Part shown: in pieces, positions 1-64,000 of the stretch
Position numbering within the stretch: position 1 is the stretch's first letter
Layout of the letters: every line of letters starts with the position of its first letter
Source of the DNA: Lentibacillus sp. CBA3610
Lineage (GTDB): Bacteria > Bacillota > Bacilli > Bacillales > Amphibacillaceae
Assembly: GCF_013373365.1 (NCBI RefSeq)
Contig: NZ_CP035925.1
Span: forward strand, 1-64,000
Reading direction: 5' to 3'
DNA: 64,000 nucleotides
Program-made: the position numbers and the translations under genes
Notes under the pieces: generated by a model
Databases searched by the model: none
Seen by the model: only the letters and a program-made list of their open reading frames with translations
Told to the model about the DNA's origin: nothing

Positions 1-256
1 TGGAGTGTAACATATATGAGAAAAGTCTTGCAGTCGGTGTGTATAAATAAATCCTAGCCGTTATATTTTTTGGGTGTTAGGCCCGCCTTGGCACGCTATA
101 TAATATCTCAGGGGAAGAATAGCAGTGGAGTAAGAATGATTCTCACGATTTCTAACACCAATTTCAATAATATGGGGTTGGTCAAAATCAGCATTCCAGG
201 AGCAGGTGACTCGTTGTTAGGATACGAGGTTTCTGGAACACACTTATTGCCGATCT

Positions 257-1313
257 TATTATTTTGAAGGTGATGAGGAAAATGAAGATGCCCTAACTGG
301 TTTATGAGGTGGAAGTGGCCCGTAAAATTGCAGAACGTTTAAATCTCGATATAACATTTGAAATTATCGGCTTCGATAGTGTATTAGCCGCCGTTGAAAG
401 CGGACGAATTGATATGGCAGGTATGGGTATTACGGACAAACGGGAAGAGAAATTCAATTTCAGCAGTCCATTTAAACACTCATATTCGACAATGGTTGTC
501 AGGGAGGATGACCACTCAGGTGTTGAGAAATTGGAGGATTTGGAGGGAAAAGATGCCGGTGGTGCTGCTTCCACTGTCTACAGTGAAATCGCGCGCAAAT
601 TCGGAGCAGAAGTCGTTACATATGGGAATGCCCCAAATGAGGCTTATCTTCGCGATGTAAATAATGGCAGGACTGATGTTGTGATAAATGACTACTATCT
701 ATCAAAATTCGGTGTTGCTGCGTTTCCGGAGTTTGATATCACCCTTCATCCGGAATTGAAGTTTCACCCGACACGAAAAGGAATGATTATGGCGGAGGGC
801 GCCGACAAATTGCAGACTGAAGTTAATCAGGCTTTGGAAGATATGCGGGAAGATGGTACATAACCCATGACCACTCAGGTGTTGAGAAATTGGAGGATTT
901 GGAGGGAAAAGATGCCGGTGGTGCTGCTTCCACTGTCTACAGTGAAATCGCGCGCAAATTCGGAGCAGAAGTCGTTACATATGGGAATGCCCAAATGAGG
1001 CTTATCTTCGCGATGTAAATAATGGCAGGACTGATGTTGTATAAATGACTACTATCTATCAAAATTCGGTGTTGCTGCGTTTCCGGAGTTTGATATCACC
1101 CTTCATCCGGAATTGAAGTTTCACCCGACACGAAAAGGAATGATTATGGCGGAGGGCGCCGACAAATTGCAGACTGAAGTTAATCAGGCTTTGGAAGATA
1201 TGCGGGAAGATGGTACACTAACGGCACTCGCTGAGGAATTCTATGAAGAAGATGCCTCCCGGAACCGGAAGAAGATATTCGTGAAATTGAAGGATTGGAT
1301 TTTTAAAAGATGA
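257..1313 (+). pseudogene. Amino-acid ABC transporter substrate-binding protein, broken by frameshift and internal duplication
   Basis: The readable part from about 306 encodes the middle of a periplasmic-type binding protein family 3 domain (EVEVARKIAERLNLDI, then IDMAGMGITDKREEKFNFS). Proteins of this family capture an amino acid outside the membrane and deliver it to the permease encoded next. The preceding residues YYFEGDEENEDALTG are in another frame from 257, so a one-base shift lies near 300-306. Bases 508-860 are repeated at 867-1217 after a 6-bp spacer. The first copy ends in a stop at 861, and the second copy has two one-base deletions. The end of the second copy reads in frame to a stop at 1313 that overlaps the permease start. 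No signal peptide can be read upstream. It is either a decayed gene or an assembly artefact. Confidence 0.8.
508..1217. repeat. Direct tandem duplication of about 352 bp inside the binding-protein gene
   Basis: Copy 1 is 508-860 and copy 2 is 867-1217. They are nearly identical, separated by the six bases taaccc. Copy 2 lacks one C in the run near 990 and one G near 1040, so the offset falls from 359 to 357. Removing one copy restores a family-length C-terminal domain. Confidence 0.9.
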
Positions 1314-1987
1314 ACGGATTTGATTTTGGCGGTATTTTTGATGTGAAGCTGGCACTGGAAAGTCTGCCGTTTGTGCTTGGCGGACTTCCTGCCACGATTG
1401 GCGTCGCATTAGCTGGTATGGCAATCGGGATGATACTGGGTCTGTTTCTCGCATTGGCACGCTCCTCAGACAGGATCATATTGAGGTGGCCTTCAAGGGT
1501 TTATATTTCCTTTATGCGCGGGACGCCCATTCTCGTCTTTCTATTTATTTTATATTTTGGCCTGCCGTATATTGGATTGGAACTGACTGCATTTGTCGCT
1601 GCATCTGTTGGGTTTGGATTGAACAGTGCTGCTTATATAGCGGAAATAAATCGCTCTTCACTGAACAGCGTTGATATTGGACAATGGGAAACAGCCAAGT
1701 CACTAAATATAGGGTACTGGAAAACGTTGCAAATCATTATTTTACCGCAAGCGACCAGGATTGCAATACCACCGCTCACGAACGTATTTATGGATATTGT
1801 GAAAGCAACATCTTTGGCAGCTGTTATTACGGTCCCGGAATTGTTTCAGCGAACACAAATCGTCGTTGGCAGGGAATTTGATGCGATGACATTGTATATA
1901 TTGGTTGCCTTGATCTATTGGCCTGTTTGTGTGCTTATTTCGTTCATGCAGGACCGGCTGGAAGCAAGGTTCAGCAGGTTTTTATAA
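1310..1987 (+). CDS. Amino-acid ABC transporter permease (HisM family)
   Basis: A 225-residue integral membrane protein of the polar amino-acid uptake permease family, which forms the membrane channel of an ABC importer. Hydrophobic segments lie near residues 13-45, 60-90, 140-165 and 185-215. The ATPase-contact EAA-type loop is visible around residues 125-150 (WETAKSLNIGYWKTLQIIILPQA). The start ATG at 1310 overlaps the TGA of the preceding binding protein by four bases, so the two are translationally coupled. No ATPase gene follows: the next gene is on the other strand after a hairpin. The cognate ATPase must be encoded elsewhere or shared. Substrate cannot be assigned beyond a polar amino acid. 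Confidence 0.93.
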   Translation: MNGFDFGGIFDVKLALESLPFVLGGLPATIGVALAGMAIGMILGLFLALARSSDRIILRWPSRVYISFMRGTPILVFLFILYFGLPYIGLELTAFVAASVGFGLNSAAYIAEINRSSLNSVDIGQWETAKSLNIGYWKTLQIIILPQATRIAIPPLTNVFMDIVKATSLAAVITVPELFQRTQIVVGREFDAMTLYILVALIYWPVCVLISFMQDRLEARFSRFL

Positions 1988-1992
1988 AAGAG

Positions 1993-2050
1993 AAATCCGA
2001 ACTAAACCGAAGTCTATCCGAAGAATTTCGGCTCATTGTTCGGATTTTTC
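1993..2050 (+). terminator. Hairpin with T-tract after the permease; left part of a dispersed element
   Basis: Arms aaatccgaac (1993-2002) and gttcggattt (2038-2047) are perfectly complementary and are followed by T-rich sequence. An inner complementary pair, ccgaag and tttcgg, also lies in the loop. The same hairpin design recurs at 29308-29362 after ygaD, so it belongs to a mobile or duplicated intergenic module. Confidence 0.75.
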
Positions 2051-2096
2051 TTTTGATTTATACCTTATCCCACCCGTGTTTGTAAATTATTTGAAA

Positions 2097-2250
2097 AAAA
2101 CCGCTGTAAACTGAGCCGGAACCGCTGTAGATTACAGCGGTGCGCCATAGATCATGCCCTAATCGCTGTAGTTTAATTGATAATTGCTATAGCTTCGGGT
2201 GAAGTCGCTGAAGATTGAGCGGAAATCGCTGTAAATCATTATACAGAGTT
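2097..2250. repeat. Seven-unit 21-bp tandem repeat (CGCTGTAG family), copy 1
   Basis: Units begin with cgctgtag or close variants at 2102, 2123, 2143, 2164, 2185, 2206 and 2227. Spacing is 21 bp, except for one 20-bp step at the third unit. Copy 2 at 29427-29572 has the same seven units and the same 20-bp step at the same place. No protein-coding sense is apparent. Confidence 0.9.
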
Positions 2251-2258
2251 TTTACGAA

Positions 2259-3422
2259 TTAGAGCGACTTCCCTGTATCTTTTTTGAAAAAGATGGTTGC
2301 CAGCATAAGTATCAGCACAGCAATAATCATATAGAAAAAAGAGACCCCGGGAAAGTATTCGATAAATAGTCCTCCTAAATAAGGTCCCATCAGGCTTCCC
2401 AGACTGAATGAAATGCCTGTCATCAGATTTCCCGCCGGTAAGAGTGAGGTTGGCACCAGGTCGGTCATATAGGCAATACTTAATGAATATAACGAACCGA
2501 CGAGCATACCTGAGGCGGCAAACGAAATAAACAGTGCCGCGGTGGATGTCTCAAATGACGCTGCAAACAGAAAACAAATAATTCCGCCCGCTATGACCGT
2601 CATTAAAATTCTTCGTCTTCCCACCCGGTCACTTAACATGCCTAAAGGAATTTGTGTAATAATGCTTGCACCTGCAAAAAATGGGATGATTAACGACAGG
2701 ATGTTCACATCATGCCCGATCCGCAACCCATATATCGGGAATATACCGTGCAAGGTTGCTTCTAAAAAACCATAGCCGAATGCCGGTAGCATTGCAACCC
2801 AGGCAATTTTGCCGGTTTGGATAAACCGCTGTATTGAACTGGAACTGCTGGTGGTATGGATGTCCCCATTATCAGGCATTCTGTTTCGGACAAAAAACAT
2901 TGATGACCAGACAATCATGCTAAGCAATGCAGAAATGAGAAACGGCAAAGCCTCGTTTATTTCCAGGAGCCGGGTCATCAGCGGTCCCACTGCAAACCCT
3001 AACCCAAATGATAAGCCGTAAAATGAAATGTTTTTCCCGCGTATTTCTTTGGGGCTGGTTGTTGTGATCCACGTTTGGGTACCGAAATGGAGCATATTAT
3101 CACCAATCCCGATCATGACACGCAGGATAAACCAAAACCATAAAGCCTTCCAAAAAGGGAATAACGCTAATGAAATGAATACAAGCATACCGCCTATCAT
3201 AATAACCGGTTTGAAACCAAATCGGCGCATTGGTTTTTCCATAAAAGGCGATGCGATCAGGATACCAATATACAATCCCGTCGCGTGGAGTCCGTTGACA
3301 GAAGAGGGGACACCATTTTGCTCAAGAATAATGGATAATAATGGGAGGATCATTCCTTGTGAGAATCCTGATATGAATACGAGCGCAATTAATATCCAAA
3401 ATCTTGTTTGTGCTGATACCAT
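2259..3422 (-). CDS. MFS transporter, probable multidrug or metabolite exporter
   Basis: A 387-residue major facilitator with about 12 hydrophobic segments. The loop between helices 2 and 3 reads EKPMRRFGFKPVIMIGG, and the equivalent loop in the second half reads SDRVGRRRILMTVIAGG; both are MFS signature A sites. Such proteins use the proton gradient to move small molecules out. I chose ATG at 3422 because GGGGGAGGGG lies just upstream with good spacing; an upstream ATG at 3455 would put this ribosome site inside the gene. It is transcribed alone, convergent with the amino-acid permease. Substrate unknown; B. subtilis YfkF-like proteins are possible relatives, given yfkD nearby. Confidence 0.88.
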   Translation of the reverse strand: MVSAQTRFWILIALVFISGFSQGMILPLLSIILEQNGVPSSVNGLHATGLYIGILIASPFMEKPMRRFGFKPVIMIGGMLVFISLALFPFWKALWFWFILRVMIGIGDNMLHFGTQTWITTTSPKEIRGKNISFYGLSFGLGFAVGPLMTRLLEINEALPFLISALLSMIVWSSMFFVRNRMPDNGDIHTTSSSSSIQRFIQTGKIAWVAMLPAFGYGFLEATLHGIFPIYGLRIGHDVNILSLIIPFFAGASIITQIPLGMLSDRVGRRRILMTVIAGGIICFLFAASFETSTAALFISFAASGMLVGSLYSLSIAYMTDLVPTSLLPAGNLMTGISFSLGSLMGPYLGGLFIEYFPGVSFFYMIIAVLILMLATIFFKKDTGKSL

Positions 3423-3574
3423 TGTTTGTCCCCTCCCCCGTTCATGTTGCTGCATTTAATGTAATTCTTTTCAGAACCAAGGTCAATTCAAAACATTTCA
3501 TTCAAAAGGGCGTTATGATATAAGATTAAGGGTAAATAATAATAAAGGATTATGATGAGGGAGTGACAATTATA

Positions 3575-3967
3575 ATGGAATTTCATTTAAAAGAAGAAGG
3601 TATACGTATTGATTTAGATTATGGTCAGCTGGATATATCGGGGAACGAGGAATTTGGTTTCCGTCCGTTTCAATTAATGGTTGCCTCTATTGCAGGCTGC
3701 AGCGCGTCAGTCTTTCGCAAAATTTTAAAGAAACAGCGGACAGATGTATCGGATATGACCATAACAACAAACGTCGAGCGCAACCCTGACGATGCAAATC
3801 GGATTGAACGGATTGATTTGCATTATATCATCAAAGGTTATCGTTTAGATGATGAGAAATTGTATAAAAATCTTGCAGTGGCCAGAAAAAATTGTTCCAT
3901 GGTCCGTTCGGTTGAAGACAGTATTACGATTGAGGAGACACTGGAAACAGTGGAACTGAGCCGTTAA
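3575..3967 (+). CDS. OsmC/Ohr-family protein
   Basis: A 130-residue OsmC-like protein, a family of thiol peroxidases and related proteins that reduce organic hydroperoxides. The two family cysteines are in their usual contexts: AGCSASVFRKI (about residue 43) and KNCSMVRSV (about residue 109). The helix starting FRPFQLMVASIAGC is typical. The weaker YhfA-like branch fits better than true Ohr. A GTG at 3563 abuts the ribosome site GAGGGAG with no spacing, so the ATG at 3575 is preferred. It stands alone between the divergent MFS gene and yfkD. Confidence 0.88.
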   Translation: MEFHLKEEGIRIDLDYGQLDISGNEEFGFRPFQLMVASIAGCSASVFRKILKKQRTDVSDMTITTNVERNPDDANRIERIDLHYIIKGYRLDDEKLYKNLAVARKNCSMVRSVEDSITIEETLETVELSR

Positions 3968-4056
3968 AAAGAGGGTATAATATTCATGTGTCCGAAAAAA
4001 CTACACTTAAACGGTGAAAAGCAATTGGTTTAAGCAGAATGAAAGGAATGGGACAC

Positions 4057-4860
4057 ATGAATAAACGAATTTACATCAGCGTATTAATGGTATTTGTTTT
4101 ACTGATTCCCGTTAGCGGCCTGGCTGAGGAAAATGAAGACACGGAATCAGAGGAAAAGGATGAATATGAGGTACCGAGTCATGTCTTGAACATATCAAAA
4201 GAAAACACTTACCCTAACTCGACGGAGGATCAGGAAGTTGTTGAGCCGAGTGAATTGACTGAGGAATTGATTAACGATGTCGAAATTACAATCGAGAATC
4301 CCGACCTGATTAAAATGCTCAACGAAACATCCATTAACCCCTCACCGATTTCGTTTGGCTACCGTGGCATGGTGTTCTTAGGCAGATGGCCGCTGAACTA
4401 CAAATCAGATGAAACAAATATCAATTGGGAGTATCAGAACATTAATACAAATGAGCTGAATAATATCGGCGGCGACTCAGAGAAGAAAATGCAATATAAT
4501 CAGCAGGAGCAGAAGGAGATTAAAGGCGCATTAACGAACAAAATCACAAACCCCGATGATGTTAAAAAAATGATGCTGCTGCAGGCAAAGGATAAACTTG
4601 AATTGCCATTGGCCTATACGAGTGTGATCGGTCAAAACACAGAAAAAGACAACACGTATAGTGTACCGGCGAAAAAATACGGGGAGCTCGAAGCATATGC
4701 ACCGGCAGTAAATGAGCGTGGACAAGTGACTTTTGGCGAAGTGTATGTTCAACTGAAAGGCAACAGTAAATCGATTGTGGTCAAGAATGTTACCAAACAA
4801 GGAATAGGTGCCTGGATACCAGTACAGGACCACGTATCATTTTCCTTCCAATTGAAATAG
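4057..4860 (+). CDS. yfkD: YfkD family secreted protein
   Basis: A 267-residue protein closely resembling B. subtilis YfkD along its length (for example INPSPISFGYRGMVFLGRWP and the end GIGAWIPVQDHVSFSF). An N-terminal signal sequence of about 25 residues (MNKRIYISVLMVFVLLIPVSG) is followed by a very acidic stretch, so the mature protein is exported. Its biochemical role is not established. Start ATG 4057 has AAAGGA ten bases upstream; the earlier ATGs at 4039 and 4048 lack a usable site. A strong hairpin follows. The original annotation as a sporulation-linked Bacillus protein is family knowledge, not visible here. Confidence 0.92.
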   Translation: MNKRIYISVLMVFVLLIPVSGLAEENEDTESEEKDEYEVPSHVLNISKENTYPNSTEDQEVVEPSELTEELINDVEITIENPDLIKMLNETSINPSPISFGYRGMVFLGRWPLNYKSDETNINWEYQNINTNELNNIGGDSEKKMQYNQQEQKEIKGALTNKITNPDDVKKMMLLQAKDKLELPLAYTSVIGQNTEKDNTYSVPAKKYGELEAYAPAVNERGQVTFGEVYVQLKGNSKSIVVKNVTKQGIGAWIPVQDHVSFSFQLK

Positions 4861-4872
4861 GAATAACTGGTG

Positions 4873-4908
4873 ATACCCCCTCCGGAAATCTTTCCGGAGG
4901 GGGTATTA
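4873..4908 (+). terminator. Rho-independent terminator after yfkD
   Basis: Arms taccccctccgga and tccggagggggta form a 13-bp GC-rich stem around a short loop. The following T-run is weak (ttaat), but the stem is strong. Confidence 0.8.
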
Positions 4909-4938
4909 ATCAGATCACGAAAAGGTGCCCTCGTTCGG

Positions 4939-5321
4939 CCAAACATGGGCTCGAGAATCAAAACATGTTCCCGAGCGGCACAAACATGGGCTCAAAATCG
5001 TAAACATGGGCTCGAGAGCGCAAACATGGGCTCAAAATCGTAAACATGGGCTCGAAATCACAAATATGGGCACGAGAGCGCAAACATGGGCGCAAAAACG
5101 GAAATATGGGCTCGGAATCACAAATATGGGCTCGAGATCGCAAACATGGGCTCAAAATCGGAAACATGGGCTCGAAATCACAAATATGGGCTCGAGGGCA
5201 CAAACATGGGCTCGAAATCACAAACATGGGCCCGAGCGGCACAAACATGGGCGCAAAATCGTAAACATGGCTCGAGAGCGCAAACATGGGCGCGAAAATC
5301 CAAACATGCTCCCGAACAGCC
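4939..5321. repeat. 20-bp tandem array A, about 19 units (AAACATGGGC family)
   Basis: The core aaacatggg (or aaatatggg) starts at 4941, 4961, 4982, then every 20 bp to 5222, then 5243, 5263, 5282 and 5302. Unit sequence is aaacatgggc plus a variable half such as tcgagagcgc or tcaaaatcgt. Because 20 is not a multiple of 3, all frames remain open and produce spurious proteins of up to 199 residues. The array lies between the yfkD terminator and the antiporter promoter. Array B at 11893-12340 has the same unit. Confidence 0.95.
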
Positions 5322-5426
5322 CCCAAGCAGCAAACCATGACGAACCTTCAACTGTATTACCCAAGGACATCCCCTTATTTATCAGCCCGATTGACATTAG
5401 AATAATTTCCCAGATCAAAAATAGGG

Positions 5427-5472
5427 TTGATTTTTCAGCTTTAATGCTTTATCATAATAAAGTGTTAAAGCT
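5427..5472 (+). promoter_or_regulatory. Promoter with a 36-bp palindrome over the -10 region
   Basis: TTGATT (5427-5432) and TATCAT (5450-5455) are separated by 17 bp, matching a sigma-A promoter. A near-perfect palindrome spans 5437-5472: outer arms agctttaa and ttaaagct, inner arms ctttat and ataaag, with the -10 at its centre. This suggests an operator for an unknown repressor of the antiporter gene. Confidence 0.6.
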
Positions 5473-5508
5473 GAACGAAAGAGATAGAAATGGAGAGGGG
5501 AAACGAAA

Positions 5509-6819
5509 ATGGAATGGGTTGTGATCGTATCTGTATTAGTATTGACCATTCTTAGTTTGTTAAAGGTCAATGTCATTATTGCCATCATTGCAGCAGCTCT
5601 TACAGCAGGACTGATGTCCGGACTGTCTGTTATTGAATCAATTGAATTGATGGTCAGCGGGATGGGTGGTCAGGCAAACACGGCATTAAGTTATATTTTG
5701 CTTGGTGCTTTTGCTGTTGCCATTAGTTATACCGGAATTACGTCCATTCTCGTAAACTTTTTAATCAAAGTACTAACCGGCAGAAAAACGATGATGGTGC
5801 TGGCAATTGCCGGTGTGGCATCTCTATCACAAAATGCGGTGCCGGTTCATATAGCATTTGTACCAATCTTGATTCCACCATTACTCAAATTGTTTGATGA
5901 AATGAAGGTGGACCGCCGTGGTGTGGCAGCTGCATTGACATTTGGGTTAAAAGCGCCATATGTCATGATTCCAGCCGGATTTGGTCTGCTTTTTCACAAC
6001 ACGATTGTGGATGGGATGGCCGAAAGTGGCATTGATGTCACGACCGGGCAGACGGCAATGGCGATGTTGATACCAGGTGCAGGGATGGTTATTGGTTTGT
6101 TAATTGCTGTCTTATTCACTTACCGTAAAGATCGTGAATCCATTCCAGGGGCAGGCGGCAGCGAGGCCAATTTTACAGCGCCGCCATCGGAAAACGTCAG
6201 ATTTAATCAGAAACACGCCCTGACATTAGTTGCGATTGCAGGCGCATTAATTGTTCAGATCATCACCCAAAACCTGATTGCCGGGGCGTTAACAGGCCTG
6301 GTTCTAATGTTTGCACTTGTCGTTGTTCCATTTAAAAAAGGTGATCAAATAATGGCAAACGGTATTGCGATGATGGGACAAATTGCGTTTGTTATGCTGG
6401 TTGCCTCCGGGTTCGGCAGGGTTTTGGAAGATACTGGAGCCGTGAATGCTCTCGTGGAAATGTCATCCGGATTTCTTGACGATAACCAGGCATTAATTGC
6501 TCTCATATTGTTGCTTGTCGGGCTGATTGTCACAATGGGCATTGGCTCCTCGTTTGGAACCATTCCGATACTGGCAGCGCTGTTTGTTCCAATTTGTCTG
6601 TCAGCAGGCTTTTCAACGCTGGCAACCGCTTCACTGATCGGGACTGCGGGTGCATTGGGTGATGCAGGGTCACCGGCATCAGACAGTACACTCGGTACCA
6701 CTTCCGGATTGAACGCTGACGGCAAACACCATCATATTTGGGATACTTGTGTTCCGACATTCATTCACTTTAATATCCCACTGATTGTGTTTGGATGGAT
6801 TGCCGCGATGGTACTTTAG
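5509..6819 (+). CDS. Na+/H+ antiporter family protein (NhaC/YuiF-like)
   Basis: A 436-residue membrane protein with about 11 hydrophobic segments. It matches the YuiF-type putative Na+/H+ antiporter or proton-coupled amino-acid transporter family. Conserved stretches include ALSYILLGAFAVAISYTGIT, SLSQNAVPVHIAFVPILIPP and GSSFGTIPILAALFVPI. GALGDAGSPASDSTLGTTSGLNADGKHHH near residues 385-412 is the family's C-terminal signature. ATG 5509 follows GAGAGGGGAAACGAAA. A likely role is export of sodium or uptake of a substrate in exchange for protons, consistent with a salt-adapted organism; the actual substrate is not shown by sequence. A palindromic operator precedes it. Confidence 0.87.
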   Translation: MEWVVIVSVLVLTILSLLKVNVIIAIIAAALTAGLMSGLSVIESIELMVSGMGGQANTALSYILLGAFAVAISYTGITSILVNFLIKVLTGRKTMMVLAIAGVASLSQNAVPVHIAFVPILIPPLLKLFDEMKVDRRGVAAALTFGLKAPYVMIPAGFGLLFHNTIVDGMAESGIDVTTGQTAMAMLIPGAGMVIGLLIAVLFTYRKDRESIPGAGGSEANFTAPPSENVRFNQKHALTLVAIAGALIVQIITQNLIAGALTGLVLMFALVVVPFKKGDQIMANGIAMMGQIAFVMLVASGFGRVLEDTGAVNALVEMSSGFLDDNQALIALILLLVGLIVTMGIGSSFGTIPILAALFVPICLSAGFSTLATASLIGTAGALGDAGSPASDSTLGTTSGLNADGKHHHIWDTCVPTFIHFNIPLIVFGWIAAMVL

Positions 6820-6881
6820 GTGTTATGAATAAATGAATAGGATTATGGAAAAAGTAAGGAAAAAAATAGGTGGGGTATGCT

Positions 6882-7676
6882 ATGCGAAAATACATTGCTG
6901 CAGCCTTGGCGGTTATCCTGTTTTTCCTTACTTATATGCCTTATCAGGATATCGCCCATGCTGCCAGTGGCTATGGATGGGGATTCAAAAAAAATGATGA
7001 ACATGAAATTCCGGATGTCGGTAAGTATAAGCAAATTCTCGAGGAACATGGCGCCTACTACGCAGATCATTCCGGAGAAAAAGTAGTATACCTGACGTTT
7101 GACAACGGGTATGAGGGTGGCTATACCGATGATGTTCTCGATGTTTTAAAGAAGCATGATGTTCCGGCTGCTTTTTTCCTGACGGGCCATTATGTGAGAA
7201 GTGAGCCTGACCTTGTCAACCGGATGGCTGATGAAGGGCATATTATCGGCAATCACTCCTACCATCACCCCGATTTCACCATTGTCACGAAAGATACGAT
7301 GCAGGAAGAATTGGAGACATTGGAGGAAGCCGTTGCAGAAGTATCCGACCAGGAGGATATCAAGTATGTGCGTCCGCCAAAGGGTATGTTCAGCGAAAAA
7401 ACATTGGATTGGGCGAATGAACTGGGTTATATCCATATATTCTGGTCTTCGGCGTTCGTTGATTGGGAAACACAGCAAGGCTGGGAGCACGCGTATGAAA
7501 ATATTATGGACAATATCCATCCGGGAGCGATTATCCTGCTTCACACTGTTTCGTCCGATAATGCCAAAGCACTGGATAAAATGATAGAGGAAATGAAAAA
7601 TCAAGGTTACCAATTCAGAAGCCTGGACCATCTTGTCATGAAAAACAAATTGCCGGAGCCGATTTATGGCTATTGA
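6882..7676 (+). CDS. pdaA: Delta-lactam-biosynthetic polysaccharide deacetylase PdaA
   Basis: A 264-residue secreted carbohydrate esterase family 4 protein, the same length as B. subtilis PdaA. That enzyme removes the acetyl group from muramic acid during formation of muramic-delta-lactam in spore cortex peptidoglycan. A signal peptide occupies residues 1-28. NodB-domain motifs are visible: VYLTFDNGYEGGYT (motif 1, with the usual D-D changed to D-N as in PdaA), GNHSYHHPDF (metal-binding HxxxH), RPPKGMFSE and LLHTVSSDN. ATG 6882 has GGTGGGG six bases upstream; the GTG at 6870 is too close to that site. Presence of pdaA implies a spore former. Confidence 0.93.
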   Translation: MRKYIAAALAVILFFLTYMPYQDIAHAASGYGWGFKKNDEHEIPDVGKYKQILEEHGAYYADHSGEKVVYLTFDNGYEGGYTDDVLDVLKKHDVPAAFFLTGHYVRSEPDLVNRMADEGHIIGNHSYHHPDFTIVTKDTMQEELETLEEAVAEVSDQEDIKYVRPPKGMFSEKTLDWANELGYIHIFWSSAFVDWETQQGWEHAYENIMDNIHPGAIILLHTVSSDNAKALDKMIEEMKNQGYQFRSLDHLVMKNKLPEPIYGY

Positions 7677-7702
7677 TAATTACACTGGTTATGATGCATA
7701 CG

Positions 7703-7737
7703 AAAGCTGTCTTTCAATATGAAAGGCAGCTTTTTAA
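7703..7737 (+). terminator. Terminator after pdaA
   Basis: Arms aaagctgtctttc and gaaaggcagctttt form an imperfect hairpin followed by T residues, 27 bp beyond the pdaA stop. Confidence 0.8.
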
Positions 7738-7826
7738 ATGGAAATGGACAAGAAACCAATAACTTATACAAATTTTATATAAATTCTGATATAATGAACG
7801 AACATCCTAGTATTGGAGTTGATTTA

Positions 7827-9407
7827 ATGAACAAAGAAGATTTAATTGCTCCGAAAGACTATAATATTGTAATGGAGATGGAGCACTTTGCATCAAAAAA
7901 CCCGACGAGGAATGCGATTGTCTGGAAAGATGACAATGGACAGGCAAAAGAAATCACCTATGATCAATTGCTTAACAATGTAAATAGAATTGGTAACGCT
8001 TTCAAAGGGACTGGCCTGGAAAAGGGCGATAAAATTCTCGTTATGATTCCGCGATTAATCGAAGCGTATGAAACATATCTGGCGGCGTTGAAGACCGGAA
8101 TTATTGTTATACCGGGATCGGAAATGCTGAAGACAAAGGATCTGCAGTATCGGATCAGCCACGGTGAAGTCAGCGCGGTCGTCAGCTATTACCCGTTCGT
8201 TGATCAATTTGAAGGCATCAAGGAATTTGATCAGCTGACCTTATTTTCAGTAGGCGATTCCGTCGATGGCTGGCACAACCTGGATGAGTTGAAGGAACAA
8301 GCATCAGGTGATTTGGGTATGGCTGCCACCACAAAAGACGATATTGCCTTTTTATCGTATACATCGGGCACAACCGGTAATCCCAAAGCGGTCGTACATA
8401 CACATGGCTGGGGGTATGCCCACCTGAAGACAGCGCCTGAAAATTGGCTTAGTATAAATGAAGGTGATAAGGTTTGGGCAACAGCGGGTCCGGGCTGGCA
8501 AAAATGGATCTGGAGTCCTTTCTTATCGGTGCTTGGTTCAGGCGCCACCGGGTTTGTCTATCAAGGCAAATTTGATCCGAATACCTATCTCGGACTGCTG
8601 CAGGATGAAGATATTAATGTGTTATGCTGCACACCAACCGAGTATCGTTTGATGGCTAAAGTCGACAATCTCGAGGACTATCAATTACCTGCGCTCCATA
8701 GTGCTGTCTCGGCGGGTGAGCCGCTTAATCGGGAAGTCATTGATACATTCCGGGAATATTTTGATTTGACAGTTCGTGATGGCTATGGACAAACAGAAAA
8801 TACATTATTGCTCGGGTTTATGAAAAACACAAAAGTGAAGCCCGGGTCGATGGGAAAACCAACGCCGGGTAACGATGTGGAAATAATTGATGAAGACGGG
8901 CAGCCGCTTCCTGCGAATGAGATTGGTGATATTGCGGTCAAGCTGGACAGTCCGGCATTATTCCGTGAATATTATAAGGATCCGGAGCGCACGAAAATGT
9001 CCCACCGCGGTGATTATTATGTAACAGGTGATCAGGCATCAAAGGATGAGGAAGGCTATTTCTGGTTTGAAGGGCGCAGTGATGATATTATTATCAGTTC
9101 CGGCTATACGATCGGACCATTCGAAGTAGAGGATGCATTGGTCAAACATCCATTTGTCAAGGAATGTGCTGTCGTGGCAAGCCCTGATGAAGTGCGTGGT
9201 AATATTGTCAAAGCTTTTATCGTTCTTCAGGATGTAGCAGATCCCGATGATCCTGATTTAATCAGACATTTGCAGGATCATGTTAAAGAACTAACGGCTC
9301 CGTATAAATATCCGAGGAAAATTGAATTTATTGATGAACTGCCAAAGACAACCTCAGGAAAGATCAGAAGAATTGAATTGAGGGAAAAGGAAAAGGTCAA
9401 AAATTAA
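7827..9407 (+). CDS. mbcS: Acyl-CoA synthetase MbcS-like (short branched or medium-chain)
   Basis: A 526-residue ANL-superfamily adenylating enzyme that activates a carboxylic acid with ATP and transfers it to CoA. Residues 168-183 carry the P-loop-like motif YTSGTTGNPKAVVHTHG. Further motifs are DGYGQTENTLL (about residue 345), TGDQASKDEEGYFWFEGR and the C-terminal catalytic lysine in LPKTTSGKIRR. It matches B. subtilis MbcS almost end to end, including KVWATAGPGWQKWIWSPF. That enzyme prefers methylbutyrate and similar acids, which feed branched fatty-acid synthesis. ATG 7827 follows TTGGAGTTGATTTA; a longer frame from 7719 runs back into the pdaA terminator and is rejected. TATAAT at 7790-7795 is a likely -10. 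Confidence 0.93.
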   Translation: MNKEDLIAPKDYNIVMEMEHFASKNPTRNAIVWKDDNGQAKEITYDQLLNNVNRIGNAFKGTGLEKGDKILVMIPRLIEAYETYLAALKTGIIVIPGSEMLKTKDLQYRISHGEVSAVVSYYPFVDQFEGIKEFDQLTLFSVGDSVDGWHNLDELKEQASGDLGMAATTKDDIAFLSYTSGTTGNPKAVVHTHGWGYAHLKTAPENWLSINEGDKVWATAGPGWQKWIWSPFLSVLGSGATGFVYQGKFDPNTYLGLLQDEDINVLCCTPTEYRLMAKVDNLEDYQLPALHSAVSAGEPLNREVIDTFREYFDLTVRDGYGQTENTLLLGFMKNTKVKPGSMGKPTPGNDVEIIDEDGQPLPANEIGDIAVKLDSPALFREYYKDPERTKMSHRGDYYVTGDQASKDEEGYFWFEGRSDDIIISSGYTIGPFEVEDALVKHPFVKECAVVASPDEVRGNIVKAFIVLQDVADPDDPDLIRHLQDHVKELTAPYKYPRKIEFIDELPKTTSGKIRRIELREKEKVKN

Positions 9408-9568
9408 AAACGTATATTTTCGAAAGGGCTGCTCTATGTTTAGGGTAGCCCTTTTGACGTGAAAATGAATAAGTGGAAGGTTTTATTAAAATGATGAAGT
9501 ACAGCAACGGCCGCATGCGATGGTCTTTCAGGAAAAATAATTTTTCCATAAAAATTGAGCAAAACCAC

Positions 9569-9634
9569 TTGAAAGTCAAAGAAGGTCAGAGTATAATAAG
9601 AATCAGAAAGGTCAAAGATAGTCAAAGTCAAACC
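9569..9634 (+). promoter_or_regulatory. clpE promoter with two CtsR operators
   Basis: TTGAAA (9569-9574), a 17-bp spacer and TATAAT (9592-9597) form a sigma-A promoter. Two CtsR-type heptad repeats overlap it and follow it: agtcaaagaaggtcaga (9573-9589) and the near-consensus ggtcaaagatagtcaaa (9610-9626). CtsR represses class III heat-shock genes in Bacillaceae, so clpE should be heat-induced. Confidence 0.88.
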
Positions 9635-9676
9635 TTTTAAAAATACATTTGTTATTAAACAAGGAGGATTCACATT

Positions 9677-11806
9677 ATGCAATGTCAAAATTGTGGTATT
9701 CGTCCAGCAGCAATAAACGTCTCAATGCAAATCAACAATGAACGTATGAATATGCACCTATGTAATCAATGCTTCCGGGAAGTTCAGGGAAGTATGATGA
9801 ATGGCGACTTTAATCAAGGTCAGCAAGGCGATTTTGCCAATAAATTTTTCCAGGGTAATAGTCAGCAAGGTCAAGGATTCACCGGAACCAAAACACAGCA
9901 AGGATCCGGTAACAATGGCTTGCTTGATCAACTTGGCAAAAACGTAACAAATGCAGCACGTGCCGGACTGGTAGATCCGATTATCGGACGTGATAACGAA
10001 GTGAAGCGCACCATTGAAACGCTGAACCGCCGGAACAAAAACAACCCGGTGCTGATAGGTGAAGCCGGTGTCGGTAAAACGGCCATTGCAGAAGGTCTTG
10101 CACTGAAAATTACGGAAGGCAAAGTACCGGCAAAACTGATGGATAAAGAAATTTATCTGTTGGATGTCGCATCCCTCGTTGCCAACACCAGCATGCGCGG
10201 TCAGTTTGAAGAACGCATGAAACAACTCGTACAGGAATTGCAGGAACGTCAAAATGTCATCCTGTTCGTTGACGAAATACATCTTTTAGTTGGCGCAGGT
10301 ACTGCAGAAAGCTCACAAATGGATGCGGGCAATATTTTGAAACCTGCACTGGCTCGTGGTGAACTGCAATTGATCGGTGCCACAACACTGAAAGAATATC
10401 GTCAAATCGAGAAGGATGCCGCATTGGAGCGTCGTTTCCAGCCAATCATGGTTCAGGAGCCGTCACTGGAAGATGCTGTAAAGATTCTTGACGGTATTAA
10501 AGACCGTTATGAAAAATTCCATGAAGTCCGTTATTCCGATGAAGCTATCCGAGCGTTCGTCACATTGTCACAACGCTACATTCAGGACCGCTTTCTGCCG
10601 GACAAAGCGATTGACCTGATGGACGAGGTTGGTTCACGCTTGAATCTCGACAATGCGGAAAAAGACTCGGATTCAATTCAAAACCGTCTGGATGAAATTG
10701 TCCGTGAAAAAGAAGCAGCCGCTGAAAAAGAAGATTATGAACAAGCGGCACACTTGCGTTATCAGGAAATCCAGCTGCAAAAACAACTGGAAAAAGCCAA
10801 AGACGAAGAACAAATTGTCGATGTGGCTATTTCCGATATTCAATTGATTGTTGAAGAAAAAACCGGTATTCCGGTTACCAAACTGCAGGCTGATGAGCAA
10901 AAACAAATGCGTGACCTGGGTGAGAATCTTGAGAAGAAAGTCATCGGTCAGGACGAAGCAGTGCAAAAAGTTGCCAAAGCCGTCCGCCGCAGCCGTGCAG
11001 GACTGAAATCCAAATATCGTCCAATCGGATCATTCCTGTTTGTCGGGCCGACCGGTGTCGGTAAAACAGAACTGACAAAAGCACTTGCTGAAGAATTGTT
11101 CGGTTCACGTGACAGCTTAATCCGACTTGACATGAGTGAATATATGGAAAAACATTCGACTTCCAAAATTATTGGTTCACCACCGGGATATGTCGGCCAC
11201 GAAGAAGCAGGCCAGCTAACGGAAAAAGTCCGCCGCAATCCTTATTCCATCCTATTGCTGGATGAAATCGAAAAAGCACACCCTGATGTGCAGAACATGT
11301 TCCTGCAAATCATGGAAGACGGACAACTGACCGATTCGCACGGCCGTACCGTAAGCTTTAAAGAAACGGTTATCATCATGACAAGTAACGCCGGAACCGG
11401 TGAAAAGCAAATTAATGTCGGTTTCAACCGGGATGAACATGAATCGGTGCAAAATCTTGAAAACCTGAGCGCCTATTTCAAACCTGAGTTTCTGAACCGT
11501 TTTGACAGCATTATCACATTCAATGAGCTGACTGAAGATAGTCTTCTGCAAATTGTTGATCTGATGCTGACAGAACTGGAAGAAACGATTGAAGAAAATG
11601 ACATCGCCATCTCTGTTACCGACGAAGCGAAACATGAGCTTGTCCAGCTTGGATACGACCGCCGCTTTGGCGCACGACCATTACGCCGCGTTATCCAGGA
11701 CAAAATAGAAGATCAACTGACCGATCTGATTCTTGAAGAAGAAACAATTGGTGCTGTTCAAGTAGCCGTTCAAGATGGCGAAATTGTTGTTGGAAAAAGT
11801 GAATAA
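9677..11806 (+). CDS. clpE: ATP-dependent Clp protease ATP-binding subunit ClpE
   Basis: A 709-residue Hsp100 unfoldase that feeds proteins to ClpP. The N-terminus holds the ClpE-specific zinc finger (CQNCGIRP ... LCNQCFRE, residues 3-36), followed by a glutamine-rich linker. AAA module 1 has Walker A GEAGVGKT (about 127) and Walker B ILFVDEIH. Next comes a coiled UVR-type middle region ([20 protein letters not shown]). AAA module 2 has [21 protein letters not shown] and sensor residues ending in [13 protein letters not shown]. Start ATG has AAGGAGG upstream. Two CtsR boxes precede it, and a terminator follows, so it is monocistronic. Confidence 0.97.
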
Positions 11807-11823
11807 ACATTGTGCTGGTAAAA

Positions 11824-11858
11824 CGGAAAGCCGCTGACTTTGTTCAGCGGCTTTTTGT
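11824..11858 (+). terminator. Terminator after clpE
   Basis: Arms aaagccgctga and tcagcggcttttt form a perfect 11-bp stem with a six-base loop and a T-tract, 20 bp beyond the stop codon. Confidence 0.93.
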
Positions 11859-11892
11859 TTGCTTGAAATTTTAGTGTGGAATTTTAGCAAAC

Positions 11893-12340
11893 AAACATGA
11901 GCGAGAGGGGAAATATTTGCACGAAACCGAAACATGGGCCGGAGAATCGAAACATGGGCCAGAAAACCGAAACATGTGCCGGAGAACCGAAACATGGGCC
12001 AGAAAACCGAAACATGGCCGGAGAACCGAAACATGTGCCGGAGAACCGAAACATGTGCCGGAGAACCGAAACATGTGCCGGAGAACCGAAACATGGGCCG
12101 GAGAACCGAAACATGGGCCAGAAAACCGAAACATGTGCCGGAGAACCGAAACATGGGCCAGAAAACCGAAACATGGGCCAGAAAACCGAAACATGGGCCG
12201 GAGAACCGAAACATGGGCCAGAAAACCGAAACATGTGCCGGAGAACCGAAACATGTGCCGGAGAATCGAAACATGTGCCGGAGAACCGAAACATGGGCCA
12301 GAGAACCGAGAACATGGCCGGAGAACCCGAAAATATGAGC
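11893..12340. repeat. 20-bp tandem array B, about 23 units (AAACATGGGC family)
   Basis: The core aaacatg recurs at 11893, 11911 (degenerate), 11930 and then essentially every 20 bp to 12289, with a final degenerate unit at about 12332. Two unit types alternate: aaacatgggccagaaaaccg and aaacatgtgccggagaaccg. The edges are degenerate and the centre nearly uniform. It lies between the clpE terminator and the next gene, exactly as array A lies after the yfkD terminator. Confidence 0.95.
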
Positions 12341-12465
12341 GTGAGACTCCCAAAACAAATCAATTCCCGACATGCACTACCGCGTTATTTCCACCAATCA
12401 TGTCGCATAATAGTGCCCTCAATTTGAACAAACTATAAGCACTCACAGCTAAGAGGATGTTTATT

Positions 12466-13335
12466 ATGCAACGGCAAAGAAGTATTTGGTTTATATCTGT
12501 CATCATATCCGTTTTTATAATCGCACCAGGTGTTTATAATGCTGAACAGCAGCCTGACATGGATGTTCATTTTATCGACGTAGGTCAGGGGGATAGTATT
12601 CTGGTTCAAACGCCTTCCGGTAAAAACATTCTTATCGATGGCGGGCCCCCCAGCGCAGGCAAGAAAGTTGTTTCCTTTCTTAAAGAGCAGGATGTAAAGA
12701 AACTCGATTTAGTGATTGCGACACACCCGGACATTGACCATATAGGCGGGCTGACAGAGGTTATGAAATCGTTTGAAGTGGATAGAATTATGGATACAGG
12801 TAAAATTCATTCAACGAGAACGTATGCACATTATATCAGCCAGGTTTTAAGGCGGAATATACCGATTGAAATTGCTGGCCGGAATGAACTGATTAACATT
12901 GATCCATTATTAAACGTACGGATTTTAAACACACATAACGGATCCAAAACGAATAATCAATCATCCATTGTTCTGAAAATCAGTTTTAAAGACATGGATT
13001 TTTTACTAATGAGTGATGTTGAAAAAGAACAGGAGAAAAAATTGGCCGAAAAGTATGATCTGGATTCGGAAATAGTGAAAGTTGCCCATCACGGGTCACA
13101 TACAAGTACATCACTGGAATTTTTGGAAGAGGTCAGTCCGAATGCCGCAATTCTGACATATGGACAGGAAAATGAATACGGCCATCCGGTTGACCGGGTC
13201 ATGGAAAATTTGCACAAAGTTGATACAGCCATTTATCCGACAGCAACGTTTGGTGATATAACGGTTCGCACAAATGGAAAAGGATTTGTCCTTTTCCATG
13301 AGAAAAGACCTGAAAGTCGGTTAAAAGCAGGATAA
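12466..13335 (+). CDS. Exported metallo-beta-lactamase-fold hydrolase (ComEC C-terminal domain-like)
   Basis: A 289-residue protein with an N-terminal hydrophobic signal or anchor (residues 5-25), then a metallo-beta-lactamase fold. The metal ligands follow the ComEC/Rec2 pattern: DVGQGDSILVQT, THPDIDHIGG (HxDxDH motif, about residue 86), then LLMSDVEKE and VAHHGSHTSTS. The family C-terminal motif LTYGQENEYGHP is present. Stand-alone relatives are secreted or surface nucleases or phosphodiesterases, and a DNA-uptake role is possible but unproven. ATG 12466 has AAGAGG nine bases upstream; the ATG at 12457 touches the site. It follows array B. Confidence 0.85.
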   Translation: MQRQRSIWFISVIISVFIIAPGVYNAEQQPDMDVHFIDVGQGDSILVQTPSGKNILIDGGPPSAGKKVVSFLKEQDVKKLDLVIATHPDIDHIGGLTEVMKSFEVDRIMDTGKIHSTRTYAHYISQVLRRNIPIEIAGRNELINIDPLLNVRILNTHNGSKTNNQSSIVLKISFKDMDFLLMSDVEKEQEKKLAEKYDLDSEIVKVAHHGSHTSTSLEFLEEVSPNAAILTYGQENEYGHPVDRVMENLHKVDTAIYPTATFGDITVRTNGKGFVLFHEKRPESRLKAG

Positions 13336-13404
13336 TGTTTTACAAAAATATACAATGATGATATCATAATAATATAAAATTGAAATCGGGGAAGGTGTGT
13401 CAAT

Positions 13405-14253
13405 GTGATTCGTGAAAAAGATGCATGGATGATGAATGGGTATGTCGGGATTCTTGCTATTGCTGTGTTGGTGGCCGTTACTGTTATGAGCTTCATGGAA
13501 AGTCATTTTATTATCGGTGGCATTGCATTGGTGATTGCTATTGTACTGGGAAGCGGTATTACGATTGTCCAGCCGAATCAGGCAGCGGTTGTGATTTTTC
13601 TGGGAAAATATATGGGCAGCATCCGCAAAGAAGGGGTCGTCATAACCATTCCATTTTCAAGCAGAAGGATGGTCTCATTACGCGTCCGGAATTTTAACAG
13701 CAGCCAGCTGAAGGTGAACGATGTCAACGGAAATCCGATTGAAATTGCGGCTGTTATTGTATTTAGAGTGGTCGATGCCGCTAAAGCGGTATTTGAAGTG
13801 GATCGTTATGAAAAATATGTGGAGATCCAGAGTGAAACGGCTATCCGCGCTGTCGCCACTCAGTATCCGTATGATACATTTACAGCCGATGAAATGACGC
13901 TGCGCGGGAATGCAGAAGAAGTATCGGCACAATTGGCGAAGGATCTTCAGGAACGGCTGACAGTTGCGGGTGTAGAGGTTCTGGAAACACGCTTGACACA
14001 TCTTGCCTATTCGACTGAAGTTGCCCAAGCAATGTTGCAGCGTCAGCAGGCAAGTGCCATCATTGCTGCACGTAAACAAATTGTCGAAGGAGCTGTCGGA
14101 ATGGTCGAGGATGCCATCGCCCAGCTGGAAAAAGACGGCATCGTTGAATTGGATGAAGAGCGGCGTGCCACCATGGTCAATAATCTGATGGTGTCAATTG
14201 TGTCTGAAAATGGTTCACAGCCGGTCGTCAATACCGGATCACTTTATCAGTAA
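13405..14253 (+). CDS. SPFH/band-7 domain membrane protein
   Basis: A 282-residue stomatin/prohibitin-type protein. Two hydrophobic segments at residues 10-55 are followed by an SPFH domain (about 60-250) that includes [18 protein letters not shown] and [18 protein letters not shown]. Such proteins build membrane scaffolds and help organise proteases or lipid microdomains. GTG 13405 is the start, with GGGGAAGGTG upstream. The next gene, encoding a small Arc-like protein, begins 13 bp downstream, so the two form an operon. Confidence 0.9.
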
Positions 14254-14266
14254 AAAGAGGGTTTCG

Positions 14267-14446
14267 ATGGCTAAAAAAAAGAATTTCCCATTGAGGATAG
14301 ACCCGAAACTATATGAGATTTTACAAGTCTGGGCCAAGGATGAATTCCGAAGCGTCAATAGTCATGTGGAATTTTTGCTCAGGGAATCAGCCAAGAAAGC
14401 AGGTCGATTACCGAAATCACAGGATAAAAAAATAGGGGAAGATTGA
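14267..14446 (+). CDS. Small Arc-like ribbon-helix-helix protein
   Basis: A 59-residue basic protein: MAKKKNFPLRIDPKLYEILQ then WAKDEFRSVNSHVEFLLRES. This is the beta-strand, helix, turn, helix pattern of Arc/MetJ-like DNA-binding proteins, as seen in small proteins next to SPFH genes in other Bacillaceae. ATG 14267 has AGAGGG nine bases upstream; the longer frame from 14198 lies inside the SPFH gene. Possible autoregulator of the operon. A terminator hairpin follows. Confidence 0.75.
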   Translation: MAKKKNFPLRIDPKLYEILQVWAKDEFRSVNSHVEFLLRESAKKAGRLPKSQDKKIGED

Positions 14447-14449
14447 TAT

Positions 14450-14486
14450 AGGCTCCGCACTTTAGTTAAGGTGCGGAGCTTTTTTG
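14450..14486 (+). terminator. Terminator after the SPFH operon
   Basis: Arms gctccgcactt and aaggtgcggagc enclose a short loop and are followed by a run of five T. Confidence 0.9.
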
Positions 14487-14537
14487 CTTTTACATAAAAA
14501 TCAGGTCGCGCCACATGTATTTAGAACCGGTGGAAAT

Positions 14538-14645
14538 GTGACAATTTAAGCGGAAAAATCGTGAACTTGGGCCGAAATTGTGACAACTTGAGCCGATTCT
14601 ATGTGAACTTGGGCCAACTCTGTGACATCTTGGGCCAATTTACAA
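14538..14645. repeat. Degenerate tandem repeat with alternating 23- and 19-bp steps
   Basis: Units start gtgac or gtgaac at 14538, 14561, 14580, 14603 and 14622, giving steps of 23, 19, 23 and 19 (a 42-bp super-unit). The shared part is gtgaacttgggccgaa-like. The block tttgggcc-like resembles the gggcc part of array B units. It lies between the SPFH terminator and the GntR promoter. Confidence 0.75.
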
Positions 14646-14692
14646 ATTACAGTTTCATTTGACCATGCACAAATTAATTTTTCAAAAAATGA

Positions 14693-14742
14693 TTGACAAT
14701 CAGCACTTTTAGTTATATGGTTAGTTACATAAGTAATTAACC
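14693..14742 (+). promoter_or_regulatory. Promoter and GntR operator of the ABC operon
   Basis: TTGACA at 14693-14698 is a -35 box, and TATATG at about 14714 is the nearest -10 candidate. A 24-bp inverted repeat, ggttagttac - ataa - gtaattaacc, spans 14719-14742 with one mismatch. It lies just upstream of the ribosome site, as expected for autorepression by the YtrA-type regulator. Confidence 0.75.
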
Positions 14743-14763
14743 AATTAGCTAAGGAGCCTCATT

Positions 14764-15141
14764 ATGAAAATGCAATTGGATGAAAATAAGCCCATCTTTA
14801 TGCAAATTAAAGAACAGCTGGAAGATTCAATTATTAATGGAACGGTTAAACCGGGTGAACGTGTCCCGTCTACAAATGAGTTTGCCAAGCACTTTCAAAT
14901 CAACCCGGCAACGGCAGCGAAAGGGACCAATGAGCTGGTGGATGAAGGTATTTTAGTCAAGCGGAGGGGTGTCGGCATGTTTGTGACCGAAGAAGCCGAA
15001 TCAATTTTAATAGAGAAGCGGAAGCAGACGTTTTATGAACATTACGTATTGCCATTAAAAGATGAGGCGGCTAAATTAAAAATTAATAAAGATGAACTGA
15101 TGGAAATGGTGAACAGGGAGGAGAAAAGCGATGAAAATTGA
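14764..15141 (+). CDS. GntR-family transcriptional regulator (YtrA subfamily)
   Basis: A 125-residue repressor with an N-terminal winged helix-turn-helix: IFMQIKEQLEDSIINGTVKP, PSTNEFAKHFQINPATAAKG and LVKRRGVGMFV. The short C-terminal helical tail is typical of the YtrA branch, which lacks a large ligand domain. These regulators usually control the ABC transporter encoded with them. The stop overlaps the start of the ATPase gene by 11 bp. An inverted repeat over its promoter is the probable operator. Confidence 0.93.
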   Translation: MKMQLDENKPIFMQIKEQLEDSIINGTVKPGERVPSTNEFAKHFQINPATAAKGTNELVDEGILVKRRGVGMFVTEEAESILIEKRKQTFYEHYVLPLKDEAAKLKINKDELMEMVNREEKSDEN

Positions 15142-15985
15142 AGTCAAAAATGTTTCGAAAAACTACAAGGAAACAAAAGCGCTGGATGATGTATCGTTTA
15201 CGTTATCAGAACCGAAAATCTATGGGCTTCTCGGACGTAATGGGGCAGGGAAAACGACCTTTATGGAAATTCTATCGGGCCACATTTTAGCCTCTGAAGG
15301 CGAAATTCTGATCGACGGTGAAAATCCGTTTGACAATCAGCGCCTGACTGAATCGATTTGTCTGATTAAAGAAGGAGATAATTTCAAAAAGGATTTGAAA
15401 GTAAAAAATGTGCTGCGCATTTATGCTTATTTTTACCCGACTTGGGATCAGAAACTGGCTGATGAGCTAATACGCGAGTATAATCTGAATCTCAATGCGA
15501 AAGTCAAAACATTATCAAAAGGGATGGCATCAGCACTCGGTATTATCGTCGGGCTGGCAAGCAAGGCACCCATCACGATTTTTGATGAACCGTATATCGG
15601 ACTTGATGCAGCCGCACGCAAGAAGTTTTACGATATTTTACTGGAGGAATATGAAGCTGAAAAACGGACGATTATTTTTTCCACACACCTGATTGATGAA
15701 GTGAGCCTGATGTTTGAGGAAGTTCTCATTTTACAGGACGGGAAGCTTGTATTAAAAGAGGAAGCGGAAGTTCTGCGCGATAATGCTTATGGGGTTTCCG
15801 GACCTGTTCAGGATGTTGAGGGGTTTATCAAAGACAAGGAAGTCATCCAGAGCAAACAGTTTGCCGGCATGATGACAGCATACGTCTATGGCAATATAGA
15901 CCAGGCCAAATCAGCTGGTCTGTCTGCTGAAGGCATACCGATTCAGGAACTGATGATTTATTTGACGGAAAAGAAGGGGGCGTAG
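15131..15985 (+). CDS. ABC transporter ATP-binding protein (YtrB-like)
   Basis: A 284-residue ATPase of an exporter-type ABC system. Walker A is GRNGAGKT (residues 36-43) and Walker B is ITIFDEP (about 153-159) with switch histidine in FSTHLIDE. The signature motif reads LSKGM rather than LSGGQ, a common variant in YtrB-type antibiotic-response transporters. The C-terminal 70 residues form an accessory region. ATG overlaps the GntR gene and the permease starts three bases after the stop, so this is one operon. Such systems often respond to cell-wall-active peptides; the substrate is not shown here. Confidence 0.92.
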   Translation: MKIEVKNVSKNYKETKALDDVSFTLSEPKIYGLLGRNGAGKTTFMEILSGHILASEGEILIDGENPFDNQRLTESICLIKEGDNFKKDLKVKNVLRIYAYFYPTWDQKLADELIREYNLNLNAKVKTLSKGMASALGIIVGLASKAPITIFDEPYIGLDAAARKKFYDILLEEYEAEKRTIIFSTHLIDEVSLMFEEVLILQDGKLVLKEEAEVLRDNAYGVSGPVQDVEGFIKDKEVIQSKQFAGMMTAYVYGNIDQAKSAGLSAEGIPIQELMIYLTEKKGA

Positions 15986-15988
15986 CGG

Positions 15989-16696
15989 ATGGGCAGACAA
16001 ATGAAAGGCCTGCTTTATTTTTACGGATCGGATCTGCGTTACTCACTCATGATTTTTTGGACGATTTTACTGGCAATCTTAGCCGTTTCGCTGGCTTTTG
16101 CGTACTTCCTGGAAGGATTGAATGACGGCGACACATTTTTCACTTTCAGCCTGACAGGACCCATGTATGTCTTTTGCGCCATCGTAGGATTTTTGTCAGT
16201 GAAGGATTCTGTGCCGTTTGCCATTAAAATGGGAGCAACACGCAAAAATTTATTTATCAGTCTGGGAATATTTTTTCTCATTCTGTCAATGGCACTGGCA
16301 CTGGCCGCGACGATGCTGCAGGAGCTAGTGCTGGCATTGTTGAATGCAACAGGGATCGATCTGTTCTACTTTCTCCATCCGGCATATTTTGTGGATGATA
16401 CCTGGTACACACGCATTCTCATTGATACGTCGGTTATGTTCTTCTTTTTTGCGGTTATGTTTATTATCGGCTTGATGTTTTATAAATATGGTCTGGCAGG
16501 CGGAGGCAGTTTCCTTGGTGCCCTGGTGGTTGTTGGTTTGTTAGGAATCGCACAGGGCTGGATCATTGATTTCGTTACAGACTTAGTGGCGGGAATTGAT
16601 CTTGAATTCTTTTATCAGCTGTTGGGAATCGGCTTGGTGATTTATGCTTTATCTTATCTGTTTTTGCGAAGAATTACGACGGTCAAAGTTAGATAA
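15989..16696 (+). CDS. ABC transporter permease (YtrC/YhcI-like)
   Basis: A 235-residue membrane protein with about six hydrophobic segments, among them FWTILLAILAVSLAFAYFL, FFLILSMALALAATMLQELV and GSFLGALVVVGLLGIAQGW. It has no recognisable binding motif and is identified by position directly after the ATPase and by topology. ATG 15989 follows GAAGGGGGCGTAGCGG. It ends at a bidirectional hairpin shared with the convergent yxlG-like gene. Confidence 0.85.
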   Translation: MGRQMKGLLYFYGSDLRYSLMIFWTILLAILAVSLAFAYFLEGLNDGDTFFTFSLTGPMYVFCAIVGFLSVKDSVPFAIKMGATRKNLFISLGIFFLILSMALALAATMLQELVLALLNATGIDLFYFLHPAYFVDDTWYTRILIDTSVMFFFFAVMFIIGLMFYKYGLAGGGSFLGALVVVGLLGIAQGWIIDFVTDLVAGIDLEFFYQLLGIGLVIYALSYLFLRRITTVKVR

Positions 16697-16727
16697 CAAA
16701 AGGACTGGGGCTCCCAGTCCTTTTCTA
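16697..16727. terminator. Bidirectional terminator between two ABC operons
   Basis: aaaaggactggg and cccagtccttttc form a 12-bp perfect stem with a three-base loop and T or A runs on both sides. It serves the plus-strand permease and the minus-strand yxlG-like gene. Confidence 0.93.
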
Positions 16728-17501
16728 CTCCGCCATATCTTTTGTTTTAAATATAAAGACTGAACCTCCAACCAGCAGCACAATCATGATAAGTGTAACG
16801 AGGCTTGCCCCAATTAAATCAGATGGCACACTTCCGGTTACGAGCATTTGCTGAATATAGTTTGATATATTGTTCGGGCTCCATTCGAGTACATGGGCAA
16901 AAATAGACGTGATGACACCCATCAGGATGACGGTTGCAAACGTTAAAAACGCTACAAGACCGGGTATCTTAAATAGCGTATTATAAAAAATCGAGATGGA
17001 TACGACCAGTAGTATCCACAATCCATAAAAGAATACGACCTGCAGCAGTGCTCCAAATGATAAGTCACCGAATAATAAATTGATATAGTACCAGCTGGCA
17101 ATCATGCCGAGTGTAATGGAAGTTAAAGTCAGCAACGATAATGATGCCCATTTGGCTGTTATGTAGTTTGTATAGGAGACGGGTTTAACCAGAATTAATT
17201 CGGCGACACCGCTTTTGCGTTCACCGGCAATCGTGCCCATCGACATGAGTGCAATGACTAATACACCGAGGCTATTAAATTGACCAAGACTCATCATGAC
17301 GACATCACTCGGCTGATATTCCGGCAGCTGGATTTCAGTCCCGTCAGGCATTCCGCCGGCAGCGTCAATGATTTGCGGCAAAAAATAATTGGTGAGTGGA
17401 TCCACGATGGCAAGCAGTATCATGACCAAAGGCACCCATATCCATTTAATGTTCCGGACATTTTCAATCAGTTCTTTTTGAAAAAGCGTCCACCATTGCA
17501 T
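16725..17501 (-). CDS. yxlG: ABC-2 type permease (YxlG-like)
   Basis: A 258-residue integral membrane permease with six hydrophobic segments and the long extracytoplasmic loop after the first (PQIIDAAGGMPDGTEIQLPE). The central SMGTIAGERKSGVAELILVKPV motif is characteristic of ABC-2 permeases of the NosY/YxlG type. It follows yxlE- and yxlF-like genes in the same order as the B. subtilis sigY operon. In that operon the proteins act around the ECF sigma factor SigY. No sigY or anti-sigma gene is present here. Its ATG overlaps the stop of yxlF by one base. Confidence 0.88.
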   Translation of the reverse strand: MQWWTLFQKELIENVRNIKWIWVPLVMILLAIVDPLTNYFLPQIIDAAGGMPDGTEIQLPEYQPSDVVMMSLGQFNSLGVLVIALMSMGTIAGERKSGVAELILVKPVSYTNYITAKWASLSLLTLTSITLGMIASWYYINLLFGDLSFGALLQVVFFYGLWILLVVSISIFYNTLFKIPGLVAFLTFATVILMGVITSIFAHVLEWSPNNISNYIQQMLVTGSVPSDLIGASLVTLIMIVLLVGGSVFIFKTKDMAE

Positions 17502-18409
17502 CAGCTATTCACCGCCTTCATGAACATGTCTTCCAATGATGCGCGATTAATGGAAAAAGATGTAAGTGGCCATTCTTCAGCTGAAGCAGCAGCTAAAATA
17601 TGACGCCGCGCTTCAGCCATATCTTCTACCGTCACATGCAGGCGACTCTGGTCAGTATAACATGCTGTGACAGCTGACAAGGCTTCCACTTTCTTTTGGT
17701 AATCACGTAAATTCCCGTCAAAACTGAGCTCAATTTTGGCGATTTGGTATTTTTCACGAAGCGCTTCCATCGAGCCCGACTCAATAATCCTGCCTTCATG
17801 CAAAAGAAGCAGTTCATCACTGACTTCATCGGCATCACCTAAAATATGGGTGGAAAATAATAGCGTTATATCTTCTTTCAGCTCTTCCATTAATGTCAGC
17901 ACTTCACGACGGCCAATTGGATCCAATGATGATACCGGTTCATCAAGGATCAGCAATTTTGGCTGGTGAATCATGGCCTGGGCTATCCCGAGCCGCTGTT
18001 TCATCCCACCGGAGTACTTACCGATTCGCTGATTTGCAGCATCGGTAAGTCCAATGCGTTCCAACAGTTTTTTGGCACGTTTTGTTGCTTCTGATTTTGA
18101 GAGATGCGCCAGCCGCCCGACATGAACAAGAAACTCCTGTCCGGTCATCCATTTATAGAAGACAGGGTGCTGCGGCAGATAGCCAATTGACTTGCGTATA
18201 TCACGATTTTCTTTCATATCGGTAAATGAAATGGTCCCGCTTGTCGGTTTTAACAGTCCGGAAAGCATACGTAATGTTGTCGTTTTGCCGGCACCGTTTG
18301 GACCAATCAGGGCAATACATTTTCCGGATTCAAATTGGAAACTGACGTGATCGACGGCAGGGTTGCCACCGTATTTTTTACTTTAATTGTCTGCGCTAAG
18401 CAATGCCAT
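17501..18409 (-). pseudogene. yxlF: ABC transporter ATPase (YxlF-like) with an in-frame stop at codon 9
   Basis: A 302-codon reading frame for an ABC-2 exporter ATPase: Walker A GPNGAGKT, signature YSGGMKQRLGIAQAMI, Walker B LLILDEPVSSLDP and FSTHILGD. The natural start is ATG 18407-18409, with AAGGAGAAACGACTA upstream and directly abutting the yxlE stop. From there it reads MALLSADN, then TAA (plus strand tta at 18383-18385), then SKKYGGNPAVDHVSF. The family expects a leucine-type residue at that spot, so a single substitution or base-call error fits. If the stop is real, the only other start lies inside the domain at 18268, after Walker A, and would give an inactive protein. Confidence 0.82.
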
Positions 18410-18631
18410 TTAGTCGTTTCTCCTTCCGAAAATGAAATATATAATAGGGCCAATAATATTAATGAAAACAATAACAAGTGCCCACGCCCATTTTGGTCCG
18501 TTCGTTCGCTCAATTCGGATCAGGTCAATAATGGCTGCGATCAGCAAAATAGCTTGGATGACAAGCATTGGCACAATCACAGTCAACATATCAGTCCAGT
18601 CGATTTCATTGATTGAGTTGATTTCCTCCAT
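18410..18631 (-). CDS. yxlE: PLDc_N domain membrane protein (YxlE-like)
   Basis: A 73-residue protein with two hydrophobic segments (TVIVPMLVIQAILLIAAIID and WAWALVIVFINIIGPIIYFI). The motif FINIIGPIIYFIFGRR is that of the phospholipase D N-terminal-type membrane domain. It matches B. subtilis YxlE in length and gene order. ATG 18631 has GGAGGAATCATA upstream. The stop TAA is followed immediately by the ATG of the ATPase gene. Confidence 0.87.
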   Translation of the reverse strand: MEEINSINEIDWTDMLTVIVPMLVIQAILLIAAIIDLIRIERTNGPKWAWALVIVFINIIGPIIYFIFGRRND

Positions 18632-18698
18632 TATGATTCCTCCATCGTAATGTATAGTCATTATACGGAATCAGTTATAAGAAGGTTTCATTAACAAC

Positions 18699-18747
18699 AA
18701 AACACTGGCACTTGTCATATAGTTCAATAATCAAGTGCCAGTGTTTT
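18699..18747. terminator. Long perfect hairpin between the XRE gene and the yxlE operon
   Basis: aaaacactggcacttg (18699-18714) and its exact complement (18732-18747) form a 16-bp stem with A- and T-runs at the ends. It is placed to stop the minus-strand XRE gene before yxlE. Confidence 0.9.
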
Positions 18748-18792
18748 AGCTATCCATGATTTTATTAAGGTCAGTACAATAAACAATTCCGC

Positions 18793-19212
18793 TTATAGTT
18801 GATCGTCAATGATATCAATAAAGTGTTCCAGCATATCATGTACGGCCTGCTGCTTCCGGACGGGGATATTTCGCAGGCGGAAAATCTGCTTTTTGAGAGA
18901 GGGGTTTTCCATCAGATATTGAACAAGCTCTACAGCTTCCTCGTCAAATGACGTCGTGTTGGAACTGTAAATCCGTTTGAAATCTTTCAGCAAGTCTTCC
19001 CGGAAAGTATGATTACCAACAATATGATCAATGGTCACGTCGAAAAGTTCGCTTAATTTGATCAATGATTCCAAATCCGGGGTCACTCTATTTGTTTCCC
19101 AGCGGATGACCACATAGCGGGAGATGTTTAATTGATATGCCAGCTTTTCTTGTGTCCAGTTATGCTGCTCACGCAAAAATTTAATATTGTAAGCAATCTT
19201 TTCCAAATTCAT
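18793..19212 (-). CDS. XRE-family helix-turn-helix regulator
   Basis: A 139-residue protein. Residues 1-60 form a Cro/C1-type HTH: IKFLREQHNWTQEKLAYQLN, then YVVIRWETNRVTPDLESLIK and LSELFDVTIDHIVG. The C-terminal 75 residues are helical and not assigned. ATG 19212 gives the family-like start MNLEKIAYNIKF; a TTG at 19242 is the upstream alternative. It is followed by a strong hairpin and is separate from the yxlEFG operon. Target unknown. Confidence 0.88.
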   Translation of the reverse strand: MNLEKIAYNIKFLREQHNWTQEKLAYQLNISRYVVIRWETNRVTPDLESLIKLSELFDVTIDHIVGNHTFREDLLKDFKRIYSSNTTSFDEEAVELVQYLMENPSLKKQIFRLRNIPVRKQQAVHDMLEHFIDIIDDQL

Positions 19213-19369
19213 GATTATCACACTCTGTCTTGTAATGGACAAATTATCCGGATTTTTGATCGATATTTAAATCCTACCATGATTCAGAGTGTGAAAAGGG
19301 TTTATTGTTGTGCTCTATATGCACATATTGTATGATGTTTTAAAATAGAACATGTAGGGAGATGGTCCC

Positions 19370-19672
19370 ATGATGGGATGCTTGGTTTTGTATCATAGAA
19401 CTATCACAAGTTTGACAAAAATTATGATACTGAGGGCAATGTTTCATGAAGAGGATTTTGAAATACATGTTGTTGAAGCGGCTACAGTGATTATGTACTT
19501 GTGGAATGTGGATAAAGAAAGTATTTTGCAGGCAGCACTCATTTTTGAAACGGAAAACATCAATACAGGTTTTGGGTTTGGCGATTGTAAAATGGATGCA
19601 CTGGACGAAGCACGCATGATACTATCTCAATCAACAAAATTATCAACAACCTCATGGGCCGCCGCAAAGTAA
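19370..19672 (+). CDS. Hypothetical small protein, doubtful
   Basis: A 100-codon frame beginning MMGCLVLYHRTI, with GTAGGGAG about 12 bases upstream. The middle (FHEEDFEIHVVEAATVIMYL) looks protein-like, but I recognise no family. The last 12 codons run into the DnaA-box cluster. It may be spurious, or a diverged gene standing where yfhD would be expected. Confidence 0.3.
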   Translation: MMGCLVLYHRTITSLTKIMILRAMFHEEDFEIHVVEAATVIMYLWNVDKESILQAALIFETENINTGFGFGDCKMDALDEARMILSQSTKLSTTSWAAAK

Positions 19673-19800
19673 TCAACAAGATTATCCCCATTATCCACAG
19701 CCGATCAGGAGATTATCCACTGATCAGCTGTGAATAAAAGGGCCTTTAGTGGCAGGGGTTCACAGACTTATCAACACCGTAAATGATTTTTGTGGATAAG
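19640..19800. promoter_or_regulatory. DnaA-box cluster
   Basis: Within 160 bp there are three perfect TTATNCACA boxes: 19691-19699 plus, 19729-19737 minus and 19791-19799 minus. There are also near-matches TTATCAACA at 19640 and 19768, TAATCAACA at 19670, TTATCCCCA at 19682 and TTATCCACT at 19713. The boxes occur on both strands, and several are adjacent. No dnaA, dnaN or AT-rich unwinding stretch is present. This resembles the non-origin DnaA-box clusters known in B. subtilis, which can titrate DnaA or regulate nearby genes. Confidence 0.75.
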
Positions 19801-19819
19801 TGAAGAGGAAATCGCCATA

Positions 19820-19945
19820 TTAACTGCGATTTCCTCTTTGGGTTAACCGGTTGTACTCCCGATCAGCTTTTCTGAATTCTTTTTGATAAAGGACTTCCTG
19901 TGTTTTGGACAAAAATTTTTCCTGCTCAATGGGTTTTTTCGGCAT
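19820..19945 (-). CDS. yfhE: YfhE family small protein
   Basis: A 41-residue basic protein: MPKKPIEQEKFLSKTQEVLY, then QKEFRKADREYNRLTQRGNRS. The segment LSKTQEVLYQKEFRKAD matches the short YfhE family of Bacillaceae. Function unknown. ATG 19945 is preceded by GTGAGGGATTATCT. It lies just upstream of yfhF, as in B. subtilis. Confidence 0.8.
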   Translation of the reverse strand: MPKKPIEQEKFLSKTQEVLYQKEFRKADREYNRLTQRGNRS

Positions 19946-19970
19946 AGATAATCCCTCACTTTAGAAAGGT

Positions 19971-20013
19971 CGTTCAAAAGTCAGGTACATGACACATCCT
20001 TTTGAACGATTTT
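19971..20013. terminator. Hairpin with T-run upstream of yfhE
   Basis: tcgttcaaaag and cttttgaacga are complementary across a 17-base loop and followed by a run of six T on the plus strand. The gene it serves is unclear; it might terminate a plus-strand transcript crossing the DnaA-box region. Confidence 0.55.
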
Positions 20014-20037
20014 TTAATAGGATTAACCTAATCTGAG

Positions 20038-20312
20038 AAAATATACAAAGGCTGTTTTCTAAAAGATGTGTTTTGGATTAGATTTAAGGATATATTACCT
20101 TACTAGCAACCCGAATACACGTAGACTCCTGGGGGAGCAGAGGCATCGGTGAGACCCCGGAGCGACGAAGCGAAACTTCCACCGATCAGCTGCGAGTTGC
20201 GAGAACGTAGGCTTCGCCGAAATGACTTGCAACGTGACGAGCACGTGTATTCGGGTTGCGGGGTCCATAGCAACAATAATGTGAAGACAGCCTATACAAA
20301 ATCGCCCTAACC
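20038..20312. mobile_element. Non-coding inverted-repeat element at the 3' end of yfhF
   Basis: Inner arms gcaacccgaatacacgt (20105-20121) and acgtgtattcgggttgc (20242-20258) are exact complements. Outer flanks caaaggctgttttc and gaagacagcctatac are imperfectly complementary. The interior carries the GC-rich block actcctgggggagcagaggc, which is typical of a palindromic repeat I know from other Bacillaceae genomes, plus a core (20185-20241) shared with the tRNA-cluster repeats. It encodes nothing and has the layout of a MITE-like element. Confidence 0.7.
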
Positions 20313-21193
20313 TCTGTTTCCTGCAATGCCTCCTGCAGATACGGGTAGACAAAGGAAAAATCATTCTCTTTGGCCTTTTGCGGAAACGCGTATTGTCCCT
20401 CCAGGATTAACAGGCTCATTTGGCCGAGAACTGTACGAATCGGCAAGGAAGGCGCAGGAATCCAGTCGGGGCGGCGCAAGACTTTTGCCAGTACGTGGGT
20501 AAAATCCTTGTTCCGCTTCGGATGTGGTGCGGTTACATTCACAGGTCCATTGATATGCTGATTAAACAGACAAAACTGAATTAGTCCGACGACATCTTCT
20601 ACATGGATCCAGGAAATCCATTGTTCACCATTACCGATTCTTCCGCCTGCGAACATTTTAACCGGCAGCTTCATCAGAGGCAGCGCGCCTTCTTTTCCCA
20701 GTATGATTCCAAACCGCATGAAAACGGTCCGGATGCCAAGCTCCTCCGCCTGTTTTGCCGTTTGCTCCCATTCCATGACAATTTCCGCCAGAAAGTCGTC
20801 ACCAGACTGTGTCGTGTTTTCGGTGAATATAAGATCTTCGGACGTTCCATAAAATCCTACCGCCGAGCCGCTTATGAAGACGTCGGGCTTCGTCTCCATT
20901 TGGTCCATCATCTGGACAACCTGCCGGGTGGTGTTAATCCGGCTTGTGCGGATGGATTCTTTTTTCTTTTCAGTCCAGTAACCGAATAATGATTCCCCGG
21001 CCAAATTAATGACCGCTTGTATGGCCGGCATGCCTTCAACGGAATGGTTATAGCTGATGAAAGTTTTTTTCTCGGTGTTCGTATGCTTTTCCGGGGAGCG
21101 TGTCAGTATGTAAACATGATGGTCTTCTTCGGTCAGCGCTTTGGTCAGATGCCTGCCGACAAATCCGGTCCCGCCGGTTATCATAATATTCAT
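20186..21193 (-). CDS. yfhF: TIGR01777-type epimerase (YfhF) with an element-derived C-terminus
   Basis: A 335-residue predicted NAD-dependent sugar epimerase-like protein. The Rossmann motif TGGTGFVGRHL is at residues 5-15, followed by INLAGESLFGYWTEKKKESI and the family motifs GSAVGFYG and RFGIILGKEGALP. Function of the family is unknown. The family normally ends at about LQEALQE. Here roughly 40 further codons come from the inserted repeat (RAILYRLSSHYCCYGPRNPN onward). The core fold may be intact. ATG 21193 follows GGAGTGATTGGC. It is divergent from recX. Confidence 0.88.
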   Translation of the reverse strand: MNIMITGGTGFVGRHLTKALTEEDHHVYILTRSPEKHTNTEKKTFISYNHSVEGMPAIQAVINLAGESLFGYWTEKKKESIRTSRINTTRQVVQMMDQMETKPDVFISGSAVGFYGTSEDLIFTENTTQSGDDFLAEIVMEWEQTAKQAEELGIRTVFMRFGIILGKEGALPLMKLPVKMFAGGRIGNGEQWISWIHVEDVVGLIQFCLFNQHINGPVNVTAPHPKRNKDFTHVLAKVLRRPDWIPAPSLPIRTVLGQMSLLILEGQYAFPQKAKENDFSFVYPYLQEALQETEVRAILYRLSSHYCCYGPRNPNTRARHVASHFGEAYVLATRS

Positions 21194-21322
21194 GCCAATC
21201 ACTCCAATCATTAACTCTCAACTATCAGCAGTGCTGTCTTTGAGTTTATTCTACTATTTTTCACTAAGTATTTCATTCTTCGGTCCGCTATCATGTTATA
21301 ATCGTCTAAAAAGGGGGAAGTC

Positions 21323-22138
21323 ATGTTGTCGAAAATTTCCCGGATTACAACACAAAAGAAACATAAAGACCGTTACAATATCTTTCTGGATGACGGGCAA
21401 GGAGAGAAGTATGGTTTCAGTGTTGATGAAGCCGTATTAGTCGAGTACCGTTTGCGTAAAAATATGGAACTCGATGACGCAACCATTACGGCACTCATCC
21501 AAAAAGATACGTTACATAAATCATATACACTCGCGATCAATTTTCTAAGCTACCGAATGCGCACAAAAAAAGAAATCCATGGTTATTTGCTCAAAAAAGA
21601 AGTAGATGAGGAGCATATCGCTAAAATAATGGACAAATTATCGGAGGAAGGGCTGGTTAACGACAACGAATTTGCACAAGCGTTTGTCAGAACACGTATT
21701 CAAACGGCAGAGAAAGGGCCAATGCTTGTTAAACAAGAGCTGATGCAAAAAGGCGTTGATAACGCGATTGCCAGTGAAGCGGTGGATATGTACACATTTG
21801 ATGTTCAATTTGACAAAGCCATGAAGCTGGCGGCGAAAAAACTGAGAACTGACAATAATAAATCCTTCCAGAAGCAAATCCAGCAACTGCAGGGCACATT
21901 GATGCAAAAAGGGTTCTCCGGCGAAGTTGTCCAAGCTGTCACCGCAGAGTTCCGGAATGAAAAAGATGATGATGCTGAATGGGCAGCACTCGTAAAACAG
22001 GGTGAAAAATTGCTGCGGAAACATCAGCCGAAATACAGCGGTTTTGAGCTTGAGCAAAAAATAAAAGAAGCCTTATATCGCAAAGGCTTCACAATTGAAT
22101 TAATCACAATCTTTTTGGATGAGAAACGTGAAGAGTAG
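21323..22138 (+). CDS. recX: Regulatory protein RecX
   Basis: A 271-residue RecX, which binds RecA filaments and modulates recombination and SOS. The repeated three-helix units are visible: AINFLSYRMRTKKEIHGYLL, IMDKLSEEGLVNDNEFAQAF, VRTRIQTAEKGPMLVKQELM, and the C-terminal KIKEALYRKGFTIELI. Length fits the long Bacillus form. ATG 21323 has AAAAGGGGGAAGTC upstream. It lies divergent from yfhF, as in B. subtilis. Confidence 0.94.
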   Translation: MLSKISRITTQKKHKDRYNIFLDDGQGEKYGFSVDEAVLVEYRLRKNMELDDATITALIQKDTLHKSYTLAINFLSYRMRTKKEIHGYLLKKEVDEEHIAKIMDKLSEEGLVNDNEFAQAFVRTRIQTAEKGPMLVKQELMQKGVDNAIASEAVDMYTFDVQFDKAMKLAAKKLRTDNNKSFQKQIQQLQGTLMQKGFSGEVVQAVTAEFRNEKDDDAEWAALVKQGEKLLRKHQPKYSGFELEQKIKEALYRKGFTIELITIFLDEKREE

Positions 22139-22162
22139 AAGTTGACTTTGAAATGCAATCAG

Positions 22163-22822
22163 TTACCGATCGATAACAATTTCATTTCGCCCATCATCTT
22201 CATTAAAAATCTGTTCAGCCACAACTTCCGGTCCCTTTAAAACCGATGGGTCATCCACATGTGTCGAATGATCCCAGAAAGGCGTGTTCATGCCACCCAT
22301 GTAGACAGCTGTTATCGCAATCGGCTCATTTTCCCATTCCTTTTGTAAACTTTCCGTAAAACCTTTAATGGCAAACTTGCTGGCACTATAGATGGATTCA
22401 TGCACTTTTCCGCGCAGGCCGGCAGTGGAAATGATGGTTAAAATACGCCCATTGCTTTCGCGGATCAGTGGGAGTGCTGACTGAACGCTTAATATAGTCC
22501 CTTTGACATTAGTATGGAGTGTTTGATCGATATCACTGCTGGTATAATCCTCCAGCGGCCCAAAGATCCCTATTCCGGCGTTATTGATGAAAACATCCAG
22601 CTCGCCAATTTGCTGAAAGGCGATACTGACCGAAGCCGGCTCCTGGACATCACAAAGGATGACTTCGGCTTGTCCATTATTTTTCTGAATTTTCTTTTGG
22701 ACGAGGTGAAGTTTCGTATCGTCACGCCCCAATAAAAATACTTTATAGCCATTGTCGGCATATCCCAGTGCCAGTGCACGTCCCAGACCACTTCCTGCAC
22801 CTGTGATTGCAACCGTAGACAT
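22163..22822 (-). CDS. Short-chain dehydrogenase/reductase
   Basis: A 219-residue classical SDR. The cofactor motif is TGAGSGLGRAL (residues 7-17), followed by NNAGIG (about 84) and the catalytic set S (IISTAG), YSASK (Y and K about 148-152). LGRDDTKL after the second strand contains an arginine that suggests NADPH. ATG 22822 follows GGAGGGATACAG. Substrate unknown. It sits between recX and yfhH, convergent with recX. Confidence 0.9.
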   Translation of the reverse strand: MSTVAITGAGSGLGRALALGYADNGYKVFLLGRDDTKLHLVQKKIQKNNGQAEVILCDVQEPASVSIAFQQIGELDVFINNAGIGIFGPLEDYTSSDIDQTLHTNVKGTILSVQSALPLIRESNGRILTIISTAGLRGKVHESIYSASKFAIKGFTESLQKEWENEPIAITAVYMGGMNTPFWDHSTHVDDPSVLKGPEVVAEQIFNEDDGRNEIVIDR

Positions 22823-22912
22823 TCTGTATCCCTCCAAAAATAGGTTATGGTTATTTCTATTTTGCTAAACTATTGGTAAAATGTAAACTGATAGAGAAGG
22901 GAGCATTAAAAG

Positions 22913-23242
22913 ATGGATTTCAGATATAGTGATTATACAGTTGAGCAATTGCGGGAAGAAGTGGGAAAGCTAAAGGAAAAAGCCCAAAAAGCGGAGCAGC
23001 TGGGGAATATCAGCGAAGTGGCGATTAATGAGCGTAAAATGCAAGTCGCTATTGCCTACATGATGAATCCGGACGACTTCTCAGCACAGGATATACATGA
23101 ATTGAATGGTGACCCCGGCTATAAATTTAAAATTAATTATATCAACGGTGTGTTTGCCTGGGGCCATCGTGTTAATTTATTGGATGAAGTGCATGAAAAA
23201 GAAGAAGCCCTTCCGATTTCACTGCTGGGGGATAAGGCCTGA
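22913..23242 (+). CDS. yfhH: YfhH family protein (DUF1811)
   Basis: A 109-residue protein: MDFRYSDYTVEQLREEVGKL, then a coiled helix (KAQKAEQLGNISEVAINERK), MMNPDDFSAQDIHELNGDPG and a beta segment FKINYINGVFAWGHRVN. It matches the YfhH/DUF1811 family in length and pattern. Function unknown. ATG follows GAGAAGGGAGC. Confidence 0.9.
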   Translation: MDFRYSDYTVEQLREEVGKLKEKAQKAEQLGNISEVAINERKMQVAIAYMMNPDDFSAQDIHELNGDPGYKFKINYINGVFAWGHRVNLLDEVHEKEEALPISLLGDKA

Positions 23243-23257
23243 GTATGAATAGAAATG

Positions 23258-23346
23258 GCGGCTGACGTTTCAGATGCCAGATCAGCTTGAAATAAATCGA
23301 CAAGGTAACCGATTTTCATATCGAAAACGTTATCCGAAATTTTTTT
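23258..23346 (+). repeat. Dispersed ~110-bp element, copy 1 (diverged)
   Basis: It contains gctgacgtttcagatgccag and ends with cgaaaacgttatccgaaat. It aligns with copies at 25672, 27143, 27262, 31884, 32517 and 38085, but its middle is more diverged. Confidence 0.6.
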
Positions 23347-23385
23347 GATTAAAAAACAACAGCCGGGTAAGTCCCGTGCTGTTGT

Positions 23386-24372
23386 TTAAACCGGATTGTC
23401 ACCGACCTCAAGCTTATGCTGCAGCTTTTGTTCGGAAAAAATCCAGCCCGTATAAGACGTTAAAATACGCATATTATCATCAATTTGCACGACCGCAACA
23501 AACGGGTAGCGCTCATTTGACCGGTACCGTAAATCAATAAATCGAATCTCGGTAAAATCATCAAAGTCATGTACTTCCCAGCGGTAAACCGGGGAGAATG
23601 ACAAAAATGCATCGATATTTTTATCCTGTTGTGCCAGGTGAAAAAGTTTGTTATCCGGCAAAGGGATTTTCTCAAATTGGTCGACAATATCAATATGGCC
23701 ATCTTTTACCGATCCGACATAAAAGTAATCTGTTGTCGTAATAGCTACACGCCAGCGATTTTGCTTAATGGTTGGCGAGGTTGCAATCTGTTCGGTATTC
23801 GGATAAAATTCCTTGATCGTCCGCACAATCTCCCGTTTATCTATATACCGTTTTACATAATAAAGTGCAATGACGGCATAAATGATCAAGAACGTATAGC
23901 CCGGATTCGCTCCAAGCAGCCAGGCGACAATCCCGCCGATATGGAGCATGAAAATATACGGATCAAACGTATTAATCACCCCGTGCGCAACCCATTTATT
24001 GAAAAACGGCCGGTATGCTTGAGTGCCATAAGCATTGGGAATGTCAACAAGAACGTGGATAATCACCGCGAGAGCAGTCCATGCCCATAAATGCAGAAAA
24101 TTGGCCTCTGGCACGATTGCATGAATCACACCAGCTATCAAAATTCCCCACATAAGAACAGCGGGGATGGAGTGGGTAGCTCCACGATGATGCCGTATAT
24201 AAACAGCATTATTACGCAATTTTAAAAGGGTATCAAAATCCGGCGCATGCGAACCTATAACTGTACCGGCCAATACAGCGGCAAACAAACCAGGATCATT
24301 GTGCACAACGGGATCCAATGTTGACAGTCCGCCGATTGCAACCCCCATAACAATATGGGTGCCTGTATCCAT
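23386..24372 (-). CDS. yfhP: YfhP family membrane-bound metal-dependent hydrolase
   Basis: A 328-residue member of the YdjM/LexA-binding-inner-membrane-hydrolase family. N-terminal MDTGTHIVMGVAIGGLSTLD and the histidine-rich segments SHAPDFDTLLKLRNNAVYIR, HHRGATHSIP and WTALAVIIHVLVDIPN carry the metal ligands. Four to five hydrophobic segments follow, then a 130-residue soluble tail. A related B. subtilis protein has been described as a transcriptional repressor of neighbouring genes, but nothing here tests that. ATG has AGGAGGAACCTAACTT upstream. Divergent from mutY. Confidence 0.9.
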   Translation of the reverse strand: MDTGTHIVMGVAIGGLSTLDPVVHNDPGLFAAVLAGTVIGSHAPDFDTLLKLRNNAVYIRHHRGATHSIPAVLMWGILIAGVIHAIVPEANFLHLWAWTALAVIIHVLVDIPNAYGTQAYRPFFNKWVAHGVINTFDPYIFMLHIGGIVAWLLGANPGYTFLIIYAVIALYYVKRYIDKREIVRTIKEFYPNTEQIATSPTIKQNRWRVAITTTDYFYVGSVKDGHIDIVDQFEKIPLPDNKLFHLAQQDKNIDAFLSFSPVYRWEVHDFDDFTEIRFIDLRYRSNERYPFVAVVQIDDNMRILTSYTGWIFSEQKLQHKLEVGDNPV

Positions 24373-24553
24373 AAGTTAGGTTCCTCCTAATATTAAGTTA
24401 TGGTATATAGTGAATGTAAAGAGCGATAAGCTCCGCGTATTTATTCCGTTTGTAATTTTTCGTAACCCCGCTTCAAAACGATGAGATAATTGATCAGGGG
24501 ATTAAACAAAAAGTCATAAGTCAATACAAGTGTAACATAAAGGATGTAGCAAA

Positions 24554-25624
24554 ATGACTGATAAAATTTTACAGAGTTTTGACATTCACGGTTTTCAAAA
24601 ACAATTAATCGAATGGTATCAAAACAATAAACGGGATCTGCCGTGGCGTCATGATCAGGATCCCTATAAAGTCTGGGTTTCTGAAATCATGCTGCAGCAG
24701 ACCCAGGTTGATACCGTTATTCCGTACTTTCAACGGTTTATGTCAAAATATCCAACTTTATATGATTTAGCATATGCAGACCAGCAGGATGTATTAAAAA
24801 CGTGGGAGGGACTTGGCTACTATTCCCGTGCACGGAATCTGCAAAACGCTGTTCGCGAAGTTGTTTCTGACTATAATGGTGAAGTGCCGGATAATCCAAA
24901 GCAATTAGGGAAACTTAAAGGAATTGGCCCATATACGAAAGGTGCCATATTATCGATTGCATTTGATCGGCCACAACCGGCTGTTGATGGTAATGTGATG
25001 CGGGTGCTTTCGCGCGTTTTAAGAATTGAGGATGATATTGCACAGCCTAAGGTAAAAAAACAATTTGAACGTTTTGCTGAAGCTCTCATTTCACATGAAG
25101 ATCCTTCTTCATTCAATCAGGGCGTCATGGAGCTTGGTGCGCTGATATGTACGCCGAAAGAGCCGATGTGCATGTTTTGTCCGGTTCAGGAATATTGCCG
25201 TGCGTTTCAGGCGGGAATGGAACAGGAGCTTCCGGTCAAGTCAAAAGCGAAAAAACAGAAGAAAATCGCCTACACTGTCCTTTTAATTCGCAATGACAAT
25301 GATGAATATGTGATCGAAAAACGGCCTGAAAATGGTTTGCTCGCAAATATGTGGCAATTTCCGATGGCTCCGGTTGACGAAATCGGGAAAGATCATATAA
25401 AAAATTGGGTACAATTGGAATACGGTATCGATGTTGAATTATCATCCAAGCAGGGTGATCTGAAACATGTATTCTCCCACATTATCTGGCAATTGGAAGT
25501 CGTGGCCGCAACCTCAACAAGTGATGAAGCAGCAGATGACCGTTTGCGCTTTGTGAGACGTGATGAATTGGAAAACTATCCCTTCCCGGTTTCCCATCAA
25601 AAAATGATGCAGTATCTTTCATGA
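24554..25624 (+). CDS. mutY: A/G-specific adenine DNA glycosylase MutY
   Basis: A 356-residue base-excision repair enzyme that removes adenine opposite 8-oxoguanine. The helix-hairpin-helix region reads LKGIGPYTKGAILSIAF, followed by the catalytic aspartate in AVDGNVMRVLSR (about residue 145). The iron-sulphur cluster cysteines are CTPKEPMCMFCPVQEYC (about 197-213). The C-terminal NUDIX-like domain (VLLIRNDNDEYVIEKRPENG) recognises 8-oxoG. ATG has AAAGGATGTAGCAAA upstream. Confidence 0.96.
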   Translation: MTDKILQSFDIHGFQKQLIEWYQNNKRDLPWRHDQDPYKVWVSEIMLQQTQVDTVIPYFQRFMSKYPTLYDLAYADQQDVLKTWEGLGYYSRARNLQNAVREVVSDYNGEVPDNPKQLGKLKGIGPYTKGAILSIAFDRPQPAVDGNVMRVLSRVLRIEDDIAQPKVKKQFERFAEALISHEDPSSFNQGVMELGALICTPKEPMCMFCPVQEYCRAFQAGMEQELPVKSKAKKQKKIAYTVLLIRNDNDEYVIEKRPENGLLANMWQFPMAPVDEIGKDHIKNWVQLEYGIDVELSSKQGDLKHVFSHIIWQLEVVAATSTSDEAADDRLRFVRRDELENYPFPVSHQKMMQYLS

Positions 25625-25671
25625 AATGGAGGACTTGTCCTTATTGTATGCAGGAATCGACTGTTATATTT

Positions 25672-25785
25672 TTCGAAAAGCCATGACATTTCGGATGATG
25701 TTTTTAATACGGAAATTAGCTGTTACGCCGATTTCTTCCAATCTGACCTCTGATATCTAAAAAGACGCGGCAGTTTTTTCTTATT
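25672..25785 (-). repeat. Dispersed ~110-bp element, copy 2
   Basis: On the minus strand it reads aactgccgcgtctttttaga, the agaggtcagattggaagaaa-type middle, and then the acattcatc-like end with catccgaaat. It aligns with copies 3 and 6 in reverse orientation. Confidence 0.7.
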
Positions 25786-25879
25786 CCCATTATATACCTC
25801 TGGCAGTTAATTTTAACTCCGCATATGGCGGATAACTGTTTTTAAAATGGAAAAAGTAATGACTGCGGAGGTGATAGTG

Positions 25880-25930
25880 ATGGGCTACAGAAAGCAGAAT
25901 CAAAAGTCAAAGCAAAATAAGAAATCGTAA
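25880..25930 (+). CDS. Tiny basic ORF (16 residues)
   Basis: MGYRKQNQKSKQNKKS, preceded by an excellent ribosome site (GCGGAGGTGATAGTG) and followed 20 bp later by a terminator. The context resembles that of a small spore or nucleic-acid-binding protein gene; in B. subtilis, sspE and yfhS lie in this neighbourhood. I do not recognise the sequence. Confidence 0.5.
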   Translation: MGYRKQNQKSKQNKKS

Positions 25931-25949
25931 CCACCCCCAATGTTAGAAA

Positions 25950-25982
25950 TGAAAGAGCTCCCTTCCCCAGGGAGCTCTTTTT
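25950..25982 (+). terminator. Terminator after the tiny ORF
   Basis: agagctccctt and agggagctctttt form a perfect stem of about 10 bp with a short loop and T5. Confidence 0.9.
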
Positions 25983-26069
25983 AAGTGCGTTGGAAATGTG
26001 CCAAAAATGCCGTGAAAATGGACCGAGAGAGTGTTCAAGTCACGTAAAGTAAGCGCTAAAAGAAAGCTT

Positions 26070-26430
26070 TCAAACCACGAAGAGAGAGCCTGTCACGATC
26101 AAAGCGGTACGCCCAAACACAGGCTTCAACCCGCACGAGAGGATGTCCATCACGATCAAAAGTGAGCACGACAAGCTTCAACCGCACGAGAGACTGTGCA
26201 TCACGTTCAAAATGCAAACCAAACACATCTCAACCGCACGAGAGACTGTGCATCACGTTCAAAATGCAAACCAAACACATCTCAACCGCACGAGAGACTG
26301 TGCATCACGTTCAAAATGCAAACCAACCATCTCAACCGCACGAGACTGTGCAACGTTCAAATGCAAACCAAACACACCTCAACCGCACGAGAGAATGTCT
26401 GTTACGTTCAAATTACGTTAAAAAAGCCGC
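26070..26430. repeat. 52-bp tandem array E
   Basis: Units start cgcacgag at 26132, 26183, 26235, 26287, 26337 and 26384, with steps of 51, 52, 52, 50 and 47. A degenerate unit precedes them at about 26075. Each unit reads cgcacgagagactgtgcatc, then an acgttcaaaatgcaaaccaa part, then acacatctcaac. The centre units are identical and the outer ones degenerate. It lies between the tiny-ORF terminator and ygaC. Array F at 53862-54640 shares the 52-bp period and the gcacgaga start. Confidence 0.93.
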
Positions 26431-26613
26431 AAAAAACACGAGATACTCTTCACTTCAAGACGATAACCTGAAACAAAGAGGGAAAGAAGTTTTAAATCCG
26501 TCTCCAGCCCTTTTCTTTTGTAAATTCTGTCATGGCACTTATAATGAAATAGTAGGGTTTCAATATAAGTGTACGCTGGCGACATAAAGATAATCTTGGT
26601 TAGGAGAGATTGG

Positions 26614-27140
26614 ATGACTGCTCCAAGTGCCGGGTCAACCATACAAATACATAGTTATAAACATAATGGCAGCCTGCACCGCGTGTGGGAAAATACGTTA
26701 GTGCTGAAAGGAACCGAGATGGTCGTTATCGGCGCGAATGATAAGACACAGGTAAATGAAAGCAATGGCCGCAGCTGGATAACAAGAGAACCCGCCATCT
26801 GTTATTTCCATGCAGAGTATTGGTTTAAATGTTTTTTGCATGCTGCGAATGATGGGATTTATTATATAGTATATCAGCTCACCCTTTGTTTTTATGACGG
26901 AAGAGCATTTAAAATTATATCGATTAACGATCTCGATGTCAAAGTATAATCCGGATATGACATTTGATCTGCTTGATGAGATGATATGACGAGCATAAAA
27001 AGCAAATGAATTACCCCAGTTCGCTGGATCGCATATTATACCGCCACATCGATTATTTGCTGGACTGGGTCAGGCAGCGGAAGGGACCTTTTTCAGGCGA
27101 ATTTATCGACCAGTGGTATGAACGGTATTTAACGTATTAA
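26614..27140 (+). pseudogene. ygaC: YgaC family nucleoside tri/diphosphatase (DUF402), frameshifted
   Basis: The start TIQIHSYKHNGSLHRVWENT, then VIGANDKTQVNESNGRSWIT and REPAICYFHAEYWF, matches B. subtilis YgaC. Relatives hydrolyse nucleoside di- and triphosphates. After about residue 85 the frame is disturbed: three apparent extra T between 26905 and 26930 keep the frame, an extra A near 26947 makes a stop, and two missing bases lie near 26975. The rest (DRILYRHIDYLLDWVRQRKG, then PFSGEFIDQWYERYL) can be read in corrected frames to TAA at 27140. Amino acids are otherwise well conserved, which points to base-call errors. ATG 26614 has AGGAGAG upstream; TATAAT at 26540 is a likely -10. Confidence 0.87.
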
Positions 27141-27142
27141 GA

Positions 27143-27242
27143 AAAAACGCTGACACGTTTTTTCAGATGCCAGAGGCCGGAAGTCGGATTGGAAGAAATC
27201 GGCGAATTAGCCGATTTCAAGATTGAAAGTGTCCCTCTGAAG
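27143..27242 (+). repeat. Dispersed ~110-bp element, copy 3
   Basis: It begins gaaaaaacgctgacacgttt, followed by cagatgccagaggccggaag and tcggattgg. A perfect hairpin follows: gaaatcggc - gaatta - gccgatttc (27200-27223). Confidence 0.85.
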
Positions 27243-27261
27243 TGATATACCTTCTTAACTT

Positions 27262-27372
27262 CTAAGAAAAATTTCGGCTGCCACCTCGTCTTTCCAGAGG
27301 CCGGAAGTAAGAGGTCGGATTGGGTGAGATCGACGAGTCAGCCGATTTCTGTATTGAAGACGTCATTTAAAA
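27262..27372 (+). repeat. Dispersed ~110-bp element, copy 4
   Basis: It follows copy 3 directly as a tandem neighbour. It shares ccagaggccggaagtaagag, gtcggattgg, gagtcagccgatttctgtat and gaagacgtcat. Confidence 0.8.
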
Positions 27373-27446
27373 TTTGAAGCATAAATCAATTGATTGCTTA
27401 ACAACACGGAATCGTTTTATAATCAAATGAGTGTGGCTTTATAGAT

Positions 27447-27482
27447 CCTTGTTACAACCCGTAGCAAGGCTTTTGTTTTTAA
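27447..27482 (+). terminator. Hairpin with T-rich tail upstream of ygaD
   Basis: ccttg and caagg arms around a 12-base loop are followed by cttttgttttt. It may end a transcript from ygaC, or act as a leader structure for ygaD. Confidence 0.5.
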
Positions 27483-27506
27483 GTATGATATAAGGAAGCG
27501 AAGATA

Positions 27507-29258
27507 ATGAGCAGTATTAGACAATATTTACAGTTTGTTAAACCGTATAAATGGAAAATTTTAATAACCGTTTGTATCGGAATCCTGAAATTCGGTATCC
27601 CGCTCCTGATCCCATTGATTTTAAAGTATGTTATCGACAACATCATTAATGCTGATGATCTGGGCGATGCAGCTAAGGTTGAGCAATTACTCTGGCTGAT
27701 GGGCGGAGCGTTTGTCATCTTTTTGATTTTGCGTCCGCCGATTGAATACTTTCGACAATATCTGGCTCAATGGGTAGGGAACACAATTCTGTATGATGTC
27801 AGGGATAAGCTGTTTGATCACATCCAAAAGCTGAGTTTGCGATTTTATTCTCAGACAAAAACCGGGGAAATTATTTCCCGGGTAATACATGATGTCGAAC
27901 AAACGAAAAACTTTGTTGTGACAGGTTTAATGAATATTTGGCTCGATATGATTACGATATTGATTGCAATCGGCATTATGCTGACAATGGATGTCGGTCT
28001 GACAATTGTCGCCATCATTTTATTCCCGATATTTGGATTCTGTGTGAAGTATTTTTATGGCAGACTCAGAAAACTGACACGGGAGCGTTCGCAAGCACTT
28101 GCTGAAGTGCAGGGGCATTTGCACGAGCGGGTTCAGGGTATTCCGGTGACGAGAAGCTTTGCATTGGAAGACTACGAACAAGGGCAATTTGATTCCCGCA
28201 ATGCCAACTTTTTGCACAAAGCGCTTAATCATACTGACTGGAATGCCAAGACATTTGCTGTCATGAATACTATCACCGACTTAGCACCGCTATTGGTGAT
28301 TGCCGTTGCCGGGTATCTGGTCATTCAAGGTGATGTCACAGTTGGAACGATGGTTGCTTTTTCCGGCTATATGGAACGAGTCTACAGTCCATTACGCCGA
28401 CTGATCAGTTCCTCGACTGTTTTGATTCAGTCAATTGCGTCGATTGACCGTGTGTTTGAATTGATGAATGAACAATACGACATTACTGATAATCAGGATG
28501 CCAAACAGCTTGGACGTGTCAACGGAAAAATCGACATCGACCATGTATCATTTAAGTATGAAGATGAGGAAGCGCAAGTATTAAACGATGTCTCGCTTCA
28601 TGTTGAAAGCGGTGAAACAATCGCTTTTGTTGGTATGAGCGGCGGTGGTAAGTCAACATTGATCAGCCTGATTCCGCGATTTTATGATGTAACAGGCGGG
28701 TCAATCAAAGTGGACGGCACCGATATCCGTGATGTGAAAGCTCGCTCATTGCGTGATAATATCGGCATGGTTTTACAGGATAATATATTGTTCAGTGAAT
28801 CAATTGCCATGAATATCCGAATGGGCAATCCTGATGCGACAGATGAAGAAGTGGTTGCTGCTGCTGAAGCGGCAAATGCCCACGACTTTATTCAGGGGTT
28901 GCAGGATGGTTACGATACATTAGTCGGCGAACGCGGTGTCAAACTTTCCGGCGGGCAAAAACAGCGTATCGCCATTGCCAGGGTATTTTTGAAAAACCCG
29001 CCTATTTTGGTTTTCGACGAAGCAACTTCAGCACTCGACCTGGAAAGTGAACATATTATTCAGGAAGCTATGGAGCGGCTTGCTTCTGATCGGACGACAT
29101 TTATCGTCGCTCACCGTCTGGCAACCATCACACATGCTGACCGCATTGTTCATATTGAAGATGGCGAGATTAAGGAAATTGGTTCACATGCTGAATTAAT
29201 GGCACGAAAAGGGCATTATTACGATCTTTATCAAGTGCAAAATTTGGATGATTCATGA
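27507..29258 (+). CDS. ygaD: ABC exporter, fused permease-ATPase (YgaD)
   Basis: A 583-residue half-transporter. Residues 15-310 form six transmembrane helices of the exporter type. Residues 335-575 form the ATPase with Walker [10 protein letters not shown] (about 376), signature [16 protein letters not shown] and Walker [13 protein letters not shown], then the H-loop VAHRLATI. It probably works as a homodimer or with a partner to export a lipid or drug. Position next to gsaB and length match B. subtilis YgaD. ATG 27507 follows AAGGAAGCGAAGATA. Confidence 0.95.
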
Positions 29259-29307
29259 TGTTGCACTGCGGGGTCTTATCTACACTGGTTATAACACTTT
29301 AATAGAA

Positions 29308-29575
29308 AAATCCGAACTGGTTCGAAATTTATCTGAAGAATTTTGGATCACTGTTCGGATTTTCTTTTTGATTCCATCCTTTTGTCTCAGCCTTATTCAC
29401 TCATTTGGAAATTACTTGAAAAAAGCCGCTGTAAATTAAGCTGAATTCGCTGTAGTTTATAGCGGTGCGCTATAGATCATGCCATAATCGCTGTAGTTTG
29501 ATCAATAATCGCTATAGATTTGGATGAAATCGCTGTAGTTTAGGCGAAAATCGCTGTAGATCATTATTCAGAGAT
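29308..29575. repeat. Hairpin plus seven-unit 21-bp array, copy 2
   Basis: The hairpin arms aaatccgaac (29308-29317) and gttcggattt (29353-29362) are the same as in copy 1. Seven units start at 29427, 29448, 29468, 29489, 29510, 29531 and 29552, with the single 20-bp step again between units 2 and 3. The linker also shares attacttgaaaaaagccgct. The whole module of about 270 bp is a paralogue of 1993-2250, and again follows a transporter gene, which it probably terminates. Confidence 0.92.
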
Positions 29576-29599
29576 TCTGCGAGTTAATAAGAGAGCTAT

Positions 29600-29725
29600 C
29601 AGGACGGCCTCCCTGCCGACAAATATCGGCTCGCTGCACTAAGGGACTTATCTTGCCCCCCTGGCATAAAATTGCTCAAACTCATACCGGGGGCGTCACC
29701 TAGTCGGGCAGCCTCAGGTCCAATA
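29600..29725. other. Structured non-coding segment with nested inverted repeats
   Basis: Outer partly complementary arms cctccctgccgac and gtcgggcagcctcagg enclose a second pair, gccccc and gggggc. No open frame fits. It lies between the ygaD repeat and the gsaB terminator. It could be a folded RNA or the remains of an inserted element. Confidence 0.45.
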
Positions 29726-29760
29726 CCCCCTTCTCACTACTACAATCGTGCCGAAACCTG

Positions 29761-29815
29761 AAAAAGGGGCATGATAGTCAAAAAATTTTTTTGAAAACAT
29801 GCCCCTTTTTTGGGA
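29761..29815. terminator. Terminator hairpin downstream of gsaB
   Basis: aaaaaggggcatg and catgcccctttttt are complementary with an AT-rich loop of about 25 bases. Flanking A and T runs allow it to work on both strands; on the minus strand it follows gsaB by about 125 bp. Confidence 0.75.
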
Positions 29816-29939
29816 TAACTTTCGATTGTAATTAAAAGAAGGGATAATGCACTCTTCCATAATGTGTGGGATACCGTAAGCTGCTTATCTTGATCAGCCG
29901 GTCAGCAGCGCATCAGCAAATATGGGATCCACAGCAATT

Positions 29940-31244
29940 CTAGTTTGTCTCATCTTTCGAAATGGCAGCAAATGCTTTGCCGGCGGCTTCAATGGTTGTA
30001 TCAATATCGGCTTCAGTGTGTTCGGTTGTCAAAAACCATGCTTCAAACTTGGATGGGGCTAAATTAATCCCTTGTTTGAGCATCAGATGGAAAAACCGGG
30101 CGAATGCGTCATGATCACTGGCTTCAGCCTGTTCATAATTTTCAACAGTGTCATCGCCAAAGAAAACAGTGAGAGCACCGCATACGCGATTGATTGAAAC
30201 TGGAATACCCGTTTCGGATGCTTTAGCCAGGATACCATTTTCGAGACGCTCACCCAGCTGGTCCAGTTTGTCATAAACACCGTCTTCCTGCAGCACTTCC
30301 AGACAAGCGATCCCTGCTGCCATTGATGCAGGGTTCCCGGACATGGTGCCGGCTTGATAGGCGGGTCCGAGTGGTGCAACATGCTCCATAATATCCTGAC
30401 GTCCGCCGTATGCACCGATTGGCAGCCCGCCGCCGATGATTTTGCCCATTGCGGTCATATCCGGTTCGACGCCATAAATTTGCTGTGCGCTGCCATATGT
30501 AAAACGGAATGCAGTAATCACTTCATCATAGATAACGAGCGCGCCGGCATCATGCGAAATATCTTTAACGGATTGCAAAAACCCTTCATGCGGTTTGACA
30601 ATCCCAAAGTTGCCGACAATTGGTTCAACCAAAACAGCTGCAACTTGATCACCCCAGCGGTCGATTGCTTGCCGGAATGTGTCCAGGTTATTAAATGGGA
30701 CGGTAATCACGTCTTCTGCGGTTGATTGCGGAATACCTGCTGAATCGGGCGTTCCCAATGTCGCCGGTCCTGATCCCGCTTCGACCAGTACGGAATCAAA
30801 ATGGCCGTGATAGCTGCCGGAGAATTTAATGATTTTATTCCGGCCAGTGTAGGCGCGTGCTACCCGGACTGTTGTCATGACAGCTTCTGTGCCGGAATTG
30901 ACAAACCGCACTTTCTCCAGCGATGGGATGGCTGTTTTAAGGGTTTTGGCGAATTGATTTTCAAGCTTGGTCGGTGTACCATACAAGACGCCGTTGTTAG
31001 CGGCATATGTAATCGCCTCTGCGATATGCGGGTGAGCGTGGCCGGTAATGATTGGTCCAAACGCTCCCAGGTAATCAATATACTTATTGCCGTCGACATC
31101 CCAGAAATAGGCGCCTTTTGCATGGTCCATATAGACGGGTGCACCACCGCCGACACCTTTGTAGGCACGTGATGGTGAGTTTATGCCGCCAACGATATGA
31201 TCCAGCGCTTCTTCATGCAAAGCTTTTGATGTAGAAAAATCCAT
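29940..31244 (-). CDS. gsaB: Glutamate-1-semialdehyde 2,1-aminomutase
   Basis: A 434-residue PLP enzyme that converts glutamate-1-semialdehyde to 5-aminolevulinate for haem and cobalamin. The PLP lysine is in [18 protein letters not shown] (about residue 268). Further motifs are [33 protein letters not shown] and [11 protein letters not shown]. It matches the GsaB copy found next to ygaD in B. subtilis, which usually carries a second gene, hemL, elsewhere. ATG has AGGAGGCATTTTTT upstream. A cobalamin adenosyltransferase gene lies 3 kb away. Confidence 0.95.
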
Positions 31245-31387
31245 AAAAAATGCCTCCTATAATGATTACGCTCTGTACAAAAAATATAAATATCCATTCT
31301 GATTATACCGCATCGGGCGGGTCACGAAAAATAAATGGCAATTAACCGGATGGATAAGCATATGATGAGTGTAGAGCGAGGGATATT

Positions 31388-31840
31388 ATGGACTTTATTT
31401 CGTTGATTGTCATCGTCGGAATTGCTGCGGTTCTCATCACCAGTATTATCGACTTCATTCGTGGCGGAAAACTTCGCGAACGCATGCATATGCGGGAAAG
31501 ACGGTTTTCTGCTGAAATTTTTTATACATTATTAATGTTATACCTGATCGTCATTCTGGGTTTCGGATTTATCTATTTTATGCTCTCAATGAATGATGTT
31601 TTATTAGTTGAAGATGGTGAACTGCGGGAAGTAAGTGTTATCGGTTCAATGATCCATTCGTTTTACTTCAGCGGTGTAACCATGCTCACGGTTGGCTACG
31701 GGGATATTACACCGATTGGAATCGGCAGGCTGATTGCACTTGTGCAGGCGCTGATTGGTTATATTTTGCCGACAGCCTTTGTATTAAAGCTTGTACAAAA
31801 CAATCAGGAGAATAGAGATAGGGAAAAGGATATGCTATAG
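31388..31840 (+). CDS. Two-transmembrane potassium channel protein
   Basis: A 150-residue protein with three hydrophobic segments (residues 3-22, 48-72, 110-140). A pore loop ends in the potassium selectivity filter MLTVGYGDITPIG (about residues 103-115). There is no RCK or TrkA regulatory domain, only a short basic tail. It probably conducts K+ passively as a tetramer. ATG follows GAGCGAGGGATATT. Confidence 0.9.
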   Translation: MDFISLIVIVGIAAVLITSIIDFIRGGKLRERMHMRERRFSAEIFYTLLMLYLIVILGFGFIYFMLSMNDVLLVEDGELREVSVIGSMIHSFYFSGVTMLTVGYGDITPIGIGRLIALVQALIGYILPTAFVLKLVQNNQENRDREKDML

Positions 31841-31883
31841 TGGACATATCAGGTGTTTGAGAAGATTGGTTTATCTTTTTTGA

Positions 31884-31998
31884 ATCGAAAAGATAGTATA
31901 AATGTTTTCAATACAGAAATCGGTTAACTCACCGATTTCTTCCAATCCGACTTCTGACTTCCGGCATCTGAAAAAACGCATCACCGTTTTTTCTCAAC
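31884..31998 (-). repeat. Dispersed ~110-bp element, copy 5
   Basis: The minus strand carries gaaaaaacggtgatgcgttt, then cagatgccggaagtcagaag and tcggattgg. A hairpin with arms gaaatcggt and aaccgatttc follows. It ends tattgaaaacatttatac. Confidence 0.85.
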
Positions 31999-32033
31999 AC
32001 AACACAATCGATTAATTAAATGGAGGGATATCA

Positions 32034-32474
32034 ATGCGTGCTGAAGTAGGTAAACAAGCACCCGATTTCACATTGCAAAACCAGGACGGCGAACAAGTAA
32101 GCCTGTCAGACTATAAGGGTAAGAATGTCGTTCTCTATTTTTATCCGAAAGATATGACGCCGGGCTGTACTAACGAAGCTTGTGACTTCCGGGATAATAA
32201 AGAGAAATTCAGTGATCTTGACGCGGTCATTATCGGTGTAAGTCCGGATCCGGTCGAAAGTCATCAGAAGTTTATTGACAAACATGACTTACCATTTATG
32301 CTTTTGGCGGATGTGGATAACAAAGCTGCAGAAGACTACGGTGTCTGGAATGGCGGCATTGAACGCTCCACTTTCATCATTGACAAAGAAGGCAATCTGC
32401 AGAAAGAATTCCGCAAAGTGAAAGTCGACGGGCATGTGGAAGAAGCCCTCGGTTATTTGCGGGAAGCCAGTTAA
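32034..32474 (+). CDS. bcp: Thioredoxin-dependent peroxiredoxin Bcp
   Basis: A 146-residue Bcp/PrxQ-type peroxiredoxin that reduces hydrogen peroxide and organic peroxides. The peroxidatic site is FYPKDMTPGCTNEACDFRD, with the peroxidatic cysteine at about 45 and the resolving cysteine five residues later. Further conserved parts are VIGVSPDPVESHQKF and STFIIDKEGNL. It occupies the place of B. subtilis ygaF, a few genes before perR. ATG has TGGAGGGATATCA upstream. Confidence 0.95.
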   Translation: MRAEVGKQAPDFTLQNQDGEQVSLSDYKGKNVVLYFYPKDMTPGCTNEACDFRDNKEKFSDLDAVIIGVSPDPVESHQKFIDKHDLPFMLLADVDNKAAEDYGVWNGGIERSTFIIDKEGNLQKEFRKVKVDGHVEEALGYLREAS

Positions 32475-32516
32475 CGAATGAAACAACAGTCCATCTAGAG
32501 GTGGGCTGTTTTTAAT

Positions 32517-32640
32517 TGGAAAACGTATAGAATTTCGGATGACGTTTTCAATCCTGAAATCGGCTAATGCGCCGATTTCCCCAAATCTGATTTCCGGCAT
32601 CTGACCTCTGGAAAAACGAGGCCAGGCCTGAGTTTTTCTA
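32517..32640 (-). repeat. Dispersed ~110-bp element, copy 6
   Basis: The minus strand carries cagaggtcagatgccggaaa, tcagatttgg and the hairpin gaaatcggc - gcatta - gccgatttc. It ends ggattgaaaacgtcatccga, followed by aattctatacgtttt. This is the most complete copy. Confidence 0.85.
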
Positions 32641-32736
32641 ATATTACAGTTTTATTATATTTATGTTTTCTGCGTTATATAGGCTCATCCCCAGGAATAA
32701 AATTTATTAACTAAAACATTAAAGGGGTGTGCTTTT

Positions 32737-33426
32737 ATGGAGGCGCGTCAACATATCCGTTTGCAATCTGTTTCCGTTCGCCATAAGCAGCTGTTTTTAA
32801 TCGTCAAAAGGTTATTCGATATCATAATCAGTCTGGTATGTCTGATTGTTTTGGCACCGGTATTGCTTTGGATCAGTTATCGGCTATTGAAAAAGGAAGG
32901 GCGGCCGGTATTTTTCCGGGAGGCACGCGCTGGAAGAGATAAACGTCTATTTATCAGATGGCGGTTTCGTACGATGACAAATGCTTCGAAAGTTATTCGT
33001 GCCCTGCCGCCGCATCCTTTCCCTAAAAGCTGGTCTAATGGTGTGCCGGATGCCTTTCACTTTAATCGTGAATCACAGCGGACGGTTACCCCAACAGGGA
33101 AATGGATTCAAAAGTATCGTCTGGACCGGATATCGGAACTTTTTAATGTATTAAAAGGCGATATGTCTCTTGTCGGGCCAAAGCCGGAGATTCCGGATAT
33201 TGCGGATTATTACAATCAATATCAAAAGCAGCGTCTGCAGGTGCGGCCGGGGCTAACATGTTTCGCCCAACTGAATGGCCGCACAAATAAAAACCATGCC
33301 AAAAAAATCAGGGATGATCTTTCCTATATCCGGAATTGTTCCATGAAATGGGATATTATCATCATGTTTCGTACACTGAAACAGGGCATTCGTAATGGAA
33401 ATTTCAGCCGTAAACGGTTACGATAG
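32737..33426 (+). CDS. Bacterial sugar transferase (undecaprenyl-phosphate type)
   Basis: A 229-residue initiating phospho-sugar transferase. It has an N-terminal membrane helix (KRLFDIIISLVCLIVLAPVL) and conserved ARAGRDKRLFIRWRFRTM, RLDRISELFNVLKGDMSLVG, PKPEIPD and VRPGLTCFAQLNGR. Enzymes of this family load the first sugar phosphate on the lipid carrier for exopolysaccharide or other glycan synthesis. No other glycan genes are adjacent, so the product is unknown. ATG follows AAAGGGGTGTGCTTTT. Confidence 0.92.
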   Translation: MEARQHIRLQSVSVRHKQLFLIVKRLFDIIISLVCLIVLAPVLLWISYRLLKKEGRPVFFREARAGRDKRLFIRWRFRTMTNASKVIRALPPHPFPKSWSNGVPDAFHFNRESQRTVTPTGKWIQKYRLDRISELFNVLKGDMSLVGPKPEIPDIADYYNQYQKQRLQVRPGLTCFAQLNGRTNKNHAKKIRDDLSYIRNCSMKWDIIIMFRTLKQGIRNGNFSRKRLR

Positions 33427-33455
33427 AGGTAAGAAAAAGCCAGGGAGGCATTAGA

Positions 33456-34406
33456 TTGATTACCCTTTTTTCAGCAAAAATTTCAGAAAAACACCAAACA
33501 AGACTGCGTGAACGCTATCCTGATGTTACCTTTATTTTTTGCAAAAATATGGACGAGGCTGAGCAGCATATAGACAAAGCGGGCACTTTAGTCACTTATG
33601 GCGAGGATCTGACTGCCGGTTTGATTGGCTGGGCCTCCCAATTGAAATGGATTATGGTATTGTCTGCCGGTATTGACCGTATGCCGTTTGAAGCAATCAG
33701 CACACGCGAGATTCTGGTAACCAATGCGAGGGGAATCCATAAGTACCCAATGGCGGAGTATGCGTTTGCCATGCTGCTGCAGGTCAACCGCCAGGCTAAA
33801 CAATTGATGGCGAATGAAACGGCAAAAAATTGGGACCGTTCTGTACGGATGGAAGAATTGACGGGGAAAACCATGCTTATTGCCGGAACCGGGGCAATTG
33901 GCCAGGAAGTGGCACGGCTGGCAAAGGCTTTTCGAATGACTGTATATGGTGTTTCCAGAAGTGGACGGCCGGTGGGTTATTTTGACTGGAACGTTAAACA
34001 GGACGATTTGGAGAACCTTTTGCCTGAAGCGGATTATATCGTGTCTGTCCTGCCGAGCACACCGGAGACGAAAGGATTTTTCACCACTGATGATTTTCGG
34101 AAAATGCCTTCTCATGCTGTGTTTTTAAATATGGGCAGAGGTGATGCAGTCAGTGATGAAACCATTTTAAATGCCGTTCGCAAAGGCGAAATTGTCCATG
34201 CAGTACTGGATGTCTTTGAAGAAGAGCCGCTTCCGGAAGAGCATCCGTTTTGGACAGAAGAAAATATCACGGTAACACCGCATTTGTCAGGTGTTTCATC
34301 GCACTATCAGCGTCGTGCGCTTGATATTTTTGATCAGAACCTGCAAATATATTTGAATAACGGAACAGATTACGTGAACAAAATTGATGTAACCAGGGGG
34401 TATTAA
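33456..34406 (+). CDS. D-2-hydroxyacid dehydrogenase, NAD-binding
   Basis: A 316-residue member of the D-isomer 2-hydroxyacid dehydrogenase family. Substrate-side residues include VLSAGIDRMPFEAI and TNARGIHKYPMAEYAFAMLL. The NAD motif is IAGTGAIGQEVARLAKAFRM, followed by SVLPSTPETKGFF, the catalytic GRGDAVSDETIL region, VFEEEPLPEEHPFW and TPHLSG. It reduces or oxidises an unknown alpha-keto/hydroxy acid. The start is TTG 33456, eight bases after GGGAGG. It ends 2 bp before the next ATG, so it is co-transcribed. Confidence 0.92.
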   Translation: MITLFSAKISEKHQTRLRERYPDVTFIFCKNMDEAEQHIDKAGTLVTYGEDLTAGLIGWASQLKWIMVLSAGIDRMPFEAISTREILVTNARGIHKYPMAEYAFAMLLQVNRQAKQLMANETAKNWDRSVRMEELTGKTMLIAGTGAIGQEVARLAKAFRMTVYGVSRSGRPVGYFDWNVKQDDLENLLPEADYIVSVLPSTPETKGFFTTDDFRKMPSHAVFLNMGRGDAVSDETILNAVRKGEIVHAVLDVFEEEPLPEEHPFWTEENITVTPHLSGVSSHYQRRALDIFDQNLQIYLNNGTDYVNKIDVTRGY

Positions 34407-34408
34407 CG

Positions 34409-34969
34409 ATGCGAATTTATACGAGAAAAGGTGACAAAGGGGAGACATCATTAATCTCCGGAAAACGTGTACCGAAAAATGACCTGCGTGTGGAAGCTTA
34501 TGGTACGTGCGACGAGGCCAATTCATTCATTGGTCTGGCTTTGAGTTTCCTTGATCAGGAAGAATTACCGGAAAAGGAAGCGTTCTCAGAGCAAATGCAC
34601 CGCGTTCAGACGATTTTATTTCATGTGGGAGCAGAGCTTGCTACGCCAAATGATAAGGAAGTAGCCTGGAAACTGAAGCAGGCGCACATTGATGAACTCG
34701 AGGAAACAATGGATGCGTGGGATAAAAATCTGGAAATGCTGCGGAACTTTATCCTGCCATCGGGACATTCCGCATCAAGTGCCCTGCACACAGCACGAAC
34801 AATAGCAAGACGTGCAGAGCGAACGGCTATCGCTCTGAATGAACAGGAAGAGGTCAATCCGCTGGTCATATCCTATTTGAACCGTCTGTCCGATTTCCTG
34901 TTTGTAGCTGCGAGATATATCAACCAGGCTTTGAAGGGGACGGAAATACCATTAAAAGCGGATATTTAA
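34409..34969 (+). CDS. ATP:cob(I)alamin adenosyltransferase (PduO type)
   Basis: A 186-residue enzyme that makes adenosylcobalamin. The N-terminal TRKGDKGETSLISGKRVPKN binds ATP, and YGTCDEANSFIGLAL follows. The C-terminal ARRAERTAIALN helix and SDFLFVAARYIN are diagnostic. It starts two bases after the dehydrogenase stop. Its product would serve B12-dependent enzymes not present in this window. A terminator follows. Confidence 0.95.
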   Translation: MRIYTRKGDKGETSLISGKRVPKNDLRVEAYGTCDEANSFIGLALSFLDQEELPEKEAFSEQMHRVQTILFHVGAELATPNDKEVAWKLKQAHIDELEETMDAWDKNLEMLRNFILPSGHSASSALHTARTIARRAERTAIALNEQEEVNPLVISYLNRLSDFLFVAARYINQALKGTEIPLKADI

Positions 34970-34980
34970 TTAAGTCAAAT

Positions 34981-35018
34981 GAGCGATTATCAAAGAATGG
35001 TATCGCTCATTTTTTATC
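34981..35018 (+). terminator. Terminator after the adenosyltransferase
   Basis: gagcgat and atcgctc arms with a loop of about 16 bases are followed by attttttat. A run of eight C (35030-35037) lies just downstream. Confidence 0.8.
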
Positions 35019-35129
35019 ACTAAGATTCCCCCCCCCCGATTGAAGGGCCATTATATGCAGACTGTGGCTTTGAAAGTAACAAATTTTGCAAAAGGTTAAT
35101 AATATAAACAAGTTGGCAATATACTTATA

Positions 35130-35178
35130 TTGACAGAACACAGTAAAACCGAGTACACTTTAATTAGAAGAATTATAA
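35130..35178 (+). promoter_or_regulatory. perR promoter with a PerR-box-like operator
   Basis: TTGACA (35130-35135), an 18-bp spacer and TACACT (35154-35159) form the promoter. ttagaagaattataa at 35164-35178 matches the PerR box TTATAATNATTATAA at 13 of 15 positions and sits just after the -10, as expected for autoregulation. Confidence 0.75.
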
Positions 35179-35223
35179 TATAATAATACAACTGGATTGA
35201 ATATACTATTGAAAGTGGGGTGC

Positions 35224-35676
35224 ATGGCGGTGTCTGATCAGAAACTGCAGGAAGCGATCAACACACTCAGAGATTCTGGCGTACGCATAACACCACAACG
35301 TCATGCGGTTCTTGAGTATCTTCTAAACGCAATGGTTCACCCGACAGCTGATGAGATTTATAAAGCGCTTGAGGGAAAGTTTCCAAACATGAGCGTTGCA
35401 ACGGTGTACAATAATTTACGTGTGCTCCGCCAAATCGGCCTTGTCCGGGAATTGACCTATGGTGATTCATCAAGCCGTTTTGATTATAACTCAAGTGAAC
35501 ATTATCATATTATTTGTGAGGAATGTGGTAAAATTGTGGATTTCCATTATCCGATATTAGATGAGGTTGAATCATTAGCCGAACAAGTGACAGGTTTTGA
35601 TGTCAGCCATCACCGGATGGAAATTTACGGGAGATGTGAAGACTGCCAGCAAGTGGAAGCAAAGCAACAACATTAA
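35224..35676 (+). CDS. perR: Peroxide-responsive repressor PerR (Fur family)
   Basis: A 150-residue Fur-family metal-dependent repressor that senses peroxide by iron-catalysed histidine oxidation. The winged-helix part reads [20 protein letters not shown] and [20 protein letters not shown]. The regulatory metal ligands are in [13 protein letters not shown] and SHHRMEIYG. The structural zinc site is CEEC and CEDC. The match to B. subtilis PerR is strong (FNNL-type helix TVYNNLRV). ATG 35224 fits the family start, after GTGGGG. It probably controls bcp-like peroxide defence and itself. Confidence 0.95.
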
Positions 35677-35730
35677 TGTAGCTTAATGTTGTCATTCGGG
35701 AATTAATTAATCCATCATTTTTCTTATAAT

Positions 35731-35765
35731 AAAAACGTCAGCTGGTAAAGCAGCTGGCGTTTTTA
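35731..35765. terminator. Bidirectional terminator between perR and ygzB
   Basis: aaaaacgtcagctg and cagctggcgttttt are complementary with a six-base loop and serve both converging genes. Confidence 0.93.
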
Positions 35766-35775
35766 TCATAGGTCG

Positions 35776-36165
35776 TTATTCATCTTTTATTTGAGCTTTT
35801 GCCTCTCTCCGGTATTTTCGCTTATTGTATTTCTCATCGAATTCCATGCCTTCCAGATCTTTATCAAGTGTCAGCGGTTGTTTGCAGTGCATGCAGGCAT
35901 CAACATGCCCGAGCATTTTTGTTGGCTTTTCGCAGGTAGGACACATGATTGGAACAGCTTTTGTTGAGAGCATTCCTATCCAGAAATAAATAACACAGCT
36001 TAAAATGATAAACAAAAGGCCAAATAAAAATAACGTCAGCATGAGCCATTCAATATTTCTGGACAACAAACCTCCGTACATAACAGCAAATCCGACAAAA
36101 ATCAGGATGAGAGCAAATGAACGGATTTTATTTATTTTACTGGTATAGACCAACTTGTCAGCCAT
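35776..36165 (-). CDS. ygzB: YgzB family membrane protein (DUF2614, zinc-ribbon)
   Basis: A 129-residue protein with two hydrophobic segments (residues 15-32 and 37-65) and a C-terminal zinc ribbon, [20 protein letters not shown]. Close to B. subtilis YgzB ([12 protein letters not shown], then [17 protein letters not shown]). Function unknown. ATG has AAGGAGGACTATTC upstream. It is convergent with perR and divergent from ygxA, as in B. subtilis. Confidence 0.93.
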
Positions 36166-36378
36166 GAATAGTCCTCCTTATGATGTTACAGAGCCAGTAT
36201 AGCATATTTTATGTCGTCATAAAGTATAAAACGACGTGAGTATAGGGCTGATGTCACTTTATATGAATATTTCGTGACAAGTAAAGTTTTTCCAAAAAGG
36301 TTTTTTGACTTTGGAAGAGGATTTCATAATAATGATAACGAATTATATAGTATTGAAGCTATATGGAGGATTTGAAAA

Positions 36379-37257
36379 ATGGAAGATTTATTAAGACCGA
36401 TTTATCAGGAATATACAAGTGACTCTGATACATTAGGGGCTATTTTAATTGAAAAGAAGAAACCGGACAGCCCAATAACCGATAACTTTGATGTGATCTT
36501 ACTGATTATTGTTAACAACCTCGAGACGAATTGGCAGGAAAAACATTATGAATTTAACGGAAAAACAGCCGTCATGCATGCAGTAACTGAAAACTTATTA
36601 TTGAAATGGATTGACACAAATGGCTATCGGAAAGCACTCGAATGGATCATGGCGGGGAAAACTATTTTTGACCGTGATCAGTATGTAGCCCGGTTAAAAG
36701 AACAATTAAGAAGTTTTCCCCATGATAGAAGGGATTTACGTAAAGTAATTGAATTCGGGAAGCTGCTGAAAAGTTATACGGAAGTAAAAGATCTGTATGG
36801 CACCGAACAGTATAAGGATGCTTTCAGCCGGATGGTTCATTCGCTTCATTATTTAGCAAGACTTGCGGTCATCGAAAGAGGGTATTATCCGGAAGTGACA
36901 TTATGGAACCAGGTCAAGAAAATCGACCCAGAGGTGTACAAACTTTATGAAGAATTGATTGAAAGCAATGAGGATGTAGCTAAACGGGTACACCTGATGA
37001 TACTGGCTGCGGATTTTGCGATTAGCCGAAGAGCAAAGGTTTCCGCAAAGCATTTACTGGATATTATGGCCACAAAACAAGATGCCTGGTCATTCGAGGA
37101 AATTAAGCAGCACCCCGGTGTTAAGCCATATGAATTAGACCTGGCTGCAATATTGAATTATTTGATCGAAAAAAGAATCATAACCACCGAAAAAATTGAA
37201 ACAAAAGCTGAAAGTGTGTATAAGCGAAAGTATAAGATGAATACAGAAGAACGTTAG
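36379..37257 (+). CDS. ygxA: Nucleotidyltransferase-like protein YgxA
   Basis: A 292-residue protein matching YgxA, a nucleotidyltransferase-fold protein found just upstream of an rRNA operon in Bacillus. The N-terminal region (ILIEKKKPDSPITDNFDVIL) has the fold's beta pattern, but a clear GS...DxD catalytic set is not evident. The C-terminal part (SFEEIKQHPGVKPYELDLAA) resembles a helical DUF domain. Function unknown. ATG follows ATGGAGGATTTGAAA. Confidence 0.9.
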   Translation: MEDLLRPIYQEYTSDSDTLGAILIEKKKPDSPITDNFDVILLIIVNNLETNWQEKHYEFNGKTAVMHAVTENLLLKWIDTNGYRKALEWIMAGKTIFDRDQYVARLKEQLRSFPHDRRDLRKVIEFGKLLKSYTEVKDLYGTEQYKDAFSRMVHSLHYLARLAVIERGYYPEVTLWNQVKKIDPEVYKLYEELIESNEDVAKRVHLMILAADFAISRRAKVSAKHLLDIMATKQDAWSFEEIKQHPGVKPYELDLAAILNYLIEKRIITTEKIETKAESVYKRKYKMNTEER

Positions 37258-38213
37258 GTATTTAGAGGCATGTCATCAGTAATTGATCGACTGGCAAGAA
37301 GCGATGACTGTCCATTTTGTATGGCAGCAGGAACCTGCTTTTAGCTGATGCGGTGAAATAGTGGAGGGTAAAACCGCCCGCATCTATTTGATTCCGATCA
37401 ACTAATCAACCAAGGGAAGTGAAAAACCTCCTGCTGATTGAATAATAGTGACTTATATATGGAAGCTTTTCGGACAAAGATGTGAATCATCATTATTTAA
37501 ACACTATAAGCTGAATCAGTATTAGGTTGGTATAGAGGACATGTTTTCAATATGCTGTTAGACGAATTTCAAGCTGATTGTTTTTGTTGTTTACGTAGTC
37601 AGCCATTCAAGTGATTTGTTGATCAGTCTATATTATCGAAAAGACTAACTATGATAGGAGGTTTAAGATAGCGGATTATTTGTTCATCAGTATGCAGGCT
37701 GCCATTTTACTCTTTTGGAAAAACTTATTGACTTTCATTATGATGCATGGTACATTTGAATGCGTCGCAAAAATTCATACCGAATTTGGCCGGCGAAACA
37801 TTATAAATTTCCTCTTGATAAACATGAGGATATCATGTTATCTTAAATATCGTCGCCTTAACGGCGCGATTCACTTCTTTAAAAAATCAATTAAAAAAAC
37901 CATTGATTAAAGTGAAGAATCATGATAAAGTATTAAAGGTCGCGAAAAGAGATGCGAGCAAACAACGAAATCAATTTAAAAACTTATTGACTTTGCTGTT
38001 TGAAGGTGATATACTAATTAAGTCGCTTTTTGAGCGCGACATTGAATTTGCTCTTTGAAAACTGAACAAAACAACCTGTATGAAACAGATGTCAGAGGTA
38101 AGAGGTCGGAAGTCGGATTGTTTTAATCCGAATGATGACACTTTAACCCCTGGAATCAATTTTTGAAGCTAAGACACTTATAAGGTTGATCGGTGTCGAC
38201 CTTATGGCAAACT
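37258..38213 (+). promoter_or_regulatory. rRNA operon promoter and leader region
   Basis: This 950-bp gap holds no convincing gene. The clearest promoter is TTGACT (37987-37992), 17 bp, TATACT (38010-38015). Others are TTGACT (37728-37733), 17 bp, TACATT (37751-37756) and TTGATA (37815), 18 bp, TATCTT. Downstream, ttgctctttgaaaactgaac (38050-38069) is the usual leader or boxA-like motif. A partial dispersed element, copy 7 (38085-38140), lies in the leader. Confidence 0.8.
38085..38140 (+). repeat. Dispersed element, copy 7, partial
   Basis: cagatgtcagaggtaagagg, then tcggaagtcggattg, then ttttaatccgaatgatgac. Only the left half matches the other copies. It lies inside the transcribed rRNA leader. 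Confidence 0.75.
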
Positions 38214-39787
<1,574 letters not shown>

Positions 39788-39940
39788 ATTTTCAAGGAAG
39801 TCATACATGGTTGTTTGGTTCAGTTTTGAGGGAGCAAAATCCCTCGTGTGGAAGCGAAGTTTGGACCTTGAAAACTAAATAAGAGCAAGACATTCAACGA
39901 CATTGATTTAAAAACGTTCGTCAAACGAACGCACGTATTA

Positions 39941-42848
<2,908 letters not shown>

Positions 42849-43043
42849 AAACCATATGTGGTTGAATGGAACTCTTATTTAGTTTTCAGGGTGCAAAATT
42901 TTAATATAATCCTTGATTTTTTCACAAAAACAATTATAATATTTGCTGGTATAAAAATTATGCGATCACTTGGTTTTGCTTAGAATATATTGTTGAAGTA
43001 TTCACGGGATGTGAATGACATTTTACAACATGCATTCTAAAGG

Positions 43044-43159
43044 TCTGGTGGCAATAGCGGAGAGGTCACACCTGTTCCCATGCCGAACACAGCAGTTAAG
43101 CTCTCCAGCGCCGATGGTAGTTGGGGTTTAACCCCTGCAAGAGTAGGACGCCGCCAGGC
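43044..43159 (+). rRNA. 5S ribosomal RNA
   Basis: tctggtggcaatagcggaga at the 5' end pairs with ccgccagg at the 3' end. The internal cccatgccgaacacagcagt is the standard 5S loop. About 116 nt. Confidence 0.95.
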
Positions 43160-43165
43160 AAATCC

Positions 43166-43230
43166 ATTCCACAGCAGCTGGCCGCAAGCAGTGCAACCGC
43201 ATCGAAACGGCTTGCAATACGACGGGCACA
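43166..43230 (+). repeat. tRNA-Asn 5' fragment plus tRNA-cluster repeat (T1)
   Basis: attccacagcagct (43166-43179) copies the first 12 or so bases, and two upstream bases, of the tRNA-Asn gene at 43273 with one change. It then passes into ggccgcaagcagtgcaaccg, catcgaaacggcttgcaata and cgacgggca, a shortened form of the core seen in T2 and T3. The intact tRNA follows 105 bp after the fragment. Confidence 0.75.
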
Positions 43231-43272
43231 ATTATATTGGGCTATACTGCAATGAAATTCATTTTGGATTAT

Positions 43273-43344
43273 TCCACAGTAGCTCAGTGGTAGAGCTATC
43301 GGCTGTTAACCGATCGGTCGCAGGTTCGAATCCTGCCTGTGGAG
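43273..43344 (+). tRNA. tRNA-Asn (GTT)
   Basis: Acceptor tccacag pairs with ctgtgga. The anticodon loop ctgttaa gives GTT and the T loop is ggttcgaatcc. CCA is only partly encoded. Confidence 0.96.
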
Positions 43345-43348
43345 CCTT

Positions 43349-43441
43349 GGAGAGCTGTCCGAGTTGGTCGAAGGAGCACGATTGGAAATCGTGTAGGCCG
43401 CTATCGCGGTCTCGAGGGTTCGAATCCCTCGCTCTCCGCCA
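43349..43441 (+). tRNA. tRNA-Ser (GGA)
   Basis: Class II tRNA with a long variable arm (gtaggccgctatcgcggtct). Anticodon is in attggaaat and encoded CCA ends at 43441. Confidence 0.97.
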
Positions 43442-43453
43442 TTTTCACAGATT

Positions 43454-43530
43454 GGCCCGTTGGTCAAGTGGTTAAGACACCGCCCTTTCACGGCGGTAAC
43501 ACGGGTTCGAATCCCGTACGGGTCACCAGT
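43454..43530 (+). tRNA. tRNA-Glu (TTC)
   Basis: Acceptor ggcccgt pairs with acgggtc. Anticodon loop ctttcac gives TTC. CCA is encoded. Confidence 0.96.
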
Positions 43531-43612
43531 TTTATTTTAAGAGATATTAATTAAACCATGTTAAATTCACATTGAATTTATCGCAACACATGCATTAACC
43601 CATCTCATTCTT

Positions 43613-43688
43613 GGAGGATTAGCTCAGCTGGGAGAGCACTTGCCTTACAAGCAAGGGGTCGCTGGTTCGAGCCCAGCATCCTCCACCA
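43613..43688 (+). tRNA. tRNA-Val (TAC)
   Basis: Acceptor ggaggat pairs with atcctcc. Anticodon loop cttacaa gives TAC. CCA is encoded. Confidence 0.97.
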
Positions 43689-43714
43689 TTAAAATAAATT
43701 AATATTTACCTCAC

Positions 43715-43815
43715 ATCGCGGGGTGGAGCAAGCCGTAATCACCATTGAAATTGCTCCTATGTGCAGGCTTGCGAGGAGTGCATCTCCATCGAAATAGCTT
43801 GCAACACGACGAGCA
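43715..43815 (+). repeat. tRNA-fMet 5' fragment plus tRNA-cluster repeat (T2)
   Basis: atcgcggggtggagca (43715-43730) is identical to the start of the initiator tRNA gene at 43866. It continues agccgtaatcaccattgaaa, then ctatgtgcaggcttgcgagg, agtgcatctccatcgaaata and gcttgcaacacgacgagca. The intact tRNA begins 151 bp after the fragment start. Confidence 0.85.
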
Positions 43816-43867
43816 GTTGGGTTAAAATGTCTAAGGAATTATGAACAATTTTATATTTCATTTATAT

Positions 43868-43939
<72 letters not shown>

Positions 43940-43946
43940 TCAAATT

Positions 43947-44026
43947 GGTCGGTAAGTTCAGTTGGTTAGAATGCCTTGCCTGTCACGCAGGGAGGTCGCG
44001 GGTTCGAGTCCCGTCCGGGACCGCCC
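43947..44026 (+). tRNA. tRNA-Asp (GTC), with several one-base indels
   Basis: Anticodon loop ctgtcac gives GTC, and ggtcgcgggttcgagtcccg is normal. Compared with the usual tRNA-Asp, one C is missing near position 5, with extra bases in taagttc, ccttgcc, cagggagg and ccgggacc. It would fold poorly as written; base-call error is the simplest explanation. Confidence 0.8.
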
Positions 44027-44055
44027 ACTTTAAATATAGTATATAGTACACAGCT

Positions 44056-44167
44056 GGCTCGGTAGCCTCAGTCGGTAGAGCAAGCCGCTTGCATCATCGA
44101 ATAATCATCTATGTGCAGGCTTGCGAGGAGTGCTGCTTCACCGAAATTACTTGCAACACGACGAGGA
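44056..44167 (+). repeat. tRNA-Phe 5' fragment plus tRNA-cluster repeat (T3)
   Basis: Bases 44056-44083 copy the first 27 bases of tRNA-Phe (44214) with one inserted C (tagcctcag). They are followed by gccgcttgcatcatcgaata, ctatgtgcaggcttgcgagg, agtgctgcttcaccgaaatt and acttgcaacacgacgagg. The intact tRNA starts 158 bp after the fragment. Confidence 0.87.
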
Positions 44168-44213
44168 TTGAAAATTAGAAGCTAGCATTGAATTGGAGTT
44201 ATAAACTTTTTGC

Positions 44214-44289
<76 letters not shown>

Positions 44290-44308
44290 CTTTGGATGAA
44301 TTTAATAT

Positions 44309-44393
44309 GGAGGGGTAGCGAAGTGGCTAAACGCGGCGGACTGTAAATCCGCTCCCTCAGGGTTCGGGGGTTCGAATCCCTCCCCCTCCACCA
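44309..44393 (+). tRNA. tRNA-Tyr (GTA)
   Basis: Class II tRNA. Anticodon loop ctgtaaa gives GTA; the long variable arm is present and CCA is encoded. In B. subtilis the corresponding cluster has a tRNA-Thr between Phe and Tyr; none is present here. Confidence 0.96.
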
Positions 44394-44403
44394 TTTTAAA
44401 AGT

Positions 44404-44477
44404 AGGGGTATAGTTTAATGGCAAAACGAAGGTCTCCAAAACCTTTGATGTGGGTTCGATTCCTACTACCCCTGCCA
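44404..44477 (+). tRNA. tRNA-Trp (CCA)
   Basis: Acceptor aggggta pairs with tacccct. Anticodon loop ctccaaa gives CCA. 3' CCA is encoded. Confidence 0.97.
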
Positions 44478-44489
44478 TAATTTTATTAT

Positions 44490-44566
44490 GGCGGTCGTGG
44501 CGAAGTGGTTAACGCACCGGATTGTGGCTCCGGCATTCGTGGGTTCGATCCCCACCGGTCGCCCCA
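44490..44566 (+). tRNA. tRNA-His (GTG)
   Basis: The extended acceptor stem with extra 5' G is typical of tRNA-His. Anticodon loop ttgtggc gives GTG. CCA is encoded. Confidence 0.96.
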
Positions 44567-44586
44567 TATCATTATTGAGATGTTAT

Positions 44587-44661
44587 TGGGCTATAGCCAA
44601 GCGGTAAGGCATCGGGTTTTGATCCCGTGATTCGCTGGTTCGAATCCAGCTAGCCCAGCCA
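44587..44661 (+). tRNA. tRNA-Gln (TTG)
   Basis: Acceptor tgggcta pairs with tagccca. Anticodon loop ttttgat gives TTG. CCA is encoded. Confidence 0.97.
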
Positions 44662-44667
44662 TTAAAA

Positions 44668-44742
44668 GCGGAAGTAGTTCAGTGGTAGAACACCACCTTG
44701 CCAAGGTGGGGGTCGCGGGTTCGAATCCCGTCTTCCGCTCCA
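44668..44742 (+). tRNA. tRNA-Gly (GCC)
   Basis: Acceptor gcggaag pairs with cttccgc. Anticodon loop ttgccaa gives GCC. CCA is encoded. Confidence 0.97.
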
Positions 44743-44762
44743 TTTTCTTTCCTATTGGCGGT

Positions 44763-44836
<74 letters not shown>

Positions 44837-44850
44837 AAGTTAACGAATAT

Positions 44851-44932
44851 GCCGGTGTGGCGGAATTGGCAGACGCGCACGACTCAAAATCGTGTTCCTA
44901 CGGGAGTGTGGGTTCGAGCCCCACCACCGGTA
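44851..44932 (+). tRNA. tRNA-Leu (CAA)
   Basis: Class II tRNA. Acceptor gccggtg pairs with caccggt. Anticodon loop ctcaaaa gives CAA. CCA is not encoded. It is the last tRNA before the terminator. Confidence 0.95.
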
Positions 44933-44961
44933 TCGACATAGAACGTGAAAAAATTTTAGAC

Positions 44962-44997
44962 TGAAGGGTTCTCACAGTTGTGAGGACTCTTTTTTTA
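44962..44997 (+). terminator. Terminator of the rRNA-tRNA operon
   Basis: ttctcaca and tgtgagga form the stem, followed by ctcttttttt. It lies 30 bp after the last tRNA. Confidence 0.9.
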
Positions 44998-45385
44998 TTA
45001 TCCATTTTTTGGGATTCAGGCAGAAAAATCGTGTGCATCAAGTCGTGTACAGTGAGGTAGACAAAAAAGGCCAGAAGGAAAATTAATAAACTGCAGAAAA
45101 TAGCAAGAAGGTGGATTTTGAGTGGTAGATTAGTTTAATTATACAAATGCGTCAAAGGTTCCCTGGTTAAATACACTTTCTTAAAACTCGATGTCGTGAA
45201 AACGACTAATCCCGATTTCTAACTCTTTTTATACGTCGTTATAGAGAAATAGGTTATATTATCATTATTTCGCAGCTTCACCAGCAGATCCGTAATAATT
45301 CATCAATTGCCATATGGTAGAGGCCTTTCCTATCAGAACAGTATTCGCATACATTGTCAATATATCAGGAAAGGAGAAATGTGAT

Positions 45386-45736
45386 ATGTGGAAGAAATAT
45401 GATGATAAAGGAAATCAGGAGGTCAGTTTTTCAAAGGCTAAGGCGAAATCTGATGCCGATTTAAAGTCAAAAGTTGATTTCGACAGCGATATAAAATTTG
45501 ATAATGAATTTGAAAATGACAACGAAAACGATCTGAAAAACAGAAACCGGAATATCAATATCGCTAGAGTCGTCAACAGTGGAAACTCTTATGTGGATAT
45601 GGAAGTTGATGTTGAGTGCGAAACTGAATTCGGCGAAGACTTTCAAGATGACGACGAAGTAGCCGGCGTACAGGACGATGAGAACGGTCGGTGCAATTGC
45701 AAAAAACGGAAAAAGCATAAAAAAGGTAAACATTAA
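45386..45736 (+). CDS. Unknown Asp/Asn-rich protein with a lysine-rich tail
   Basis: A 116-residue protein not recognised by family. Residues 20-60 are dominated by Asp, Asn and Lys (SDADLKSKVDFDSDIKFDNE, then ENDNENDLKNRNRNINIAR). A more ordinary beta-like segment follows (VVNSGNSYVDMEVDVECETE), then an acidic run. The end is abruptly basic with two cysteines (CNCKKRKKHKKGKH). Charge segregation of this kind is seen in some spore surface proteins, but that is only a guess. ATG 45386 has AGGAAAGGAGAAATGTGAT upstream. CATACATT at 45348 resembles a sporulation sigma -10. Confidence 0.7.
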   Translation: MWKKYDDKGNQEVSFSKAKAKSDADLKSKVDFDSDIKFDNEFENDNENDLKNRNRNINIARVVNSGNSYVDMEVDVECETEFGEDFQDDDEVAGVQDDENGRCNCKKRKKHKKGKH

Positions 45737-45798
45737 AACAACCATTATCAAAGTGGGATGGTTTATCCCACTTTGATTCTGAAAGTGAGGCAATAATT

Positions 45799-46101
45799 AT
45801 GGAAAGCCTGGATAATTTGTATTCGTTGGATGAGAGGAGAAAAGCCGAGGTTGAAAAATCAGTTGAATCCATTATCAAGGACAGTGGCAATTCTGATGTT
45901 GATATAAGCATACTGATTGATACGACACCCATGGCATATGCAATGCTATGCTCATTACTATCCACTCAACAACTAACAAACCATGAATTTGATAAAGCTG
46001 TTCGGAAATTAGAGGATTTAACGAAAAATAATGATCACCATTTTAAAGGAAAAAACGATGTTTCGACAGTAAGACTAATGGAGAGGGGGATGAGAAGGTA
46101 A
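45799..46101 (+). CDS. Unknown small protein downstream of the Asp/Asn-rich gene
   Basis: A 100-residue, mostly helical acidic protein: MESLDNLYSLDERRKAEVEK, SVESIIKDSGNSDVDISILI and LLSTQQLTNHEFDKAVRKLE. ATG follows GAAAGTGAGGCAATAATT, 62 bp after the previous gene, so the two may be co-transcribed. The stop codon lies inside the terminator stem. No family recognised. Confidence 0.65.
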   Translation: MESLDNLYSLDERRKAEVEKSVESIIKDSGNSDVDISILIDTTPMAYAMLCSLLSTQQLTNHEFDKAVRKLEDLTKNNDHHFKGKNDVSTVRLMERGMRR

Positions 46102-46116
46102 CCACTTACCTTCTCA
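46091..46116 (+). terminator. Perfect hairpin at the end of the unknown gene pair
   Basis: tgagaaggtaa and ttaccttctca form an 11-bp perfect stem with a four-base loop and overlap the stop codon of the preceding gene. Confidence 0.8.
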
Positions 46117-46326
46117 TTCTACATAACATCAATGAAGAGGTGATTTAAAAGGCCACAAATGTCAGTAACTCCACGTTTGTGAGCATTTTATGATTCGTGT
46201 ATACCCTGTGATTTTCGACAGACTTTTTCTTATTCCGATATGATATAATTAGTTCTGATTTAATTTGACTTATTAATGGAGCTTGCAGCAGATTTTATTG
46301 GCTATCACATCAAGGGTGGAATAACA

Positions 46327-47505
46327 TTGGAACTTAAACCCGTACTCCCCATTCTTTTTACGATAATGTTTCTGGTCATGGTTGGATTTGGGATCATTAT
46401 ACCAGTGCTTCCTTTCTATGCAGAGGAACTGGGAGCGTCGCCAGTTGAACTTGGATTATTAATGGCTGTTTATTCATTAATGCAGTTTCTATTTGCGCCA
46501 ATGTGGGGGCGGATTTCTGACAAAATCGGTCGAAAGCCGGTGATTATGGTTGGTATTTTTGGCCTTTCATTGTCTTTTTTCATGTTGGCACTTTCTGCAA
46601 ATTTATGGATGTTGTTTGCCGCTCGTGTCATTGGCGGTGTATATCAGCCGCCAACATGCCAACAGTCCCAGGCTTACGTGCAGATTATAACGACAGAAGG
46701 AAGAGCGCGGTAAGGGAATGGGATCATAGGAGCGGCTACCGGACTTGGTTTTATTTGTGGACCGGCAATTGGCGGTATTTTTACAAATATTAACTTACAA
46801 GCACCTTTTTATATTTCAGGGATTTTATCATTCCTCACGCTGATTCTCGTATTTTTTGTGCTGAGAGAATCGATACAACTGGCTTCAACTAAAGCTGTTT
46901 CAAAACAAAAAATTCTCATGGCGAAACGTTGCAGGCGGACCATTAGCGATGCTGTATTTTCTGCAATTGTTTATTTCACTGTCGTTATCCGGCCTGGAAG
47001 CAACATTCGCTTATTTTGCCGCAGCAACGGCTGGGTTGGATGCTGTTTCATTAGGTTATATTTTTATAATTATGGGACTGGCCAGTGCAGCTGTCCAAGG
47101 ATCGATGGGAAAATTGACAAAAAATATGGGGAAGCCGCTATCATTCAAGCAGGTATTGTCATGTCAGCGATTAGGTTTTGGACTTATTTCTTTTACACAA
47201 GACTTTACACGCCGCTATTTTTCTTTGCTGTTTTCGGTGTCGGTAACGGTGTTATCAGGCCAAGTGTGTCCCTATTATTAACGAAAAAATCTAATACAGG
47301 TTACGGCATTGTGACAGGATACTTATCGTCATTTGATTCATTGGGGAGAATTATTGGACCGGTACTGGGAGGTTTCCTGTATTCCATCAGCATTGGCCTG
47401 CCTTATATTTCAGGTATTTTCTTATCCATGCTGGCATATATGCTGTTTCGGGTTTATGCGTCAAGATCAGATTTCGGAAGGTATCAAATATCCTCGAAAA
47501 ATTAA
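46327..47505 (+). pseudogene. MFS multidrug transporter, multiply frameshifted
   Basis: The start (TTG 46327, with AAGGGTGG upstream) reads LELKPVLPILFTIMFLVMVG and GFGIIIPVLPFYAEELGASP, the N-terminus of an MFS drug exporter, with loop motif WGRISDKIGRKPVIMVGIFG. The frame breaks near 46710 (an early TAA) and continues as GAATGLGFICGPAIGGIFTN. It breaks again near 46925 and near 47100-47160, where FISLSLSGLEATFAYFAAAT and FAVFGVGNGVIRPSVSLLLT lie in different frames. It ends at about 47505. Protein similarity is retained through all breaks. Confidence 0.85.
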
Positions 47506-47578
47506 GCAGAGTATTAACGATCACTTTTTAAACATGGATATGCTCTAATTATGAACTTATAGAAGCAACATAATGAAA

Positions 47579-47606
47579 CAACTCCCTTCACGAGAAAGGG
47601 AGTTGC
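47579..47606. terminator. Terminator between the MFS gene and ddh
   Basis: caactccctt and aagggagttg form a perfect stem serving the converging genes. Confidence 0.85.
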
Positions 47607-47621
47607 TGCAACATTAATGTC

Positions 47622-48608
47622 TTATAAATAATCTCTTCTTAATTCCTCTGCTGATTTTGGTGAAATATAGCCTGGTGCAATATCATAAACCGTTTTGGCA
47701 CCATATTGCTTTTCCTGGCTTAATCTGTAGGCTGCTCTCGCATATGCGACTAATACACTTGCGGTGAATTCAGGGTTACTGTCTAATGTGAGCGAGAACT
47801 CATAAATTTGTTTGTTATCGTGACCTGTATTTCCGCTTTGTATAACGAAACCGCCATGAGGTGCTTTTGAATGGTCGCGTTCCAGATCTTCCTCTGAAAT
47901 GAAATTTACTTCGGTATCATAATCAGCGAAATAGTTCGGCATGGTTTTGATTTCATTTTCAATGGCTGCTTTGTCAGCACCCTCTTCAGCTACAATATAG
48001 CAAACGCGGCGATGTTTATCTGCTTTGGTTAATTCCGGATTAAGACCATTGCGTACTTTTTCAATTGCTTCCTCAGATGGAATAGTGTATTGCACACCAC
48101 TTTTTACACCTTCGACCCTTCTGACGGCATCAGAGTGTCCCTGGCTGAGTCCTTTACCCCAGAATGAATAGTTTCCGCCATTAGGCAAAATCGCTTCACC
48201 CATAACACGATTAATGGAGAATAAGCCCGGATCCCAGCCAACTGAAATAACAGCGGTTGTATTATGTTTTGTTGCTGCTTCATTAACCGATTGATAAAAC
48301 TCAGGAATTTTAGCATGTGTATCGTAGCTGTCCACAGTATTGAACATGCTTGCAAAGTGCGGGGTTTGTTCAGGTAAGTCTGTTGCAGAACCCCCGCAAA
48401 GCAGCATCACGTCAATATCATTTTGGTAGTCACTTGCTTTATCAATATGTACAGCTTTAACACTTGAGTCATCAAGGTCGAGTGTTTGCGGATCTCTTCT
48501 GGTGAAAACGGCAACTAACTCCAAGTCAGCAGTCTCTTTGATAGCTTTTGCGGCACCTTTCCCGAGATTACCGTAACCAACGATTCCGAGTTTGATGTTT
48601 TGGCTCAT
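47622..48608 (-). CDS. ddh: meso-Diaminopimelate D-dehydrogenase
   Basis: A 328-residue NADPH enzyme that makes meso-diaminopimelate from tetrahydrodipicolinate in one step, for lysine and cell wall. The cofactor motif is GIVGYGNLGKGAAKAI (residues 7-22). Substrate residues include LLCGGSATDLPEQTP, VDSYDTHAKIP, SVGWDPGLFSINRV and GKGLSQGHSDAVRRVEGV, the family signature. ATG 48608 has AAGGAGATTTGTAT upstream; TTG 48614 is the alternative. This dehydrogenase route is found in some Bacillaceae, such as Lysinibacillus sphaericus, but not in B. subtilis. Confidence 0.95.
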   Translation of the reverse strand: MSQNIKLGIVGYGNLGKGAAKAIKETADLELVAVFTRRDPQTLDLDDSSVKAVHIDKASDYQNDIDVMLLCGGSATDLPEQTPHFASMFNTVDSYDTHAKIPEFYQSVNEAATKHNTTAVISVGWDPGLFSINRVMGEAILPNGGNYSFWGKGLSQGHSDAVRRVEGVKSGVQYTIPSEEAIEKVRNGLNPELTKADKHRRVCYIVAEEGADKAAIENEIKTMPNYFADYDTEVNFISEEDLERDHSKAPHGGFVIQSGNTGHDNKQIYEFSLTLDSNPEFTASVLVAYARAAYRLSQEKQYGAKTVYDIAPGYISPKSAEELRRDYL

Positions 48609-48737
48609 ATACAAATCTCCTTAAGTCATGAAAATATATTACCTTCTCATACTACCTTAAATAATTTTAAAAGGAAAATCAAATGTAGAGCAATGGCTGA
48701 TTTCTAAAGCTGTCCCGGTAGATAAGATAGAAAAGCA

Positions 48738-48784
48738 GTGGGTCTGAATGGAAAGTACCATTATGGCCCCACTGCTTTTTCTTG
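48738..48784. terminator. Terminator between ddh promoter side and the next minus-strand gene
   Basis: agcagtgggtc and gccccactgct arms with a loop of about 20 bases are followed by tttttct on the plus strand and tttt on the minus. It ends the minus-strand gene at 48798. Confidence 0.7.
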
Positions 48785-48797
48785 TAAGAAGGGTTAT

Positions 48798-49313
48798 TCA
48801 TTCAAAATAGCAGATACCCGGATCACCGGTATTGAATTGTCTCGGAAAAAGAAATCCTTCTGTGTATGGTGATGATTGACCCATTTTGAGATACATATAG
48901 GCTGTATCTGACAGAAATGCTTTGGCACTCTGCACATCACAACGTCCCATGACGATATCGTTCATGATATTTATAGACAACAGGTTCATCGCTTCCTGGT
49001 CACACATGGAGGTAACCTCACCTTTTGTACGGTCAATGGTCAGACTGCCATCAAATATGACAATATCGTCATACAATTGTGGTGGGACCTGATAGTCAAT
49101 CGTTTGTTCCAAAAAGTCAGGATGCGGGTGGGGAAAATTATGCGGAACCGTCTCCCGGTGCACGATTGTGCGTTTCCACGCCCCGTTATGATGCCAGACC
49201 AGTTTGCTCTCTGTCGCTTCTTGAGGATAACCATCCTTTTGGATGATTTCTTTTGCTCCCTTTAGAGGGTTGCCTTCCCAATTCTTCAAAATTTGCTCTG
49301 GGTGTTTATCCAT
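48798..49313 (-). CDS. Hypothetical protein, unassigned
   Basis: A 171-residue soluble protein that I do not recognise. Notable parts are the N-terminal MDKHPEQILKNWEGNPLKGA, a histidine-proline run NFPHPHPDF (about residue 60), LYDDIVIFDGSLTIDRTKGE, and two C-terminal cysteines. No signal peptide or membrane segment. ATG 49313 is followed by a plausible start; the upstream minus sequence has GGAGGCGATGAA. It is alone between terminators and divergent from the AEC carrier. Confidence 0.75.
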   Translation of the reverse strand: MDKHPEQILKNWEGNPLKGAKEIIQKDGYPQEATESKLVWHHNGAWKRTIVHRETVPHNFPHPHPDFLEQTIDYQVPPQLYDDIVIFDGSLTIDRTKGEVTSMCDQEAMNLLSINIMNDIVMGRCDVQSAKAFLSDTAYMYLKMGQSSPYTEGFLFPRQFNTGDPGICYFE

Positions 49314-49519
49314 TTCATCGCCTCCAAGCCATTTGCCTAGAGGTATTGTATGGTTTCGCCTAATCTTATGTGACTGGTTTAAATAGGAGAAGTTTTTAAT
49401 GGAATTTAAAAATAATGTTACCGGAGTTCATTGATGGTCCGGTCTTTTTATAATACGATGAGGGAATAGATAATTAGAAAGGCAACGTTACACAACAAAC
49501 GAAGGGGGATGGCGTTTCA

Positions 49520-50491
49520 ATGATCGTATTATTTCAGGTAGTCATCCCGATTTTTGCGATCATTTTATGTGGCTTTTTGGCTGGAAGGCTTTCATTATTG
49601 TCATTTAACAGCACATCATCGTTAAACAATTTTGTGTATTATTTTGCACTGCCGGCACTATTGTTCTTTTCGCTGGCCACTGCACCGGTGGATCGAATTT
49701 TAAATGTGAAATTTATTCTGGCTAATCTATGCATCATTTTTAGCTGCTTTGCTTTAACAGTCCTGATATTTAAATACATATTTAAAAAAACATTTCCCGA
49801 AGTCAGCATGTACGGAATGGTTACTACATATGGCAATACCGGTTTTATGGGCATCCCGCTGTTGGTTGCAGCATTTGGGCAGGAAGCCGCTGTGCCGGCA
49901 GCGATTGTTACGTTTATTTATGATCTGACCATCATCACGCTGGTTGTCGGATCATTTGAAGCAGCCAAAGCGATGAATAAAAAACATGACGGACAGACAA
50001 GCTTTTTATCACTGTCCGGAATGATCGCAAAATCGGTACTACTGAATCCGATTAATGCGTCACTGTTATTAGGGATTATTGTCGCTGTTTCACAAATCCC
50101 GCTTCCCGATCCGGTTTATGTATTTACAGATACATTAGGCCCTGCAGCAGGTCCGACTGCCTTATTTGCATTGGGATTGGGGTTAACCGGCCAGCGAAGT
50201 GTATTGAAAAACAAAACTTACCAGTTGCCTGAGATGCTTACATTAATTGGCTTAAAATTAATCGCTTTGCCTTTATTCGCGATTTTATTTGTCTATGTTG
50301 TGTTCCCGCTGGATGATGACTTATGGGCAACGTCCGTTGTCATACTGTCAGCTCTGCCAACCGGTGCGATTGTTTACGTATTTGCTGAAAAATACCAGAC
50401 ACTCGTGAAGCAAATTCCTTTGTACATATTGGCGACAACCGTCGTTTCGGTTATGACCATCTCGATTTTTCTTGTTGTAATGATTGGATGA
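49520..50491 (+). CDS. AEC-family transporter (auxin efflux carrier-like)
   Basis: A 323-residue membrane protein with ten hydrophobic segments and an inverted-repeat topology. Conserved parts are IILCGFLAGRLSLL, NFVYYFALPALLFFSLA, MVTTYGNTGFMGIPLLVAAF and, near the end, VILSALPTGAIVYVFAEKYQ. Bacterial members export or exchange organic acids such as malate. ATG 49520 follows GAAGGGGGATGGCGTTTCA. A terminator follows. Confidence 0.92.
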   Translation: MIVLFQVVIPIFAIILCGFLAGRLSLLSFNSTSSLNNFVYYFALPALLFFSLATAPVDRILNVKFILANLCIIFSCFALTVLIFKYIFKKTFPEVSMYGMVTTYGNTGFMGIPLLVAAFGQEAAVPAAIVTFIYDLTIITLVVGSFEAAKAMNKKHDGQTSFLSLSGMIAKSVLLNPINASLLLGIIVAVSQIPLPDPVYVFTDTLGPAAGPTALFALGLGLTGQRSVLKNKTYQLPEMLTLIGLKLIALPLFAILFVYVVFPLDDDLWATSVVILSALPTGAIVYVFAEKYQTLVKQIPLYILATTVVSVMTISIFLVVMIG

Positions 50492-50506
50492 GCGTAAACT
50501 TTTAAC

Positions 50507-50541
50507 AATCAAGGAAAATCCAAGTCCGGATTTCCTTGATT
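50507..50541 (+). terminator. Terminator after the AEC carrier
   Basis: aatcaaggaaaatcc and ggatttccttgatt arms around a short loop, with T residues after. Confidence 0.85.
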
Positions 50542-50559
50542 ATTAAAATCTGTCATCCT

Positions 50560-50658
50560 CTAAGAACGATTACGGCGATGTCTTTCTTTACCGCCTTTCA
50601 TAGCATTTAATTCTTCTTTGTTTTTGTTCTTTTTCTTTTTCCCTTTATCAGTGCTCAT
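50560..50658 (-). CDS. Small highly basic protein (32 residues)
   Basis: MSTDKGKKKKNKNKEELNAM, then KGGKERHRRNRS. It has an ideal ribosome site, AAAAGGAGGTTTCC, right before the ATG at 50658. Almost half the residues are Lys or Arg, so it may bind nucleic acid. Not recognised. It resembles the 16-residue ORF at 25880 in composition. Confidence 0.65.
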   Translation of the reverse strand: MSTDKGKKKKNKNKEELNAMKGGKERHRRNRS

Positions 50659-50702
50659 TGGAAACCTCCTTTTCCCATAGTTTGAGCTAATCAAGATAAA
50701 TC

Positions 50703-52703
50703 ATGTGAAGAATGGTATAGTTGCTTGTATTTCCATGCTGATATTCCCACAGCTAAAGCAGTGGGGTTCTGAATCTATTGTCCTTCTTCGGCCGCGGCCA
50801 GCCACAGACACATTTGCATGTGCTCGACATTTAGGCTGTTCAGATACTTGGGACCTTTCCTTCAGAAACTTTCACGCAAAGCAGCCTTCTGCTGCATTAA
50901 CGACCGCATTTTTGACTTTCGCAAGCCGGTGGTATCACACCGCTGTATGTGTGCATTAGTTTTTTTACACTGATTCCCGAATTTTAAAATCATCTTTTGT
51001 CCTTTACAATGTTTGTATTGCTTGGTCATGGCAACTTTAAACAATGGAAAGTGCCTTACATTTGCTTCGATTTGGTTTGGTCCCGATTCATTGGCATTCA
51101 TCATAAATAAAAAGGCTGAATATAAAGTGAAACTTCATTCAGCGGTGCGGTTCTTACGCTGAATGTTAGTTGAACAGATCGGACCTTTACGGGCAGCTGG
51201 CCCCACAAGTCTTTCTTAATTTAATTGTAATATTGAAGTGGGGTCTTGCTGCCCGTTAAGGCGGGGATAAATCACGCTGCAAGCTTTGTATGTCATCAAT
51301 CACATGCCAGCGCTGTGACAATGGCTTTTTGCTGTATAATATTTTTAAACATGGCAGTACTGGCTGGCTTTTGAACTTCTGAGTATGTACCTCTACAAAA
51401 GTACCGCCAAGGCGTATCACTTTTTCGCGCAGTATGGTGATAAACATAGCAGGTGCCCGATGGCCGAATGTTTTTCCAAAACGTTTTTTACGTACATTTT
51501 TTTTCCTGTTTTCCCGGATATTTTCGGTTTTCTGTTTTCGTTTTTTGCAGGGCTTTAAAATGCATGGTTTCCGTATAAAAGTGATCACCCAAGCGTGAGA
51601 AGTTCATTTGCTAAAGCACGGTGGATAATTTCCGAATCACTGCTGTTTGCGATGCAATTCTTTTAATCTTACACGATGTTTCCGATAACGATTGGAAAAT
51701 ACCCAGGTTTTCTTGCCTTGTTTGATCGTGCCATCTCTATTGAAATTTGCGGGTTTGTCGCGCGTCTTGAAACGGTCCATTTTGCGTTGACCAATCGAAT
51801 ATCACGTGATATTTCTTGAACCTGTTCCGCTAAATTGAATAAGGCAGTTTTTGCTAATGATGAGACAGCCAGGGTTGATGTGCCAATATCCAATCCAACA
51901 TCTCCTTTTCCAAGCTTTCTGTTTTTGGATGGTGGATACCCGCTGATAACCAAATCAGCAAAATAGCGTATGCGCCCTACTTCTTTTTGAACAATCCGCA
52001 CAAATTTTAACCCTGTAATTGATCATGTACCGTTTTCTCTTTTCCGTCTGATATGATTGTATAGGAGAATGGTGTCTGTTGATCCAAGTGATGAGGATTT
52101 AAGAAAGCATAGGCATCGTTCTTTTTGATTTTCAGTGGCGTTGTCAAATCTTATAAACGAGAATCCATCTATAAACCGCCCAGCCTGTCGTGTTCGTTTT
52201 CCCTTCAAACTCTCCATGTCTTTTCGAACAAAGCGGAACATGCTTAGCTTTGCCGAATAGTTTTTTTACTGAATGTCAGCCAGGCGCGGAGGGCTATTTT
52301 TTGCGCAAACAGCTGCATCACTTTATTATATGAAAGTGCTGACGAACAGGCTTTACCCACGCGTGTGAAGCAAACTCGGTCAGTCCATATTTTTTTTCTT
52401 AAAAGATGAAGCTTTGATTGATTATTTTCTTTTCCTGATAGCGAGGCATCATGGTCATCTTTTGCCAATTTCTTATTAAGGCCCTGCAGTTGCCGAATTA
52501 ATCGCTTGTATGCCTTTTCCGCTTCATTTGTTTTTCACGTTTCAAGTATTCCAGAACGGTATTATATATGATGCGGCAAATTTCCAATTCATCAGTGATG
52601 GCAGCAAATATTCTGTGTTATAGTCTAATTCAAGGGTTACACAAACGTTGGGATGTTGTTTTAGCCAATGTGAACACCTCTTTAAAGGGAACGTATGTTT
52701 CAT
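50703..52703 (-). pseudogene. TnpB-like transposase relic (IS200/IS605-related)
   Basis: Reading the minus strand with many frame changes gives a TnpB-type protein. Pieces include CVTLELDYNTEYLLPSLMNW (near 52650), LLRKKIWTDRVCFTRVGKAC and SSALSYNKVMQLFAQKIALR (near 52400), ESLKGKRTRQAGRFIDGF, GKGDVGLDIGTSTLAVSS (RuvC-like first motif, near 51890), FGHRAPAMFITILREKVIRL and GGTFVEVHTQ, and PLSQRWH followed by QRDL (near 51280, where the zinc ribbon would be). Many stops make it inactive as read. The tail below 51256 is interrupted by a palindrome and only weakly recognisable. No tnpA is present. Confidence 0.72.
51189..51257. repeat. 69-bp palindromic insertion in the TnpB relic
   Basis: acgggcagctggccccac (51189-51206) and gtggggtcttgctgcccgt (51239-51257) are inverted repeats with two mismatches around an AT-rich loop. 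It lies right after the codons for QRDLSPP, near the expected zinc-ribbon end. It may be a small palindromic element or a terminator. Confidence 0.7.
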
Positions 52704-52928
52704 TTTTAGTATACCTATGACAATCAGAAAGCAAGAAATCGGTTACTAAATACACTTAATCTTTTTAAACTTAATTCATTTCAGATACTTCAAGTACACA
52801 ATCCTTCTTTTTGTGGTGCTCCGTATCTGACCTCACTTTCATCCCATGTCTCAAGACGATGGGCTTTCTCGTTTGGAGAATCTGTAAATTGTACAATAAT
52901 CAGAAGAAAGAGGACAGGAGGGGATGAC

Positions 52929-53772
52929 ATGACCATTCAAACAATATTAGATGAAGTCAGCCATGAAATAAGTAATGTTCCGGGAGTTGTTGGCGTTGTT
53001 TTAGGCGGCTCACGGGCAAGAGGGACTCATCATGAAACGTCGGATATTGATATCGGCATCTATTATGATGAAGCAACTGGTTTTGATGTGAAGGCAGTTG
53101 AAAAAATAGCTCAACAATTGGATGACAAACATCGGGAAAATCTGGTCAGTTCATTAGGAGAGTGGGGGCCATGGATTAACGGCGGCGGATGGCTTGGTGT
53201 TGAGGGATATCATGTTGATTTGATTTTCGGGACATTCACAGGGTCTCACAAGTTATTGATGATTGTTTATCAGGCAATGTTTCATCGCACTATCCACACT
53301 GGACATCCACATGCGTTCCTGAATGTCATGTATATGGGCGAAATTGCGATTTGTGAATTTTTAACTGACCCAGAAAAACAAATCGCAGACCTGAAAGCCA
53401 AAACGATGCCTTACCCAAGGCATTAAAGATGCGATTACCGGTTATTTCCTGTTTGAAGCGATTTTTTCCCTCATGTTCGCGAAAGATAATGCGGGAAAAG
53501 ATGATATGACATATGTGGCCGGTCACTGTTTTCGAAGCATAGCCTGCCTGAATCAGGTGTTGTTCGCCTGGAACAAAACCTATTGCATCAATGAGAAAAA
53601 AGCAGTACGCATGATTGAAGGATTTCCTGACAAGCCAGAAAATTATAAGAAAAGGACAGATGAGATCTTTTCGCTGATTTCGACCAATCCGGAGAGTACA
53701 CGCAGCGCTGTAAGCATACTTCAGGAGCTGATTCGTGAAACGGAAGGCTTGGTTGATCGTTCAATTGTTTAA
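52929..53772 (+). pseudogene. Nucleotidyltransferase-domain protein (aminoglycoside adenylyltransferase-like), frameshifted
   Basis: Residues 20-50 read VVGVVLGGSRARGTHHETSD and IDIGIYYDE, the G[GS]S...DxD motif of the nucleotidyltransferase fold. WGPWINGGGWLGVEGYHVDL follows. A missing T near 53230 shifts the frame (the correct reading is RDIHRVSQVIDDCLSGNV), and an extra C near 53299 restores it. A further break near 53420 separates the C-terminal part, which reads ITGYFLFEAIFSLMFAKDNA and AGHCFRSIACLNQVLFAWNK. Indels with almost no loss of protein similarity suggest base-call errors. ATG follows AGGAGGGGATGAC. Confidence 0.83.
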
Positions 53773-53861
53773 CTAAAATTTGATAAATTGGGCGAAGGGA
53801 TCAACATTTAGCCGAAACTTTACAAGCAGACAAATTTCGGCAGCAGTAAAGAGCGAATTTA

Positions 53862-54640
53862 TGCACGAGAGAGTTGTTCTCACGATTGATCATAGCAAAA
53901 AGAAGCGCATTATGCACGAGACAGTTGTTCTCACGAATGATCACAGCAAAAAAGAAGCGAATTATGCACGAGACAGTTGTTCTCACGATTGCTCACAGCA
54001 AAAAAGAAGCGCATTATGCACGAGATAGTTGTTCTCGCGATTGATTACAGCAAAAAAGAAGCGCACTTTGCACGAGACGGTTGTTCTCACGATTGATTAC
54101 AGCGAAAAAGAAGCGCATTATGCACGAGACAGTTGTTCTCACGATTGATTACAGCAAAAAAGAAGCGCACTTTGCACGAGAGAGTTGTTCTCACGATTGT
54201 TCACAGCAAAAAAGAAGCGCATTATGCACGAGATAGTTGTTTCTCCGCGATTGATTACAGCAAAAAGAAGCGCACTTTGCACGAGACAGTTGTTCTCTCA
54301 CGATTGCTCACAGCAATGAAGAAGCGCATTATGCACGAGACGGTTGTTTCCGATTGATCACAGCAATGAGGAAGCGCATTTGCACGAGAGGTTGTTCTCA
54401 CGATTGATCACACAATGAGGAAGCGCATTATGCACGAGACAGTTGTTCTCACGATTGCTCACAGCAATGAGGAAGCGCATTATGCACGAGAGAGTTGTTC
54501 TCACGATTGATCACAGCAATGAAGAAGCGCATTATGCACGAGAGAGTTGTTCTCATGATTGCTCACAGCAAAAAAGAAGCGCACTTTACACGAGACAGGC
54601 CTTCTCTCGATCAAAAGTCGCAAATTTAGAGCACAATTTG
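53862..54640. repeat. 52-bp tandem array F, about 15 units
   Basis: tgcacgag recurs at 53862, 53913, 53965, 54017, 54069, 54121, 54173, 54225, 54278, 54332, 54381, 54431, 54483, 54535 and, degenerate, at 54587. The step is 52 bp with small deviations. Unit: tgcacgagacagttgttctc, then acgattgatcacagcaaaaa, then agaagcgcatta. It shares period and left half with array E. It lies between the nucleotidyltransferase gene and the SDR relic. Confidence 0.95.
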
Positions 54641-54879
54641 AACGTGACGAATCTTTATGCTCCCGTTATGAACATAAAAGCTAATAATATATTGCCGCAT
54701 GCAACTGACAGGCCGACAAAACGCTATGTAGGTCGGATTGTCGGCACTAGATACCCTGTTTTTGGAATCCCCCACCTCAAGACGATAAGGTAAATCCAAG
54801 AAGAAAAGAGGGATCCAACTGCCACTCAATCTGTTCTGACATGTACAATGCACTCACAAGCCCGGTAAAAATTAGAATG

Positions 54880-55633
54880 CAGCAGTCCACCCGCCGTCAG
54901 CTGTCAGAACTGTTCCGTTTAGAAAGCTTGAATCCTCGGATGCCAGAATAATGCTGCTTTGCAACTTCCTCGGTTGTTCCGACTCTCGGCATCAACAGCC
55001 TGTACTGGTTTGGTACGCTCCATTCCAAACTGACTGACATTTTCCATCGATGATGAAATATTCGTTGCGACACCGCCTGGCGCGATGGCATTACAACGTA
55101 TACCTTTCTGTGCATACATATAACCCGTGTTTTTCGTGAGACCAATGACTGCATGTTTTTGATGCACCATATGCTGCGCCTGCATGAGCCCCGTTGAATC
55201 CGCCGGTTGAAGCAGTATTCACGATAACGCCCTTTCGTTTTCCAGGAAAATGGGCAGGGCTTTACGTATAGCTCTCATAACGCCTTTTGTATTCACATCA
55301 AAATGAGACCCCCAGCGTTCATCAAAGAACTTCCCTGCTGGTTCAAACCGTCCATGATCCCTGCATTATTTACTAAAATATCCAACGTGCCAAAATTTTA
55401 TTCACGGCAGTATCGACCATGTTATCAAATATCTTTGTTTCGCAACATTCACTTGAACAGCCGTAGCTTGTCCATTATTTTTGTTCAATTTCTTTAACGA
55501 CTGCTTCTGCACCTTCTATGTTAAGGTCAGCAGCCACTACTTTTGCGCCTTCCTTAGCATACAAACCGGCAATTGCTTTTCCCATACCCGAAGCTGCACC
55601 TGTTACAACTGCAACTTTGTCTTTTAACTTCAT
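54880..55633 (-). pseudogene. Short-chain dehydrogenase, multiply frameshifted
   Basis: ATG 55633 (minus; ribosome site GGAGGGAAAAGG) reads KLKDKVAVVTGAASGMGKAI and AGLYAKEGAKVVAADLNIEG, an SDR cofactor motif. Later pieces in other frames include VNTASTGGFNGAHAGAAYGA-like catalytic sequence (near 55200), QKGIRCNAIAPGGVATNISS and, at the end, FLNGTVLTADGGWTAA. At least five frame changes occur. It is divergent from a TetR gene, a common regulator-target layout. Confidence 0.82.
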
Positions 55634-55784
55634 CCTTTTCCCTCCTGAAATGATGATAAATATTGAACATTGTGTACAATAAAATTATACTCGAGGAGGA
55701 AAAGAAGCACAAACAACGAAAAATGCGATAAACGTTCAGTAATTGACTTATTTATAAAAATGTTCAGCAATGGAGTGAAAAAAT

Positions 55785-56525
55785 TTGAAACAGGATCTGC
55801 GGGTTATTAAAACGCAGGAAAATTTACGCCACGCTTTATTGACCCTATTAAAATCGAAGCCTTGGATCTATAACAAGTAGCCGAACTATGCCGCACTGCA
55901 ACATCAATCGTGGCACATTTTTATTTACACTACAAAGACGTTCATGGCGTTTTTACACTATTAGTAGGGAATTGTGGAAGATTTAAGACAATCTATGAGG
56001 GACCTTATTATAAAGACGAACTTTGCGATTCAGGATATTGAGGCAGATATGATTAAAATATTTCATCATGTCAAGAAATATCAAGGTTTCTATCGGATCG
56101 TCTTTGATGAACGTATACCAATGGTGTACTATCATTTGCTATTTGATACCGTGCGCTCAATTATGAAAAAGTCCGTGGATGAAAGGGAATTGGAGGCAAA
56201 TCAGGATATAAATACGGATTATCTTGTCAGCTACCAGACGAATGCCATTCTCGGTATTTTGATTGAATGGCATCGTGAAGGCTATAAGACTTCAGCCGAG
56301 GAACTAAATGAGCAACTCATAGCTATTTTATCTATCAATAGCCCTTTTCGAAAGGATGACAATAGATATTACCCAAAAAAGCAAAGCCGCCCAGTCTGGC
56401 GGCTTTACTTTTCGAGTATTATGCACTATGAAATAAATTCTGATTATTTCTTGTTTAATGTCATCGGTCGACGTCTCGAGCACGATGGACAGTTCTTTAA
56501 ACAAAATGGTTTGTATGTTTGTTAA
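55785..56525 (+). pseudogene. TetR/AcrR-family regulator, frameshifted, without a clear stop
   Basis: TTG 55785 (GGAGTG upstream) reads MKQDLRVIKTQENLRHALLT. After frame repairs near 55860-55910 it reads PLDLITVAELCRTATINRGT and FYLHYKDVHGVFTLLVGNIV, a TetR-type HTH of the small YxaF/TetR_C_33-like kind. The rest from 55974 is intact and helical. The frame runs on to 56525 through a terminator hairpin and into the opposing CarD gene, so its true stop (expected near 56340-56380) has probably been lost to an indel. Confidence 0.78.
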
Positions 56526-56924
56526 AAGTTTACTGTCCTGTTCAAAAAACTTTCGGCCTTCTGCTTGATAGACATGTTTTTTCCGTATCAGGGTGTTGGC
56601 TGTTTTGGCAATCTCCATCCGGTCTCCGGAGTTGAGAGCAGCATTATAGGTCTTAATCCGGGAATTGCTATTGTCAATCCAGTCAACACCCTTCGATTGG
56701 AACGATTCCAGGATTTTTTTTGCTTCATCCTTGTTCATCAATTTCCGCATCATAACGTTTTTGTTTTCTGCAGGGGCGTTTATCGTTAACTGGTGCTGGT
56801 TATCTTCAATCGGATGCAGCACATAATAAGTTTTGACAGCTCCATTCACTTCCTTATCAGAGATGTCCTCCACCCGGCATATGCCGTGTCCGGAATAGAT
56901 AATCAAATCGCCAATATCATGCAT
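56328..56924 (-). CDS. CarD-family transcription factor (YdeB-like), C-terminus extended
   Basis: A CarD/TRCF RNA-polymerase-interacting protein. Residues 1-60 form the Tudor-like domain (GDLIIYSGHGICRVEDISDK), and the rest is helical DNA-binding sequence ending LFKELSIVLETSTDDIKQEI. CarD proteins bind the RNA polymerase beta subunit and stabilise open complexes, especially at rRNA promoters. The family is about 155-165 residues; here the frame runs to 198 through the terminator. A one-base deletion near residue 167 would give a stop at 56427. ATG 56924 has AAAAGGAGATACCTAA upstream. Confidence 0.88.
   Translation of the reverse strand: MHDIGDLIIYSGHGICRVEDISDKEVNGAVKTYYVLHPIEDNQHQLTINAPAENKNVMMRKLMNKDEAKKILESFQSKGVDWIDNSNSRIKTYNAALNSGDRMEIAKTANTLIRKKHVYQAEGRKFFEQDSKLLTNIQTILFKELSIVLETSTDDIKQEIIRIYFIVHNTRKVKPPDWAALLFWVISIVILSKRAIDR
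56378..56416. terminator. Bidirectional terminator between tetR and carD
   Basis: gcaaagccgcc and ggcggctttac form a GC-rich stem with a six-base loop; A-rich and T-rich flanks serve both strands. Confidence 0.85.
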
Positions 56925-56995
56925 TTAGGTATCTCCTTTTAACCACTATTGTAAACCAAGTTGACTATTTCCGTTATATATCTTTTTTGGAAAAA

Positions 56996-57035
56996 TGTCA
57001 ACTTAATTGACAATGAGGGATGGATTGTATATATT
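56996..57035 (+). promoter_or_regulatory. Promoter and palindromic operator of the MarR gene
   Basis: TTGACA (57007-57012), 17 bp, TATATT (57030-57035). The perfect 17-bp palindrome tgtcaacttaattgaca (56996-57012) covers the -35 and is a likely MarR operator. A half-site, agttgac, lies at 56959. Confidence 0.8.
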
Positions 57036-57059
57036 ACCAATAGTTAAGGAGTGTTAAAA

Positions 57060-57485
57060 ATGAATTTGGAAAGTCTGAATTTAATTGATATGATCAGCGA
57101 ACGTCATCTTCAGCTTCGGAAATTATCTGAGAGTCTTTGGGATGAGAGAAGTGACATTTATCTGGCAAAATCAGAGCGGTTTATTCTGGCAAGAATTTAT
57201 CAGAAGGGAGAGACAACCATTTCTTCGGTGACCAAAAATGTGGATATCTCCCGCCAGGCGACACATAAATTCATTAAGCAGCTTGAGCAAAAAGGGCTGG
57301 TGCATATAAAAGCCATGGAACATAATAAAAAAGAACGATCCATCACATTAACGAATTTTGGGAAAGAATGCTATAGAAAAAATGAATCACTGGAGTCAAT
57401 GCTTGAAAAACAAATTGCCGAAAATATCGGTACCGAAAAAGTGACACAGTTGAAAGAGATTTTAAAATTGGACTGGGGGTTATAA
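57060..57485 (+). CDS. MarR-family regulator
   Basis: A 141-residue winged-helix regulator: the HTH reads TTISSVTKNVDISRQATHKF and IKQLEQKGLVHIKAMEHNKK, and the wing follows as KKERSITLTNFGKE. MarR proteins dissociate from DNA on binding a ligand or on cysteine oxidation. One cysteine is present, at about residue 105. ATG 57060 has AAGGAG ten bases upstream. Related palindromes upstream of this gene and yhfK suggest a small regulon with the peroxidase-like gene downstream. Confidence 0.93.
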   Translation: MNLESLNLIDMISERHLQLRKLSESLWDERSDIYLAKSERFILARIYQKGETTISSVTKNVDISRQATHKFIKQLEQKGLVHIKAMEHNKKERSITLTNFGKECYRKNESLESMLEKQIAENIGTEKVTQLKEILKLDWGL

Positions 57486-57576
57486 TATAGGGCTCAACAA
57501 ACTTTTGGCATAGGTACGTTTGCTTCGGGGTGTTGCAATCTTGATTTGATGACTTAGTCTATCATCACTAAGTTCT

Positions 57577-57600
57577 AAAATCAGAATAGTTGTTATTTTA
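57577..57600 (+). promoter_or_regulatory. Sequence shared with the yhfK upstream region (copy 1)
   Basis: ctaaaatcagaatagttgtt here and ttaaaagcagaatagttgtt at 58395-58414 share 14 consecutive bases (cagaatagttgtt plus flank). Each precedes one gene of the redox group. Confidence 0.5.
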
Positions 57601-57651
57601 TACCAAAAGCGTGAAAATAGACAATATAAGAATAGACAAGGAGGAATGACA

Positions 57652-58308
57652 TTGGCTGGCAGTTTTTATGAGACAAGTCAGGCGCAGCATTTAAGTAAAT
57701 TGAAAGATCTTGCGCCGGAGCAGACGAAGGCTTTTGCAGCGTTTAACGATGGTGTTTTCAAGGACGGTGCCCTGACCAAAAAGGAAAAGGAAATCATCGC
57801 GGTTACAGTTGCACATGTCACCGAATGTCCGTATTGCATTGATTCGCACACTAAAAAAGCGAAAAAAGAAGGAGCAACACTTGAAGAATTGGTTGAAGGC
57901 GTTTATGTGACAACAGCCGTTGAAGCAGGCGGTGCCGTTACACACAGCACCAATATGCATAACACGCTGTCGGATGATGCGGGTGATGTATTGTACGAGC
58001 GTTCCAACCTGAAGAATCTCAATCAGCTGGGCAAGCATGCGAAAGATGCATTTCAAGGCTATTCCGGATTCAATGAAGCAGCAATGAAAGAAGGGGAATT
58101 GAGTACGAAATTCAAGGAAATCGTCGCAGTGGCTGTCGGTCACGCAACCCTTTGCCCTTATTGCATCGATGTTCATACAAAAAATGCCGATAAGCTGGGC
58201 GTATCGAGAGAAGAGCTCAGTGAAGCCGTGTTGGTTGCTTCCGCGATGTTGGCAGGCGGTTCATATGCCCATATGGCGAATATGATTGAGAGTTATGGTG
58301 AAGCATAA
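57652..58308 (+). CDS. Tandem carboxymuconolactone decarboxylase/AhpD-like protein
   Basis: A 218-residue protein made of two fused AhpD-like helical domains. Each carries the redox pair and general base in CPYCIDSHTKKAKKEG (about residues 62-77) and CPYCIDVHTKNADKLG (about 164-179). AhpD-type CXXC sites take part in alkylhydroperoxide reduction; the single-domain relatives usually trimerise. TTG 57652 is chosen because AAGGAGG ends eight bases upstream; the ATG at 57646 is almost inside that site. It sits in a MarR-associated group. Confidence 0.9.
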   Translation: MAGSFYETSQAQHLSKLKDLAPEQTKAFAAFNDGVFKDGALTKKEKEIIAVTVAHVTECPYCIDSHTKKAKKEGATLEELVEGVYVTTAVEAGGAVTHSTNMHNTLSDDAGDVLYERSNLKNLNQLGKHAKDAFQGYSGFNEAAMKEGELSTKFKEIVAVAVGHATLCPYCIDVHTKNADKLGVSREELSEAVLVASAMLAGGSYAHMANMIESYGEA

Positions 58309-58376
58309 AGGGGTTTTAACTTGTCAGATGCTGATTGGATGATTCAAAACAGTTATCGGACTTTTAACATAAATAA

Positions 58377-58420
58377 GTCAACTTTGACCCCGATTTAAAA
58401 GCAGAATAGTTGTTTATCAA
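58377..58420 (+). promoter_or_regulatory. Candidate MarR site and shared motif upstream of yhfK
   Basis: gtcaactttgac (58377-58388) is a perfect 12-bp palindrome with the same half-site, GTCAA, as the MarR operator at 56996. The shared motif gcagaatagttgttt follows at 58401. Confidence 0.5.
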
Positions 58421-58482
58421 TTTTGAATGGATGACAATGTAAGTAAGAAAAGTATATGATTTAGACAGAAAGGATGGATTGC

Positions 58483-59133
58483 ATGAAAGTTCTTGTCGCT
58501 GGGGCGAACGGTCAAATTGGAAAACATCTCGTGACATTTATTCAGAACAGCGATGGTCTGAATGCGAAGGCAATGATTCGCAATGAAGAGCAGGCGTCCT
58601 TTTTTGAAGACTTGGGTGCGGAAACGGCTATCGTGGATCTCGAAAAAGATATCGACGCGATTGCGGAAGCTGCTGAAGGCGTCGATGCGATTGTATTCAC
58701 TGCAGGTTCCGGGGGACATACAGGAAAAGACAAAACGATTATGGTGGATTTGGATGGGGCTGTTAAAACAATTAAAGCGGCAAAAACTGCCGGTGTGAAG
58801 CGGTTTGTTATGATCAGCTCATTTGATACCACACGTGAAGCGATCCAGGAAGCTCCAGAGTCCTTTGCACCGTATGTGGCAGCCAAGCATTATGCGGATG
58901 AATGGCTGAAAGACTCTGATTTGAATTATACGATTATCCATCCAGGCCTGTTAACAAATGAAAAAGGGACTGGTCAAGTCAATGCAGGAACCAAAGTTGA
59001 AAGGGATGAGATTCCACGGGAGGATATCGCCAGTGTCATCCTTGCAAGTCTGGAAAATAATTCAACGATTGGAAAGGAATTTCAGGTAGTAGGTGGAACG
59101 ACAGCTATTAAGGAAGCGATTAATTCAATTTAA
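58483..59133 (+). CDS. yhfK: NAD(P)-binding atypical SDR (YhfK-like)
   Basis: A 216-residue protein with the cofactor motif VLVAGANGQIGKHLV (residues 3-17), AMIRNEEQASF after strand 2, IVFTAGSGGHTGKDKTIMVD and VAAKHYADEWLKDS. It matches B. subtilis YhfK, a putative NADPH-dependent reductase or quinone-type epimerase. ATG 58483 has AAAGGATGGATTGC upstream; the ATG at 58474 lies within that site. A terminator follows. Confidence 0.92.
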   Translation: MKVLVAGANGQIGKHLVTFIQNSDGLNAKAMIRNEEQASFFEDLGAETAIVDLEKDIDAIAEAAEGVDAIVFTAGSGGHTGKDKTIMVDLDGAVKTIKAAKTAGVKRFVMISSFDTTREAIQEAPESFAPYVAAKHYADEWLKDSDLNYTIIHPGLLTNEKGTGQVNAGTKVERDEIPREDIASVILASLENNSTIGKEFQVVGGTTAIKEAINSI

Positions 59134-59159
59134 GTGAAGGGAATAGCTGTTTGACTTGA

Positions 59160-59193
59160 TGGACACTTCACTAATGAGGTGAAGTGTCTTTTT
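59160..59193 (+). terminator. Terminator after yhfK
   Basis: gacacttcac and gtgaagtgtc form a 10-bp perfect stem with T6. Confidence 0.93.
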
Positions 59194-59379
59194 TGTGCCG
59201 GTATGTGTTGCAAGTTTTGTGCCTAATCGGAAGTTAAATGAACTTTTTGCCAAACGGTGGGTGCATATATCCAAGGGATTTTGTGCAAGAATTACGGGTT
59301 GGGCTGTTTTTAAAATAGAATACGATAATATTGTTAACATGTGGTATAATTAAATATAAGAATTTGTTCATACATAAGG

Positions 59380-60008
59380 ATTGATATAAAATCGAACAGC
59401 AAATAATAGAATTGGCAAAATACTATTCTGCCAAACTAGATCAACAGGTTCTCAAAAGAATAAAAGAAATGAAAGATGATAATAAAGTCATTATTTTAGT
59501 ATATCAGGCTTTAAAGGGTTACAGAAGAAGAAGGTGAAGCAATCGATATATACCCAGAATAAAGGGCGTTTCCTGTATAAATGTGGCTCTTTTCTTGAAG
59601 AAGCAACGATTCTTTGTTTTGAACATAAATATGGCGAACGTGCTGAAAAAAAGGTTAGGATACCAAATACGATCGGACAACGGCCAAAAAAGTTCGAGAT
59701 AGATTGTTTGGTCGGTCAAGATGCCTATGAAATTAAATGGCGTGATGCTACACAGATGGAGACATATACGAAAGGAACATACAAGATTCAGGTCAATCAA
59801 AGATAAAGGATATACACACATAGACTAATGTTTTACTATCCAAATCGTAAAACAGGCCGTCAAAATACAACAGGAATTGGAAGCCCTTTACAACGGTGTG
59901 GACGGACATTATCATCATGGTGATGGGGCGTGGGATTTTGTTCATAAGGAAACCGGAGTTGATTTAAAAGGAATCCTTTTAAAAATAGTTGGGGAAAATT
60001 CGGGATAA
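59380..60008 (+). pseudogene. ApaLI-like type II restriction endonuclease, frameshifted
   Basis: Assembled across frames it reads IEQQIIELAKYYSAKLDQQV, LKRIKEMKDDNKVIILVYQA, then GRFLYKCGSFLEEATILCFE, RAEKKVRIPNTIGQRPKKFE, IDCLVGQDAYEIKWRDAT, and finally a part resembling GVDGHYHHGDGAWDFVHKET and GVDLKGILLKIV. These match the ApaLI-like endonuclease family (ApaLI itself cuts GTGCAC). The E...D...EIKWRDAT pattern is a plausible catalytic core. Frame changes lie near 59520, 59760 and 59820. The start codon is not clear. It is followed directly by a DNA methyltransferase. Confidence 0.75.
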
Positions 60009-60024
60009 AGGAGCGATTTTTTAA

Positions 60025-61222
60025 ATGTCAATATTACTGGGACTGTAAAAAACAAAAATGTCGAAACTGGCAGTGTTGATCTCATTTATTTGGATCCGCC
60101 ATTACCCAAAAACCAGAAACTGAAAACAGAGATAATGCAAAGGAATATTCATTTAAGATAGCTGGGAGTCGATGAATGATTACTATGTGTTTATTAAGGA
60201 CAGGCTAATTGAGTGCCATAGGGTCTTAAAAGCAAAGGCAGTCTTTTTACATTGTGACAAGTATGCCTCCCATTATTTAAGAATGGCACTTGATGAAGTT
60301 TTCGGGATGGAAAATTTTCAAAGTGAAATCGTATGGTCCTACAAAAGATGGTCTAATTCAAAATCCGGCCTGTTGAATAATCACCAGACCATTTATTTTT
60401 ATAGTAAAACAAGAAATTTTAAATTTAATAGAATCTATACGAGTTATTCGGAGACAACAAACGTCGATCAAATTCTACAGGAACGTGTCAGAGATGAAAA
60501 ATAACAGAGTCCAGATACCAAGCAGGATGAAAATGGAAATATACTGTTACTGGGTAAGCAAAAAAGGTGTCCCCTTGTCAGACGTATGGGAAATACATTT
60601 TTAAATCCCAAGGCTAAAGAACGTACCGGTTACCCACGCAAAAACAATCCTGTTTGCTGGAACAAATCATCAGAATAGCAAGTGATGAAGGTGATTTGGT
60701 ATTAGATCCTTTCTGCGAGGGGCGAAACGACTGCAGTAGCGGCTGAATTAATGAATAGACGGTCTATTGGCATTGACGTTTCAACAGGATGCTGTTGAAT
60801 TAACGAAACAGCGTCTTGAAAATCCGGTTAAAACGTCATCGCATTTGCTGCAAAAAGGTAAAGAGAAATATATCAATAAAACAGATAGGGAACTAGCATT
60901 ACTAAAGTCAATAGATGCTGTCCCTGTTCAAAGGAATAGCGGAATTGATGGCTTTTTAAGTGAATACTATGAGGATAAACCAGTACCTGTCAAAATACAG
61001 TCAGACAATGAAAGTTTGGACGAAGCGATCGAAAAATTACGGCATGCAAGCAAAAAACGAGGTTGTCTTTTAAGTGTCCTGGTCCGGACGAAACATGACC
61101 ACACACTCTTCATTGATGATATAAAACAAAATAATCATAACAATATCTTAGTTGTCGATAGTTACGACTTGCAGATAAATGACTGGATAGCTGATAATAG
61201 GAATACAATCTCTTTTAAATAA
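60025..61222 (+). pseudogene. DNA methyltransferase (N4/N6, beta-type) of the same restriction-modification system, frameshifted
   Basis: ATG 60025 (AAAGGAGCGATTTTTTAA upstream) reads MSILLG, then after repair DCKKT...VDLIYLDPPFFTQ, the catalytic DPP motif. Next come SMNDYYVFIKDRLIECHRVL, FLHCDKYASHYLRMALDEVF and NFQSEIVWSYKRWSNSKSG. The region near 60640-60760 gives TGYPTQKPILLLEQIIRIAS and LVLDPFCGGGTTAVAAELMN-type motif I with frame changes. The C-terminal 150 residues are intact (60767-61222). It should protect the ApaLI-like site. Several indels lie in 60040-60160 and 60500-60780. Confidence 0.78.
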
Positions 61223-61356
61223 TGGATGTTCGAAATATAATTGCCGGTAATATTAAGAGTAACCCGAGTCAGCTGGATCATTTTCCACATGACGAACACT
61301 CTTTACTTCTGATCCCATTTTAGGCATCTATCGAGGCCTTCCAGCCATCACTATAA

Positions 61357-61390
61357 AGATGACATCCTGGAATGAACCAGGATGTCATCT
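61357..61390 (-). terminator. Terminator after tenA
   Basis: agatgacatcctgg and its complement ccaggatgtcatct form a 14-bp perfect stem with a six-base loop, ten bases beyond the tenA stop on the minus strand. Confidence 0.9.
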
Positions 61391-61400
61391 AGTTTGGCAA

Positions 61401-62081
61401 TCAAACAGTACTTCTTTTAGCCGATAACCATTTTTCTTTCGTATAGGCCATCTCCCAAAATGCCAGCTCGTATTCTTTCGCCATAACAAATTGCTCCTTG
61501 ATCTTTTCTTTCTCTTTGTCACTTGCTTCCTCAGCTATCTGGTCCAGCAAATCGATTTGCTCCTGTGTTGATGTTTGGAACCAATCATCAGCATACATGT
61601 TGATCCAATTTTGATAGATGGTTTCCCCGGGCTTTGCATCCTGGTTTTTCTTTCCGATATCAGCGTATAGCCAGTAGCACGGAAGCATCGCGGCAACCGT
61701 CTGGCCGGTTTGGCCGGAAAGTGCTGCCCTGTACAGATGTGATGTATAGGCATAGGCTGTCGGTGCCGGTTTGAAGTTGTTCATGTCATCCTCGGTGATG
61801 TTCAGCAATTCCGCATGTTCGCGGTGAACAGTCAATTCTGCTTCAGCCGTCATTTTGGCTTTTTCCGTAAGCATCGCTGTCACTTGAAAATCATTCGACT
61901 GGGCAGCGGCGATGGCATGCACTTTGCCAAAATGCTTCAGATAGTAGATGTCCTGCAGAATATAATACTTAAACGTATCAAGCGGCAGGTCTCCCCGGAC
62001 AATCCCCTGGACAAACGGATGATTCAGACTCTGTTCCCAGCTTTCTGTCGTTGTTTCACGCAATGACTCCGTAAAACGCAT
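61401..62081 (-). CDS. tenA: Thiaminase II TenA
   Basis: A 226-residue thiaminase II, which salvages thiamin by hydrolysing the aminopyrimidine formed from degraded thiamin. The catalytic cysteine is in MLPCYWLYADIGKK (about residue 135). The fold's acidic residues are in YYILQDIYYLKHFGKV and MAKEYELAFWEMAY. ATG 62081 follows AAGGGGAGGATTTTTT. A TPP riboswitch 150 bp upstream controls it, so it should be shut off when thiamin pyrophosphate is plentiful. It is transcribed alone. Confidence 0.95.
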   Translation of the reverse strand: MRFTESLRETTTESWEQSLNHPFVQGIVRGDLPLDTFKYYILQDIYYLKHFGKVHAIAAAQSNDFQVTAMLTEKAKMTAEAELTVHREHAELLNITEDDMNNFKPAPTAYAYTSHLYRAALSGQTGQTVAAMLPCYWLYADIGKKNQDAKPGETIYQNWINMYADDWFQTSTQEQIDLLDQIAEEASDKEKEKIKEQFVMAKEYELAFWEMAYTKEKWLSAKRSTV

Positions 62082-62224
62082 AAAAAATCCTCCCCTTCTT
62101 GATTAATGTTGACCCGACACGGGCGCACACGAAGAAAAGGGAGGTCATTAAAAGATAGATCGAACATTTGCACATGCCTAATACTTATGGTTGAATTCGC
62201 CTATTTTAAATAATGCTATAATGT

Positions 62225-62311
62225 CCACTTTCCTCCGCTGGCGCTAACCAGGTCAGGTTCAAAGGGTCTTAGAGTACACTCTAATCTCAGCCTTTAAAAG
62301 GCACCCCTAGT
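62225..62311 (-). promoter_or_regulatory. TPP riboswitch (THI element)
   Basis: The minus strand reads actaggggtgccttttaaag, then gctgagattagagtgtactc, then accctttgaacctgacctgg and ttagcgccagcggaggaaag. The conserved CUGAGA and ACCUGA cores of the thiamin pyrophosphate aptamer are present. It lies 144 bp before tenA; gacctcccttttc and gggtc parts downstream could form the switching structure. Confidence 0.96.
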
Positions 62312-62659
62312 GAAATAATGTTGTATTTATATGGTAGCATAACTTATGATGAAAGAAAACAGCCGGCAAAAATAAGGATTAACTTAAAATTTGCAAACGG
62401 TATTATTCTTAATAAAATATATCTTGTATTGTATAATTATTAAGTAGGAATTTCTTTATGAAAGAGATTATTTTGCAGAGGGGTGTGCCATACGGTTGGT
62501 ACGAGTCATTTGTTAAAACTGGGCTTTCACTGATGTGAATTATTTTCTCTTACGTTTAGCTATGCCGGGATTAGTGGAAACTTAATATATATAGAAATTT
62601 AAGTAACGATACCTTGAAATACAATCATTGTTGGCATATAATGAAAGTAGAAAGCATAA

Positions 62660-62697
62660 TACTAAAAAGAACCCCGACAGTGGGAGTCGGAGTTCTC
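62660..62697 (-). terminator. Terminator of the toxin-like transcript
   Basis: On the minus strand gaactccgac and gtcggggttc arms with a short loop are followed by tttttagt. A second small hairpin, ccgcaacttcttgcgg, lies just before it (62705-62720). Confidence 0.75.
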
Positions 62698-62960
62698 TAA
62701 GCTACGCCGCAAGAAGTTGCGGTGGAGTGGGTTAGAGGTAGTCCCAACGTGTCCATTTTTTACAGGTGGGATTACTTTCTTAAATCAAAACAATTTAGCG
62801 TCATGACCAGCATGAGTAATGACCAAAGCTGATCATGAGCATGATGCCTTGATAAAGCGTAATCAATATAATATATCACTCCTCTCGTTTTGACATATTC
62901 CATTGTCAAAGTGACGAGCAGCAAAGGCTCCACCGCCAACTGCTTATGTAGCTCAGTTTT
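62697..62960. repeat. Inverted repeat pair flanking the toxin-like locus
   Basis: The plus strand at 62697 reads ctaagctacgccgcaagaag then ttgcggtggag. The minus strand from 62960 reads ctgagctacataagcagttg then gcggtggag. These matching ends enclose the toxin ORF. Confidence 0.6.
62772..62866 (-). pseudogene. Holin-like type I toxin peptide, frameshifted
   Basis: The minus strand from TTG 62866 reads MITLYQGIMLMISFG, and a one-base shift then gives SLLMLVMTL and ends near LRK (TAA at 62774). The assembled 31-residue peptide is a single hydrophobic helix with a basic end, like the holin-like or BsrG/TxpA-type toxins of Bacillus type I systems. AGGAG lies upstream at 62882-62886. No protein antitoxin is visible, and an antisense RNA from the plus strand is expected. 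As written, the frame stops early at 62801. Confidence 0.62.
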
Positions 62961-63086
62961 TATTATAGCAAATTATGAATCCTTTTGTAGTTAAAATAGA
63001 AGTTAAGGTGAACTTCAACCGCCAAAATAAGGCTACCCAACTATCAATAATGGCTGGCAGCCTTATTGTCATTTAACAAAGCTCAA

Positions 63087-63421
63087 TTATTTAACAAACT
63101 CTACAAAAGTTGTATTAATACCAGTGTAGCTTTCTCTTATCTCACCGTCATATTCGACTTTAAATCTTGTCACCGATTTGCCATGCTATATCGCCGGCAA
63201 CTGAAAGATTCACAGTTGCTTCGCCTCCTGATTTAAGTATATTCACCCTCATCTATTGTAACAAGAGCATTCTGACCATTTATTTCTTCAATGGTTCCTG
63301 TGAAAGTTGCTTTGGTTTCACTGTTATCCGTTTTGTCAATATTAGAGGAATCAGAGGAATTACATGCAAATATAAACCGATTAATAAAATTGTGCATAAC
63401 GCGATAAATGTTTTTCCTCAA
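63087..63421 (-). pseudogene. DUF3221-like lipoprotein, frameshifted
   Basis: From TTG 63421 one frame gives a signal peptide, RKTFIALCTILLIGLYL, while another supplies the lipobox ACNSSDSSN. ATFTGTIEEINGQNALVTID follows. After further shifts near 63240 and 63180 it reads ILKSGGEATVNLSVAGDI, QIGDKIKVEYDGEIRESYTG and INTTFVEFVK to TAA at 63087. This is the beta-barrel pattern of DUF3221 (OB-like) lipoproteins. Role unknown. Confidence 0.7.
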
Positions 63422-63492
63422 GATACACCCCTACAATCATAACCATTCGATCACCGACTTGCCCTGCAGACAAATTGAGGTTTCTCTTTATT

Positions 63493-64000
63493 TTAAAAAC
63501 TTGCCAGCATTTCATTAAATTGATCCGCATGCTCCCAGAACATCATATGTCCGCCGAGCACTTCGATTTTTGATTCAGGCGAAACCTTTTTTATATAAGA
63601 AGAAGCTGTATCTGCCCAATGTTCTGCAACAACTGTTAAGGTTGGAACGGAATTGCTTAGGGAATGCGTTTCATCTCGGTAATCGGAAAACATACCTGAT
63701 GCAAAAACGTTCGCCGCAATATAGTATGGTGTTTTGAGCAATTGTTCAACAAGCCAATTCAGTTCTTCTTGCTTTACTTCCCGCTGGATCATGACTTGAT
63801 TAATATAGTCTGTGATGAATGCCCGCTGACCTTGTGGGTTCCGCAAATGTGACGTATAAATCGCCGCAATATCGTCCAGTGTTCCTTCTACCCAATCATC
63901 GCTATGGACAGATAATGATTTCGGCGGCATATCAACTAAAACAGCTGATTTGATATTCTCGTATCCATATTGTTTGAAATACTCCCAGACCGTCAAGCAG
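63493..64000 (-). CDS. Alpha/beta hydrolase, partial (N-terminus beyond the window)
   Basis: The C-terminal 167 residues or so of an alpha/beta-hydrolase: LTVWEYFKQYGYENIKSAVL, VDMPPKSLSVHSDDWVEGTL, and near the end TLTVVAEHWADTASSYIKKV with the terminal catalytic histidine in VLGGHMMFWEHADQFNEMLA. The nucleophile elbow lies outside the window. It probably hydrolyses an ester or similar bond; the substrate is not known. The reading frame is open at base 64000, so it continues upstream. Confidence 0.85.
   Translation of the reverse strand, partial: CLTVWEYFKQYGYENIKSAVLVDMPPKSLSVHSDDWVEGTLDDIAAIYTSHLRNPQGQRAFITDYINQVMIQREVKQEELNWLVEQLLKTPYYIAANVFASGMFSDYRDETHSLSNSVPTLTVVAEHWADTASSYIKKVSPESKIEVLGGHMMFWEHADQFNEMLASF

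Follow-up and report, generated by a model that had tools for sequence, protein, structure and literature searches.

A conserved DnaA-box array behind yfhE in Lentibacillus shares much of its box spacing with an array behind tsaD

The cluster of DnaA boxes behind yfhE in Lentibacillus sp. CBA3610 is a conserved array with much the same spacing plan as a second array, located behind tsaD. We suggest that it is probably, although with considerable room for doubt, a dedicated chromosomal site of DnaA assembly, an ordered DnaA sink of the type represented by the DnaA-box clusters of Bacillus subtilis. This assessment is based on the eight to nine boxes of the array, the conservation of their spacing and orientation, the fixed place of the array 3' of yfhE, and the sister array behind tsaD.

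RESULTS

The window, the whole stretch of DNA that was analyzed, comprises bases 1 to 64000 of a single 4.04-Mb contig. The yfhE array, termed site II, occupies positions 19628-19799, on the forward strand in the orientation of our models, with position 0 set at the start of box E (19691). It was originally predicted to be a cluster outside the origin, and 841 kb, or 20.8% of the chromosome in the clockwise direction, do separate it from dnaA (at 3,214,518); with its dense boxes away from oriC, it is a non-origin DnaA-box cluster. The predicted content of three perfect TTATNCACA boxes and five near matches within 160 bp, on both strands, was also borne out. The forward strand carries the degenerate box A (19628-19636, position -63, CAATCAACA), for which most of the 11 genus arrays in the alignment have ATCCACA; box B (19640-19648, position -51, TTATCAACA, one mismatch); the weak box C (19670-19678, position -21, TAATCAACA, two mismatches); box D (19682-19690, position -9, TTATCCCCA, one mismatch), directly abutting the perfect box E (19691-19699, position 0, TTATCCACA); box F (19713-19721, position +22, TTATCCACT, one mismatch); and box I (19768-19776, position +77, TTATCAACA, one mismatch). 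Two further perfect boxes are inverted, namely, box G (19729-19737, position +38, TTATTCACA) and box J (19791-19799, position +100, TTATCCACA). Column identity across the 11 genus arrays was 75% for box A, 85% for box B, 56% for box C, the least conserved box, and 94% for box G, the maximum for the genus. An outlying perfect box on the reverse strand (19507-19515), 125 bp outside the 160-bp cluster and within a small open reading frame (ORF), recurs at an identical or almost identical offset in three or more relatives, in one of them as TTGTCCACA, and may be either a member of the array or a by-product of the coding sequence.

The neighboring gene yfhE (19820-19945, reverse strand) was confirmed by Pfam (PF14152, YfhE; 35.3 bits, with a cutoff of 27), with no match in NCBIfam; it runs toward the array, which adjoins its 3' side and not its promoter. 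From the other side, the small ORF of 100 codons (19370-19672, forward strand), matched in neither Pfam nor NCBIfam, runs toward the array in convergence with yfhE, and its final codons overlap boxes A and B. Its homologues adjoin the array in several relatives, most of them aligning only to about residue 71 to 95, and are absent in others; those seen in several family members are mostly next to the same helix-turn-helix (HTH) gene. An inverted repeat (GAGGAAATCGC...GCGATTTCCTC, 19805-19836) between the array and yfhE, overlapping the end of the gene, has the sequence of a probable two-way terminator; it was absent from the output of the pattern scan, and hairpins like it, composed of other letters, occur in several relatives. 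Rfam gave no match over positions 17000-26000. On the 3' side of yfhF lies an interspersed repeat (20095-20270) with 44 matches in its own genome, itself included, and no match in Rfam; the yfhF ORF as listed (20186-21211) extends into it.

This anatomy bears on the proposal that DnaA, once bound to the array, controls the expression of an adjacent gene, as it does at sda, ywlC, and trmE of B. subtilis. DnaA acts as a transcription factor at several B. subtilis clusters (PMC4447404; for this and the other sources cited by PMC number, statements come from the available portion of the text), and the array lies upstream of a neighbor in some relatives, at one site II locus and at one locus of the tsaD array (site I) where another gene separates ydiF from the array. 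The window array, however, is situated between the 3' ends of the convergent small ORF and yfhE and, judged by position, is not a DnaA-controlled promoter. Promoter-like matches at the array were at chance level (6 found versus 4.4 expected), the gene opposite yfhE varies between relatives, and 8 of 9 site I loci and 7 of 10 site II loci had convergent neighbors by our own inspection. The anatomy of the window thus lends no support to the gene-regulatory part of the original prediction, and we regard this explanation as quite improbable.

Clusters like the yfhE array were absent from shuffled sequence and lie far above chance frequency. The array contains 7 boxes with no more than one mismatch per 160 bp, whereas the next densest place in the window, at 53858, contains 4. 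The densest place in 60 dinucleotide shuffles of the window held at most 4 such boxes, and 4 was likewise the maximum in 2,000 shuffles of the surrounding 700 bp. When the genome was sampled in 20 stretches of 20 kb (400 kb in all), the maximum was 1 to 3 in 19 of them and 7 in one, a stretch that had been picked because of a model match inside it. Genome-wide, exact TTATNCACA was found 203 times in 4.04 Mb, compared with 151 times for the reversed pattern.

A DNA search recovered the array region from 11 of the 12 genus genomes, that of the window included, and R1, a sequence profile of the array made from 11 genus sequences, located it in all 12; the R1 match to the window (19627-19800; 120 bits, E value of 1.3e-35) is that of a member of its own training set. 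Among the 11 aligned genus arrays, mean pairwise identity was 78.6% in box columns versus 42.7% in spacer columns, and there were few indels between boxes A and G; the last two boxes have apparently been lost in two species. No small ORF or HTH gene was detected next to the array in 6 of the 12 genomes; since the left-hand neighbor changes while the array stays, the array is kept for itself. A fortuitous cluster retained by drift or coding constraint might be argued from the overlap of boxes A and B with the end of the small ORF, but the contrast between box and spacer identity, the retention of the array without the small ORF in several species, and the recurrence of a similar plan at two loci make the likelihood of such an origin next to negligible.

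Beyond the genus, site II was seen in at least 13 genera of the family in addition to that of the window, and the best 30 family loci matched by R1 comprised 25 of site II and 5 of site I. Exact-pattern searching was insensitive (the best pattern recovered 18 of 78 loci), and a scan by neighboring proteins was used instead, in which 80 named loci were chosen by YfhH alone, independently of the array model. Five or more boxes per 180 bp were present in 25 of these loci, always 3' of yfhE or, at loci without a detected yfhE, 3' of yfhF or of the GNAT gene. A second model, R2, trained on 38 arrays, matched 24 of the 80 loci at an E value of 1e-6 or lower, 23 of them among the 25 found by box count; of the individual loci, L143 has four boxes, L129 is weak by R2, and L138 was missed by R2. 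Site II was thereby detected in Mesobacillus, Sutcliffiella, five species of Peribacillus, Metabacillus indicus, and Priestia megaterium and was absent from two other Peribacillus loci. No cluster was found near yfhE at the YfhH-chosen loci, some of which end near that gene, of the B. subtilis, B. licheniformis, and B. pumilus groups or of Heyndrickxia, Neobacillus, and Anoxybacillus, one Anoxybacillus locus having a weak R2 match (20 bits) near yfhE. In total, site II was not found at 55 of the 80 loci, at least five of which end too near yfhE to show it, and its absence from this many indicates that it is dispensable in many relatives.

The array is therefore present in many related genera and absent in others. 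In proposing a lineage-specific site, the original prediction was too narrow: all 12 genus genomes, 13 or more further genera of the family, and several Bacillaceae-type genera carry the array, and its box plan is common to the tsaD-ydiF cluster of relatives of B. subtilis. The accompanying view that the locus is not a familiar B. subtilis site held up, as it is outside the top 20 of 269 DnaA-binding regions in the available portion of PMC4447404, in which the main text contains no mention of yfh, and the B. subtilis group has no such cluster around its yfh genes.

The second R1 match in the Lentibacillus genome (C1:3653491-3653663; 39 bits, E value of 1.6e-9) is the site I array; tsaD (NCBIfam TsaD, 458 bits) flanks it on one side and an ABC-F gene (ydiF) on the other, each with its 3' end facing the array. 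The common plan consists of box starts at -63, -51, -9, 0, +22, and about +77, together with an inverted box at about +100; the window array has a box within 1 bp of each of the first six positions, that at -63 being degenerate. We compared 38 model-selected arrays, 14 of site I and 24 of site II, in a purely descriptive manner, given that the loci were found by the model and that the anchor made use of -9, 0, and +22, so that the result is partly built in: a box was present at -63 in 8/14 site I and 18/24 site II arrays, at -51 in 14/14 and 18/24, at -9 in 14/14 and 23/24, at 0 in 14/14 and 21/24, at +22 in 14/14 and 17/24, and at +75 to +79 in 13/14 and 21/24, respectively, with an inverted box at +99 to +103 in 11/14 and 21/24. 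The two sites were set apart by an inverted box at +37/+38, found in 0/14 site I versus 16/24 site II arrays; a forward box at +35/+36 was found in 6/14 and 4/24.

Bacilli tsaD loci, the best 30 of 91 genomes searched and hence a sample in which nearer relatives are favored, had five or more boxes per 180 bp downstream of tsaD in 23 cases, 20 of them within approximately 500 bp and three at a distance of 0.7 to 1.3 kb. For the Bacillota outside the Bacilli, we sampled 30 genomes from 30 genera, the first in list order (G562-G591) among those encountered in the R2 scan of the phylum; 19 had at least four boxes per 180 bp at 75 to 514 bp behind tsaD, two of these clusters at 60 to 63% G+C, and the remainder of the ~4-kb tsaD locus contained such a cluster in 0 of the 30. 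An extra abutting box at about -72 recurs behind non-Bacilli tsaD at seven loci; the spacing in these clusters is 0, 9, and 21, often with 63-64 and 72-73, even at 60 to 63% G+C.

Retention of the plan was scored for clusters of at least five boxes at loci chosen by neighboring gene and not by model. The number of plan positions filled was 3.56 of 6 at yfhE loci (n = 25) versus a random mean of 2.23 (maximum of 1,000 randomizations, 2.64), 2.91 of 6 at Bacilli tsaD loci (n = 23) versus 1.97 (maximum of 1,000, 2.39), and 3.14 of 6 at non-Bacilli tsaD loci (n = 14) versus 2.24, the observed score being unreached in 500 randomizations; because the loci share ancestry, these scores measure conservation rather than independent events, and the mere abutting of boxes raises them, any general preference for abutting boxes being ignored by the randomization. 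In clusters of four or more boxes anchored solely on the 0/-51 pair, the -9 box was exact in 18/18 yfhE, 7/10 Bacilli tsaD, and 8/9 non-Bacilli tsaD clusters, after the omission of those lacking the pair (12/30, 14/24, and 10/19, respectively). Several tsaD clusters fill just one or two of the six positions, and the plan is often partly kept at tsaD. Sites I and II lie at 10.9 to 19.3% and 16.5 to 25.5% of the chromosome from dnaA, respectively, in the 11 of 30 genomes with two clear matches and a contig of known length (context was checked in 8, and one further genome with two matches was omitted), and this constancy of distance from oriC may simply reflect gene order.

R2 matched 342 of 398 Bacilli genomes and 121 of 149 genomes of the phylum; the latter figure means that the weaker R2 matches are not specific to the plan, and some of them are oriC arrays. 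For both reasons R2 was rejected as the sole evidence for a census, and gene-selected loci were counted instead. The best 29 R2 loci of the class besides the window included, by our reading, 26 beside tsaD and 2 beside yfhE, and 8 of the best 19 phylum loci beyond the Lentibacillus genome adjoin tsaD. In the flanks of the other 11, tblastn did not find the Lentibacillus tsaD, yfhE, dnaA, or neighbor proteins; these good matches in other Bacillota are possibly further array sites. In B. spizizenii, the best R2 match (40 bits) was at tsaD-ydiF, with boxes at -52, -9, 0, +22, and +31 among others when the anchor was chosen to favor the first four of these offsets; its R2 matches elsewhere were weak (19.5 bits or less), and there was no cluster near yfhE. 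The Lentibacillus chromosome also has a third box cluster, with 7 boxes per 160 bp, about 40 kb to the left of dnaA (~3174.8 kb; positions 9796-9951 of locus L265) and behind a gene for an HtrA-type protease, presumably where B. subtilis has its yydA cluster.

The Lentibacillus oriC stretch, with 21 boxes in 14 kb, was matched by R1 at only 14.9 bits and by R2 weakly, at 18.7 bits, upstream of dnaA; the dnaA-dnaN region was unmatched by R2. Origin DNA between dnaA and dnaN nevertheless has forward boxes at offsets similar to those of the array: in four genomes belonging to another family they lie at -63, -52, -9, and 0, the left half of the plan, and the Lentibacillus oriC has forward boxes at -64, -53, and -9 relative to a poor anchor. 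In one of the four genomes (L199), the origin boxes directly precede trio-like A+T-rich DNA. These likenesses, together with the weak R2 match upstream of dnaA, could be taken to mean that the array is a relic of an origin or a cryptic one, or else that it was copied as a decoy from the dnaA-dnaN half of oriC. In that half, however, trio-like A+T-rich DNA follows the boxes, and none was found at the array: a simple pattern, which could miss a weak trio, detected a DnaA-trio-like run in 3/3 oriC stretches and in neither array, and the A+T content was 58% at 19600-19830 versus 69% in oriC. The combination of a DnaA-trio with an A+T-rich unwinding region is thus not a feature of the yfhE array, and an origin of this kind, be it remnant, cryptic, or a copied decoy, is, in our estimation, very improbable. 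The arrays and the origin may share an assembly geometry, and the array may be a decoy of oriC by design rather than by descent.

DISCUSSION

The closest characterized relative of the yfhE array is found in B. subtilis, where the DNA downstream of gcp (tsaD) and ydiF, designated region 4, contains 10 boxes and is among the eight regions that bind DnaA most strongly in vitro; its apparent Kd is 0.15 uM for ATP-DnaA and 0.33 uM for ADP-DnaA, with a 16-fold preference for the ATP form at 55 nM, and, together with one other high-affinity region, it shows the largest difference between ATP-DnaA and ADP-DnaA (PMC4447404). Smith and Grossman (2015) considered that the orientation and spacing of boxes probably affect ATP preference, the regions being too few to tell (PMC4447404). 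Like the yfhE array, the gcp-ydiF cluster is a many-boxed, non-origin element between convergent 3' ends, in a place where the Lentibacillus genome also carries an array; it differs in being at another locus and in the inverted +37/+38 box, which was present in 16 of 24 site II and 0 of 14 site I arrays, and the B. subtilis group yielded no site II in its yfh region. The clusters at sda/yqeG, ywcI/vpr, ywlC, yydA, and trmE similarly comprise DnaA boxes outside oriC, but they are located upstream of genes, several of which are regulated by DnaA (PMC4447404).

With an ordered DnaA sink as the preferred explanation, we can outline how the array might act. DnaA, preferentially in its ATP form, would load cooperatively and head to tail on the forward boxes at -63, -51, -9, 0, +22, and +77, with the inverted boxes at +38 and +100 possibly bounding the oligomer, and the ordered structure would resemble that formed on the box half of oriC but would have no unwinding element. 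Following every initiation event, the replication fork would first reach and copy the tsaD array, at ~11% of the chromosome from dnaA, and later the yfhE array, at ~21%; this copying would double the DnaA-holding capacity stepwise and lower the amount of free ATP-DnaA, and with less of it at oriC, premature reinitiation would be restrained. Titration by the yfhE array, the other possibility raised in the original prediction, is plausible. The set of clusters removed by Okumura and coworkers in B. subtilis reportedly includes gcp-ydiF. Deletion of six clusters led to earlier initiation in that organism, and a single cluster provided a partial cure (Okumura 2012, via PMC5295017 and PMC13220808). 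A 10-fold overproduction of DnaA, on the other hand, caused no overinitiation in B. subtilis (PMC13220808), which weakens the case for a sink. Simple titration, moreover, requires boxes but not their exact spacing; the conserved spacing therefore counts against a plain sink and brings into consideration the regulatory elements of Escherichia coli.

Elements such as datA, DARS1, and DARS2 offer another model, in which an ordered DnaA oligomer on the array would alter the nucleotide state of the protein, by ATP hydrolysis or ADP release, and the array would be a cis-acting DnaA switch of the Bacillota. Hydrolysis of DnaA-bound ATP is stimulated by datA in an IHF-dependent way, and in DARS, a core of DnaA boxes promotes the release of ADP from DnaA. 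Like the arrays, datA and the DARS elements are noncoding groups of boxes with conserved key sites, differing mainly in their spacers, and a conserved relative distance from oriC (PMC4585315); the spacing of the arrays is conserved across families, and the strong discrimination between nucleotide forms at gcp-ydiF fits the same model. On the other side, datA depends on IHF, which is missing from B. subtilis, the available text of PMC13220808 describes that organism as having neither datA nor DARS, and ordered binding of ATP-DnaA is possible without catalysis. Taking these points together, we see a nucleotide switch as possible but on the unlikely side. In a more ambitious form of the argument, which we put forward tentatively and with low expectation, both arrays would be copies of one ancient cis-element of the Bacillota, whose box code builds an ATP-DnaA oligomer and switches or inactivates DnaA; such a code might, with comparable reserve, be written as approximately 9-12-42-9-22 bp between successive forward boxes.

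A full-text literature search, which was judged on titles and the beginnings of abstracts and covered few subscription papers, returned no report of the yfhE array, of the shared spacing plan, or of the conservation at tsaD. The yfhE copy could have been missed because the B. subtilis group appears to be without site II. According to the available portion of a 2026 review, it is unknown whether regulators in B. subtilis keep DnaA-ADP and DnaA-ATP in balance, datA and DARS being absent (PMC13220808).

A box code that is maintained across families and occurs twice on one chromosome suggests that geometry matters, for which a plain sink has no need. The array is a directly testable element, and the 3' side of tsaD is a predictable place to look in other Bacillota. 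If the ancient-element reading is true, the arrays would be the missing Gram-positive counterpart of datA and DARS. The two arrays suggest a widespread chromosomal brake on, or counter of, replication that has not been recognized as one element.
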